Below, one piece after another: positions 1 through 43,841 of a stretch of 43,841 nucleotides of DNA. A program made the translations under genes and the position numbers. The notes under the pieces were generated by a model. That model had not been told where the DNA came from. It saw nothing but the letters and a program-made list of their open reading frames with translations, and did no database searches. The stretch is from Acidobacteriota bacterium (lineage in GTDB: Bacteria; Acidobacteriota; UBA4820; DSQY01), in assembly GCA_021787565.1 (NCBI GenBank), contig JAJYLT010000030.1, positions 1 through 43,841 of the forward strand, given 5' to 3'. The stretch's first letter is position 1. Each line of letters opens with the position of its first letter.

Positions 1-49
1 CCACCAACCAACTTCGCTCTCTCGTGCTCATCCGTAGTGTCTCCTCCAC
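1..49 (-). CDS. Partial transposase-like ORF, N-terminal end only, running off the window
   Basis: Reading leftwards from a GTG at 49 (with AAGGAG five bases upstream), the frame gives VEETLRMSTRERSWLV and leaves the window. An opening of the type EETLRMSxRER resembles, from memory, the N-terminus of ISNCY-type transposases. An ATG at 31 is an alternative start. Copies of a GGGGACATT motif just upstream, between the ORF and unrelated DNA, look like an insertion-sequence end. Only 16 codons are visible, so the family call is tentative. Confidence 0.35.
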   Translation of the reverse strand, partial: MEETLRMSTRERSWLV

Positions 50-59
50 GGTGGCTCCT

Positions 60-170
60 TCCACCACCAGTTTGAGGGGACATTTCTATCGAGCCCAAGA
101 GGGGACATTATCAAAGAGTCACGACATCATACGGTTACAAAGCTTGACAGGACTTTCCAGGGGACTTATA
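60..170. mobile_element. Probable insertion-sequence terminal region with repeated GGGGAC motifs
   Basis: GAGGGGACATT occurs at 74-84 and again at 99-109, and AGGGGACTT at 159-167. Repeated short motifs upstream of a transposase-like ORF are typical of transposase-binding subterminal repeats. The exact tip of the element and any target-site duplication cannot be fixed, because the other end is outside the window. Confidence 0.4.
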
Positions 171-197
171 TTCTCGCGGCATGGGTGAGGTGACCTG

Positions 198-386
198 ATG
201 CCGAAATCGATCTCCTACGTTCGCCGGACGCTCCCCCAAGAATCCAAGAGGGTTCCTGCTCCCCGCCACGGCCAGTGGACGGGTGCTTCCCAAGCGACGG
301 CCAAGAAATCCCCTCCTTTCCAAGGTTCCGATCCGTTTCCCGCGAATCCGGTCGTCCCGGCTTCGCGGATTTCGGCTCCTCAGTGA
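198..386 (+). CDS. Possible small ORF, 62 aa, unknown
   Basis: ATG at 198 is preceded by GAGGTG five bases upstream, and the TGA at 384-386 is followed within seven bases by a strong terminator hairpin. The peptide is basic and proline/serine-rich, with no recognisable domain, signal peptide or membrane segment. The placement (ribosome-binding site, ORF, terminator) is the only support. It may equally be non-coding debris next to the insertion-sequence end. Confidence 0.2.
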   Translation: MPKSISYVRRTLPQESKRVPAPRHGQWTGASQATAKKSPPFQGSDPFPANPVVPASRISAPQ

Positions 387-392
387 GGGGAC

Positions 393-430
393 AAGCGGCG
401 GGGACAATCCCCGCCGCTTTCGTGTTTTCT
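393..430 (+). terminator. Strong Rho-independent terminator
   Basis: A perfect 12-bp stem (AAGCGGCGGGGA, 393-404, with its complement at 408-419) closes a CAA loop and is followed by TCGTGTTTTC. The T-rich tail lies on the plus strand. It has no well-supported plus-strand gene upstream in the window, so it may end a transcript interrupted by the insertion sequence. Confidence 0.7.
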
Positions 431-510
431 TCCGATTGCCCAGTGCCATTCTCCACGAGGACAAGAAGGTCTGGGCGTCCAAGTGTGTCCAGATCATTCT
501 GGCGTGGCAG

Positions 511-547
511 GCGGTTCTGCCTTCCGGGATGAAGCGGAGGAAGGCCC
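511..547. repeat. REP-like hairpin repeat D, copy 1
   Basis: A GCCTTCC...GGAAGGC stem with GAAGCGGA towards its 3' side. Nearly the same sequence, with the same flanking GCGGTT, recurs at 2895-2930. Both copies are intergenic. Confidence 0.5.
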
Positions 548-602
548 GGACAGAGGCTGAAGCCGGCTCATCGTCTTCTGGTGAACGGGCGTGATCCGGG
601 CC

Positions 603-1400
603 CTACTTCCTTGCAGGACCCGATAGGCCGAGCTTGGCCATGACCTCCTGGATGTCCTTCCAGACCTGGCCTTTAGCGCCCGGGTTTCTCAGAAGGTAGG
701 AGGGGTGGTAGGTCGGCATCATGGCGGCGCCCCGATAGTCCGTCCAGGTGCCCCGGAACTTGGTGATCTGGACGGGGGACTTCAGGAGCGCCTGGATCGC
801 CACCCGCCCGAGCCCCACGATGACCTCCGGCCGGATGGCGTCGATCTGGGCCTCCAGGAAGGGCAGGCAGGCTTGCACCTCGTCGGGTTCTGGATCCCGG
901 TTGTCCGGGGGCCTGCACTTCACGACGTTGGCGATGTAGACCTGGGACCGGGAGAGGCCCATTCCCTTGGTGATGATGTCGGTCAGGAGCTTCCCCGCGC
1001 GGCCCACGAAGGGCTCGCCCTGGGCGTCTTCATCGGCCCCGGGCCCCTCGCCGATGAACATGACCCTGGCCCTCGGGTCTCCCACGCCGAACACGATGTG
1101 GGTCCTCTTCTCGCAGAGTTTGCATCGCCGGCAGTCACCGATCCAGGAGCGGATGGCATCGAGAGCCTGGCCCGGCTCTTCGGGCCACGGGCCCGGGGGG
1201 GCCGTGGCCCCCTCTGGGTGCGCGTGGGGTGAACCGGGGACGATGGTCGGCCGCCGGATCGACGCCTTGGGCCGGCCGGGTTTCTGAGCCTCCCCAGCGC
1301 CGGCCGCCCGGACCTTCCTCGCCAGGCCGTAGTCCAGTCCCTGCTCCTTCAGGAAGGCGGCCCTCAGCCGCACCTGCTCCGCAAAAGCGTCATCGGCCAT
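603..1400 (-). CDS. Family-4 uracil-DNA glycosylase (iron-sulfur type)
   Basis: This enzyme removes uracil from DNA in base-excision repair. The 265-aa protein has the active-site motif GEGPGADED, the second catalytic motif HPSYLLRN near the C-terminus, and four cysteines placed as in family-4 enzymes: CRRCKLC before the active site, then KCRPP and QACLPF after it. These are expected to bind a [4Fe-4S] cluster. The first ~85 residues are a low-complexity Pro/Ala/Arg-rich extension, as in family members fused to a disordered N-terminus. The ATG at 1400 lies inside the last codons of coaBC (11-base overlap), so the two are probably translated together. A phage SPO1 polymerase-related annotation is the common alternative name for this family. 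Confidence 0.9.
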   Translation of the reverse strand: MADDAFAEQVRLRAAFLKEQGLDYGLARKVRAAGAGEAQKPGRPKASIRRPTIVPGSPHAHPEGATAPPGPWPEEPGQALDAIRSWIGDCRRCKLCEKRTHIVFGVGDPRARVMFIGEGPGADEDAQGEPFVGRAGKLLTDIITKGMGLSRSQVYIANVVKCRPPDNRDPEPDEVQACLPFLEAQIDAIRPEVIVGLGRVAIQALLKSPVQITKFRGTWTDYRGAAMMPTYHPSYLLRNPGAKGQVWKDIQEVMAKLGLSGPARK

Positions 1401-2631
1401 TCAGGGCCTCTTGAATGGCATCCCACAGGGCCCTCGCGCAGTCCGTCTTGGAGGCTTCGGGGATGCGCTCTTCGGAGCCGTCCGGCCAGAAGAGGCTGAG
1501 GGCGTTGCGGTCCGACTCGAATCCCACCCCCTCCCTCGAAACGTCGTTGGCGGCCACCAGGTCCAGTCCCTTGCGCTTCAGCTTGGCCAGGGCGTTCTGT
1601 TTGAGGTCCTCGGTCTCGGCCGCGAAGCCGCACACGAACTGCCCCTTCCCCTTCAGGGGCACCAGTCCCTCAAGGATGTCTTCGGTGGGTTCGAGGTCGA
1701 GTTGCCACGCGCCCTTGCCCTTCTTCCTCTTGGAGGCGAGGGATTGCGCGGCCCGGTAGTCGGCGACGGCCGCGCACATGACGAGGACCTGGCACTCCCG
1801 GAAGCGGGCCCGCACGGCCTCGGCCATCTGGGCCGCCGTGACGACGGGGACGAAGTCGGCCCCCGACGGAGGCTCCAGCCCCGTGGGTCCTGAAACCAGC
1901 GTGACCTTGGCTCCTCGCTGGAGGGCCTCGCGGGCCACCGCGTAGCCCATCTTGCCGGAGGAGCGGTTGGAGAGGAACCGCACCGGATCCACGGGCTCCC
2001 TCGTGGGGCCCGCCGTCACCAGCACCTTCACACCCTGCAGCCCCCCCTCGCGCTCCAGAATGGCCACGGCCTCGTTCGCGACGGCCGCGGGTTCGGGCAG
2101 TCGCCCCTCGTCCACGTCGCCGCAGGCCAGGCTCCCCTTCGCGGGCTGAAGGACCACGTGCCCCCTTCCCTCCAGGATCCTCAGGTTCTCCTGCACGGCG
2201 GGGTGGCGCCACATGGAGCCGTTCATGGCCGGCACCAGGAGCACCGGCGCCCCGCGATTGGCCAGATAGTGGGTGGTCAGGAAGTCGTCGGCGATGCCCC
2301 GGGCGAGCTTCCCGAGGATGTTGGCCGTGGCGGGAGCCACCAGAAACAGCTCCTCCCACCGGGCCAGCTCGATGTGGGCGATGGATGGCTCGCCCGATCC
2401 CTCGAAGAGGTCCGTGATGACCGGATGGCCCGAGAGGGCCTGGAAGGTGACGGGCGCCACCATCCGCGCCGCGTGGGCCGTCATCACGACCTTCACCTCG
2501 CACCTGCGGTCCTGCAGGCGCCTCACCAGGTCACAGGCCTTGTAGATGCTGATACCGGCGCACACGCCCAGGGTGACCCGGTGTGTGCAGGCCGCGGGTC
2601 CCGACGGGGCAACGGGGTTCGTCTCAGCCAT
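1390..2631 (-). CDS. coaBC: Bifunctional phosphopantothenoylcysteine decarboxylase / phosphopantothenate-cysteine ligase
   Basis: CoaBC carries out two consecutive steps of coenzyme A synthesis: joining cysteine to 4'-phosphopantothenate, then decarboxylating the product. With the ATG at 2631 the protein is 413 aa, a normal length. The N-terminal flavoprotein half has PAMNGSMW and the substrate-lid motif SLACGDVDEGRL. The C-terminal ligase half begins at VLVTAGPTREPVDPVRFLSN, followed by RSSGKMGYA and AAVADYR. A longer reading from 2694 exists, but GGAGGG lies seven bases before 2631 and the family homology starts just after it. It is followed by the overlapping uracil-DNA glycosylase gene. 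The upstream neighbour is not rpoZ, which often precedes coaBC. Confidence 0.95.
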   Translation of the reverse strand: MAETNPVAPSGPAACTHRVTLGVCAGISIYKACDLVRRLQDRRCEVKVVMTAHAARMVAPVTFQALSGHPVITDLFEGSGEPSIAHIELARWEELFLVAPATANILGKLARGIADDFLTTHYLANRGAPVLLVPAMNGSMWRHPAVQENLRILEGRGHVVLQPAKGSLACGDVDEGRLPEPAAVANEAVAILEREGGLQGVKVLVTAGPTREPVDPVRFLSNRSSGKMGYAVAREALQRGAKVTLVSGPTGLEPPSGADFVPVVTAAQMAEAVRARFRECQVLVMCAAVADYRAAQSLASKRKKGKGAWQLDLEPTEDILEGLVPLKGKGQFVCGFAAETEDLKQNALAKLKRKGLDLVAANDVSREGVGFESDRNALSLFWPDGSEERIPEASKTDCARALWDAIQEALNGR

Positions 2632-2699
2632 GGCCAGCCCTCCCTGCTCGCGCCCGGCGTGAGTTCCTCTCCACCCTCCCGGCGCCCTCGTCACCCATT

Positions 2700-2870
2700 A
2701 TGGCATCCGCAGGGCTTTCCTCCAACGAGCTGGCCGGTCTGCTGCCGGGCCTCCACGCGACCCCGGCCTACAGGACGCTCCTCGAACAGACCCTCAAGGA
2801 CAAGGACGCCATCTCCCAGGTGGCGCGCTCCGCCGCCGAGGCCCTCAAGAAGGCGGGGCTGGCACCGTAA
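2700..2870 (+). CDS. Possible small protein, 56 aa, divergent from coaBC
   Basis: This ORF starts with ATG at 2700 and runs opposite to coaBC. It encodes a compact, helix-prone peptide with alternating hydrophobic and charged residues (LLEQTLKDKDAISQVA, then SAAEALKKAGLAP). The composition looks protein-like rather than random, but there is no good ribosome-binding site and no recognisable family. It occupies the position where a promoter for coaBC would be expected. Confidence 0.3.
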   Translation: MASAGLSSNELAGLLPGLHATPAYRTLLEQTLKDKDAISQVARSAAEALKKAGLAP

Positions 2871-2894
2871 CAAGCCATTTCAGCGCGCACTTGT

Positions 2895-2930
2895 GCGGTT
2901 TGCCTTCCGAAGCGAAGCGGAGGAAGGCGC
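2895..2930. repeat. REP-like hairpin repeat D, copy 2
   Basis: GCCTTCC and GGAAGGC pair around GAAGCGAAGCGGA. About 30 of 34 bases match the copy at 511-547. It lies directly next to repeat C in the coaBC/aspS spacer. Confidence 0.5.
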
Positions 2931-2937
2931 GTCCCGG

Positions 2938-3006
2938 CGCCGCGCCATCGGCGCGGCCAAGGCCCGGCCGGTGATCGGAGCCGGCAAAGCGGCCCTTTTT
3001 GGCCAG
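2938..3006. repeat. Repeat C, copy 1, with perfect hairpin
   Basis: It contains GCCGCGCC-ATC-GGCGCGGC (2939-2957), a perfect 8-bp stem with a 3-base loop. The hairpin and the following CCAAGGC-CGGCCGG are repeated at 9951-9980, and weaker similarity continues for about 40 bases. This spacer between aspS and the small plus-strand ORF holds no gene. Confidence 0.55.
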
Positions 3007-3020
3007 GCCTGGCGCGGCGG

Positions 3021-4787
3021 CTATTTCTCCTTGATCGCGATCCCCAGCTCGTCGAGCTGCTTGGCCTCCACGGTGCCGGGAGAACCGGTCATCAGGCAGA
3101 GGCCCGAGGTGGTTTTGGGGAAGGGGATCACGTCGCGGATGGAGTCGCATCCCAGCAGGAGCATCACCAGACGGTCGAAACCGAAGGCGATTCCCCCGTG
3201 GGGGGGAGTGCCGAAGCGGAAGGCGTCCAGGAGGAAGCCGAACTTCTCCTGCGCCTGCTCCTCCGAGAAGCCGAGGGCCTTGAACACCTTCCGCTGGACG
3301 TCGCCCCGGTGGATGCGGATGGAGCCGCCGCCGATCTCGTTGCCGTCCAGGACGAGGTCGTAGGCCAGCGCCTCCACCTTGCCGGGATCGCTCTCCAGCA
3401 GTGGCCAGTGCTCCTCGCGCGGCATGGTGAAGGGGTGGTGGCGGGCCATCCACCGCGCCTCTTCCGGGCTCCACTCGAACATGGGGAAGCGGTGCACCCA
3501 GAGCAGGTCGTGGCGGCCCTTCTCCACGAGCCCCAAGGCCCCGGCGAAGTGGAGCCGAAGCGCGCTCAGGCAGGCGCAGGCCGTGTCGTAGCCGTCGGCC
3601 ACGAAGAGCCCCAGGTCTCCTTCCTTGGCTTCAACGGCTTCCAGCATGGCCGCGGCGGGCCCCTCGCCGATGTGCTTCAGGGCGGCGCCGGCGAGCGCCC
3701 CGTCCCGGCGCATGAGGCTGACGACGCCCTTGCCCCCGAAGGGCTTCACGATGCCGTTCAGCTCGTCGATCTGCTTCCGGGAGATTCCCGCCATGCCGGG
3801 TACGGCCAGGCCCCGCACGCACCCGCACGCCTCCAGCGCTCCCTTGAAGACGCCGAATCCCGTCTCCCGGGCGATCTCGGAGACGGTGCCCAGCTCCAGG
3901 CCGAAGCGCGTGTCGGGCTTGTCGCACCCGTAGCGCTCCATGGCCTCGGCGTAGGTCAGCCGGGGGATGGACGGGGGCGGAGCGAGACCGGCCTCCTCGA
4001 AGAGAGCCGCCACCAGCCCCTCGGCCAGCGCCATGATGGCCTCCTCCGTGGGGAAGGACATCTCGATGTCGATCTGCGTGAACTCGAGCTGGCGGTCCGC
4101 TCGCAGGTCCTCGTCCCGGAAGCACCGGACCACCTGGAAGTAGCGGTCGAAGCCCGCCACCATGCAGAGCTGCTTGAAGAGCTGGGGCGACTGGGGAAGC
4201 GCGTAGAAGGAGCCCTGCCTGAGGCGGGAGGGGACCAGGAAGTCCCGCGCCCCCTCCGGCGTGGACTTGGTCAGGAAGGGGGTCTCGATCTCGATGAAGC
4301 CCCTCTCGCTGAGGTGCGAGCGCGTCCGCTGGGCCAGCCGGTGGCGGGCCACGATGCGGGCGTTCTGGAAGGGCCGCCGGAGGTCGAGGTAGCGGTAGGC
4401 GAGGCGCATCTCCTCGCTCACGAGCGCCTCGTCCTCCACCGCGAAGGGCGGGGTCTCCGCCTCGGCCAGGACCTCGAGCTCCGAGACCTCCACCTCCACC
4501 GACCCCGTCTCCATGTGGGGGTTCACGTCCTTCTCGCCGCGAGGTCGGACGGTTCCCCGCACCGCGATGACGTACTCGGGCCGCAACTCCTTGGCCAGGG
4601 CGAAGGCGGCGGGGGTCCGGTCCTCGGAGAAGACGAGCTGGCAGATTCCCTCCCGGTCCCGCAGGTCCACGAAGACGAGACTGCCCAGGTCCCGCCGGCG
4701 GCGCACCCACCCCTTGAGGATCAGCTCCTGGCCCAGGTGGTCCGGGCGCACCTGCCCGGCGCAGAGGCTCCTCTCAGGCAGGCTCAT
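3021..4787 (-). CDS. aspS: Aspartyl-tRNA synthetase
   Basis: AspS attaches aspartate to tRNA-Asp. The 588-aa protein is a full-length bacterial class II enzyme: an OB-fold anticodon-binding domain at the N-terminus (WVRRRRDLGSLVFVDL, residues 27-42), motif 2 (VVRCFRDEDLRADRQLEFTQ), the bacterial GAD insertion in the middle, and motif 3 (GGIAFGFDRLVMLLLG) near the end. Leu34 in RRRDLGSL matches the tRNA-Asp-specific enzymes such as E. coli rather than the non-discriminating type, which has His-Gly at this place. By analogy it should not charge tRNA-Asn. The ATG at 4787 overlaps the hisS stop (ATGA), so the two synthetases form an operon. Confidence 0.97.
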   Translation of the reverse strand: MSLPERSLCAGQVRPDHLGQELILKGWVRRRRDLGSLVFVDLRDREGICQLVFSEDRTPAAFALAKELRPEYVIAVRGTVRPRGEKDVNPHMETGSVEVEVSELEVLAEAETPPFAVEDEALVSEEMRLAYRYLDLRRPFQNARIVARHRLAQRTRSHLSERGFIEIETPFLTKSTPEGARDFLVPSRLRQGSFYALPQSPQLFKQLCMVAGFDRYFQVVRCFRDEDLRADRQLEFTQIDIEMSFPTEEAIMALAEGLVAALFEEAGLAPPPSIPRLTYAEAMERYGCDKPDTRFGLELGTVSEIARETGFGVFKGALEACGCVRGLAVPGMAGISRKQIDELNGIVKPFGGKGVVSLMRRDGALAGAALKHIGEGPAAAMLEAVEAKEGDLGLFVADGYDTACACLSALRLHFAGALGLVEKGRHDLLWVHRFPMFEWSPEEARWMARHHPFTMPREEHWPLLESDPGKVEALAYDLVLDGNEIGGGSIRIHRGDVQRKVFKALGFSEEQAQEKFGFLLDAFRFGTPPHGGIAFGFDRLVMLLLGCDSIRDVIPFPKTTSGLCLMTGSPGTVEAKQLDELGIAIKEK

Positions 4788-6034
4788 GCTCCCACCTCCT
4801 CAGCCAGGTGCCGCGACAGCTCCTCGCGCCCCAGCGCCCACTGCTCGCCCGTCGCCATGTCCTTCAGGGTGAAGCGCCCGGAGCCGGCCTCCTCTTCGCC
4901 CAGCAGAACCACGTAGCGCACGTTCATGCGGTCGGCGCGCTTGAGGCCCGACTTGAAGGAGCGGGCCGTGTGCTCCATCACCACCACGGCGCCCGCGGCC
5001 CTCAGATCCCGCGCCAGGGCGAGGGCGGCCCGGTAGGTCCCTCCGCCCGCCCAGGCGAGGTAGGTCCAGGGCAGGCGGGAGGCCGCCGGCTGCGGGAGGG
5101 CCATGAGGAGCCGCTCCATGCCGAGGGCCCAGCCGAAGCCCGCGCAGGCCGGACCGCCGATCTGCTCCAGGAGGCCGTCGTACCGCCCTCCCCCCAGCAG
5201 GGCGTCCTGGGCACCCAGGGCGCTGCTCGTCACCTCGAACACCGTCCGGGTGTAATAGTCCAGCCCCCGCACCAGCCTGGGGCGGGGCACGAAGGGCACG
5301 CGGAGGATCTCCAGCGCCTCCCGCAGGGCGTCGTGGTGTTCGGCGCAGGCCTCGCACAGGAAATCGGTGAAGCTCGGCGCCTTGTCCAGGTAGGGCTGGC
5401 AGGTGGGCACCTTGCAGTCCAGGACGCGCAGCGGGTTGGTCTCCAGGCGGCGGCGGCAGTCCCCGCACAGGTGCTGGGCCGAGCCCGCCAACTCCTCTTT
5501 TAGCGCGGACACATAGATCGGCCGGCAGTTGGGGCAGCCCACGGAGTTGACCTGAACGGCCGGCCCCATCACCCCCACGGCCCCCAGGAACTCCATCACC
5601 ATGGCGATGGTCTCGGCATCCACGCCCGGCGCGGGGTCGCCCAGGACCTCCGCGCCGATCTGGTGGAATTGCCGGTAGCGCCCCTTCTGCGGCCTCTCGT
5701 AGCGGAACTGCGGCCCGATGTAGTAGAGCCGCCCGTGGAGCGGCGACTCGTAGAGCCGGTGCTCCACCACGGCGCGCGCCACGCCGGCCGTGTTCTCGGG
5801 CCGCATGGTCAGGCTCCGCCCCTTCCGGTCCTGGAAGGTGTACATCTCCTTGGTCACGATGTCCGTCTCGTCGCCGATGCCCCGGACGAACAGCTCCGTC
5901 GGCTCCAGCACCGGCGTCCTTATCTCCGTGAAGCCGTAGCGCGCGAAGGTCTCGTGCGCCGCGCGCTCCACCGCCTGCCACCGCCCCACCTCGGGGAACA
6001 CCAAGTCCTGCGTGCCTTTCACCGCCGTGATCAT
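4784..6034 (-). CDS. hisS: Histidyl-tRNA synthetase
   Basis: HisS attaches histidine to tRNA-His. With the ATG at 6034 it is 416 aa, the usual size, starting MITAVKGTQDLVFPEVG. Visible class II elements are motif 1 (TEIRTPVLEPTELFVRG), motif 2 (GPQFRYERPQKGRYRQFHQ), the histidine-binding motif LVRGLDYYTRTVFEV and motif 3 (GFGWALGMERLLM). A cysteine-rich insert (CPNC, CGDC) suggests a bound zinc. The frame is open further upstream to 6187, but GGAGG four bases before 6034 and the family alignment decide the start. aspS follows with a four-base overlap. Confidence 0.97.
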   Translation of the reverse strand: MITAVKGTQDLVFPEVGRWQAVERAAHETFARYGFTEIRTPVLEPTELFVRGIGDETDIVTKEMYTFQDRKGRSLTMRPENTAGVARAVVEHRLYESPLHGRLYYIGPQFRYERPQKGRYRQFHQIGAEVLGDPAPGVDAETIAMVMEFLGAVGVMGPAVQVNSVGCPNCRPIYVSALKEELAGSAQHLCGDCRRRLETNPLRVLDCKVPTCQPYLDKAPSFTDFLCEACAEHHDALREALEILRVPFVPRPRLVRGLDYYTRTVFEVTSSALGAQDALLGGGRYDGLLEQIGGPACAGFGWALGMERLLMALPQPAASRLPWTYLAWAGGGTYRAALALARDLRAAGAVVVMEHTARSFKSGLKRADRMNVRYVVLLGEEEAGSGRFTLKDMATGEQWALGREELSRHLAEEVGA

Positions 6035-6188
6035 GGGACCTCCAGAGGGCCAATTGTAGCATTTTCCAATGGACAGCTCGGCCTCCAAGCAACTCGCGGC
6101 AAAGGAAGCAAGAACCTCCATGGTCCTGCAAATGTCCCGAACTTTGAAGGGCTGCCTCCATCCCGTCAAGGTCATAGGGCCACCCAAG

Positions 6189-6310
6189 TCCCGCGATGGA
6201 ATTTGGCGCGTAGGAGCGCCGCCCCCGGCGCGACGATGGGCCGTTCACGGGAACCGCATCGTCTCAGCGGGTTCCCCCGGGTTCGCGGCGAGGCGCCGCT
6301 CCTACAGAGG
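6189..6310. repeat. REP-doublet (BIME-like) repeat A, copy 1
   Basis: The arms are inverted: GTAGGAGCGCCGCC at 6210-6223 and GGCGCCGCTCCTAC at 6292-6305. An inner inverted pair, GGGAACCGC and GCGGGTTCCC, surrounds ATCGTCTCA. A second copy at 20029-20145 is nearly identical over about 115 bases. The GTAGGAGCG core resembles REP sequences known from gammaproteobacteria, which are mobilised by RAYT transposases. No RAYT gene is visible here. Confidence 0.75.
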
Positions 6311-6471
6311 AGGCCGCCCTTGGGAGCCAGTCCCAGCCGCTTCAAGAGGCTCTCGAAGGAGAGGGCCAGCTCCTTGAAACCCAAGTGGCACAGGCCGTGA
6401 AAGGCCAGCCGGTCGGCTACGACTCCGGGAAGGATCACCTCCGCAGCCTCCGTGGCCTGCTTCCAAAGCCT
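6311..6471 (-). other. Open tail of the remnant region, unassigned
   Basis: The frame after the peptidase fragment stays open, reading RLWKQATEAAEVILPGVV and FKELALSFESLLKRLGLAP, into repeat A. I do not recognise the family. It may be a third gene fragment joined to the peptidase remnant. Confidence 0.3.
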
Positions 6472-6602
6472 CAGCTCATGGGCGAGGCTGAAGTGCATGC
6501 GCCAGGCCGGCTCGCCCTCCCGGAGGCAGATGGCGGAGCCAAAGTCGCCCTTCGCCGTGAGGGCGGAGCCCCCTTGGATCGGAGCAAAGAAAATCTTGAT
6601 GC
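6472..6602 (-). pseudogene. ImmA/IrrE-like metallopeptidase fragment
   Basis: The translation IKIFFAPIQGGSAL...FGSAICL...WRMHFSLAHEL matches the core pattern of ImmA/IrrE (DUF955) zinc peptidases, in which a strand ending in an isoleucine-rich segment leads to the RxxFSLAHELxH motif. The second zinc-binding His is missing: after HEL the reading becomes RLW. The N-terminal and C-terminal parts of the family are also absent. It is joined in frame to a helicase remnant at about 6602. Such peptidases usually pair with XRE regulators in phage, toxin-antitoxin or defence contexts. The call rests on about 42 residues. Confidence 0.5.
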
Positions 6603-6920
6603 CCGTCGTGTTGACGACGCAAATCAGGTTGGTCTTGGCGGCCAGATAGTCCACGGTCTTGCGAACCTTCTTGAGTTCTTGGTCGAGCGACTGCCCGTAG
6701 GTGTGATGGGCCTCGTCGGAAAAGACGGCGAGGTGGGGAAGGCTGGCGACGGATTGCAGGCGGAGATTGGCCACCTCCGACCTCGCCTCGTCCTCACGCT
6801 CCCGGCTGAACAGCCCCCCCAAATCTGATTTCCGAATGGTCTCTTTCTGGATAGGGCCATGGCGAACTCCGTGGCCATGATTGCCCCGATGAGAATGGTC
6901 TTTCCAGCAGCCTGTTTACA
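6603..6920 (-). pseudogene. DEAH-box helicase remnant (type III restriction / SF2 family) with internal deletion
   Basis: Two helicase pieces lie side by side. The first, at 6855-6920, reads CKQAAGKTILIGAIMATEFA and is helicase motif I. The second, in another frame from about 6855 to 6603, reads QKETIRKSDLGGLFS, then LPHLAVFSDEAHHTYGQSL (motif II, DEAH) and TNLICVVNTTG (motif III region). In intact relatives I would expect roughly 80 residues between the pieces, and several hundred residues after NTTG, where TPY normally follows. Both are missing, so the gene is dead. The ATG at 6822 is internal to the remnant and is not a real start. It sits between aroA and hisS with no intact partner gene. 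Confidence 0.75.
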
Positions 6921-7033
6921 TACCGCGAGAAACCGGAACGGCGGGATCCCGTGCCAGCAGCCCTTCGAAGCATGCCACGGGATGACGGCCGAGGAAGGGG
7001 CGCTTCTCGACGCTGGGGCCAGACCCTGCCGGG

Positions 7034-8308
7034 TCAGACGAGGAGCCCCTCCAGAACCTCGAAGAAGTCCGGGAAGGACTTGGCCACGCAGGCGGGATCG
7101 GTGATCTCCACGCCCGGGATCGCGAGCCCCATGACGGCGAAGGCCATGGCCATGCGGTGGTCGCCGTGGGGGTCGAGGCGGGCCGGGCGGTAGGCGGGGG
7201 CCGGCACGACGGTGAGGCGGTCCGATTCCACGAGCATGCACCCCCCGAGGGCCGTGACGGCATCGGCCAGTACCGCCAGCCGGTCGCTCTCCTTGAAGCG
7301 CAGGTGCCCGACCCCCGAAAGGACGGTGGGAGAGGGCGCGAAGAGGGCCACGGCCACCAGGGGAGGCACCAGGTCCGGGCACTCGCGCACGTCGGCTTCC
7401 AGCCCGCTGGCGGGCCGGCCCGCCAGGGCGATCCCCTCCTCCGATTCGAGGATCCGGCACCCCATCGCCTCCAGGTGGTCCGCGAAGGCCGCGTCGCCTT
7501 GGAGCATGCGCCGCCGCATCCCGGCCACCGTAACCTCGCCGCCGGTCACGGCCGCGGCGGCCAGCAGAAAGGCCGCAGCCGAGGTGTCGGGTTCGATCTC
7601 CACCTCCGCTGCCCGGTAGAGGCCCGGCTCCACCTCCCACCACCCTCCTGCCGCCTCGTGCACCTCAGCCCCGAAACGGCCCATGAGCGCCACGGTCATG
7701 CGCGCATAGGCCCCGGACACCAACTGCGACGCGTGGAGCCGAACGAGGCCCCGCGCCAGGGGGGCGGCCAGGAGCATCCCGGAGACGAACTGGCTGCTGA
7801 TGGAGGAGTCCACCTCCATCGCTCCGCCCTCCCACCTCCGCCCTTCGATCACCACCGGCGGGAAGCCCTCTCGGTCGGCGAAACGCAGCACCGCGCCCGT
7901 CCCGGCCAGGGTTCGGGCCAGGGGACCGACGGGCCGGCGGCGGAGCTGCGAATCTCCATCCAGGGTGAAGCTGCCCTCCGAGGCGGCGCAGACGGCCATG
8001 AGCAGGCGGAGGGTGGTACCGCTGGCGGCGCAGTGAAGGGGCGAGTCCGGCGGGCTGAGACGGCCCGAAGTTCCGCGGACCGTGAGGCGCTCGCCGCCCT
8101 CGGTTCGGGCCCCCAGGGCCCGGATGCAGGCCAGCGTCGCCCGAACGTCCTGGGCATCGTGCACGGGGTGGATCTCGCTCTTCCCTTCGGCGAGGGCCCC
8201 AAGGATCAGAGCTCGGTGGGCGATGGATTTGGAGGTAGGGACGCGGCATGGGCCGCGGGCCGCCCGGCCGCTCGGGACCACGTAGGGATCACAGATCGCG
8301 CTGCTCAT
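7034..8308 (-). CDS. aroA: 3-phosphoshikimate 1-carboxyvinyltransferase (EPSP synthase)
   Basis: AroA joins phosphoenolpyruvate to shikimate-3-phosphate in chorismate and aromatic amino acid synthesis. With the ATG at 8308 the protein is 424 aa. Family landmarks are PTSKSIAHRAL near the N-terminus (shikimate-3-phosphate binding), CAASGTTLRLL (PEP-binding loop), the catalytic Asp in EPDTSAAAFLLA, RFKESDRLA and the terminal GDHRMAMAFAVMGL. A longer frame to 8413 is open, but the homology starts at SSAICDPYVVPSG, and GAGG lies four bases before 8308. No other shikimate gene is adjacent. Downstream on the same strand is the helicase remnant. Confidence 0.96.
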   Translation of the reverse strand: MSSAICDPYVVPSGRAARGPCRVPTSKSIAHRALILGALAEGKSEIHPVHDAQDVRATLACIRALGARTEGGERLTVRGTSGRLSPPDSPLHCAASGTTLRLLMAVCAASEGSFTLDGDSQLRRRPVGPLARTLAGTGAVLRFADREGFPPVVIEGRRWEGGAMEVDSSISSQFVSGMLLAAPLARGLVRLHASQLVSGAYARMTVALMGRFGAEVHEAAGGWWEVEPGLYRAAEVEIEPDTSAAAFLLAAAAVTGGEVTVAGMRRRMLQGDAAFADHLEAMGCRILESEEGIALAGRPASGLEADVRECPDLVPPLVAVALFAPSPTVLSGVGHLRFKESDRLAVLADAVTALGGCMLVESDRLTVVPAPAYRPARLDPHGDHRMAMAFAVMGLAIPGVEITDPACVAKSFPDFFEVLEGLLV

Positions 8309-8464
8309 GCATCCTCTGACTGGCACATCGCACTTCGCCTTCGACGGAGCAGTGAGCAGTGAGAAGTGAGGAGCAAGGAGAGAAAGACCATGGAGGGAGG
8401 CCCTCTCCTTCAACCTCTTATCCTCTCCGGCTCGATCCTTCCCGGGTTCTCTGATTCCCCGTTT
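8309..8464. other. smpB-aroA spacer with short direct repeats
   Basis: No gene is seen. At 8350-8374 the sequence is built of tandem AGTGAGCAGTGAGAAGTGAGGA units. These resemble the CAGTGCCGAGTGCCGAGT-type units in the rplV/rpsC spacer at 36451-36474. Confidence 0.4.
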
Positions 8465-8938
8465 CTATCTCTCCCTCAGGGCGCGCTGGGTCTCCCGGGC
8501 GATGTCGCGCTCCTTGAGGGCCTCCTTCTTGTCGTAGGTCTTCTTGCCCCGCCCCAGGCCGAGCTCCACCTTGATGGAGCCGCGGCTGAGGTAGACCCTG
8601 AGCGGTACCAGCGTCAGCCCCTTCTCCTCCACCCTCCCCTTGAGCTTCAGGATCTCCTTCTTGTGCATGAGGAGCTTGCGCTTGCGGAGCGGGTCCACGG
8701 GGGTCAGGGCCTCGTGCGTGTGGTGGCTGTAAGGGGAGACGTGGCAGTGGTGGAGCCAGAGCTCCTCGCCCTCCACCAGCGCGTAGGCGTCCTTCAACTG
8801 GACGTGACCCGCCCGGATGGACTTCACCTCGGGGCCCAGGAGCACCATGCCCGCCTCGAACTTGTCGAGGATCTCGTAGAGGTGGAAGGCCTGCCGGTTG
8901 CGCGAGATGTCCCGCTGGGCCTCGGTGCGGTCGGTCAT
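8465..8938 (-). CDS. smpB: SsrA-binding protein SmpB
   Basis: SmpB binds tmRNA and delivers it to stalled ribosomes in trans-translation. The 157-aa protein is full length. It has the conserved N-terminal NRQAFHLYEILDKFEAGMVL, the GPEVKSIRAGHVQLKDAYA strand-turn segment and HHTHE. The C-terminal LGLGRGKKTYDKKEALKER leads into the basic tail that occupies the decoding centre. The ATG at 8938 overlaps the stop of the anti-sigma gene (ATGA). The tmRNA gene itself was not found in the window. Confidence 0.96.
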   Translation of the reverse strand: MTDRTEAQRDISRNRQAFHLYEILDKFEAGMVLLGPEVKSIRAGHVQLKDAYALVEGEELWLHHCHVSPYSHHTHEALTPVDPLRKRKLLMHKKEILKLKGRVEEKGLTLVPLRVYLSRGSIKVELGLGRGKKTYDKKEALKERDIARETQRALRER

Positions 8939-9192
8939 GAGTCCTCGGGATCCTTGGACGGCGGCAGGTGCCGCATGACCGCGTCCTTGAAGGAGGGAGG
9001 CACGCCGATGTTGGGCAGGCTCTCGAGGGTGTCCACCAGCCCCCGCATGGCCTCGTACTCCGCCAGGCAGGAGGGGCAGGCGGCCAGGTGGGCCCGGATC
9101 TCCTCGGCCTCCTCCGGCGTGAAGTCGTTCTCGATAAAACGGGGAAGCAACGCCAGGACTTTCAGGCAGCGAGTGCTGGTCTTATCCGTCAC
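8935..9192 (-). CDS. Zinc-finger anti-sigma factor (cytoplasmic, no membrane segment)
   Basis: This 85-aa protein carries the anti-sigma zinc-binding signature His35-x3-Cys39-x2-Cys42 (HLAACPSCLAEY) inside a short helical domain. That is the arrangement of ZAS-type anti-sigma factors and of small MucB/RsrA-like proteins. It directly follows an ECF sigma gene (20-base gap), so it is probably the sigma's partner. There is no transmembrane stretch, which implies a soluble regulator. The few cysteines could make release redox- or zinc-sensitive; this is inference. Its stop overlaps the smpB start. Confidence 0.8.
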   Translation of the reverse strand: MTDKTSTRCLKVLALLPRFIENDFTPEEAEEIRAHLAACPSCLAEYEAMRGLVDTLESLPNIGVPPSFKDAVMRHLPPSKDPEDS

Positions 9193-9211
9193 CGTCCCAC
9201 CTCCAACGGAG

Positions 9212-9787
9212 CTACCGATAGTCCTTGAGCCGCTCCATGAGGAGCCGGCGGGCCCTGAAGATGCGATTCTTGACGGTCCCGATCGGCAGTCCGGTGATCT
9301 TCGCCATCTCCTCGTAGGAGCGGAAGTTGAAGTGCCTGAGCAGGATGATCTCCCTGTATGAGGGAGGCAGCTCCTCCAGGGCCTTCGTGACTTCGGCGAG
9401 TATCACCTGGTTTCGATACGCGTCGTGGGGATTCAAAGTTGCGCTCTCCAGGGGCAGCTCGGGGTGGTCGGGGTCGTCCTGCCGCTCCTGGATGGAGAGG
9501 GTGGTCATCTTCTGGCGCCTCAGGTGGTCGATGGTGTGGTTGCTCGCGATCTTGTAGAGCCAGGTGGAGAATTTGAACTGGCCGTCGTATCGGTCGAGGC
9601 TTCCGTAGGCCTTCAGGAAGACCTCCTGGCACAGTTCGAGGGCCTCCTCGTAGTGGTGGACCATGTGGTAGATGTAGTTTACCAGGCCCTTCTGGTAGCG
9701 CTCCACCAGCAACGCGAAGGCCTCCCGGTCCCCCTCCAGAACCTCCTTCACCACCTCCGCGTCGGTCAGGACCCGCTGGGCCTCCAT
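9212..9787 (-). CDS. RNA polymerase ECF-type sigma factor (sigma-70 family)
   Basis: The 191-aa protein has sigma region 2 (NYIYHMVHHYEEALELCQEV, then FKFSTWLYKIASNHTIDHLR) and region 4 (LPPSYREIILLRHF, then SYEEMAKITGLPIGTVKNRI, the helix-turn-helix contacting the -35 element). Regions 1 and 3 are missing, as in RpoE-like ECF factors. The next gene downstream is a zinc-finger anti-sigma factor and then smpB, so the locus is a sigma/anti-sigma pair leading into a ribosome-rescue gene. The signal and regulon cannot be inferred from the window. The ATG at 9787 begins MEAQRVLTDAEVV. Confidence 0.93.
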   Translation of the reverse strand: MEAQRVLTDAEVVKEVLEGDREAFALLVERYQKGLVNYIYHMVHHYEEALELCQEVFLKAYGSLDRYDGQFKFSTWLYKIASNHTIDHLRRQKMTTLSIQERQDDPDHPELPLESATLNPHDAYRNQVILAEVTKALEELPPSYREIILLRHFNFRSYEEMAKITGLPIGTVKNRIFRARRLLMERLKDYR

Positions 9788-9950
9788 CGCTCCTCCGCCA
9801 GCATTCTAGGAGCAGGGCCGCGCCCTGGCAAGCGGGACCCGCCACCCCGGCGAGGCGGGCCGCTATGGCTACCCAAGACCATTTCACCTCGTTCCCGGGC
9901 AGTCTGCCGGATCTCTGGCGCGACGGCCGCGCCCGTCAAAGGCCCCCAGC

Positions 9951-10017
9951 GCCGCGCCATCGGCGCGGCCAAGGCGCGGCCGGGGCTCGGTGCCGATGGG
10001 ACGGTTCATTTCGGACA
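9951..10017. repeat. Repeat C, copy 2, with perfect hairpin
   Basis: GCCGCGCC (9951-9958), loop ATC, GGCGCGGC (9962-9969). The sequence then follows copy 1 (2938-3006) as CCAAGGC-CGGCCGG with weaker similarity beyond. The spacer 9788-10091 contains no gene. Confidence 0.55.
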
Positions 10018-10091
10018 ACCGTGACCGGCCACCGATGGTAAGATGTCACCGCTCCGCGAGACGCGGATCCTCGAACGGCGTGGAGGACTCC

Positions 10092-10265
10092 ATGAGATCG
10101 CACCGGGAGACCCTGACCATCGAGACACCCAGCCGGCGGGCCTTCCTCAACATCACGGACCGGGTGCAGGCCGCCGTGGCGGCCAGCGGGATCCGGGAGG
10201 GGCTGTGCCTGGTCAACGCCATGCACATCACCGCCAGCGTCTTCATCAAGGTCATCGGAGAGTAG
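10092..10265 (+). pseudogene. yjbQ: YjbQ (UPF0047) family gene with the middle deleted
   Basis: YjbQ proteins are about 135-140 aa, conserved, and associated with thiamine phosphate synthase activity. Here the ORF has only 57 codons. It starts normally (ATG at 10092 with GGAGG five bases upstream), reads through the diagnostic [15 protein letters not shown], and then ends at once with KVIGE and a stop. Family members end with a similar IKIIGE-type C-terminus, so the beginning and end are both present and roughly 80 residues between them are gone, in frame. The metal-binding histidines of the middle are therefore lost. A short peptide could still be made, but normal function is very unlikely. 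Confidence 0.75.
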
Positions 10266-10271
10266 CCTGGC

Positions 10272-10736
10272 ATGGCGCGCGAATCCCGGAAGCACCCGGG
10301 CAGAAGACGGGAGCGCAAGCTCACCCGCTTCAGCATGAGCCGCAAGAGCGAGGTGGCGCTGGCCGCCGTGGGCGTTCTCGTCATCGCCCTGGTCCTGGGC
10401 TTTCTCTGGCTCCTCCTGTCGCCCCTCTGGCTCAAGCCCGGCCCCGCCGAGCTGGCCGCGCGGCACCTGTCCCTGGAGCGCGACGCGACGGTGTGGCGGG
10501 AGGCCAGGGAGAGCGGCCTCCTGCTGAAGGTTCAGCAGGACCGCCAGGAGCTCTTCGTGAACGCGGCCAAGTGGAACGCCATGCTGCCCACCGAACACGC
10601 ACCGCGGGTCGCGGCCATCGCCGGGCACCTGGGCTGGGACTGGGCCTTCATTTTCGATGCCTCCACCGGCCGCCAGCTGGGCTGGTACGTGAAGGACAAG
10701 GGGTACCACGACTCGCCGGCGGACGCTCCCCGTTAG
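10272..10736 (+). CDS. Hypothetical single-pass membrane protein
   Basis: I do not recognise this 154-aa protein. A basic N-terminus (ARESRKHPGRRRERK) is followed by one membrane helix at about residues 27-52. A soluble domain then ends in a conserved-looking stretch, LGWDWAFIFDASTGRQLGWY. The orientation predicted from the basic residues puts the C-terminal domain outside the cytoplasm. An internal ATG at 10335 would shorten the basic leader. It follows the collapsed yjbQ gene by six bases and converges on a flavodoxin-fold gene. Confidence 0.6.
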   Translation: MARESRKHPGRRRERKLTRFSMSRKSEVALAAVGVLVIALVLGFLWLLLSPLWLKPGPAELAARHLSLERDATVWREARESGLLLKVQQDRQELFVNAAKWNAMLPTEHAPRVAAIAGHLGWDWAFIFDASTGRQLGWYVKDKGYHDSPADAPR

Positions 10737-10743
10737 CCGCCTG

Positions 10744-11343
10744 TCAGCGCGCGGCTCTCCCGAAGAATCCGGCGCCTAGCTTTCGGGCCTCGCCCAGGTA
10801 GCCTTTCCGGACGGCCTCATCCGCCGCCGCCAGGCCGTGAAAGACCACGTGCCTCACCTGCCCCACCCCGCAGAGCCGCAGGGTCCAATCATCCAGGAGA
10901 CGCTCCAGGGGCTTCTGGAATCCGAAGGCCTCGTACTGCAGCGCGCTGGCCCCCGCGGTGTTGAGGACGAGGGCCTTGGGGTGGCGCAGGAGCCCCTCCA
11001 CCCGGCCGTCGGGCAGGAACCGGAAGGCGAATCCCTCGAAGAAGACGCGGTCGAAGAAGCCCTTCATCGCGGCCGGCATGGAGAACCACCAGATGGGAAA
11101 GACGAAGGCCAGCCCCCCGGCGCGCCGGACCCGCTCCCGGTAGCCGGCCACGTCCGCGGGCGCGGAGCCCGAGGAGAAGGCGGCCATGTCGGCCTCCGTG
11201 AGCGCCGGCCGGAAGCCCTCGGCGTAGAGATCGGCCATGTCGGGGTCGTGGCCCGCCTCGCGCAGCCCGTCCAAGAGCGCCGCCGCCACCGCCCCGTTGA
11301 AGGAGTCCCGCCTCGGATGGGCCAGCACCACGAGGATCCGCAC
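10744..11343 (-). CDS. NAD(P)H-dependent oxidoreductase, flavodoxin-like fold (KefF/MdaB/NQO type)
   Basis: The 199-aa protein begins MRILVVLAHPRRDSFNGAV, the FMN-binding P-loop pattern of the NQO1/MdaB/KefF family. It also has FPIWWFSMPAAMKGFFDRVF, the family's second flavin-contacting motif, followed by NTAG. Members reduce quinones or other acceptors with two electrons, or activate K+ efflux channels; no channel gene is near. The start is a GTG at 11343. It lies 3 bases after the flavin reductase gene, so the two form a redox pair that is probably co-transcribed. Confidence 0.87.
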   Translation of the reverse strand: MRILVVLAHPRRDSFNGAVAAALLDGLREAGHDPDMADLYAEGFRPALTEADMAAFSSGSAPADVAGYRERVRRAGGLAFVFPIWWFSMPAAMKGFFDRVFFEGFAFRFLPDGRVEGLLRHPKALVLNTAGASALQYEAFGFQKPLERLLDDWTLRLCGVGQVRHVVFHGLAAADEAVRKGYLGEARKLGAGFFGRAAR

Positions 11344-11346
11344 GCC

Positions 11347-11862
11347 CTAGCCGCCCTGAAAGGCGTCCGACACCCAGACCAGGAGCACCTCACCCAGGAA
11401 GACCCGGTGGTAGTCCCGGTCCTGGTAGTGCCCCTCCAGCCCCGAATCCAGGAAGTGACCGGGATCCAGGTCCATGTTGGCCAGGATTCGGCACTCGAAG
11501 GAGAGATCCGCCCCCTCCACCCTCGGCACCGCGATGCGCTCGGAGGGCAGGGGCTTCAGCCCGGCCATGGACCACTTGTCCACGTCGCGGCCCGAGAGCG
11601 AGCCGCAGAGGTTCATGGCCTCCCTCCGGTCCGGCGGCAGCACGTTCAGGGTGAACTCGGGCTGGCTCGCCAAGCGGGTATAGGTGTGGCGGGTGGGCCG
11701 CACGTAGACGGTCACCACCGGGCGGTTCCAGAGGGTCCCGAAGCCGCCCCAGGAGACGGTCATGGGGTTGGGGCTCTGCGCCCCCGCCACCAGCAGGGCC
11801 CATCGTTTGTCGAGAATGTGGAAGGGCCTCAGCGTCAACTCCTCGGGTTTCACGACGCGCAT
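11347..11862 (-). CDS. Flavin reductase-like / FMN-binding split-barrel protein
   Basis: The 171-aa protein shows the pattern of the flavin reductase (DIM6/NTAB) family: PNPMTVSWGGFGTLWNRPVV, then VYVRPTRHTYTRL, then NVLP and GSLSGRDVDKW. These are residues that hold FMN in the family. It probably binds flavin and reduces it or a small substrate with NAD(P)H; the substrate is unknown. An upstream GTG at 11868 is in frame, but GGAGG sits five bases before the ATG at 11862, which I prefer. A KefF/MdaB-like gene follows. Confidence 0.87.
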   Translation of the reverse strand: MRVVKPEELTLRPFHILDKRWALLVAGAQSPNPMTVSWGGFGTLWNRPVVTVYVRPTRHTYTRLASQPEFTLNVLPPDRREAMNLCGSLSGRDVDKWSMAGLKPLPSERIAVPRVEGADLSFECRILANMDLDPGHFLDSGLEGHYQDRDYHRVFLGEVLLVWVSDAFQGG

Positions 11863-11905
11863 CTTCACCTCCGTGGTTCAGCGAAACGCCGGCCTCGCCC
11901 TCTCC

Positions 11906-12481
11906 TCACGGCACCGGCGGGGTCTCGGCCTTCGCCCTGGGTGGGAAGTACTTCCGCATGGCCTTGGCGATCTCCTTCACGCAGACCCGGGCCGCCTGCT
12001 CGGGCGTCGCCACGAAGAACCCGGCGAGCGACCAGCGGCCCCGAAAACGGTAGTCGGCCGACCAGAGGGCCTTGCCGGCCGGATCCTTGATCACGACGCT
12101 CATGGTGGCATCCAGCCAGCGCCGCGACACCGGCGGCGCCGCCTCCGCAGTGGGCTGGCTGGAGGGCCCTGTGGACGGGACGACGGTCTTCTCCGAGCCG
12201 CCGGAGAGGGAGGTGGCGAGCCCGGCGGAGCTGTGGAAGACGACCTGCACCTCGCCCTGGGCTCCGCTGCCTCCGATGGGCAGGTAGGGCTGAAAGGCCT
12301 GGGCGACCATGAGGCGGATGGGAACCTCCAGCTCCGGCGCGCCGGTGCGCACCTGCAACCGGTAGCCGCCCATGGCCTCCAGCGCGTGCAGGTCCGCGAC
12401 CGGCCCCGTCTTCATCTGGGAACAACCGGCCGCGAGCAGCAGGCCGAGCACGGCGGCCCACCTCGCCATCGTGCTTCTCAT
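11906..12481 (-). CDS. Putative lipoprotein, unknown function
   Basis: This 191-aa protein has a short signal peptide ending in a lipobox (LLLAAGC, cysteine at residue 20), so it is expected to be anchored to a membrane. The mature part has no family I can name. It is Ser/Pro-rich in the middle (about residues 95-118) and ends in an amphipathic region containing EQAARVCVKEIAKAMRKYF. The ATG at 12481 overlaps the stop of the patatin-like gene; a second ATG at 12469 is possible. Its partner gene is also a lipoprotein, which suggests a shared envelope role. Confidence 0.75.
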   Translation of the reverse strand: MRSTMARWAAVLGLLLAAGCSQMKTGPVADLHALEAMGGYRLQVRTGAPELEVPIRLMVAQAFQPYLPIGGSGAQGEVQVVFHSSAGLATSLSGGSEKTVVPSTGPSSQPTAEAAPPVSRRWLDATMSVVIKDPAGKALWSADYRFRGRWSLAGFFVATPEQAARVCVKEIAKAMRKYFPPRAKAETPPVP

Positions 12482-13461
12482 GGCGTCTGCCCGGCGCCCG
12501 TCCCGGACGCGGGAGCTTCGACCGGAACGAGGCGCGTCTTGGCCTTGATGGCCGCCCTGATCTCCGGCAGGGCCAGGCGGGCCGCGGCCTCGCCCGCCTC
12601 CATCAGCCGCTTCTTCTGGGAGAAGTCGTCGAAGGCGACGCCGGTCACGTCGGGCCGGATGACCACGTCGGCCTCCCGCAGGCGGCACTGGGTGATCTGC
12701 TCCTGCATGATGGCCACTCCCTGGTAGGCCACTTCGACGGCGTTGCCGGGGGCCTTCATGGGGAGCCCCCGCGGGATGGCCACGGCGATGACCACGCCGG
12801 CCCCGAGCTGCCGGGCCACGTCGGCCGGGACCGGGTCCACCACCCCGCCGTCCACGTAGGTGGCATCGCCGATCTGCACGGGGACGAAGACGCCCGGGAT
12901 GGCGCAGGATGCGTGGACGGCCCTGGCCACCGACCCGCGCTGGAACACGATGGGCCTTCCCGTGGACAGATCCACGGCCACGGCGGCGAAGGGCACCTTC
13001 ATGTCCTCGATGTTGGCGTGCTTCAGGTGGGCGCGGATGAAGGACTCGAGCCCCTGGCCCTGCACCAGGCCGCCGGAAAAGAAGGAGAGGGCGTGGTAGT
13101 CGAAGAGGTCCTCCTCCTTCACGGCCACGGCCATGAACTCGGCGTCGAGCACCCGGCCCGAGTCGGCGTACATGGCGCCCACGAGGCTGCCCACGGAGGT
13201 TCCCACCACCAGGTCGATGGGGATCTTCTCCTGCTCCAGCACGCGCAGCACGCCGATCTCGGCGAAGCCCCGGGCGCCGCCGCCGCCGAGGGCGAGGCCC
13301 ACCTTGGGCGGGACGCTCCGCATGGCCTGCGGCGGCTGGGTCACGGGCGGCCGCGCGGGGGCACACCCGAGGGGCAGGAGGACTACCGCGAGGAGGAGGA
13401 GCGCGCCCGTCGCGGGCGAGTCCGGTCGTGGAAGCGTGGGGCGTGTCTCGGGCAGGTGCAT
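12478..13461 (-). CDS. Patatin-like phospholipase lipoprotein (RssA/YchK-like)
   Basis: Patatin-like enzymes are Ser-Asp lipid acyl hydrolases. The 327-aa protein has the oxyanion loop GGGGARG (residues 59-65), the nucleophile motif GTSVGS (Ser89), and the Asp of the dyad in VDGGVVDP. The N-terminus is a lipoprotein signal with lipobox LPLGC (cysteine 33), so the enzyme is probably membrane-anchored and extracytoplasmic, unlike cytosolic RssA. The ATG at 13461 is preceded by GGAGGG; upstream frame to 13518 is not supported. Substrate is not inferable. The next gene overlaps by four bases and is another lipoprotein. Confidence 0.9.
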   Translation of the reverse strand: MHLPETRPTLPRPDSPATGALLLLAVVLLPLGCAPARPPVTQPPQAMRSVPPKVGLALGGGGARGFAEIGVLRVLEQEKIPIDLVVGTSVGSLVGAMYADSGRVLDAEFMAVAVKEEDLFDYHALSFFSGGLVQGQGLESFIRAHLKHANIEDMKVPFAAVAVDLSTGRPIVFQRGSVARAVHASCAIPGVFVPVQIGDATYVDGGVVDPVPADVARQLGAGVVIAVAIPRGLPMKAPGNAVEVAYQGVAIMQEQITQCRLREADVVIRPDVTGVAFDDFSQKKRLMEAGEAAARLALPEIRAAIKAKTRLVPVEAPASGTGAGQTP

Positions 13462-13576
13462 GGGCGGATCCCTCCGGGTGAGCGGGCCCCAGGCCACACC
13501 CGCTGGCGCGGCCCCCAAGGCCCCACCCGAGTGTAGGAAGGTGACGGCCGGGAGTCAAACGGAGAGAGGTCAGCCT

Positions 13577-13654
13577 TCAGGCCGTGCGCCCCACGCGCAC
13601 GAGATCGTCGCACCCGTACTCCTCGGGATCGCTCTTGAGAAGCCAGAAGGCCAT
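13577..13654 (-). pseudogene. EVE-domain protein, N-terminal stub only
   Basis: Directly after the bcp stop, an ATG at 13654 opens a 25-codon frame reading MAFWLLKSDPEEYGCDDLV and stopping at TGA 13577-13579. The opening M-x-[YF]-W-L-x-K-x-[ED]-P-x-x-[YF] with DDL is the signature start of EVE domains, which bind modified bases in DNA or RNA and are found with restriction and defence genes. Intact members are about 140 aa. No further EVE sequence is visible in any frame downstream. Confidence 0.65.
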
Positions 13655-13656
13655 GC

Positions 13657-14124
13657 CTAGCCCAGCCCCTCGAGGTCGGCCAGGACCTTCTCCACGTGGC
13701 CCTTGGCGCTGACCTTCGGGTAGACCTTCAGGAGCGTGCCGTCACGGCCGGCCACCAAGGTGCTCCGGATCATCCCCACGGAGCGCCGCCCGTAGAGCAC
13801 CTTCTCGCCCCAGGCCCCCACGGCCTCGCTGAGGGCGCCCTCGGCGTCGCTCAGCAGGGTGAAGGGGAGCTGGTGCCGCTCGATGAAGGCCGTGTGGGAC
13901 TTGACCGAGTCCCTGGAGACGCCGGCCACGTTGTAGCCCAGCTTCCGGAACTCCTCCAGGCGGTCCCGGAACCCCTGGGCCTCCAGGGTGCAGCCGGGGG
14001 TGTCGTCCTTCGGGTAGAAGTAGAGCACGAGCCCCTTCGGCCCCACCAGATCGGAGAATGACCTCGCCCGCCCGTCCTGGCCGGGAACCTTGAACGGTGG
14101 CAACTTCTGGCCCTTTTTCAGCAT
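13657..14124 (-). CDS. bcp: Peroxiredoxin of the Bcp/PrxQ type, lacking the usual second cysteine
   Basis: Bcp reduces hydrogen and organic peroxides with electrons from thioredoxin. The 155-aa protein has YPKDDTPGCTLEAQGFRD, with the peroxidatic Cys45 in the TPxC motif. The resolving cysteine that E. coli Bcp has five residues later is Gln50 here, so this is a 1-Cys form that must be resolved by another thiol. The later Arg in GMIRSTLVAG matches the family. The ATG at 14124 begins MLKKGQKLPPFKVPG. It is followed at once by the EVE stub. Confidence 0.93.
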   Translation of the reverse strand: MLKKGQKLPPFKVPGQDGRARSFSDLVGPKGLVLYFYPKDDTPGCTLEAQGFRDRLEEFRKLGYNVAGVSRDSVKSHTAFIERHQLPFTLLSDAEGALSEAVGAWGEKVLYGRRSVGMIRSTLVAGRDGTLLKVYPKVSAKGHVEKVLADLEGLG

Positions 14125-14252
14125 AGTCCGTTCCTCCCTGGCTCGGTGCCGGCCGCCGCCCTCCCCGCGGCGGCACCTCTCGAACCCGTAACCCTTAACT
14201 CCAAACCGGTCTCTCTTCTTCCGAAGGAGGACCCTTCCGCCGCATCGCCCGC

Positions 14253-14324
14253 GTGGCGCCGCATTCTGGCCAGGGCGCCGAAGGCGACCGGCCGGCTCGT
14301 CCCGGTGAGGCGAGAGCGCCTTTG
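14253..14324. repeat. Repeat B, copy 1
   Basis: GTGGCGCCGCATTCTGGCC..., matching 18491-18562 over 72 bases with roughly one difference in six. It has several GGCGCC-type palindromes and lies in the 14125-14480 spacer, which otherwise shows only the CACAGAG motif noted below and no gene. Confidence 0.55.
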
Positions 14325-14390
14325 ACGAATCGCGCTCTGGAAAGCGCTCCTAGGGCGATCGCCCCCCCCTCTTCCATTTGGCCTGAACCT

Positions 14391-14420
14391 ATTCTCTCTG
14401 TGCCTTTGTCTCTGTGGTTT
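14391..14420 (-). repeat. CACAGAGACA-type intergenic motif
   Basis: The minus strand reads AACCACAGAGACAAAGG followed by CACAGAGAGAAT. Runs of this CACAGAG type recur between genes in many unrelated environmental genomes. One degenerate unit is present here, immediately upstream of a plus-strand membrane protein gene. Confidence 0.45.
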
Positions 14421-14480
14421 GCCTGTCCTTCGCACCAGCCGACCTCCACCTTGACCTCGCTCCCGCGCTATACTCGCGGC

Positions 14481-15506
14481 GTGAAGGCCCCGCTCTCCCC
14501 CCTCCGCCTCTACCTCGCCGGCACCAGGATCACCCTCTCCAATCCCGAGCTCCCCCTCTGGCAGTGGGGCGCCGCCCTCCTGCTGGCGCTCGGCGTCCTG
14601 GCGCCGCTCGCGCCGGGCGCCTGGCTTCTCTACCGCCGCCTGAAAGGCCCCTTCCTGCGGCACGAAGGCTATGACGCGCTGCTGCTCAGGCTTCTGGATC
14701 TGCTCATCCCCCACCTGCCGGCCCTCTTCCTCCTCGCCGCCCTCTTCCTCCTCTGGGTGGCCCTCCTCTGCCTGCCCTACCTCTACGTCCAGGCCGGCCT
14801 CGCCGGCCTCCTCGCCTCCGCCTTCTCGCGCCTGCCCCTGGAGGGGCCGGTCTCCTCCCCCCGCCTCGGATACTCAAAGGCCTTCCGCTGCTTCAGCTAC
14901 GCCGAGTTCCGCGATCAGGCCCGCCGGCGAATCTGGCCCGTGAGCCTGCTCGCCTCCTACTACTCGCTCGCGGGCCTGGGCCTGGCGGCCGCCGTCCCCC
15001 TCGCGGGCCTCGTTCTCCACGCCCTCCTCCGCCCGGATCCGTGGGCGGCCTATGCCGGCATCCTCGCCGCCGGAGCCCTGGCCGTCGCCGAGGTTCCCCT
15101 CTTCGTGCTCCTCAAGGTCCACTCCCGCTACGCCCTGGCCTGCCTCGTGCTCTTCGACCTCCCGCCCGGCCGGAGCATGGCGAGGGCCACCCGGATCTTC
15201 CGGAGCCGGCCCCTCCCGGTGCTGGCCCTCTTCGCCATCGGATTCGTACTGACCCTCATCCTGGCGGGGCTCTTCGCCTTCCTCGATGCCCCGCTGGAGC
15301 TCCTCTCCTGGATCGTCCGGGCGGGCCTCTGGCTCCTGGCCCTCCGAATCCTCCTGGCCCTACTCCAGAACCTGGCGGGACAGGGGCTGAAGGTGGCGGG
15401 GCTGGCCGCCGTCATGGGCCTCTGCCGCGAGGAGGGGGAGAGCCCGTCGCGTGCCTCCGGGGGGACCGGAGGCCTTCCGGTTGACAGGTCCGCGGCCGCG
15501 GGGTAA
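14481..15506 (+). CDS. Polytopic membrane protein, unknown
   Basis: The 341-aa protein starts at GTG 14481 and has about six hydrophobic helices, among them GAALLLALGVLAPLAPGAWL, LPALFLLAALFLLWVALLCL and LPVLALFAIGFVLTLILAGL. There are basic and charged loops between them, such as KAFRCFSYAEFRDQARRRIW. I do not recognise a family or catalytic motif. The frame is open upstream to 14253 through repeat B, but that part looks non-coding. The ubiX-like gene begins 25 bases later on the same strand, so co-transcription is plausible. The C-terminal tail is disordered and Gly/Ser-rich. Confidence 0.7.
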   Translation: MKAPLSPLRLYLAGTRITLSNPELPLWQWGAALLLALGVLAPLAPGAWLLYRRLKGPFLRHEGYDALLLRLLDLLIPHLPALFLLAALFLLWVALLCLPYLYVQAGLAGLLASAFSRLPLEGPVSSPRLGYSKAFRCFSYAEFRDQARRRIWPVSLLASYYSLAGLGLAAAVPLAGLVLHALLRPDPWAAYAGILAAGALAVAEVPLFVLLKVHSRYALACLVLFDLPPGRSMARATRIFRSRPLPVLALFAIGFVLTLILAGLFAFLDAPLELLSWIVRAGLWLLALRILLALLQNLAGQGLKVAGLAAVMGLCREEGESPSRASGGTGGLPVDRSAAAG

Positions 15507-15530
15507 AAAGCCGTGGAGCGAGGTGAGCCC

Positions 15531-16145
15531 GTGGCCCAGAGAGCCAAGCACTCCGATCCCGAACCCTCCGGCCGCACCCTGGTGGTGGCCGCCACCGGCG
15601 CCAGCGGAGCGCGCCTGGCGGTGCGCTTCCTCGGCCACCTCCTGGCCCATCCCGGCGTCGGAGCCGTCCACTTCGTGGGCTCGCGCGCCTTCGCGCTGGT
15701 GGCCGCCAGCGAGGAGGGGAAAAAGCTCCCCGAGATGCTCAAGGGCCTGCCCGGACGGGAGAAGCTGCGCCTCTACCAGGAGGAGCAGCTCGATGCCTGC
15801 GTCTCCTCGGGCTCCTTCCCGGTGGACGGCACCATCATCATCCCGGCGAGCATGTCCACGGTGGGCGCCGTCGCCTCGGGCGCCGGCAGGACCCTCTGCC
15901 ACCGCGTGGCCGAGGTGGCCCTCAAGGAGCGCCGCCCCCTCATCCTGGTCCCCCGCGAGACCCCCCTCTCCCTGATCCACCTCAGAAATCTCGCCACCCT
16001 GGCCGAGGCCGGCGCCCTCATCGCCCCCTTCATCCCCGCCTTCTACCAGCGCCCCGGCTCCGTCGAGGCCCTGATGGACCACTTCTTCATGCGCCTCTTC
16101 GACCACCTGGGCCTGCCCTCCGCCCTTTCCACGCGATGGGCCTGA
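15531..16145 (+). CDS. ubiX: UbiX/Pad1-family flavin prenyltransferase
   Basis: UbiX joins dimethylallyl phosphate to FMN to make the prenylated flavin used by UbiD decarboxylases. The 204-aa protein has the N-terminal ATGASGARLA (FMN phosphate site) and the C-terminal LKERRPLILVPRETPLSLIH segment, both diagnostic. The middle ASMSTVGAVASGAG corresponds to the family's CSMxTLAxIAxG region with Ala for the usual Cys. A GTG at 15531 with GAGGTG five bases upstream is preferred; a GTG at 15513 is also in frame. It overlaps the ubiA-type gene by ten bases, so the pair probably works in quinone synthesis. No ubiD-like gene is in the window. Confidence 0.88.
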   Translation: MAQRAKHSDPEPSGRTLVVAATGASGARLAVRFLGHLLAHPGVGAVHFVGSRAFALVAASEEGKKLPEMLKGLPGREKLRLYQEEQLDACVSSGSFPVDGTIIIPASMSTVGAVASGAGRTLCHRVAEVALKERRPLILVPRETPLSLIHLRNLATLAEAGALIAPFIPAFYQRPGSVEALMDHFFMRLFDHLGLPSALSTRWA

Positions 16146-17017
16146 AGAGCTTCGGGCGGCGGCTCTGGGCCGTCCTGGACATGATCAAGGTCCACCACAC
16201 CATCTTCGCCCTGCCCTTCGCCCTGCTCGCCATGCTCTGGGCCGCGCGCGGCTGGCCCTCGTGGCGGACCTTCGGCTGGATCCTGCTGGCTATGGTGGCG
16301 GCGCGGTCGGCGGCCATGACCTTCAACCGCATCGCGGACCGACGCTACGACGTGGAGAACCCGCGCACCTCCCGCTGGCCCCTCTCCACGGGCGCCGTCT
16401 CCCTCCCCTTCGCCTGGGGCTTCCTCGCCGCGTGCGTGCTCCTGCTCCTGTTCGCCGCCTGGAGGCTCAACCCCCTCTGCCTCGCCCTGGCCCCGCTGGC
16501 CCTGGCCGTCCTCCTCGGCTACTCCCTCACCAAGCGCTTCACCGTCTTCTGCCACCTCTTCCTCGGCTTCGCCGACGGCATCTCCGCCCCCGGCGCCTGG
16601 ATCGCCGTGACGGGGACCCTGCACGGCTCGGCCCCCGCCTGGTGGCTCTGCGGCGCCATGACCACCTGGATCGGCGGCTTCGACCTCCTCTACGCCCTCC
16701 AGGACCTCGCCTTCGACCGCGAGAAGGGGCTCTACTCTTTCCCCGCGCGTTACGGTGTGCGGCCCGGCCTGCGCCTCTCCACCGCCGCCCACCTCGCGAC
16801 CGTCGCCTGCCTGATCGCCGCCGGCCTCGGCGCCGGCGCCGGATGGCTCTTCTACGCCGGCGTCGCCGCCACCCTCCTCCTGCTCCTCTACGAGCACAGC
16901 CTCGTCAAGCCCGGCGACCTCAGCCGCCTCGGCAAGGCCTTCTTCACCGTCAACGGCTACATCGCCATCGGCCTCTTCCTCGTCGCCGCCGCCGACCTGT
17001 GGATGGGGAAGCGATAG
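16136..17017 (+). CDS. ubiA: UbiA-family polyprenyltransferase (menaquinone MqnP or 4-hydroxybenzoate type)
   Basis: UbiA enzymes attach a polyprenyl chain to an aromatic acid in the membrane. The 293-aa protein has about eight membrane helices and both prenyl-diphosphate motifs: NRIADRRYDVENPRT (first Asp-rich motif) and DLLYALQDLAFDREKGLYSFP (second). Its overlap with a UbiX homologue fits either ubiquinone synthesis or the MqnP/MqnL/MqnM branch of the futalosine menaquinone pathway. The LYALQDLAFDREKGLYS form resembles the MqnP-type subgroup, but I cannot settle this from one sequence. The ATG at 16136 lies inside the ubiX end. Confidence 0.85.
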   Translation: MGLKSFGRRLWAVLDMIKVHHTIFALPFALLAMLWAARGWPSWRTFGWILLAMVAARSAAMTFNRIADRRYDVENPRTSRWPLSTGAVSLPFAWGFLAACVLLLLFAAWRLNPLCLALAPLALAVLLGYSLTKRFTVFCHLFLGFADGISAPGAWIAVTGTLHGSAPAWWLCGAMTTWIGGFDLLYALQDLAFDREKGLYSFPARYGVRPGLRLSTAAHLATVACLIAAGLGAGAGWLFYAGVAATLLLLLYEHSLVKPGDLSRLGKAFFTVNGYIAIGLFLVAAADLWMGKR

Positions 17018-17149
17018 GGCTGAAAGGGCCACCCGCGGAGGGGCGGTGGTAGCGGCAGGGGTGGAGGAGCAGAGGAGCGGAGGAGCAAGGTCCGTTCCCG
17101 AGGGGAGAAGGGTCCTTTCCCCGCTTGAGCAGGGGCCCTCCCCCCGCAC
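17018..17149. other. Spacer with short GGAGCGGAGGAGCA-type direct repeats
   Basis: No gene is seen. Around 17064-17088 the sequence is built from GGAGGAGCAGAGGAGCGGAG units, reminiscent of the tandem units at 8350 and 36451. Confidence 0.3.
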
Positions 17150-17410
17150 GGAAAGCCCAACTCGGACGTGGTGGTGCCGTGGGTCAACGGCCTGGACGTC
17201 ACCGGCCGCGCGCGCTTCCTGTGGATCGTGGACTTCGGCGTGGGATGGGCCGAAGAGGCCGCGACCCGGTACGAGGCGCCCTTCGAATGCGTGCGAGAGC
17301 GCGTGAAGCCGGAGCGGGACCACAACAAGCGAGAGGTCTACCGGCGCCTCTGGTGGCAACACATGGAGGCGCGGTCCCGCTACACCCCCACGACCTGCTT
17401 CGAGACCTTC
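17150..17410 (+). pseudogene. DNA methyltransferase (type IIG restriction-modification) fragment with internal deletion
   Basis: The frame GKPNSDVVVPWVNGLDV, then WIVDFGV, YEAPFECVRERVKPER and YRRLWWQHMEA matches the target-recognition region of large class I SAM-dependent DNA methyltransferases. Straight after this comes RSRYTPTTCFETF, which in relatives I would expect about 75-80 residues later. So the upstream methylase domain and an internal segment are both absent. The best-matched stretch is about 85 codons. The reading frame stays open after 17410 but is no longer similar to the family. It sits head-to-head with the Fic remnant on the other strand. Confidence 0.7.
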
Positions 17411-17479
17411 GCGAGAGGGCGGGGCGCTAGAGGACCGGACGAATCAACGGTGGAATCCGGAAGACCGAGGGTGCGCCGG

Positions 17480-18072
17480 CTAGTCTTCCGTAGACGTTCG
17501 TCTGAGGGGCAGGAATCCGAAGATGATCTCCCGGTTGGCCCGAATCCTGCGGCCCACGCGCTCTACGAGCTTGAGCTGGACCAGGGCCTGGATGTCCCGG
17601 CTGACGGTCTTGGTGGTCTTGGTGGCGTAGGCCTTGGCCAGGCGGGGCGTCAGTTCGGCAACCTTGGAGGCGTCCACCCAGTCCCGGAGGGCGCCCAGGT
17701 CCAGGGCGAGGTGTCTCTGCCGCGCGTCGCTGGGGCTGGTCCGGTTCTGGAACTGGTCGTGCACGAAGTTCTGCCAGACCACGTCCCACTGCTGGTCCCA
17801 GACTTGGAGGGAGGCACCTCCAGCCTGCCCTCCACGGCCCGGAGGACCTCCTCCTCGGATAGGGTGTTGCCCTCGATGGCCGTGGTCGCGGCCACTCCCT
17901 TGGCGAGGTAGAGCTGGTGCAAGCGGGCCGCCGTCGAGGGGCGAAGGGGTACGCGCGACAGGTGCTCGCACTTGGACGAGGCTTCGCCGAGAAGAATCCA
18001 GAACTCGGCCGGGGCCCGAGTCAGGTCGAACCGGAAGGTTATCCACGGATGTGTCTTCTCGTATGTCCGCAT
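17480..18072 (-). pseudogene. Fic-family protein remnant with the catalytic core deleted
   Basis: Fic proteins transfer AMP to a target through an HPFxDGNGR loop. The N-terminal part (18072 down to 17803) reads TYEKTHPWITFRFDL, LGEASSKCEHLS, LHQLYLAKGV and TAIEGNTLSEEEVLRAV, the family's helical N-domain with the TxxxEGN motif. The C-terminal part is in another frame from 17803 to 17480: VWDQQWDVVWQNFV, then LTPRLAKAYA and ALVQLKLVERVGRRI, the winged-helix tail of the family. The Fic core with its catalytic loop is missing and the frame changes at the join, so no functional enzyme can be made. A promoter-like sequence is retained upstream. Confidence 0.82.
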
Positions 18073-18102
18073 CAATGTCCTCGGCCAGCACCTGCTTAAC
18101 AT

Positions 18103-18132
18103 ATTATAAATTATACTGATAGGCTTCTGCAA
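18103..18132 (-). promoter_or_regulatory. Promoter-like sequence upstream of the Fic remnant
   Basis: On the minus strand, TTGCAG (18132-18127), an 18-base spacer, and TATAAT (18108-18103) lie 30 bases upstream of the Fic start. A second TATAAT overlaps the spacer. It is the most AT-rich spot in an otherwise GC-rich window. Confidence 0.5.
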
Positions 18133-18583
18133 TGGCCAGGCATGCGCTCAAGGATGTCCACTACTTTATCCTCGTCTTTTCTCACACAGCCGGGTATTGT
18201 CTATCCGCCAGGGAAGTTCGGCCGCACCGCAAGCGTACTTTGCGTACGCTGAGGATGTGGGCGCCGATGCCTGACGACGCAGAAGGTCCGCCGCCGTCGG
18301 CGCACCCATCGAGGGGGGAGGAGCCTCCCATCCCACGCACAAGAGCCGGCCGCCCGAAGGGCGTGCCAGGACGCGCGCGGCGGCGGGGAGAAAGGCGCGG
18401 GGGTCCTAGACGCAGGGACCCCCCCGTGCCAGGAGGCCTCTGGAGGAGGCCACGGGGTGACGCTCCATGACAGAGCGCCTTTCGCCCCCGGTGGCGCCGC
18501 GTCCTGGCCGGGGCGCCGAAGGCGCCCGGCCGGCTCGGCCGAGGTGAGGCGGAGGGCGCTCCTGCGATGCCCCGGCGAGGGGC
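18133..18583. other. Non-coding structured stretch between the Fic remnant and the flavoprotein gene
   Basis: There is no credible gene. It holds a 7-bp inverted repeat AGCGTAC-TTTGC-GTACGCT (18232-18250), a GGGGTCC/GGACCCC hairpin near 18396-18424, a GGCCTC/GAGGCC hairpin near 18435-18452, and repeat B at 18491-18562. Open frames through it are arginine- and proline-rich and look like noise. Confidence 0.5.
18491..18562. repeat. Repeat B, copy 2
   Basis: GTGGCGCCGCGTCCTGGCC..., aligned without gaps to 14253-14324. GAGCGCC at 18473-18479 and GGCGCTC at 18555-18561 form short inverted ends around it. Confidence 0.55.
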
Positions 18584-19933
18584 CTACCGATCGAGCTGGC
18601 CCTTGAGGACGCCGGCGGCGACGAGGAGCGGGTCCCAGACGGGGGCGAAGGGCGGGGCGTAGGCGAGGTCGAGCATGGCGAGCTCCTCGACCTTCATCCC
18701 ACAGGTCAGCGCCGCCGCGAGGGTGTCGATGCGCCCCTTGGTCCCCTCCGGGCCGCAGACCTGCCCGCCCAGCAGGCGCCCGCGCCGGTCCGCGGTGAGG
18801 TGCACCAGCACGCCGCCTCCGCCGGGGTAGTAGCCGGCGCGGCTGCCCGCCTCGATCCAGGCCTCCGCGGGGTCGAAGCCCGCCTCCCGGGCCTCCACCG
18901 GGCCCAGGCCGGTGACGCCCACCTCCAGGCCGAAGGCCCGGGTGGCGGCGGTGCCCACGACGCCGGGGAAACGCTCGCGCCCACCGGCGATGTTGGTGCC
19001 CGCCACCCGCCCCATCTTGTTGGCCGTGGTGCCCAGGGGGATGTAGACGGGCCGGCCCGTCACCAGGTGGCGGACCTCGCAGCAGTCCCCCGCCGCCCAG
19101 ATGCCATGCACCCCCGTGGCGCAGGTCTCATCCACCCGGATGGCGCCGTTTCGGGCCAGCGGCACCGGCGAGCCGCGCAGGAAGTCGGTGGCGGGCCTCA
19201 CCCCCGTGGCGATGAGGAAGAGGTCGGCGGCGAGCTCGCCCCGGTCGGTGCGCAGGGCCAGCAGGCGGCCGTTCGCGCCCAGCGCCTCCAGCACCTGGGT
19301 CTCCAGGAAGAGGCGGACGCCCCGCTCCTCCAGCTCCCTCAGGATCCGGTCGCGCAGCGGTTCCACCAGGTTCCTTAAGACGCGCGTGGAGCGGTTGATG
19401 AGGGTCACCGCCATGCCGCGGGCGGCGAAGTTCTCGGCCATCTCCAGGGCGATGTAGCCCGTGCCCCAGATGAGCGCCGAGCGGGGGCGCACGGTCTCGA
19501 TGAAGGTGGAGAGGCGCCGGCCGTCGGGCAAATCATGCAGGGTGAAGAGGTTGTCGCCCTCGAGGCCGCGCAGGTCGGGCAGCACCAGCGCGCTCCCCGA
19601 GCTGACGAGGAGGGCGTCGTAGCTTTCCTCGGCGGTCCGGCCGGAGGCCAGGTCCTCCACGCGGACCCTCTTCTTGCCCTCCATGAGCTCCACGACCCGC
19701 TGGCGCAGGCGGACCTCGATGCCGCGCCGGGCGATCTCCTCGGGCTCCAGGGCGTTGAGGTCGTCGAAGCTCGGCGTGATCCCTCCCACGACATAGGGCA
19801 AGCCGCAGGCGCCGTAGGAGAGGTCGGGCCCCGCCTCCAGGACGGTGGCCTCCCACTCGGGCCGCAGGCGCCGGAGCTTGCTCGCGGCGCTCATGCCGGC
19901 CGCCATTCCCCCGATCACGAGCAGTCTGGGCAT
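18584..19933 (-). CDS. Pyridine nucleotide-disulfide oxidoreductase, CoA-disulfide reductase / NADH oxidase type
   Basis: These enzymes use FAD and NAD(P)H to reduce CoA disulfides, polysulfide, oxygen or peroxide through a single active-site cysteine. The 449-aa protein starts MPRLLVIGGMAAGMSAASKL (FAD-binding GxGxxA variant). It has SYGACGLPYVVGG with the active Cys about residue 43, a second nucleotide-binding loop in IWGTGYIALEMAENFA, ATGVRPATDF and the FAD motif GIWAAGDCCEV. The C-terminal dimerisation domain is complete. The ATG at 19933 is preceded by GGGAGGTGAC; upstream open frame is not supported. Which disulfide or oxidant it uses cannot be read from the sequence. It stands alone. 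Confidence 0.88.
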   Translation of the reverse strand: MPRLLVIGGMAAGMSAASKLRRLRPEWEATVLEAGPDLSYGACGLPYVVGGITPSFDDLNALEPEEIARRGIEVRLRQRVVELMEGKKRVRVEDLASGRTAEESYDALLVSSGSALVLPDLRGLEGDNLFTLHDLPDGRRLSTFIETVRPRSALIWGTGYIALEMAENFAARGMAVTLINRSTRVLRNLVEPLRDRILRELEERGVRLFLETQVLEALGANGRLLALRTDRGELAADLFLIATGVRPATDFLRGSPVPLARNGAIRVDETCATGVHGIWAAGDCCEVRHLVTGRPVYIPLGTTANKMGRVAGTNIAGGRERFPGVVGTAATRAFGLEVGVTGLGPVEAREAGFDPAEAWIEAGSRAGYYPGGGGVLVHLTADRRGRLLGGQVCGPEGTKGRIDTLAAALTCGMKVEELAMLDLAYAPPFAPVWDPLLVAAGVLKGQLDR

Positions 19934-20025
19934 CGTGTCACCTCCCGGGCACCGGCCGCGATAGCGGTGCGCGCTCCTATTGTACCCTCGGGCCCGAGGG
20001 GCAGGCGAGAGGGGACGCACCCCCC

Positions 20026-20168
20026 AATTCCGCGATGGAATTTGGCGCGTAGGAGCGCCGCCCCCGGCGCGATGGGCCGTTCACGGGAACCGCATCGTCT
20101 CAGCGGGTTCCTCCGGATCGCGGCGAGGCGCCGCTCCTACAGAGGGGTTGCGCCTCCATCGCGGAATT
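20026..20168. repeat. REP-doublet repeat A, copy 2, with 14-bp flanking inverted repeat
   Basis: The core at 20029-20145 matches 6189-6310. Inverted arms are GTAGGAGCG at 20049-20057 and GGCGCCGCTCCTAC at 20127-20140. In this copy only, AATTCCGCGATGGA (20026-20039) is repeated exactly in inverted orientation at 20155-20168, which gives the whole element MITE-like ends. It lies between two divergent genes. Confidence 0.75.
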
Positions 20169-20255
20169 TCGGGCGCCGCGGAGGCACCGGGCGCGCTGCC
20201 CCGCGCGCTGCCCCGTGCCCTTGCCGGGCGGGGCGGGCGTGGCTATGCTGGCGGG

Positions 20256-21032
20256 ATGAAGGAATTCCGGCGCTTCCACCCGAGCACACCCGCCGAGGTG
20301 CGGGAGAGGGTCGAGCACGCGGCTCCCGAGGAGCTTTGGTCGGCGGGCGAGGCGCTGCCCGGCGGCCGGGGGACGGCCCGTCTGCTGACCGTCGGGGGCC
20401 ACCGGGTCATCTTCAAGAGGGAGCGCCGCGGCGGAATGGCCGCGAGCCTCCTGCCCGACCTGTACCTGCTGGAGGGCCCCTTCCGCAGGGAGTGGGAAAT
20501 GGCCTGCCGGCTGGCGGAGGCGGACTTGGCCCCCCAGCCCTACGCGCAGGTGTTCCGCCCGGCGGGACCCCTATTCGCCGTCTTCACCCTCTCGCAGGCG
20601 GTCCCGGAGGCACCTTCTCTCCTGGGGCTCTGGATGGAGCGGCGGCTGGGGCCGGAGAAGCTCCGGGCGGCCGGGGCGGCCATCGGCCGGCTCCACGCGG
20701 CTGGCCTGCTCCACGGCGATCTCAATGCCGGCAACCTGCTACTGGACGATGGCGGCACCGCCCTCTTCCTGGACTTCCGCCACTCCAGGCTCGGGCCCGC
20801 TCCGCCCCCCGCCGGCCCCAGGGGCCGCAACCTCCTGCGCCTGAGCCGCTCCCTGCACAAGCTCCACCACCTGCGCTCCCTGCCCTGGCCCGAGGGCTGC
20901 TGGGAGGCCCTGGCGGAGGGCTACGCCTCCGGCTGGGGCGAGCGCGAGCCGTGGCTGGAGGAGTGGATCGCCCGCAGCCGCCGCGGATTCGGCCTCTCCC
21001 ATCTTCGCTGGAGGCTGCTGAGGGGAAGCTGA
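20256..21032 (+). CDS. Kdo/WaaP-like lipopolysaccharide core kinase family protein
   Basis: The 258-aa protein has a protein-kinase-like fold seen in KdkA/WaaP LPS kinases. VIFKRERRGG carries the ATP-binding lysine, HGDLNAGNLLLDD is the catalytic loop with its Asp and Asn, and LDFRHSRLG corresponds to the metal-binding D-F segment. KdkA phosphorylates Kdo in lipid A core. The C-terminal RSLHKLHH segment also fits that family. The ATG at 20256 follows GCGGG-type sequence with no clear Shine-Dalgarno motif. The presence of such an enzyme implies an LPS-type outer membrane. The gene converges on mtaB. Confidence 0.8.
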   Translation: MKEFRRFHPSTPAEVRERVEHAAPEELWSAGEALPGGRGTARLLTVGGHRVIFKRERRGGMAASLLPDLYLLEGPFRREWEMACRLAEADLAPQPYAQVFRPAGPLFAVFTLSQAVPEAPSLLGLWMERRLGPEKLRAAGAAIGRLHAAGLLHGDLNAGNLLLDDGGTALFLDFRHSRLGPAPPPAGPRGRNLLRLSRSLHKLHHLRSLPWPEGCWEALAEGYASGWGEREPWLEEWIARSRRGFGLSHLRWRLLRGS

Positions 21033-21054
21033 GAGGAGTGCGCTGAACGGGTGC

Positions 21055-22302
21055 TCAGGCCTCCACGAGCTGAGCGACGAGCCCCTCGCTCCCGGCCGAC
21101 CGGAGGGCCACCGTCACGAAGCGGTTCGGCTCCTCGGGCCGGGGAAGACCAACGTGGAGGAAGTTCTCCGTGAGCGCCCGGCCCCTATCCAACGCCGGGG
21201 CGAGGGTCAGGGCGGGCAGGGGGCGGCCCACGAAGCGGGCCGCGAAGGCGAGGCTCTTGCGCTCACCGAGGGCGCGGACGCGGCGGGTCCTCTCCGCCGC
21301 CTCCCTCTGAGGGATGCAGGGCATGACGGCCGCGGGGGTTCCGGGCCTCGGGGAATAGGTGAAGGCGTGGACGAAGGCGATCGGGGAGCGCTCCAGGAGG
21401 GCCAGGGTCGCGTCGAAATCGGCCGGGCTCTCCGTGGGAAACCCCACCAGCACGTCGGCGCCGATGCCCACGCCCGGCACCTCCTCCGCCAGTGCCCGGA
21501 GCTGCTCCTCGTAGAAGGCCGCCCGGTAATTGCGTCGCATGGCCCTCAGGACGGGATCGGAGCCGCTCTGGAGGGGGACCTGGAGGTGCTTGGCGAGGGC
21601 GGCCTCCCGGCGCATGAGCGACCGGATTCCCGGCGTGAGCGCCCGGGGTTCGATGGAGTTGAGGCGGATGCGGTACCGACCCGGCACCGCCAGGAGCCGT
21701 TCCACCAGGCCGACCAGCCCTCCCTGGAAGCCGGTGTCCTTGCCGTATTCCCCGGTGTTCACGCCGGTGAGGACCACCTCCCGGTACCCCACATGCAGTA
21801 GGGCCTGAAAATCCTCCACCACCACTTCCACTGGGATGGAGCGGGAGGGCCCGCGGACCGAGGGGATGATACAGTAGGCGCAGGGGAAGTCGCACCCCTC
21901 CTGGATCTTGAGAAAGGCCCGCGTGCGGTCTCCGAAATGGGGGACGCAGGCGTGCCCCCTCCCCCCCTCCGGACCGGCGACCCTGTCCAGAAAAGCCGCG
22001 AGATCCTGGTCGGCGGCCAGGACCTCGTCCACCTCGGGCATGGCCCGGTAGGGCGCCTGGTCCCGCCGCGCCGAGCAGCCCATGACCGCGAGCAGGGCGT
22101 GCGGGTTCCTCCTCCGCAGGTTCCGGAGGGCCTGCCTCGCCTCCCGGTCGGCCTTATGGGTCACGGTGCAGGTGTTCAACAGGATCAGGTCGGCCTCTTC
22201 GGGGCGCCGGGCCTCCTCGCAGCGGGACCGGATCCGCCCGGCCACCCGCGCCGAATCGGCCTGGTTCAGTTTGCAGCCGAGCGTGAGGATGGTGACCTTC
22301 AG
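21055..22302 (-). CDS. mtaB: tRNA threonylcarbamoyladenosine methylthiotransferase MtaB (probable CTG start)
   Basis: MtaB adds a methylthio group to t6A37 of tRNAs that read ANN codons. The 415-aa protein has the three N-terminal cluster cysteines (LTLGCKLNQ, LNTCTVT, VMGCSARR) and the radical-SAM motif CDFPCAYC followed by the TIM-barrel segments VVLTGVNTGEYG and LQVPLQSGSD. No ATG, GTG or TTG lies in frame between the ribosome-binding site and the first cluster Cys. AGGAGG is six bases before a CTG at 22302-22300, and that CTG overlaps the TGA of the preceding gene as CTGA. I therefore place the start at the CTG. It is the last gene of the alpha-operon tail. Confidence 0.88.
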   Translation of the reverse strand: MKVTILTLGCKLNQADSARVAGRIRSRCEEARRPEEADLILLNTCTVTHKADREARQALRNLRRRNPHALLAVMGCSARRDQAPYRAMPEVDEVLAADQDLAAFLDRVAGPEGGRGHACVPHFGDRTRAFLKIQEGCDFPCAYCIIPSVRGPSRSIPVEVVVEDFQALLHVGYREVVLTGVNTGEYGKDTGFQGGLVGLVERLLAVPGRYRIRLNSIEPRALTPGIRSLMRREAALAKHLQVPLQSGSDPVLRAMRRNYRAAFYEEQLRALAEEVPGVGIGADVLVGFPTESPADFDATLALLERSPIAFVHAFTYSPRPGTPAAVMPCIPQREAAERTRRVRALGERKSLAFAARFVGRPLPALTLAPALDRGRALTENFLHVGLPRPEEPNRFVTVALRSAGSEGLVAQLVEA

Positions 22303-23342
22303 GGCTTGCCTCCTGCCCCTCCCTGGCCGACGGGGGCGGAGCCCCCCTCTGGAGCTTCGGGGGCCTTGGGTTGGGCGGCGGTGGCCGCCTCCCTGTCGAT
22401 CTGGGCCCGGAGCGCGTCGATCTCGTCCTGGTGGGTCCCGAAGCGCTCGGCCATCACGAGCTCGGCCTGGGCCTCCTTGAACTTCTTCTGGCGCAGGTTC
22501 AGCTTGGCGAGGACCAGGTGGGCCTCGGGACCCTCGGAGGCCTTCAGGGAGGCCATGAGCAGGCGCCTGGCTTCGATCAGGCGCCCCGACTCCATCCGGA
22601 TCTCGGCCAGCGTGAGGAGCCCCAGGTAGGCCTTCGGGTAGCTCTTCTTCTCCAGGGCCTCCAGGATGCCGGCGCTCTCGGTCATGCGGCCGGTGTCCTT
22701 CAGGACCACCGCCAGGCAGCACTTGGCGTCATCGTAATCGGGCTGGAGCTCCACCGCCTTGCGGAAATAGACCTCCTGAAGGAGGGGGTCTTCGGAGATT
22801 CGCCCCCGGATGTAGCTCTCGAAGGCCTGGGGGCTCACCTTGGGCGGCCCCGCCCAGGGCTTGTCCAGCACCGTGAAGACGTCGTGCCCCAGCTTGCCGG
22901 TGAGGTCCAGCAGGCCCTGGAGGTCCTCCCCCTCATCCCAGCCGTCCAGGCGCTTGAAGTTGCCCCTGAGATCGTAGGCATCCAGGTGCACCGACAGGGC
23001 CGTGTCCGTGACGGAGTAGCGGCCGAAGAACAGGACCCCGGCACCGAGCTGCCGGGCCAGGGCCACGGCGGCGGGCAGGTCGAAGGAGGGGTCTTCCACC
23101 AGCCCCTCCTGCTCGAAGAGCCGCTTGAGGTTGTCGTACGGGATGTTGGGGACGCCGCCCCGCGTGAGGGACTCGTCCAGGGCCACCGCCAGCCCGGTCC
23201 CGATCCAGCTCGCCGAGACGGGGCCGCCGGTCTGGGTGGGGGGGAAGACGAGCACCCGCTGGGCAAAGAGCGGGGTGCACCCGAAGAGCACGAAGGCCGT
23301 CACGATGAGCAATCTCTTCACGCCATTGTCCCAGAGGTTCAT
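22299..23342 (-). CDS. Secreted or lipid-anchored TPR-containing protein
   Basis: This 347-aa protein has an N-terminal signal (VKRLLIVTAFVLFGCTPLFAQ). The cysteine could be a lipobox, or cleavage may follow FAQ. The next ~150 residues (RVLVFPPTQTGG, GTGLAVALDESL, ARQLGAGVLFFGRY) resemble the TolB-like / CsgG-type N-domain of envelope and adenylate-cyclase-linked proteins. The C-terminal half has several TPR-like helix pairs (EVYFRKAVELQPDYDDAK, RLLMASLKASEGPEAHLVLA). Its function is unknown. It begins inside the last codon of rarA (ATGA overlap) and ends at the CTG of mtaB. Confidence 0.75.
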   Translation of the reverse strand: MNLWDNGVKRLLIVTAFVLFGCTPLFAQRVLVFPPTQTGGPVSASWIGTGLAVALDESLTRGGVPNIPYDNLKRLFEQEGLVEDPSFDLPAAVALARQLGAGVLFFGRYSVTDTALSVHLDAYDLRGNFKRLDGWDEGEDLQGLLDLTGKLGHDVFTVLDKPWAGPPKVSPQAFESYIRGRISEDPLLQEVYFRKAVELQPDYDDAKCCLAVVLKDTGRMTESAGILEALEKKSYPKAYLGLLTLAEIRMESGRLIEARRLLMASLKASEGPEAHLVLAKLNLRQKKFKEAQAELVMAERFGTHQDEIDALRAQIDREAATAAQPKAPEAPEGGSAPVGQGGAGGKP

Positions 23343-24670
23343 GGTCGTCCTTTCGGTGAGCGGGCCGCGGCCCGCTTTCGGCGCTCCCGCCAGGTCTCCA
23401 TCCACTGCCGTATGCGGGCCTCGAAGCCCGCCTCGCCGGGAACATAGTACCGCCTTCCGGCGAGCTGCGGGGGCAGGCACTGGAGGTCCGCAACCCCCTC
23501 GGGCTCGTCGTGCGCGTAGCGGTAGCCCTGGCCGTATCCCGCCTCCCCCATGAGCCGGGTCGGAGCGTTCCGCAGGGCCATGGGAACGGGATAGCGATGA
23601 CCCTTGCGGAGGTCGGCGGCCACCGCTTGCTGGGCCATGTAGACGCGGTTTGACTTGGGAGCCACCGCCACGTAGACCGTGGCCTGCGCCAGGGCCAGCG
23701 CGCCCTCGGGCATCCCCAGGAAGTCGATGGCCTCCTTGGCGTCCAGCGCCCTGCGGAGGGCCTGCGGATCGGCCGTGCCCACGTCCTCGGAGGCGGCGTG
23801 AACGAGCCGCCGGGCGAGGTAGAGCGGCTCCTCCCCGCCCTCCAGCATCCGGAAGAGCCAGTACAGGGCGGCGTCGGGATCCGAGTTGCGGATGGACTTG
23901 TGGTAGGCGCTGATGAGGTTGTAGTGCTCCTCCCCGCCCCAGTCGTAGAGCACCCGGCCGCTCGTGAGCCAGGCCCTGGCCTCCGCCGGCTCCATGGAGG
24001 AGTCCGCCGGATACTGGAGGGCCAGCGCCTCCAGCGCGTTCAGCGCGAACCTGGCGTCGCCGGCGGCCATCCGAGCCAGCTCCTGAAGCACGTTCTCGGG
24101 AACGGCCCGGCCCTTCTCGGCCAGGATGGCGTCCTCCCCCTGGACGCGCCTGAGCACGGCCAGGACGTGCTCCTCCGACAGCGGGGCCAGGGTGACCACC
24201 CGGCAGCGGGAGAGCAGGGCCGGCGTGAGGTGGAAGGAGGGGTTCTCGGTGGTGGTGCCGAGCAGGACCACGGAACCCTCCTCGAGGTAGGGCAGGAAGG
24301 CGTCCTGCTGGGCCTTGTTGAAGCGGTGGATCTCGTCGATGAAGAGGATGGTCGGGGCGCCCTCGCCGCGCCAGCGGGTGCGCGCGCGCTCCATCACCTC
24401 CCGGACCTCCTTCAGGGTCGACAAAACGGCCGAGAGGCCCACGAAGGGCCTCCGGCTGTGACGTTCGATGATGCGCGCGAGGGTGGTCTTCCCCGCCCCC
24501 GGGGGGCCCCAGAGGATGGTGCTCGCCAGACTGTCAGAGGCGAGGGCCCGGCCCGTCGGCGTTTCGGGGCCGACCACCGCCTCCAGCCCCACCAGGTCCT
24601 CCCAGCGCTTCGGACGGGCCCTCTCCGCCAGCGGCGGAGCCTCACCCTCGGAGCGAAAGAGGGAGGTCAT
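23339..24670 (-). CDS. rarA: Replication-associated recombination protein A (RarA/MgsA AAA+ ATPase)
   Basis: RarA is a clamp-loader-like AAA+ protein that acts at stalled replication forks. The 443-aa protein has Walker [15 protein letters not shown], Walker [17 protein letters not shown], sensor 1 GTTTENPSF and the arginine-finger region ALLSRC. The C-terminal tetramerisation domain includes [20 protein letters not shown] and the conserved YVPGEAGFE near the end. It starts 24 bases after the rplQ stop and overlaps the TPR gene, so in this organism rarA rides on the alpha ribosomal operon. No terminator is seen between rplQ and rarA. Confidence 0.96.
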
Positions 24671-24694
24671 GGGCTGCCTCCGGCCGGGAGAGCT

Positions 24695-25279
24695 CTAAGC
24701 CTGGTCGCCGGGCTCTCCCTCGCTCGGTTCCTGGGCCGGCTCCGCGGCCTGCTCGGGTCCGGCCTCCGCCTTCGTGGCCTCCTTGGCCACGGCGGCCTTG
24801 GGCTTTCTTGGAGCGCGGGCCTTCTTCGGCGCCGCCTCTTCGGCGGCCGGCTCGGGCGCGGGCTTGGCGGCCTTCTCGGCCTTGCCCTTCCCCTTGCCCT
24901 TCTTGGGCTCCTCCACCTTGGGCTCGCGGTCCACGAGCTCGATGAGCGCGACCTGCGCCCCGTCGCCCTTGCGGAATCCGAGCTTCACGATGCGCGTGTA
25001 GCCCCCGGGGCGCTGCGCATAGAGCGGACCGAGCGTGGAGAAGAGCTTCTTCAGGACCGCGGGGTCCTGGACGTGCCGGGCGGCCGTCCGCCGGGCGTGG
25101 AGCGTATCCTTCTTGGCCAGGGTGATGAGGCGCTCGACGAAACGGCGGAGCTCCTTGGCCTTCTCGAGGGTCGTCTGGATCCGGTCGTGCCGCACCAAGC
25201 TCGCGGCCTGGTTGCGGAGCATGGCGATCCGGTGTTCGGTGGTGCGGCCCAGCTTGCGATGGTCTATCTGATGGCGCAT
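24695..25279 (-). CDS. rplQ: 50S ribosomal protein L17 with long Ala/Lys-rich C-terminal tail
   Basis: L17 is a large-subunit protein. The first ~115 residues are conventional ([54 protein letters not shown]). The remaining ~75 residues are a low-complexity Ala/Lys/Pro/Glu-rich extension ([19 protein letters not shown] and similar), making it 194 aa instead of about 120. The extension is probably disordered. The gene follows rpoA with the usual spacing of the alpha operon. Confidence 0.96.
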
Positions 25280-25286
25280 AGCGTCC

Positions 25287-26234
25287 TCACACGTTCATGC
25301 CGAGGGTCAGGTTCATCTCCTCGAGCAGGTCAGAGACCTCCTTGAGGGACTTCTGGCCGAAGCCCTTGACTCCCTGCAGATCGCCTTCGGTCTTCCTCAC
25401 GAGGTCCCTGAGGGTCTGGAGCTTCATGGCCTCCAGCCTCTTGGCCACATTCTGGGAGAGGTTCAGCTCGGCGATGGGGCGGGAGAGCAGGCGCTCCAGT
25501 TCGTTCGGATCGGGGAGCTTGGTCCCCTGCGGGATGACCGCCGCGTCCGGCCCCGTGAGGGCGGCGAACAGATCCATGTGCGCCGTCAGCAGATGCGAAG
25601 CCCTGGCCACGGCGTCCTGCGGGGTGATGGCTCCGTTGGTCCACACCTCGAGCTTCAGGCGTTCGTAGTCGGTGGCCTCCCCGACGCGCGTTTCGGTCAC
25701 CTCGTAGTTCACCTTCCGGACCGGAGAATGGATGGAGTCGATGGCGATGAAGTTGGGGTCCGAGACGCCGTTCGCCTCCGCTGGCACGTACCCGCGCCCC
25801 CTGTTGAGCAGGAGCTCCATGGTGAGGGAGCCCTCCTCGTTGAGCGTAGCGACGGGGGCGTCGGGGTTCAGGATCCGGATGGTGCCGTCGTGCTGGATGT
25901 CCTTGGCCGTCACCGTCGCGGGGCCCTTGACCGACAGGCGGAGGGTCTTGGGGTCATCGGAGTGCTGGATGAACTGGATGGCCTTGAGGTTCAGGACGAT
26001 GTCCGTCACGTCCTCGATCACGCCGGGGACGGAGGTGAACTCGTGCAGGATCCCCTCGATGCGCACCGCGGTGAGCGCCGCCCCTTCGATGGAGGAGAGG
26101 AGGATCCGCCGCAGCGTATTGCCGAGCGTGATGCCCCACCCCCGCTCGAGGGGCTGTGCCACGAACTCGCCGTAGCGGTCCGTGAGGGTCTCTATGTTGC
26201 ACTCGATGAGAGTGGGCATTTGAAAGTCTTGCAT
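25287..26234 (-). CDS. rpoA: DNA-directed RNA polymerase subunit alpha
   Basis: Alpha assembles RNA polymerase through its N-terminal domain, and its C-terminal domain can bind DNA UP elements and regulators. The 315-aa protein has the dimerisation segment ([20 protein letters not shown]) and the full-length C-domain from about residue 250. In that domain the E. coli R265, N268 and C269 positions are Asn262, Lys265 and Arg266 ([14 protein letters not shown]), while the Gly-x-Lys-Ser motif ([10 protein letters not shown]) is kept. The gene lies between rpsD and rplQ. Confidence 0.97.
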
Positions 26235-26256
26235 GGGCTTCCGCTCTCCTTAGACC

Positions 26257-26883
26257 TTACTTCGAGTAGAGCTCGATGATGAGCTGCTCTTCGATGGGAT
26301 AGGTCACGTCGGCCCGCTGGGGCTCCCGGACCACGCGACCCCTGAGGTTCTCCCGGTCCAGCTCCAGCCACTCGGGGACGCCCCGGCCGCTGGAGGATTC
26401 TACGGAGGCGAGCAGGAAGACGTTCTTGGCGAGGTTGGCGGTGAGGCCGATCTCGTCCCCGGGGCGCACCTGGTAGTTGGCCACGTCCACGCGCCGGCCG
26501 TTCACACGGATGTGGCCGTGGGAAACCCACTGCCGCGCCTGCTGGCGGGAGGAGGCGAAACCGAGGCGGTAGACCACGTTGTCCAGGCGCTTTTCGAGCA
26601 GGCCGATCAGGTTCTCGCCGGTGACGCCGCGGAGCCGGTCGGCCTCCTTGAAGTAGTTGCGGAACTGTTGCTCGAGGACGCCGTAGATCCTCTTCATCTT
26701 CTGCTTCTCGCGGAGCTGGAGGCCGTAGCCCTTGAGCTTCCCGCGACGCCTCGCGTGCTGGCCTGGGGGCGTGTTCCTCTTCTCGATGGCGCACTTCTCC
26801 TTGAAGCAGCGGTCGCCCTTGAGGAAGAGCTTGACGGCATCCCGGCGGCAAAGACGGCAAACGGCAGCATGGTACCGAGCCAA
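26257..26883 (-). CDS. rpsD: 30S ribosomal protein S4 (zinc-binding form)
   Basis: S4 is an early 16S rRNA binder. The 208-aa protein has the N-terminal zinc-binding pattern CRLC...CFKEKC (Cys9, 12, 26, 31) before RNTPPGQHARRRGK. The S4 RNA-binding domain follows at QARQWVSHGHIRVNGRRVD. In E. coli S4 also represses the alpha operon; no leader site for this is recognisable here. Confidence 0.96.
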   Translation of the reverse strand: MARYHAAVCRLCRRDAVKLFLKGDRCFKEKCAIEKRNTPPGQHARRRGKLKGYGLQLREKQKMKRIYGVLEQQFRNYFKEADRLRGVTGENLIGLLEKRLDNVVYRLGFASSRQQARQWVSHGHIRVNGRRVDVANYQVRPGDEIGLTANLAKNVFLLASVESSSGRGVPEWLELDRENLRGRVVREPQRADVTYPIEEQLIIELYSK

Positions 26884-26898
26884 GGCAGTCCTCCTATC

Positions 26899-27294
26899 TC
26901 ACACGCGCCGGCGCTTGGGCGGCCGGCAACCGTTGTGTGGAATGGGCGTCACGTCGCAGATGGAGCGGATCTTCAGGCCCGACGCCTGCAGTGCCCGAAT
27001 GGCCGACTCGCGGCCGCCGCCAGGCCCCTTCACGCGCACGTCCACCTCGCGCATGCCGTGCTCCATGACCTTCTCCGCCACGGTCCTGGCGGCCACCTGG
27101 GCGGCGAAGGGAGTGCCCTTGCGCGTGCCCTTGAAGCCGCTGCCCCCCGACGTGGCCCACACGACGGTGTTGCCTTCCATATCGGTAATGGTGATCTGAG
27201 TGTTGTTGAACGTGGCGTTGACGTGGATGATCCCCATGGGTACGTTCTTCTTTTCGCGCCGGGGGGTCCGCTTTCCACCGCTTCCCTTAGCCAT
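26899..27294 (-). CDS. rpsK: 30S ribosomal protein S11
   Basis: S11 forms part of the platform of the small subunit near the mRNA exit. The 131-aa protein has a basic N-terminus, [31 protein letters not shown], and the conserved end [18 protein letters not shown]. It lies between rpsM and rpsD in the alpha operon. Confidence 0.97.
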
Positions 27295-27315
27295 GAATCT
27301 TCTCCTTGCGACCGC

Positions 27316-27696
27316 CTACTTCTTGGTGGCCTTCTTCTTGCCCGCGATGGCCCGCCTGGGGCCCTTGTGGGTCCTGGCGTTGGTGTGGGTCCGCTGGCCG
27401 TGCACGGGAAGGCCCGTACGGTGGCGGATGCCGCGATAGGACCCGATGTCGATGAGCCTGCGGATGTCCATCTGGATCTTCTTGCGCAGATCGCCCTCGA
27501 CGTTGCCTTCGTCGGTGATGACCTTGCGGATGCGGGAAACCTCATCCTCGGTCAGGTCCTTCACCCGGATGTCCCGGCTCACGTTGGCCTTGCCCAGAAT
27601 CTCCTGGGCCCTGGACAGGCCGATCCCATAGATGTAGGTCAGCCCGATTTCGACCCGCTTGTTCAGGGGGAGATCGACTCCAGCAATACGCGCCAC
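27316..27696 (-). CDS. rpsM: 30S ribosomal protein S13
   Basis: S13 sits in the small-subunit head and contacts the P-site tRNA. The start is GTG at 27696 with GGAGG six bases upstream. This gives a 126-aa protein ([51 protein letters not shown]) of normal size. A longer frame upstream is a shadow of rpmJ and infA. The C-terminus is lysine-rich (AGKKKATKK). Confidence 0.96.
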
Positions 27697-27707
27697 GGCC
27701 TGCCTCC

Positions 27708-27821
27708 TTAACCTTGCCTCTGCTTGTGCTTCGGGTTTTCGCAGATCACCCGGACCACGCCCTTGCGCTTGATGATCTTGCACTTGGGGCAGATTTTCTT
27801 GACCGAAGGTCTCACTTTCAT
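27708..27821 (-). CDS. rpmJ: 50S ribosomal protein L36
   Basis: This 37-aa protein reads [20 protein letters not shown] and ends [10 protein letters not shown]. It has the zinc ligands Cys11, Cys14, Cys27 and His32, so it is the zinc-binding form. It fits exactly in the gap between rpsM and infA. Confidence 0.97.
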
Positions 27822-27835
27822 GGTTCTCTCTCCGC

Positions 27836-28057
27836 TCAGCTCTTGAACCGGTAGACGATGCGTCCACGGTTCAGGTCATAAGGAGACAGCTCGACCAGAA
27901 TCTGATCGCCCGGCAGGATGCGGATGAAGTGCTTTCGCATCTTGCCCGAGATGTGGGCCAGCACCCTGTGGCCGCTCTCCAGCTCCACCCGAAACATGGC
28001 GTTGGGGAGGGCCTCCTTCACTGTCGCCTTCATCTGGATTACGTCGTCCTTGCTCAT
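27836..28057 (-). CDS. infA: Translation initiation factor IF-1
   Basis: IF-1 is a single OB-fold protein that binds the A site of the 30S subunit during initiation. The 73-aa protein has [40 protein letters not shown] and [18 protein letters not shown]. It begins in the last codon of map (ATGA overlap) and precedes rpmJ. Confidence 0.97.
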
Positions 28058-28806
28058 GCCCCCTCAATCCCCAGGATCCTGGGCCCGTTCGCGGTGACGG
28101 CCACGCTGTACTCGAAGTGAGCGGAACGCTTTCCGTCCGCGGTCCGCACCGTCCACCCGTCCTCGTCCACCGTCACACCGTGGCCACCCTCGTTGATCAT
28201 GGGTTCGATGGCCAACACCATGCCTTCCTGCAGGCGCGGTCCCCGTCCGGGCTCTCCGAAGTTCGGCACCTGGGGTTCCTCGTGCAGGGCGCGCCCGATG
28301 CCGTGGCCCACGTAGTCGCGGACCACCGAATAGCCCTGGCCCTCCGCGTACTCCTGGACGGCGTGGGACACATCCGAGACGCGACTGCCGACGTGGACCT
28401 GTTCCACCCCCTTCTCGAGGGATGCCCGGGTCACGGTCAAGAGGCGAACGCCTTCCGGATCCACGTCCCCCACCGGAAAGGTGCGGGCCGCATCGCCGTA
28501 GTATCCGTCCACAATGACGCCGAAGTCCAGCGAGACCAAGTCCCCCGGCTGAATCACCCGGGGCCCCGGAATGCCGTGAACGACCTCGTCGTTCACGGAG
28601 ATGCAGACCGAGGCCGGGAATCCGCCGTATCCCTTGAAGGCGGGCTTGCCGCCCATCTGCTTGGTCAGGGACTCGGCCAGCCGGTCCAGATCCCGGAGCA
28701 CGACGCCGGGCGCGAGTTCCTCGCCCAGCCGGTCCAGGATCGTGTGGACGAGCCGGTTGGCCCGGTCCATGATCTCGATCTCTTCAGGCGCCTTCAAATG
28801 AATCAT
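28054..28806 (-). CDS. map: Type I methionine aminopeptidase
   Basis: Map removes the initiator methionine. With the ATG at 28806 it is 250 aa. The metal ligands are visible: two Asp in [19 protein letters not shown], the His of [14 protein letters not shown], Glu in AIEPMI and Glu in HFEYSVAV. The upstream open frame to 29217 is a shadow of adk. Start and stop overlap adk and infA, so the three are translated as one block. Confidence 0.96.
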
Positions 28807-29452
28807 CCAATCGCTCTCTCCAGGGCGGCGAGAACCTGTGATGGTTCGCGGTCTCCCGGGACTGTCTTCAGGAGTCCCCGATGACGGTAATGGTCGGACA
28901 GGGGCGCCGTCTTCTCGTAATACACGCGCAGCCGCTCGCGGATCACGTCTTCCCGGTCGTCGTCGCGCTGCACCAGGCCCGTGCCGCATTTGTCGCAAAG
29001 CCCCTCCCGCTTGGGGGGGGAGAAGACGAGATTGTAGACGGTGCCGCAGCCGGGGCAGCTCCGCCGGCTCGACAGCCTCTTGACGATCACCTCGTCGGCC
29101 ACTTCGAGTTCCAGGGCCAGCACGTCCTGCTTGCCCAGTTCCGTGAGGATCCCCTCCAGGATCGAAGCCTGGGAGAGGTTGCGCGGGTAGCCGTCCAGGA
29201 TGAACCCTGGGCCGCAATCGACCTTGGCGAGCCGCTCCTTGACGATGCCGGTGAGCAGCTCATCGGAGACCAGCCCACCCGACTCCATGACGGCCTTCGC
29301 CTTCAGACCGAGCGGTGTGCCCTCTCGAACGGCCTCGCGCAGCATGTCGCCCGTGGAGATGTGCGGGACGCGCAGGCGCGCCGCCAGCTCCTTGGCCTGG
29401 GTTCCCTTCCCCGCTCCAGGCGGTCCCAACAGCACCAGGTTCTTCTGGCTCA

Positions 29453-29453
<1 letters not shown>
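28803..29453 (-). CDS. adk: Adenylate kinase with zinc-bearing lid
   Basis: Adk interconverts ATP, ADP and AMP. The 216-aa protein has the P-loop GPPGAGKGTQA, the AMP-binding HISTGDMLR and the long lid. The lid carries Cys133, Cys136, Cys153 and Cys156 (SCPGCGTVY, CDKCGTG), the pattern of zinc-stabilised lids. The ATG at 29453 overlaps the secY stop by one base. Confidence 0.97.
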
Positions 29454-30858
<1,405 letters not shown>

Positions 30859-30862
<4 letters not shown>

Positions 30863-31305
30863 GGCTTCCTCACCTCCGCCCGGCCGCCCGCGGCCTCAAT
30901 GGCCTTGCGGGCGCTGTCCGAGAAGGCATCCGCCACGACCGTGATGGCGCGGTCCAGCGATCCGCCGCCCAGAATCTTCACGGAGGAGCTCTCCTTGCGG
31001 ATGAGGCCCGCGTGCTTGAGCACTTTGGCGTTGACCTCGCTGCCGGCCTCGAACCCGGCCAGCCGGGTCAGGTTGACCACCTCGTACCGATGAGCGAAGA
31101 GGTTGGTGAACCCCCGCTTGGGGATTCGCCTCTGGAGGGGCATCTGGCCGCCCTCGAAGCCGGGATTCTGATGGAACCCCGAACGGGACTTCTGGCCCTT
31201 CTCGCCCTTCCCGGCCGTCTTGCCCTTGCCGGAGCCTGGGCCGCGGCCGATCCGCTTGGGGCTCTTCTTGGCGCCTTTCGCCGGTCGCAACTCGGAGAGA
31301 AACAT
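30859..31305 (-). CDS. rplO: 50S ribosomal protein L15
   Basis: The 148-aa L15 starts MFLSELRPAKGAKKSPKRIG with the glycine-rich GRGPGSGKGKTAGKGEKGQ loop, then FEGGQMPLQRRIPKRGF. Its stop overlaps the secY start (ATGA). Confidence 0.97.
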
Positions 31306-31316
31306 CAGGGGCCTCC

Positions 31317-31523
31317 TTAGGCTTCTTCGCTGACCCGGACCAGGTGCTTGACCGCGAAGATCATGCCGCGGATCTCCGGCCGATCAGGGTACCGGTGGGA
31401 GCGGTTGAGTTTTCTGAGCCCCATGCTCCAGGTGACGCGGCGGAGCTTCTCGGTGCCCGGGCGGCGGATTAGGGTCACCACCAACTGCTTTTCCTTGGTC
31501 GCCTTCTTCTTTCTCTCAGCCAT
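31317..31523 (-). CDS. rpmD: 50S ribosomal protein L30
   Basis: The 68-aa protein carries the L30 core ([40 protein letters not shown]) after a short lysine-rich leader. Its presence is lineage-dependent. Position between rpsE and rplO is canonical. Confidence 0.95.
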
Positions 31524-31526
31524 GGC

Positions 31527-32027
31527 CTACCCCACGATCTCTTCAAGGGCCTTGCCGCGCTTGCGGGCAACGCTCTCGGGGCTCTGGAGCTTCAGAAGGC
31601 CCTCCACGGCCGCCTTCACCACGTTCTGCGGGTTGTTCGTGCCCACGCACTTGGTGAGGATGTCCTGGATGCCCGCGGCCTCCATGACGGCCCGGATGGC
31701 CCCGCCCGCGATCACGCCCGTCCCCTTCGATGCGGGCCTGAGGATCACGTGGCCGGCGCCAAAGCGGCCTTCCACGTAGTGGGGGATGGTATTGCCCTGG
31801 AGGGAAACCCTCACCATGCATCGCTTCGCCTGTTCGATCCCCTTGGAGATCGCCAACGGCACCTCGCGTGCCTTGCCCAGGCCGAATCCCACCTTGCCGT
31901 TTCCGTCCCCCACGACCACGAGGGCCGAGAACGAGAAGTTCTTTCCGCCCTTCACGACCTTGGTGACGCGGCGGATGGAGACCACCTGTTCCCGCAGCTC
32001 CACTTCGCTGGAGTTTCTCTCTTCCAT
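31527..32027 (-). CDS. rpsE: 30S ribosomal protein S5
   Basis: S5 helps decoding accuracy. The 166-aa protein has [39 protein letters not shown] and [18 protein letters not shown]. The ATG at 32027 lies ten bases after the rplR stop. Confidence 0.97.
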
Positions 32028-32037
32028 GCCCGCGCTC

Positions 32038-32415
32038 CTAGAACTGGAGACCGCCCTTGCGGGCGCCCTCGGCGACGGCCTTGATCCGTCCGTGGAAAAT
32101 GTAGCCGCTGCGGTCGAACACGACGGCCTCGATGCCCTTGGCCTTCAGGCGCTCCGAGACCATCTGGCCGAGCTGCTCGGCCACCGAGAGGTGTTTCCCG
32201 GAGGTCTTCAGTTTGGCCTTCAGCTCGGGCTCGAGGGAGGAAGCGGCCGCCACCGTCGCCCCCGTGGTGTCGTCCACGGCCTGCACGTAAATGTAGCGGG
32301 TGCTCTTGAAGACGCAGAGCCGGGGCTTCTCCGGCGTGCCCTCCATCCGTTTCCGGATGCGGAGCTTTCGCCACGCTCTCTTCTCACTGCGGTCCGCATG
32401 CGTCCATTTCGACAT
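32038..32415 (-). CDS. rplR: 50S ribosomal protein L18
   Basis: The 125-aa L18 binds 5S rRNA. It has [18 protein letters not shown]-type sequence and ends [20 protein letters not shown], the family's conserved end. Neighbours are rplF and rpsE. Confidence 0.96.
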
Positions 32416-32433
32416 GGCTTCTTCCCCGTGCCT

Positions 32434-32970
32434 TTACTTCGCGGCCTTGCCGGCCTTGCGGATGATCTTTTCACCCGTGTACATGACGCCCTTGCCCTTG
32501 TACGGTTCGGGCTTCTTCATGGCTCGGATCTGGGCGGCCACCTGGCCTACCGACTGGCGGTCGGCTCCGGTCACCACCACGTGAGTGGATTTCTCCACCG
32601 CGATCTCGATCCCCTCGGGGATGGGAAATTCGATGGGATGCGAATAGCCCAGGTTGAAGACCGCCTTGCGGCCCTCCACGTTGGCCTTGTAGCCCACCCC
32701 CACGATGTCCAGCTCCTTCTTGTATCCCTGCGTGACCCCGTGAACGGCGTTGGCCAGAAGGGCGCGGGTCAGGCCATGGAAGGCCCGGCATGACTGCGTG
32801 TCGTCCGCGCGATTGATCCGCAGCTCCTTGCCCTCGAGGGCGCAGGAGATCCCCGGGAGAACCGGCGTGCGGAGGAGTCCCTTGGGGCCTTTCACCTCCA
32901 CGTGGTCCTCGCCGATGACCACCTGAACCTTGTCAGGGACGGGGATGGGCATTTTTCCGACGCGCGACAT
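32434..32970 (-). CDS. rplF: 50S ribosomal protein L6
   Basis: L6 lies at the base of the stalk near the sarcin-ricin loop. The 178-aa protein starts [17 protein letters not shown]. It includes [20 protein letters not shown] and the conserved end [19 protein letters not shown]. It follows rpsH by ten bases. Confidence 0.97.
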
Positions 32971-32979
32971 GCTCCCCTC

Positions 32980-33378
32980 CTACCAGACCCTGCACAGGAG
33001 CTCGCCGCCCACGCCTTCGCGGCGGGCGGTCTTGTCCGTCAGGACGCCATGGGAGGTGCTCAGGATGGAGATCCCCAGCCCTCCCAGGACCGGTTTCACG
33101 TCATCCCGCCGCATGTATAAGCGGCGGCCCGGGCGGGAGGCCCGCTCGATGCCGGCGATCACGGGGCGTCCCTCGTTGGTGTACTTGAGGTCCACCCGCA
33201 GGATCCCCTGCTTCGCGTCTTCGGTAACCTTGAAGTTCAGAACGTAGCCCTCTTCCTTGAGGAGCTTGGCCACCTCCACCTTGAGGTTGGAGGAGGGCAT
33301 CTCCACGTAGGCCTTACGGCTGGAGAGTCCGTTGCGGATGCGGGTCAGGAAATCGGCGATCGGATCGGTCATCGTCAT
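32980..33378 (-). CDS. rpsH: 30S ribosomal protein S8
   Basis: The 132-aa S8 binds helix 21 of 16S rRNA and, in E. coli, represses the spc operon. It starts MTMTDPIADFLTRIRNG and ends with the ISILSTSHGVLTDKTARREG / GGELLCRVW signature. Confidence 0.97.
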   Translation of the reverse strand: MTMTDPIADFLTRIRNGLSSRKAYVEMPSSNLKVEVAKLLKEEGYVLNFKVTEDAKQGILRVDLKYTNEGRPVIAGIERASRPGRRLYMRRDDVKPVLGGLGISILSTSHGVLTDKTARREGVGGELLCRVW

Positions 33379-33387
33379 CGCGTCACC

Positions 33388-33573
33388 TCACCACGACGCC
33401 TTGGTCACGCCCGGAAGCTGGCCCGCCAGCGCGAGCTGGCGCAGACAGCACCGGCAGAGGGCGAACTTGCGGTAGTACCCGCGGGGCCTTCCGCAGCGCC
33501 GGCAGCGGTTGCGGTAGCGAACGGCGAACTTGGGCTTCTTTTCCATCTTGGCGAACATGCGAATGCTGGCCAT
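33388..33573 (-). CDS. rpsN: 30S ribosomal protein S14, zinc type
   Basis: This is the short, zinc-binding form of 61 aa, with two Cys pairs in [20 protein letters not shown] and the following CCLRQLA. The longer Cys-free form is not present here. Confidence 0.96.
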
Positions 33574-33583
33574 CCTTGGTCTC

Positions 33584-34132
33584 CTACTTGCGGAATGGCA
33601 TCCCGAAATGCCGAAGGAGGGCCTTCGCTTCGGGGTCCGTTTTGGCCGTGGTGCCGATCGTGATGTTCATACCCATGGCCTTCGTGATCTTGTTATATTC
33701 CACCTCGGGAAAGATCAGCTGATCCTTCACTCCGAGGGTGTAGTTGCCGTGCCCGTCGAAGGAGCGGTCCGACAGCCCCCTGAAGTCGCGCATCCGGGGG
33801 ATGGCCAGGGAGATCAGGCGGTCCAGGAACTCGTACATGCGGTCGCCGCGGAGGGTGACCATGGCGCCGATGGGCTGGCCCTGCCGCAGCTTGAAGTTCG
33901 AGATCGACTTGCGGGCCCGCCGGACGGCCGCCCTCTGGCCGGAGAGGGTGGTGAGCGTCTCCACCGCCTCGTCCAGCAGCTTGATTTCGCTCTTGGCCTC
34001 GCCCATGCCCATGTTGATGGTGACCTTCGTGAGCTTGGGAACGGCCATGACGTTGGGATACTGGAACTCCTGCTGCATGCGCGGCAGGACCTCCTTCCCG
34101 TAGAACTCTCTGAGACGCGGCTGCTTCTTCAT
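33584..34132 (-). CDS. rplE: 50S ribosomal protein L5
   Basis: L5 binds 5S rRNA and contacts the P-site tRNA. With the ATG at 34132 ([19 protein letters not shown]) it is 182 aa. It has [39 protein letters not shown] and [20 protein letters not shown]. The open frame to 34195 is not supported. Confidence 0.96.
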
Positions 34133-34142
34133 GACTGTCCCC

Positions 34143-34460
34143 TTAGTCCTGCGCGGCGTCGCACTTCTTGCAGACGCGCATCTTCCTGCCCTCACGGGTC
34201 TGGAAGGAGAAGCGGGTGGGCTCCTGGCACTCCTTGCAGATGCCCATGAGCTTGGAGAGCGGAAGCGACGCCTCCTTCTCCAGGATGCCTCCCTTGATAT
34301 TCTTTTGCGGGTTGGCCTTGGTGTGCCGCTTCACGAAATTGACGTTCTCCACCACGGCGATGGCCTTGCCCGGGTCCACGCTCAGCACGCGCCCGCGCTT
34401 GCCCTTCTCCCTGCCGGAGAGAATCAAGACTTGGTCGTTCTTCTTAATCCGGTTGCCCAC
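34143..34460 (-). CDS. rplX: 50S ribosomal protein L24 with C-terminal zinc ribbon
   Basis: The 105-aa L24 has the KOW motif ([18 protein letters not shown]). The C-terminal tail contains CKECQEP...VCKKCDA, two CxxC pairs likely to hold zinc. Position between rplN and rplE is canonical. Confidence 0.95.
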
Positions 34461-34472
34461 GGCGCGCCCCTC

Positions 34473-34844
34473 TCAGATCACCTCGGGGGCCAGGGAAACG
34501 ATCTTCATGAACCGCTTCTCCCTGAGCTCCCGTGCGACAGGTCCAAAGACGCGGGTACCGATGGGCTCGCCCTTGTCGTCCACCAGCACGGCCGCGTTGT
34601 TGTCGAAACGGATGTAGGAGCCGTCCCGGCGCCGCGTCTCTTTGACGGTGCGCACGACGACGGCCTTCACCACCTTCCCCTTCTTGATGTTGCCCTGGGG
34701 CGCCGCCTCCTTGACGGAGCACGTGATGATGTCGCCGAGGCCGGCGTAGCGCCCGGTCGTGGAGCCCCCCTTCATGTGGATGCAGAAGAGCTTCTTGGCC
34801 CCGGAATTGTCCGCTACCTGCAGGATGGTCCCCATCTGGATCAT
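34473..34844 (-). CDS. rplN: 50S ribosomal protein L14
   Basis: The 123-aa L14 starts [20 protein letters not shown] and contains [20 protein letters not shown] and [15 protein letters not shown]. It is a highly conserved interface protein. Confidence 0.97.
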
Positions 34845-34863
34845 GGCTGTCTCCTAAGGCCGA

Positions 34864-35142
34864 TCAGCGGGCTTTCTCCAGGACTTCCTTAACGGCCCAG
34901 TGCTTGTCCCGGCTCAGGGGGCGGGTCTCCACGATGAGGACCGTGTCCCCCACCCCGCACTGGTTCTTCTCGTCGTGCGCCTTGAAGCGATTGGTCCGCT
35001 TGACCACCTTCTTGTAGGCCGGATGGAAGATGCGGCGCTCCACCTGCACGACCACCGTCTTGTCCATCTTGTCCGACACCACCAGCCCCACCTTGGTGGC
35101 GTGGTGGCGGGTCTCCTTCGTGGCATTCGCGTCCATGCTCAA
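34864..35142 (-). CDS. rpsQ: 30S ribosomal protein S17
   Basis: The 92-aa S17 has an unusual His/Thr-rich leader before the family core ([19 protein letters not shown], then [18 protein letters not shown]). It begins within the last codons of rpmC. Confidence 0.95.
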
Positions 35143-35363
35143 CTCCCCTGGGCCGCCCGCTGCTTCTCGGCCAAGACTGTCTTCACCCGTGCCAGGCCGT
35201 GCCGGAAAGCGCGGATCAGCTGCGGATTCTCGATCTGGCCGGACGCCAGCTGGAAGCGGAGCTTCATGAGGTGCTCCGTGATCTCCTGCTCTTCGCGCCT
35301 GAGCTCATCCACTCCCAGGTCGCGGATCTTGGCCGGTCTCTTGAGGTCCTGTGGCTTCATCAT
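35139..35363 (-). CDS. rpmC: 50S ribosomal protein L29
   Basis: L29 borders the peptide exit tunnel. With the ATG at 35363 it is 74 aa ([20 protein letters not shown]) and contains the conserved [17 protein letters not shown]. The ATG overlaps the rplP stop (ATGA); a second ATG follows at once. Upstream open frame is a shadow of rplP. Confidence 0.95.
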
Positions 35364-35785
35364 AGCGAGAACTCCTGGTCCTTCCGGGCCACGAACCGGG
35401 TCTTGATGGGAAGCTTGTGGGCCGCGAGACGGAAGGCCTCCTGGGCGATGTCCAGGGTCACCCCCTCCAGCTCGAAGAGGACGCGGCCCGGCTTGACCAC
35501 CGCCACCCATCCCTCCGGATTGCCCTTTCCCTTGCCCATACGGGTTTCAAGGGGCTTCTTGGTGAAGGGCTTGTCCGGGAAGATGCGGATCCAGAGCTTG
35601 CCGCCCCTCTTGATGGAGCGGTTGATGGCGACGCGGCTCGCCTCGATCTGCCGGTTCGTGATCCACGCGCATTCCAGGGCCATCAGGCCGTAATCGCCGA
35701 AGTCCACGTGACTCCCGCGGGTGGCCACTCCGGAGCGGCGCCCCTTCATCTGTTTCCTGTACTTGACCTTCTTTGGCATCAACAT
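35360..35785 (-). CDS. rplP: 50S ribosomal protein L16
   Basis: The 141-aa L16 starts [20 protein letters not shown]. It has [20 protein letters not shown] and the [20 protein letters not shown] segment. It helps order the tRNA-binding side of the large subunit. Confidence 0.97.
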
Positions 35786-35803
35786 GGTGCTGCTCCCGGC
35801 GGC

Positions 35804-36433
35804 TTACTTGCCGACCTTCTGGCCCTTGTAGATCCACACCTTGACGCCGATGACCCCGTAGGTGGTCCTGGCCTCGGCGAAGCCGTAGTCGATGTCGCTG
35901 CGCAGCGTCTGCAACGGCAGGCGCCCTTCAAGATACCACTCGGACCGCGCGATTTCGGCCCCGTTCAGGCGGCCGGCCACGCGGATCTTGATGCCGAGCG
36001 CCCCGAACTTGCCGGCCATCTCGATGGCCCGCTTCATGGCCCGGCGGAAGGCCACGCGCTTGTTCAGTTGGAGGGCGATGGATTCGGCCACCAACTGGGA
36101 TTCGATCTCGGGCCGGTGGATCTCCTCGATCTTGATGTAGACCTCGCGGCCGAGGCGGCGCTGGATCTCTTCCTTGAGACGGTCCACTTCGGCGCCCTTC
36201 TTCCCGATGATGATGCCGGGGCGGCTGGTGAACACCGTGATGGTGAGCTTCTTGCCGGCCCGCTCCAGATCGACGCGGGATACCCCGGCGTGCCGCAGGC
36301 GCCCCAGGAGCTCCTTCCGGAGCTTGAGATCCTCGTGGAGCAGGGACTTGTAATCCTTCTTCGCAAACCAGCGGGACTCCCAGTCCTTGTTGAATCCTAC
36401 CCGGAAGCCTACGGGGTTAACTTTCTGACCCAA
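35804..36433 (-). CDS. rpsC: 30S ribosomal protein S3
   Basis: The 209-aa S3 starts [18 protein letters not shown], with the KH domain at [20 protein letters not shown] and C-terminal [20 protein letters not shown]. It lines the mRNA entry channel. Confidence 0.97.
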
Positions 36434-36548
36434 AGCTCACCTCCAAAGTCCAGTGCCGAGTGCCGAGTACTGAGGCGCGGTATCGCTCCCGCTTCCTCTC
36501 ACAGCCTGCCTGGCTCGGTCCTCAGTGCTCACTCCTCAGTCCTGACCG
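36434..36548. other. Unusual 115-bp spacer inside the S10 gene order, with repeats
   Basis: No gene is seen. The left part is CAGTGCCGAGTGCCGAGTAC with a repeated GTGCCGA unit. The right part contains CCTCAGTGCTCACTCCTCAG. Together they form an imperfect inverted arrangement (ACTGAGG against CCTCAGT). Other spacers here are mostly 0-30 bases. Confidence 0.5.
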
Positions 36549-36905
36549 CTACTTCCTCTCGTCCAAACCGATGGTGATGTGACTCTGGCGCTTCACGAAG
36601 CGGTAGGCCCGGCCCATGGGGGCGGGCAGGGTCCGCTTCCGAAACTTCAGCGAGGCGCCGTCCACGAAGATCGTCGACACCACCAGATTGTCCACGTCCA
36701 CCTGCCGGTTCGGCAGGCTCTCGGCGTTGGCCACGGCCGCCTTGAGGAGCTTCTGTAGGTGCCGGGCGGCGCGCTTCTTGGTGAAGCGCAGGATGGCCAA
36801 CGCATCCCCGACAGAGCGTCCCCGGATCATGTCCGCCACGAGGCGGGCCTTCTGGGGCGAGCTGTCCACGTATTTGGCGACGGCTTTTACGATCATGGCG
36901 GCCAC
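36549..36905 (-). CDS. rplV: 50S ribosomal protein L22
   Basis: The 118-aa L22 contains YVDSSPQKARLVADMIRGRS and the loop that reaches into the exit tunnel (AYRFVKRQSHITIGLDERK at the end). It is adjacent to the repeat-bearing spacer. Confidence 0.97.
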   Translation of the reverse strand: MAAMIVKAVAKYVDSSPQKARLVADMIRGRSVGDALAILRFTKKRAARHLQKLLKAAVANAESLPNRQVDVDNLVVSTIFVDGASLKFRKRTLPAPMGRAYRFVKRQSHITIGLDERK

Positions 36906-36906
36906 C

Positions 36907-37188
36907 TTACTTGACCTCTCCCTTTTTCCTGTCTCCCGAGTGCCCCCGGAAAGTGCGCGTGGGGGCGAACTCGCCGAGCCGGTTACCGATCATGTTTTCC
37001 GTGACGTATACCGGCACGAACTTCTTCCCGTTGTGGACCGCGATGGTGTGGTTCAGCATGGCCGGCACGATCATCGAACGGCGGCTCCAGGTCTTGATGA
37101 CGCTCTTCTTGCCCGAGGCGTTCAGGGCGTCCACCTTTCGCATCAGGTGGTCGTCCACGAAGGGGCCTTTCTTCAGGGACCGCGACAT
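36907..37188 (-). CDS. rpsS: 30S ribosomal protein S19
   Basis: The 93-aa S19 starts [20 protein letters not shown] and contains [20 protein letters not shown]. It pairs with S13 in the small-subunit head. Confidence 0.97.
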
Positions 37189-37189
37189 T

Positions 37190-38011
37190 CTAGGCTCTCC
37201 TCTTGACGATGAACCGGGCCGTCCGCTTGTTCCGGCGGGTCTTGTAGCCCTTGGTGGGGACGCCCCAAGGGGTCACCGGATGGCGCCCGCCCTTGGCCTT
37301 GCCCTCGCCGCCGCCGTGGGGGTGGTCCACCGGGTTCATGGCCGTGCCGCGGACCTTCGGCCTGCGGCCGAGCCAGCGGTTGCGTCCGGCCTTCCCCAGG
37401 CTGATGTTCTGGTGATCCAGGTTGCCGACCTGTCCCACGGTGGCGTAGCAGTTGACGCTGACGTAGCGCATCTCGCCCGAGGGCATGCGGAGGGTGGCCA
37501 GGCGGCCCTCCTTGGCCATCAGCTGGGCCGCGGCTCCCGCCGCCCGAGCCATCTGGCCGCCGCCTCCCTCGTGGAGCTCGATGTTGTGGACCATGGTGCC
37601 GACGGGGATCTTGCGGAGGGGAAGCGCGTTGCCCACCACCACTTCGGCCTCCTCGCCCGCCATGATCGTCTGGCCCACCTGCAGTCCCTCGGGGCAGAGG
37701 ATGTAGCGCTTCTCGCCGTCGGCGTAATTCAGCAGCGCGATGCGGCAGGTCCGGTTGGGGTCGTACTCCACCGCGGCCACCTTGGCCGGGATCCCGTGCT
37801 TGCCGCGCTTGAAGTCGATGATGCGGTACCGGCGCTTGTGGCCGCCGCCCCGCCGGCGCACGGTGATGCGGCCGTGGGCGTTGCGACAGCTTGTCCGGGT
37901 CTTCTTCTCCAAAAGCCGCTTTTCGGGTTCGGTCTTGGTCACCTCTTCGAAGGTCGAAGTGGTGATGTAGCGGCGGCTGGGGGTTACCGGTTTATAGGTC
38001 TTGATGCCCAT
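37190..38011 (-). CDS. rplB: 50S ribosomal protein L2
   Basis: L2 is essential for subunit joining and peptidyl transfer. The 273-aa protein has [20 protein letters not shown] and the conserved [20 protein letters not shown] region near the C-terminus, including the histidine studied for peptidyl transferase activity. Confidence 0.97.
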
Positions 38012-38021
38012 GGATGTCCCC

Positions 38022-38315
38022 TTACACTCCCTCGAAGTACTCGATGGGCTTGGCGCCCTTGGCGAGCTTCACGTAGGCCTTCTTCCAGTCGGGGCGCTTC
38101 CCCTCGGACCGGCCGACCCTCTTGTTCTTTCCAAGGACGTTCACGACCCGCACGGTCTCCACCTTGGTGCCGAAGATCTTCTCCACGGCGTAGGCGATCT
38201 CGATCTTGTTGGCCTTCGGATCGACCTGGAAAGCGACCGTCTGCGCGCGCTCCTTGGCGATGAGGTTCTTTTCCGTCAGGAGCGGGCGGAGGATGATGGT
38301 GTGGGGGCTCCTCAT
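38022..38315 (-). CDS. rplW: 50S ribosomal protein L23
   Basis: L23 sits at the tunnel exit and docks SRP and trigger factor. The ATG at 38315 gives 97 aa ([20 protein letters not shown]) and overlaps the rplD stop (ATGA). The longer open frame upstream is a shadow of rplD. Confidence 0.96.
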
Positions 38316-38941
38316 GGCTTGAGAACCTCCGAGAGGCGCGCGAGCGCCGACTCTGTAAAGACGACCATCTCGTAGCGAGCGAGGTCGTAGATGTTCACCT
38401 CGTCCACGCCCGTCACCTTGACGCCCGGGACGTTCCTGCTGGCCAGCCGGATCGGCTCGGAGACGGCCGAGTCCACGAACAGCACCGTCTTGTGGGCGTC
38501 CAGGATGGGAGCATAGCGGGACAGGAACTCCTTCGTGCGGTGGCTCTCCACGGTGAAATCGTCCATCACCGCCAGCATTCCCCGGCGGACCCGCTCGGAG
38601 AGGAGGCTGCGCATGGCGCCGCGGCGGATCTTCTTCGGGATCGAGTAAGAGTAGTCGCGCGGCTTGGGCCCGAAGACGATGCCCCCGTGGTACCAGAGCG
38701 GGGAACGGATCTCGCCCATGCGGGCCCGCCCCGTGTGCTTCTGCTTCCACAGCTTCTTGCCCGAGCCCGAAACCTCGTCGCGCCGTTTGGTGGAGTGGGT
38801 CCCCAGACGCTGGTTGGCGAGGAAGTTGCGCACCGCCTCGTAGATGAGGTCGCGGCGGTAGGGGGTCGCGAAGACCTCCTCGGGCAGGTTGAGCTCCCTG
38901 CTCACTTCATTGGATGCGTTGATCACTGGAATGTTAGCCAT
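38312..38941 (-). CDS. rplD: 50S ribosomal protein L4
   Basis: The 209-aa L4 has [20 protein letters not shown], then the basic loop [20 protein letters not shown] that enters the exit tunnel. In E. coli L4 represses the S10 operon; no recognisable S10-type leader is seen here. Confidence 0.96.
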
Positions 38942-38952
38942 CGCTCAACCCC

Positions 38953-39576
38953 TCACCGTATGCCGTGGATCGTCAGGAGTCCGCCCCTGGGACCGGGCAC
39001 GGCGCCGCGGATCAGCAGCAGGCCCCGCTCCGCGTCCACCTGGACGAGCCTGAGGTTCTTGACGGTCACCCGGCCGCTGCCCATCTGCCCGCCCATCTTG
39101 GTTCCCTTGAAGACCCTGGAGGGGTCCGAAGAGGCGCCGATGGAGCCCGGAGCGCGATGGAACATGGAGCCGTGCGTGGCCCGGCCGCCGCGGAAGTGGT
39201 GGCGCCTGACCACGCCCTGGAAGCCCTTGCCCTTGCTGGTCCCGATCACCTCCACCACCTGGATGTCCTTGAAGAGATCCACGGTGATGGTGTTGCCCGG
39301 AACCAGGTCCGGGAATTCTCCCCGCAACTCACGGATGGCCCGGACGGAACCGGCTCCGGCCTTCTTCAGGTGCCCCGCCTGGGGCTTGGTGATGGCGCGC
39401 CGGCCCACCTTCTCCACGAGTCCGACCTGCACCGCGTGATAACCGTCGGTGCTGGGGGACTTCTTCTGAAGCACGACGCAGGGGCCGGCAGCCACGACGG
39501 TCACGGGCACCACCGCCCTGGTCTCGTCGAAGATCTGCGTCATGCCAACCTTGCGTCCCAAGATTCCGATCTTCAT
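38953..39576 (-). CDS. rplC: 50S ribosomal protein L3
   Basis: The 207-aa L3 starts MKIGILGRKVGMTQIFDE and contains VIGTSKGKGFQGVVRRHHF followed by RGGRATHGSMFHRAPGSIG, the peptidyl-transferase-centre extension. GAGGAG sits just upstream of the ATG at 39576. Confidence 0.97.
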   Translation of the reverse strand: MKIGILGRKVGMTQIFDETRAVVPVTVVAAGPCVVLQKKSPSTDGYHAVQVGLVEKVGRRAITKPQAGHLKKAGAGSVRAIRELRGEFPDLVPGNTITVDLFKDIQVVEVIGTSKGKGFQGVVRRHHFRGGRATHGSMFHRAPGSIGASSDPSRVFKGTKMGGQMGSGRVTVKNLRLVQVDAERGLLLIRGAVPGPRGGLLTIHGIR

Positions 39577-39595
39577 GATCTCTCCTCAAGCAGAG

Positions 39596-39611
39596 GTCGC
39601 CCGAGGGCGAC
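39596..39611. promoter_or_regulatory. Small hairpin in the rpsJ-rplC spacer
   Basis: GTCGCCC-GA-GGGCGAC is a perfect 7-bp stem with a 2-base loop in the longest spacer (79 bases) of the S10 region after the rplV/rpsC one. There is no T-tract, so it is not a typical terminator. It might be a processing or regulatory hairpin. Confidence 0.35.
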
Positions 39612-39655
39612 GTGCCCGCCCCGTCCATAGTGCGGCGGGGATCCGGGGGCCAGTT

Positions 39656-39973
39656 TCACTTCGTGAAGGCCTTGATCTCCACATCCACCCCGGGCGGCAG
39701 GTTCAGCTTCATGAGCGCGTCCACGGTCTGCGGCGTGGGGTCGTAGATGTCCAGCAGCCGCTTGTGGGTGCGCATCTCGAACTGTTCCCTGGACTTCTTG
39801 TCCACGTGGGGGGACCGGTTGACGGTCCAAATGGTTCGGTCCGTGGGCAGGGGGATCGGCCCCTTCACCCTCGCACCGGTCCTCTTGGCCGTCTCCACGA
39901 TCTCCTTGGTGGAGCGGTCCAGGATCCAGTAGTCGTAAGCCAAAAGGCGTATCCGGATCTTTTCGTTCAGCAT
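39656..39973 (-). CDS. rpsJ: 30S ribosomal protein S10
   Basis: S10 also works in antitermination as NusE. The 105-aa protein starts [20 protein letters not shown] and has [20 protein letters not shown] and [16 protein letters not shown]. It follows tuf by six bases. Confidence 0.97.
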
Positions 39974-39979
39974 GAGCTC

Positions 39980-41188
<1,209 letters not shown>

Positions 41189-41203
41189 CCTCAGCCTCCT
41201 TGA

Positions 41204-43288
41204 CTAACGGCCCTGCACGCGGGCGACAATCTCGTCCGAGATCTGCTTCGGCGTGGTTTCGTAGTGCTCGAACTGCATCACGTAATTGCCGCGTCCCTGC
41301 GTGAGGGAGCGCAGCGAGGTCGCATAACCGAACATTTCAGAGAGCGGAACGTAGGCGGTGATGACCTGGAGGTTGGCGCGCGATTCCATCCCGTGGATCT
41401 TTCCGCGCCGGGAGTTGAGATCACCGATCACGTCGCCCATGTAGTTTTCCGGGACCGTCACCTCCACCTTCATCACCGGCTCCATCAGCGCCGGCGAGGC
41501 CGAGCGCGCGGCCTCCTTGAAGGCCATGGAACCGGCGATCTTGAAGGCCATCTCGGAGGAGTCCACCTCGTGGTAGGAGCCGTCGTAGAGGGAGACCTTC
41601 ACGTCCTTGACGGGGAACCCGGCCAGGACGCCGGTCTCCATCGCCTCCGCGATGCCCTTCTCCACCGCCGGGATGTACTCCCTGGGGATGGTGCCTCCGG
41701 TGATGGCGTTCTCGAATACGAAGCCGTCCCCCTCGCCGAGCGGCGCGACGATGATCTTCACATGGCCGTACTGGCCGTGGCCGCCGGTCTGCTTGATATA
41801 CTTGCCCTCGGCCTTGGCCTCCTTGGTCAGCGTTTCACGGTAGGCTACCTGCGGTTTGCCCACGGAGGCCTGGACCCCGAATTCCCGCGTGAGGCGGTCC
41901 ACGATGATCTCAAGGTGCAACTCGCCCATGCCCGAGATGAGGGTCTGGCCGGTGTCGAAATCCACCCGGACCTTGAAGGTGGGGTCTTCCTTGGCGAGCT
42001 TGACCAGGGCGGCGGAGAGCTTCTCCTGGTCCGCCTTGGTCTTGGGCTCGATGGCCACGGAGATGACGGGGGCGGGAAAATCCATGGACTCCAGGATGAT
42101 GGGGTGATCCTTGGTGGCCAGCGTCTCGCCCGTCACCGCGTCCTTGAGGCCCACGATGGCGGCGATGTCCCCGGCGCGAACCTCCTCGATCTCCTCCCGC
42201 TTGTTGGCGTGCATCTTCAGGAGCCGGCCCACGCGCTCCTGGCGCTTCTTCGTCACGTTCCAGACGTAGGAGCCGGCCTTGAGGGTGCCGGAATAGACCC
42301 GCGTGAAGGCGAGCTGTCCCACGAAGGGATCGGTCATGATCTTGAAGACGAGGGCGCAGAAGGGTTGCTCATCGAGCTGCTTCCGCTCCTCCACCTCGTC
42401 CGTGTCGGGGTTGATGCCCTTCACGGGGGGAACCTCGACGGGCGAGGGGAGATAGTCCACCACGGCATCCAGGAGCGGCTGGATGCCCTTGTTCTTGAAG
42501 GCGGAGCCGCACAGCACCGGCGTGAAGTGCATGGCGATGGCGCCCTTGCGGATGGCGGCCTTGATGGCCTCCACATCATCCAGCTCTTCCCCGTCCAAGT
42601 AGCGCTGCATGAGAACGTCGTCTTCCTCGCACGCCATCTCCAGGAGCTTCTCCCGGAAGGCCTTGGCTTTCTCCACGTACTCTCCGGGGATCTCGGTCAC
42701 CTCGTACTTCGCACCGAGGGTGTCGTCCTCCCAGCGGATCGCCTTCATCTGGAGGAGGTCGATGACGCCCACCAGGGAATCTTCCGAGCCCCACGGAAGG
42801 AAAAGCGCCACGGGGCGGGCGTGCAGGCGCTCGTCCATCATCTTGAGGGCGCGTTCGAAGTCGGCGCCCTGCCGGTCCATTTTGTTCACGAAGGCGATGC
42901 GCGGAACCTTGTACTTGTCGGCCTGGCGCCACACCGTTTCGGACTGGGGCTCGACCCCGGCCACGCCGCAGAAGACGCCTACGGCCCCATCGAGCACGCG
43001 AAGGGAACGCTCCACCTCGGCCGTGAAATCCACGTGCCCGGGCGTATCGATGATGTTGATGCGGTGATCCCGCCAGAAGCAGGTGGTGGCCGCGGAGGTG
43101 ATGGTGATCCCCCGCTCCTGCTCCTGCACCATCCAGTCCATGGTGGCCGTACCCTCATGGACCTCGCCCATCTTATAGTTCACGCCCGTGTAGTAGAGCA
43201 CCCGCTCGGTCGTGGTGGTCTTGCCGGCATCAATATGGGCCATGATGCCGATGTTTCTTTGTCGTTCGTACGGGACGGAACGGGCCAC
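41204..43288 (-). CDS. fusA: Elongation factor G
   Basis: EF-G translocates tRNAs and mRNA. The 694-aa protein has [19 protein letters not shown] (P-loop), the usual [18 protein letters not shown] switch I, DTPGHVDF and [10 protein letters not shown], and all five domains, including the [12 protein letters not shown] loop of domain IV. Its switch I is conventional, unlike that of the neighbouring EF-Tu. It lies 15 bases from tuf. Confidence 0.97.
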
Positions 43289-43297
43289 GCCTTCTCC

Positions 43298-43820
<523 letters not shown>

Positions 43821-43841
43821 CGGGTGGCGAGGGAACTCTTA

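Follow-up and report, generated by a model that had tools for sequence, protein, structure and literature searches.

An open reading frame between aroA and hisS of an Acidobacteriota bacterium is very probably the remnant of a restriction operon

Results

The window analysed here, the whole 43,841-nucleotide stretch of contig JAJYLT010000030.1 (assembly GCA_021787565.1), carries aroA (7034..8302) and hisS (4784..6034) on its minus strand, with 91% and 94% protein identity, respectively, to the genes of G001, the sole other member of the genus. Between them, on the same strand, lies a frame that is open over 247 codons (6915-6172). It has no ATG within its first 139 codons, and its earliest start, a TTG inside old helicase coding sequence, begins a 216-codon reading frame (6172..6822) that runs through the pieces B, C, D and E described below into a dispersed repeat and that we judge not to be a gene. 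From about residue 200 of 247 onwards (the last ~45 codons) the frame is this repeat; the C-terminal end of the 216-residue reading frame named in a preliminary description, made from the letters of the window, is repeat sequence rather than protein. Profile searches were nearly silent: Pfam returned no match at E<=1 for the whole frame or its halves, the one NCBIfam match, to a restriction endonuclease family, stayed below threshold (E 0.02; first half, E 0.004), and PADLOC returned weak matches of the whole frame to the ImmA/IrrE-type models RmrA (E 0.004) and capP (E 0.026) and none with the halves. The evidence presented here was obtained by comparing genomes.

A search of 100 genomes, the own genome included, gave matches in four (G000, G005, G015 and G038). 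The match in G005 ("Acidobacteria bacterium BP8.bin17"; loci L023 and L121), which belongs to another genus of the same family as the source, falls into three separate reading frames on one contig, at coordinates that agree with JAKBES010000190.1 (L023, 7344 bases). L023 starts inside aroA, and the genes of an operon follow directly after it. The first encodes a complete Res-type helicase of 883 aa (1429-4080; PF04851 above cut-off) with a C-terminal TnsA-like nuclease domain that scores below the Pfam cut-off (E 3e-4); used as a query against PADLOC 2.0.0, this helicase gave no match at E<=0.01. The second encodes a 391-aa protein (from 4150, stop at 5325) that joins an HTH to a Peptidase_M78 (ImmA/IrrE) domain (HTH_3, 2e-9; Peptidase_M78, 6e-12), the third a 192-aa PIN-like protein (5294-5872), assigned by its acidic-residue pattern, and the fourth an N6/N4 DNA methyltransferase (N6_N4_Mtase; from 5859) that runs off the contig end. 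The last 75 bases of L023 recur exactly as the opening 75 bases of C280 (L121), another contig of G005, on which the methyltransferase frame stops at 665, with hisS starting near 2894. If this overlap marks neighbouring contigs, it places the operon between aroA and hisS, and G005 holds a complete four-gene operon there. The preliminary description had predicted an ancestral locus with both a helicase and a peptidase gene in related genomes, and G005 supplies one, with the genes intact and in order directly after aroA. In the gap between operon and hisS of G005, short GGGAAAT/ATTTCCC-type motifs are spaced over ~500 bases (L121:1000-1500).

In an alignment of the PIN-like protein, E43, E101 and D122 are invariant in four sequences and D11 in the three that cover the position; these four acidic residues of the 192-aa protein make up what we take to be the PIN pattern. 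No PIN match for the family was found in Pfam, PHROGs or the PDB, and a single-sequence AlphaFold model was unusable (pLDDT 41). No relatives were found in plasmids and phages by tblastn, and when viral contigs were scanned with the alignment, 68 pattern matches were obtained, none confirmed as a relative. The HTH-M78 and PIN-like pair also stands alone, with no matches to res or mod (L023 queries), at L133:4522-6550 and L134:1177-3067, the latter a 3-kb contig that shows the surroundings of the pair in part.

Compared with L023 by blastn, the window interval yields five colinear pieces (6908-6311, minus strand) from three of the four operon genes, with order and orientation kept and the methyltransferase gone. 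Piece A (6855..6908) holds Res helicase motif I (GKTILIGAIMATEFAM; 83% DNA identity to L023 1852-1905, E 5e-11), and piece B (6602..6852) holds the motif II region, from SDEAHHTYG to VVNTTG (77% to 2146-2396, E 1e-49; 81% protein identity). Piece C (6473..6604) is the first half of the M78 domain, as far as the HEL of HEXXH (73% to 4674-4805, E 5e-17; 84% protein identity over 44 aa). Pieces D (6410..6481) and E (6311..6417) are N-terminal and C-terminal parts of the PIN-like gene; E is 80% identical to 5654-5761 (aligned from 6417 to 6310, E 6e-23; 81% protein identity over 36 aa), and D is the weakest piece (73% to 5347-5418, E 2e-4; 71% protein identity over 24 aa) but has its place between C and E. 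A sixth piece, in which 19/19 bases at 6324-6306 match the start of the methyltransferase gene, was first accepted and then rejected: the PIN-like gene ends in the same 12 bases, and the final 5 open the dispersed repeat in its other copies, so that 2 bases remain as evidence.

The remnant lacks the PD-(D/E)XK nuclease domain of Res and a complete set of SF2 helicase motifs; of the latter it keeps pieces with motif II and, in another frame, motif I. The second His of HEXXH is lost (HELRL in the window, HELFH in L023), and of the four acidic positions conserved in the PIN-like protein three are missing.

These matches confirm the core of the preliminary description, namely that a helicase remnant and an ImmA/IrrE fragment form a chimera (helicase and M78 matches from L023 to 6852-6602 and 6604-6473), and that VVNTTG passes into IKIFFAPI in frame, here in both genes' own frames. 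Motifs I and II had been described as joined after a loss of about 80 residues, which agrees with 80 codons on the L023 scale, but motif I is out of frame. The stretch IKIFFAPI...FSLAHEL, ascribed to the peptidase, is M78 up to HEL; beyond FSLAHEL comes a third gene, in two pieces, that had been missed. Accordingly, the proposed weld and its site between aroA and hisS both hold, while the number of genes welded rises from two to three.

Pieces A and B are 240 bases (80 codons) apart in L023, and because the window keeps 2 bases between them, motif I stands in another frame than motif II. At the joins B-C, C-D and D-E the reading frame continues in that of the gene that follows; at A-B it does not. 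With L023 (~75% identical) as a proxy for the true ancestor, which makes the break-point runs approximate, the break points share 3 bases at B/C (GGG, where B and C overlap), 6 at C/D (CACGAG, inside the His-Glu-Leu of both genes), 8 at D/E (GCCGACCG) and 0 at A/B. The C/D overlap in the window is about 9 bases, of which 6 are identical in L023. Among 400,000 random break-point pairs in L023, runs of at least 3, 6 and 8 bases had probabilities of 0.061, 0.0023 and 0.00023. When break points were shifted by up to 30 bases each, 204/3660 pairs reached 3 at B/C, and 0/3660 reached 6 at C/D or 8 at D/E. Fisher's method over all four joins, with A/B entered as p=1, gave p=3e-5. The 6- and 8-bp runs at C/D and D/E are far beyond chance, and the break-point runs appear to be the signature that deletions between short direct repeats leave behind. 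The arrangement of the pieces implies a minimum of four internal deletions.

Both edges of the remnant adjoin dispersed repeats. The repeat that ends the open frame is a copy of family 2 (6182..6310, minus strand; 92-96% identical to the seven best other copies compared), and a protein-level search with the whole frame gave 138 further matches in the own genome (E<=1), nearly all of them to this repeat end (last ~45 residues). Where it meets piece E, its 5' end lacks ~25 bases that seven other copies have (six loci and one copy at ~20 kb in the window), and for that reason it was probably cut by a deletion that took what remained of the PIN-like gene together with all of the methyltransferase gene. 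Family 2 repeats are ~150-170 bases long with inverted GTAGGAGCG...CGCTCCTAC, and copies lie at 6182-6310 and about 20020-20145 of the window. On the other side, where the aroA alignment with L023 (75% DNA identity in the final 164 bases) reaches 7032, with the stop at 7034, a short dispersed palindromic repeat of family 1 (6939..6987, minus strand; 90% to L138) lies between aroA and the remnant, separated from piece A by 30 unassigned bases. A 130-base query (6905-7034) gave, at E<=1, 23 matches elsewhere in the own genome. About 20 family 1 copies were seen in G000, several as inverted pairs 20-30 bases apart.

Over 196 codons, the window and L023 differ with a dN of 0.14 and a dS of 1.33 (ratio 0.11; dS is saturated for many pairs), and within the pieces there are zero stops and zero frameshifts relative to L023. 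Of 55 columns that are >=90% conserved in 21 relatives, picked from the best 80 loci for ungapped alignment, the helicase piece differs at 1, and the relatives themselves differ at 0-6. As the pieces still show the substitution pattern of functional genes, we infer that their decay is young compared with the divergence, that they were under selection until recently and that DNA has since been lost rather than point lesions gained.

At the protein level, the helicase piece resembles a Nitrospirota locus (L016, 92% over 83 codons) more than it does L023 (83%), and among 83 loci scanned with phmmer (E<=1e-3; the best 80 of 127 from tblastn and three from the 100-genome search) the M78 and PIN-like genes occur in L023 only. 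On these two grounds, horizontal movement of the operon is likely. The operons of the window and of G005 may be separate arrivals at aroA-hisS rather than one inherited copy.

In G001 the aroA-hisS interval holds a different gene, and no intermediate stage of decay was seen there; by eye, its occupant (L115) is a convergent methyltransferase-like gene. The interval in G002 (L116) holds three genes that, by eye, resemble toxin-antitoxin genes. Just upstream of hisS in G005 (L121:2330-2640), fragments resemble a HigB/HigA-type pair when compared by eye with the longer L116 frames, and they look like another decaying module. The content of the interval differs in all four genomes seen across it (window, G001, G002 and G005), and the interval may be an insertion hot spot.

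Among the best 80 of 127 loci, 63 carry a related methyltransferase gene downstream of, and on the same strand as, the helicase gene, and 15 of the other 17 loci end within 1500 bases of the helicase. The gap between res and mod exceeds 700 bases in 19 of the 63 (measured on stop-to-stop frames, hence approximate). Ten gap proteins from nine chosen loci were assigned by Pfam as five Fic proteins (that of L084 on the opposite strand), one HepT-like protein, two DUF1828/DUF6978 proteins from one locus, one AAA_15/AAA_21 and one AAA_14 protein. Examples of such cargo, among L016-L095, are found at L020:7962-9026, L037:7017-8255, L043:7886-9046, L057:2861-4054, L019:8197-8574 and L092:7793-10051. 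The res-mod space in intact relatives holds variable, often toxin-like cargo, which suggests that toxin-like modules are exchanged there. The M78/PIN pair in L023 fills this slot, which explains why a helicase gene and an ImmA/IrrE gene are neighbours. No account of toxin-like genes in the res-mod space turned up in a literature search; with most subscription journals outside the search, this is weak evidence.

The whole fusion has no independent homologue in the best 80 of 127 loci (tblastn) or in the 100 genomes. Of these 80 loci, 79 match in the helicase part only or through an ordinary helicase continuation, and in L023 the matches fall into separate genes. Matches were also obtained to two plasmid records, each confined to the helicase part. 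Independent homologues of the whole protein were what the preliminary description had named as evidence against its own reading, and the best 80 of 127 loci hold none.

Discussion

We consider it very likely that the remnant is a recent pseudogene of a restriction operon, lost piecemeal by serial short-repeat deletions, and that its open frame encodes no working protein. A phage-defence operon of the form res - [HTH-ImmA/IrrE + PIN-like] - mod would once have stood between aroA and hisS. Slippage or end-joining between short repeats at the break points would have produced the deletions, and a further deletion would have taken the methyltransferase, run into the dispersed repeat and truncated it. 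The 216-codon frame would then be an accident of these deletions.

Alternatively, the deletions could have made a new small chimeric protein that was kept by selection, as might be argued from the three of four joins that fall in the downstream frame, the 247 open codons and the dN/dS of 0.11 against L023. However, at least three in-frame joins of four are expected by chance in 11% of cases, and a low dN/dS can date from before the decay. Such a protein would also have to do without an ATG in its first 139 codons, starting from a TTG in old helicase sequence, and without the catalytic residues of all three parents, which are missing or out of frame; its last ~45 codons would be a genome-wide repeat, and none of the relatives returned (from 100 genomes and the best 80 of 127 loci) carries the fusion. 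We therefore regard a selected chimera as very unlikely. That the joins are assembly artefacts is less credible still: the genome is a 77-contig draft, but the pieces all follow the order of one operon, another assembly has that operon at the same aroA-hisS site, and the joins, which are 6 kb away from the end of the contig, coincide with short stretches of shared sequence within genes. Finally, a genuine two-domain family of helicase-peptidase fusions, to which tblastn alignments of L024, L025 and L076 spanning residues 21 to 195-198 might point, has almost no probability left and is refuted within the collections searched, since these alignments follow the helicase to VVNTTG and then continue as gapped chance similarity to the normal helicase continuation.

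Within the reading of the remnant as a deleted restriction operon, the in-frame joins could themselves have been selected: as long as mod was needed for protection of the chromosome, a deletion would have been tolerated only if the overlapping genes could still be translated through in the direction of mod. We think this improbable; if true, the remnant would record the selected order in which a restriction operon was dismantled.

The remnant is a clear case of an ordinary process, and an unusually legible one: with a compact fossil and an intact counterpart at the same locus, the position and break points of every deletion can be read off. The case is a warning, too: where a genome is GC-rich, an open frame can be long and yet consist of the pieces of three dead genes and a repeat, and such a frame should receive no protein annotation. 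The res-mod space, as a place of exchange for toxin-like modules, may merit a study of its own.

A multigene deletion can fuse two genes into a functional chimera, as reported by Gallant et al. (2020, PMC7671302). The likeness to that case is that deletion joins two genes in frame; the present fusion differs in showing no sign of function and in having accumulated several deletions.

Fused COG2856-Xre proteins occur in operons with PIN or RelE toxins, according to Makarova et al. (2009, PMC2701414). The cargo of L023 resembles the Xre-COG2856 (ImmA/IrrE)-PIN modules described there in having an HTH fused to a HEXXH peptidase, followed by a PIN-like gene. In contrast to those modules, the PIN identity here comes from an acidic-residue pattern rather than a profile match, and the pair is nested between res and mod, with fragments of it kept in the window.

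The L023 operon as a whole is like a type III restriction-modification system in combining Res (a ResIII helicase, with a TnsA-like nuclease below cut-off) with an N6_N4_Mtase, and the window copy differs in being without any complete gene. In classical type III systems mod precedes res, whereas the order here is res and then mod.
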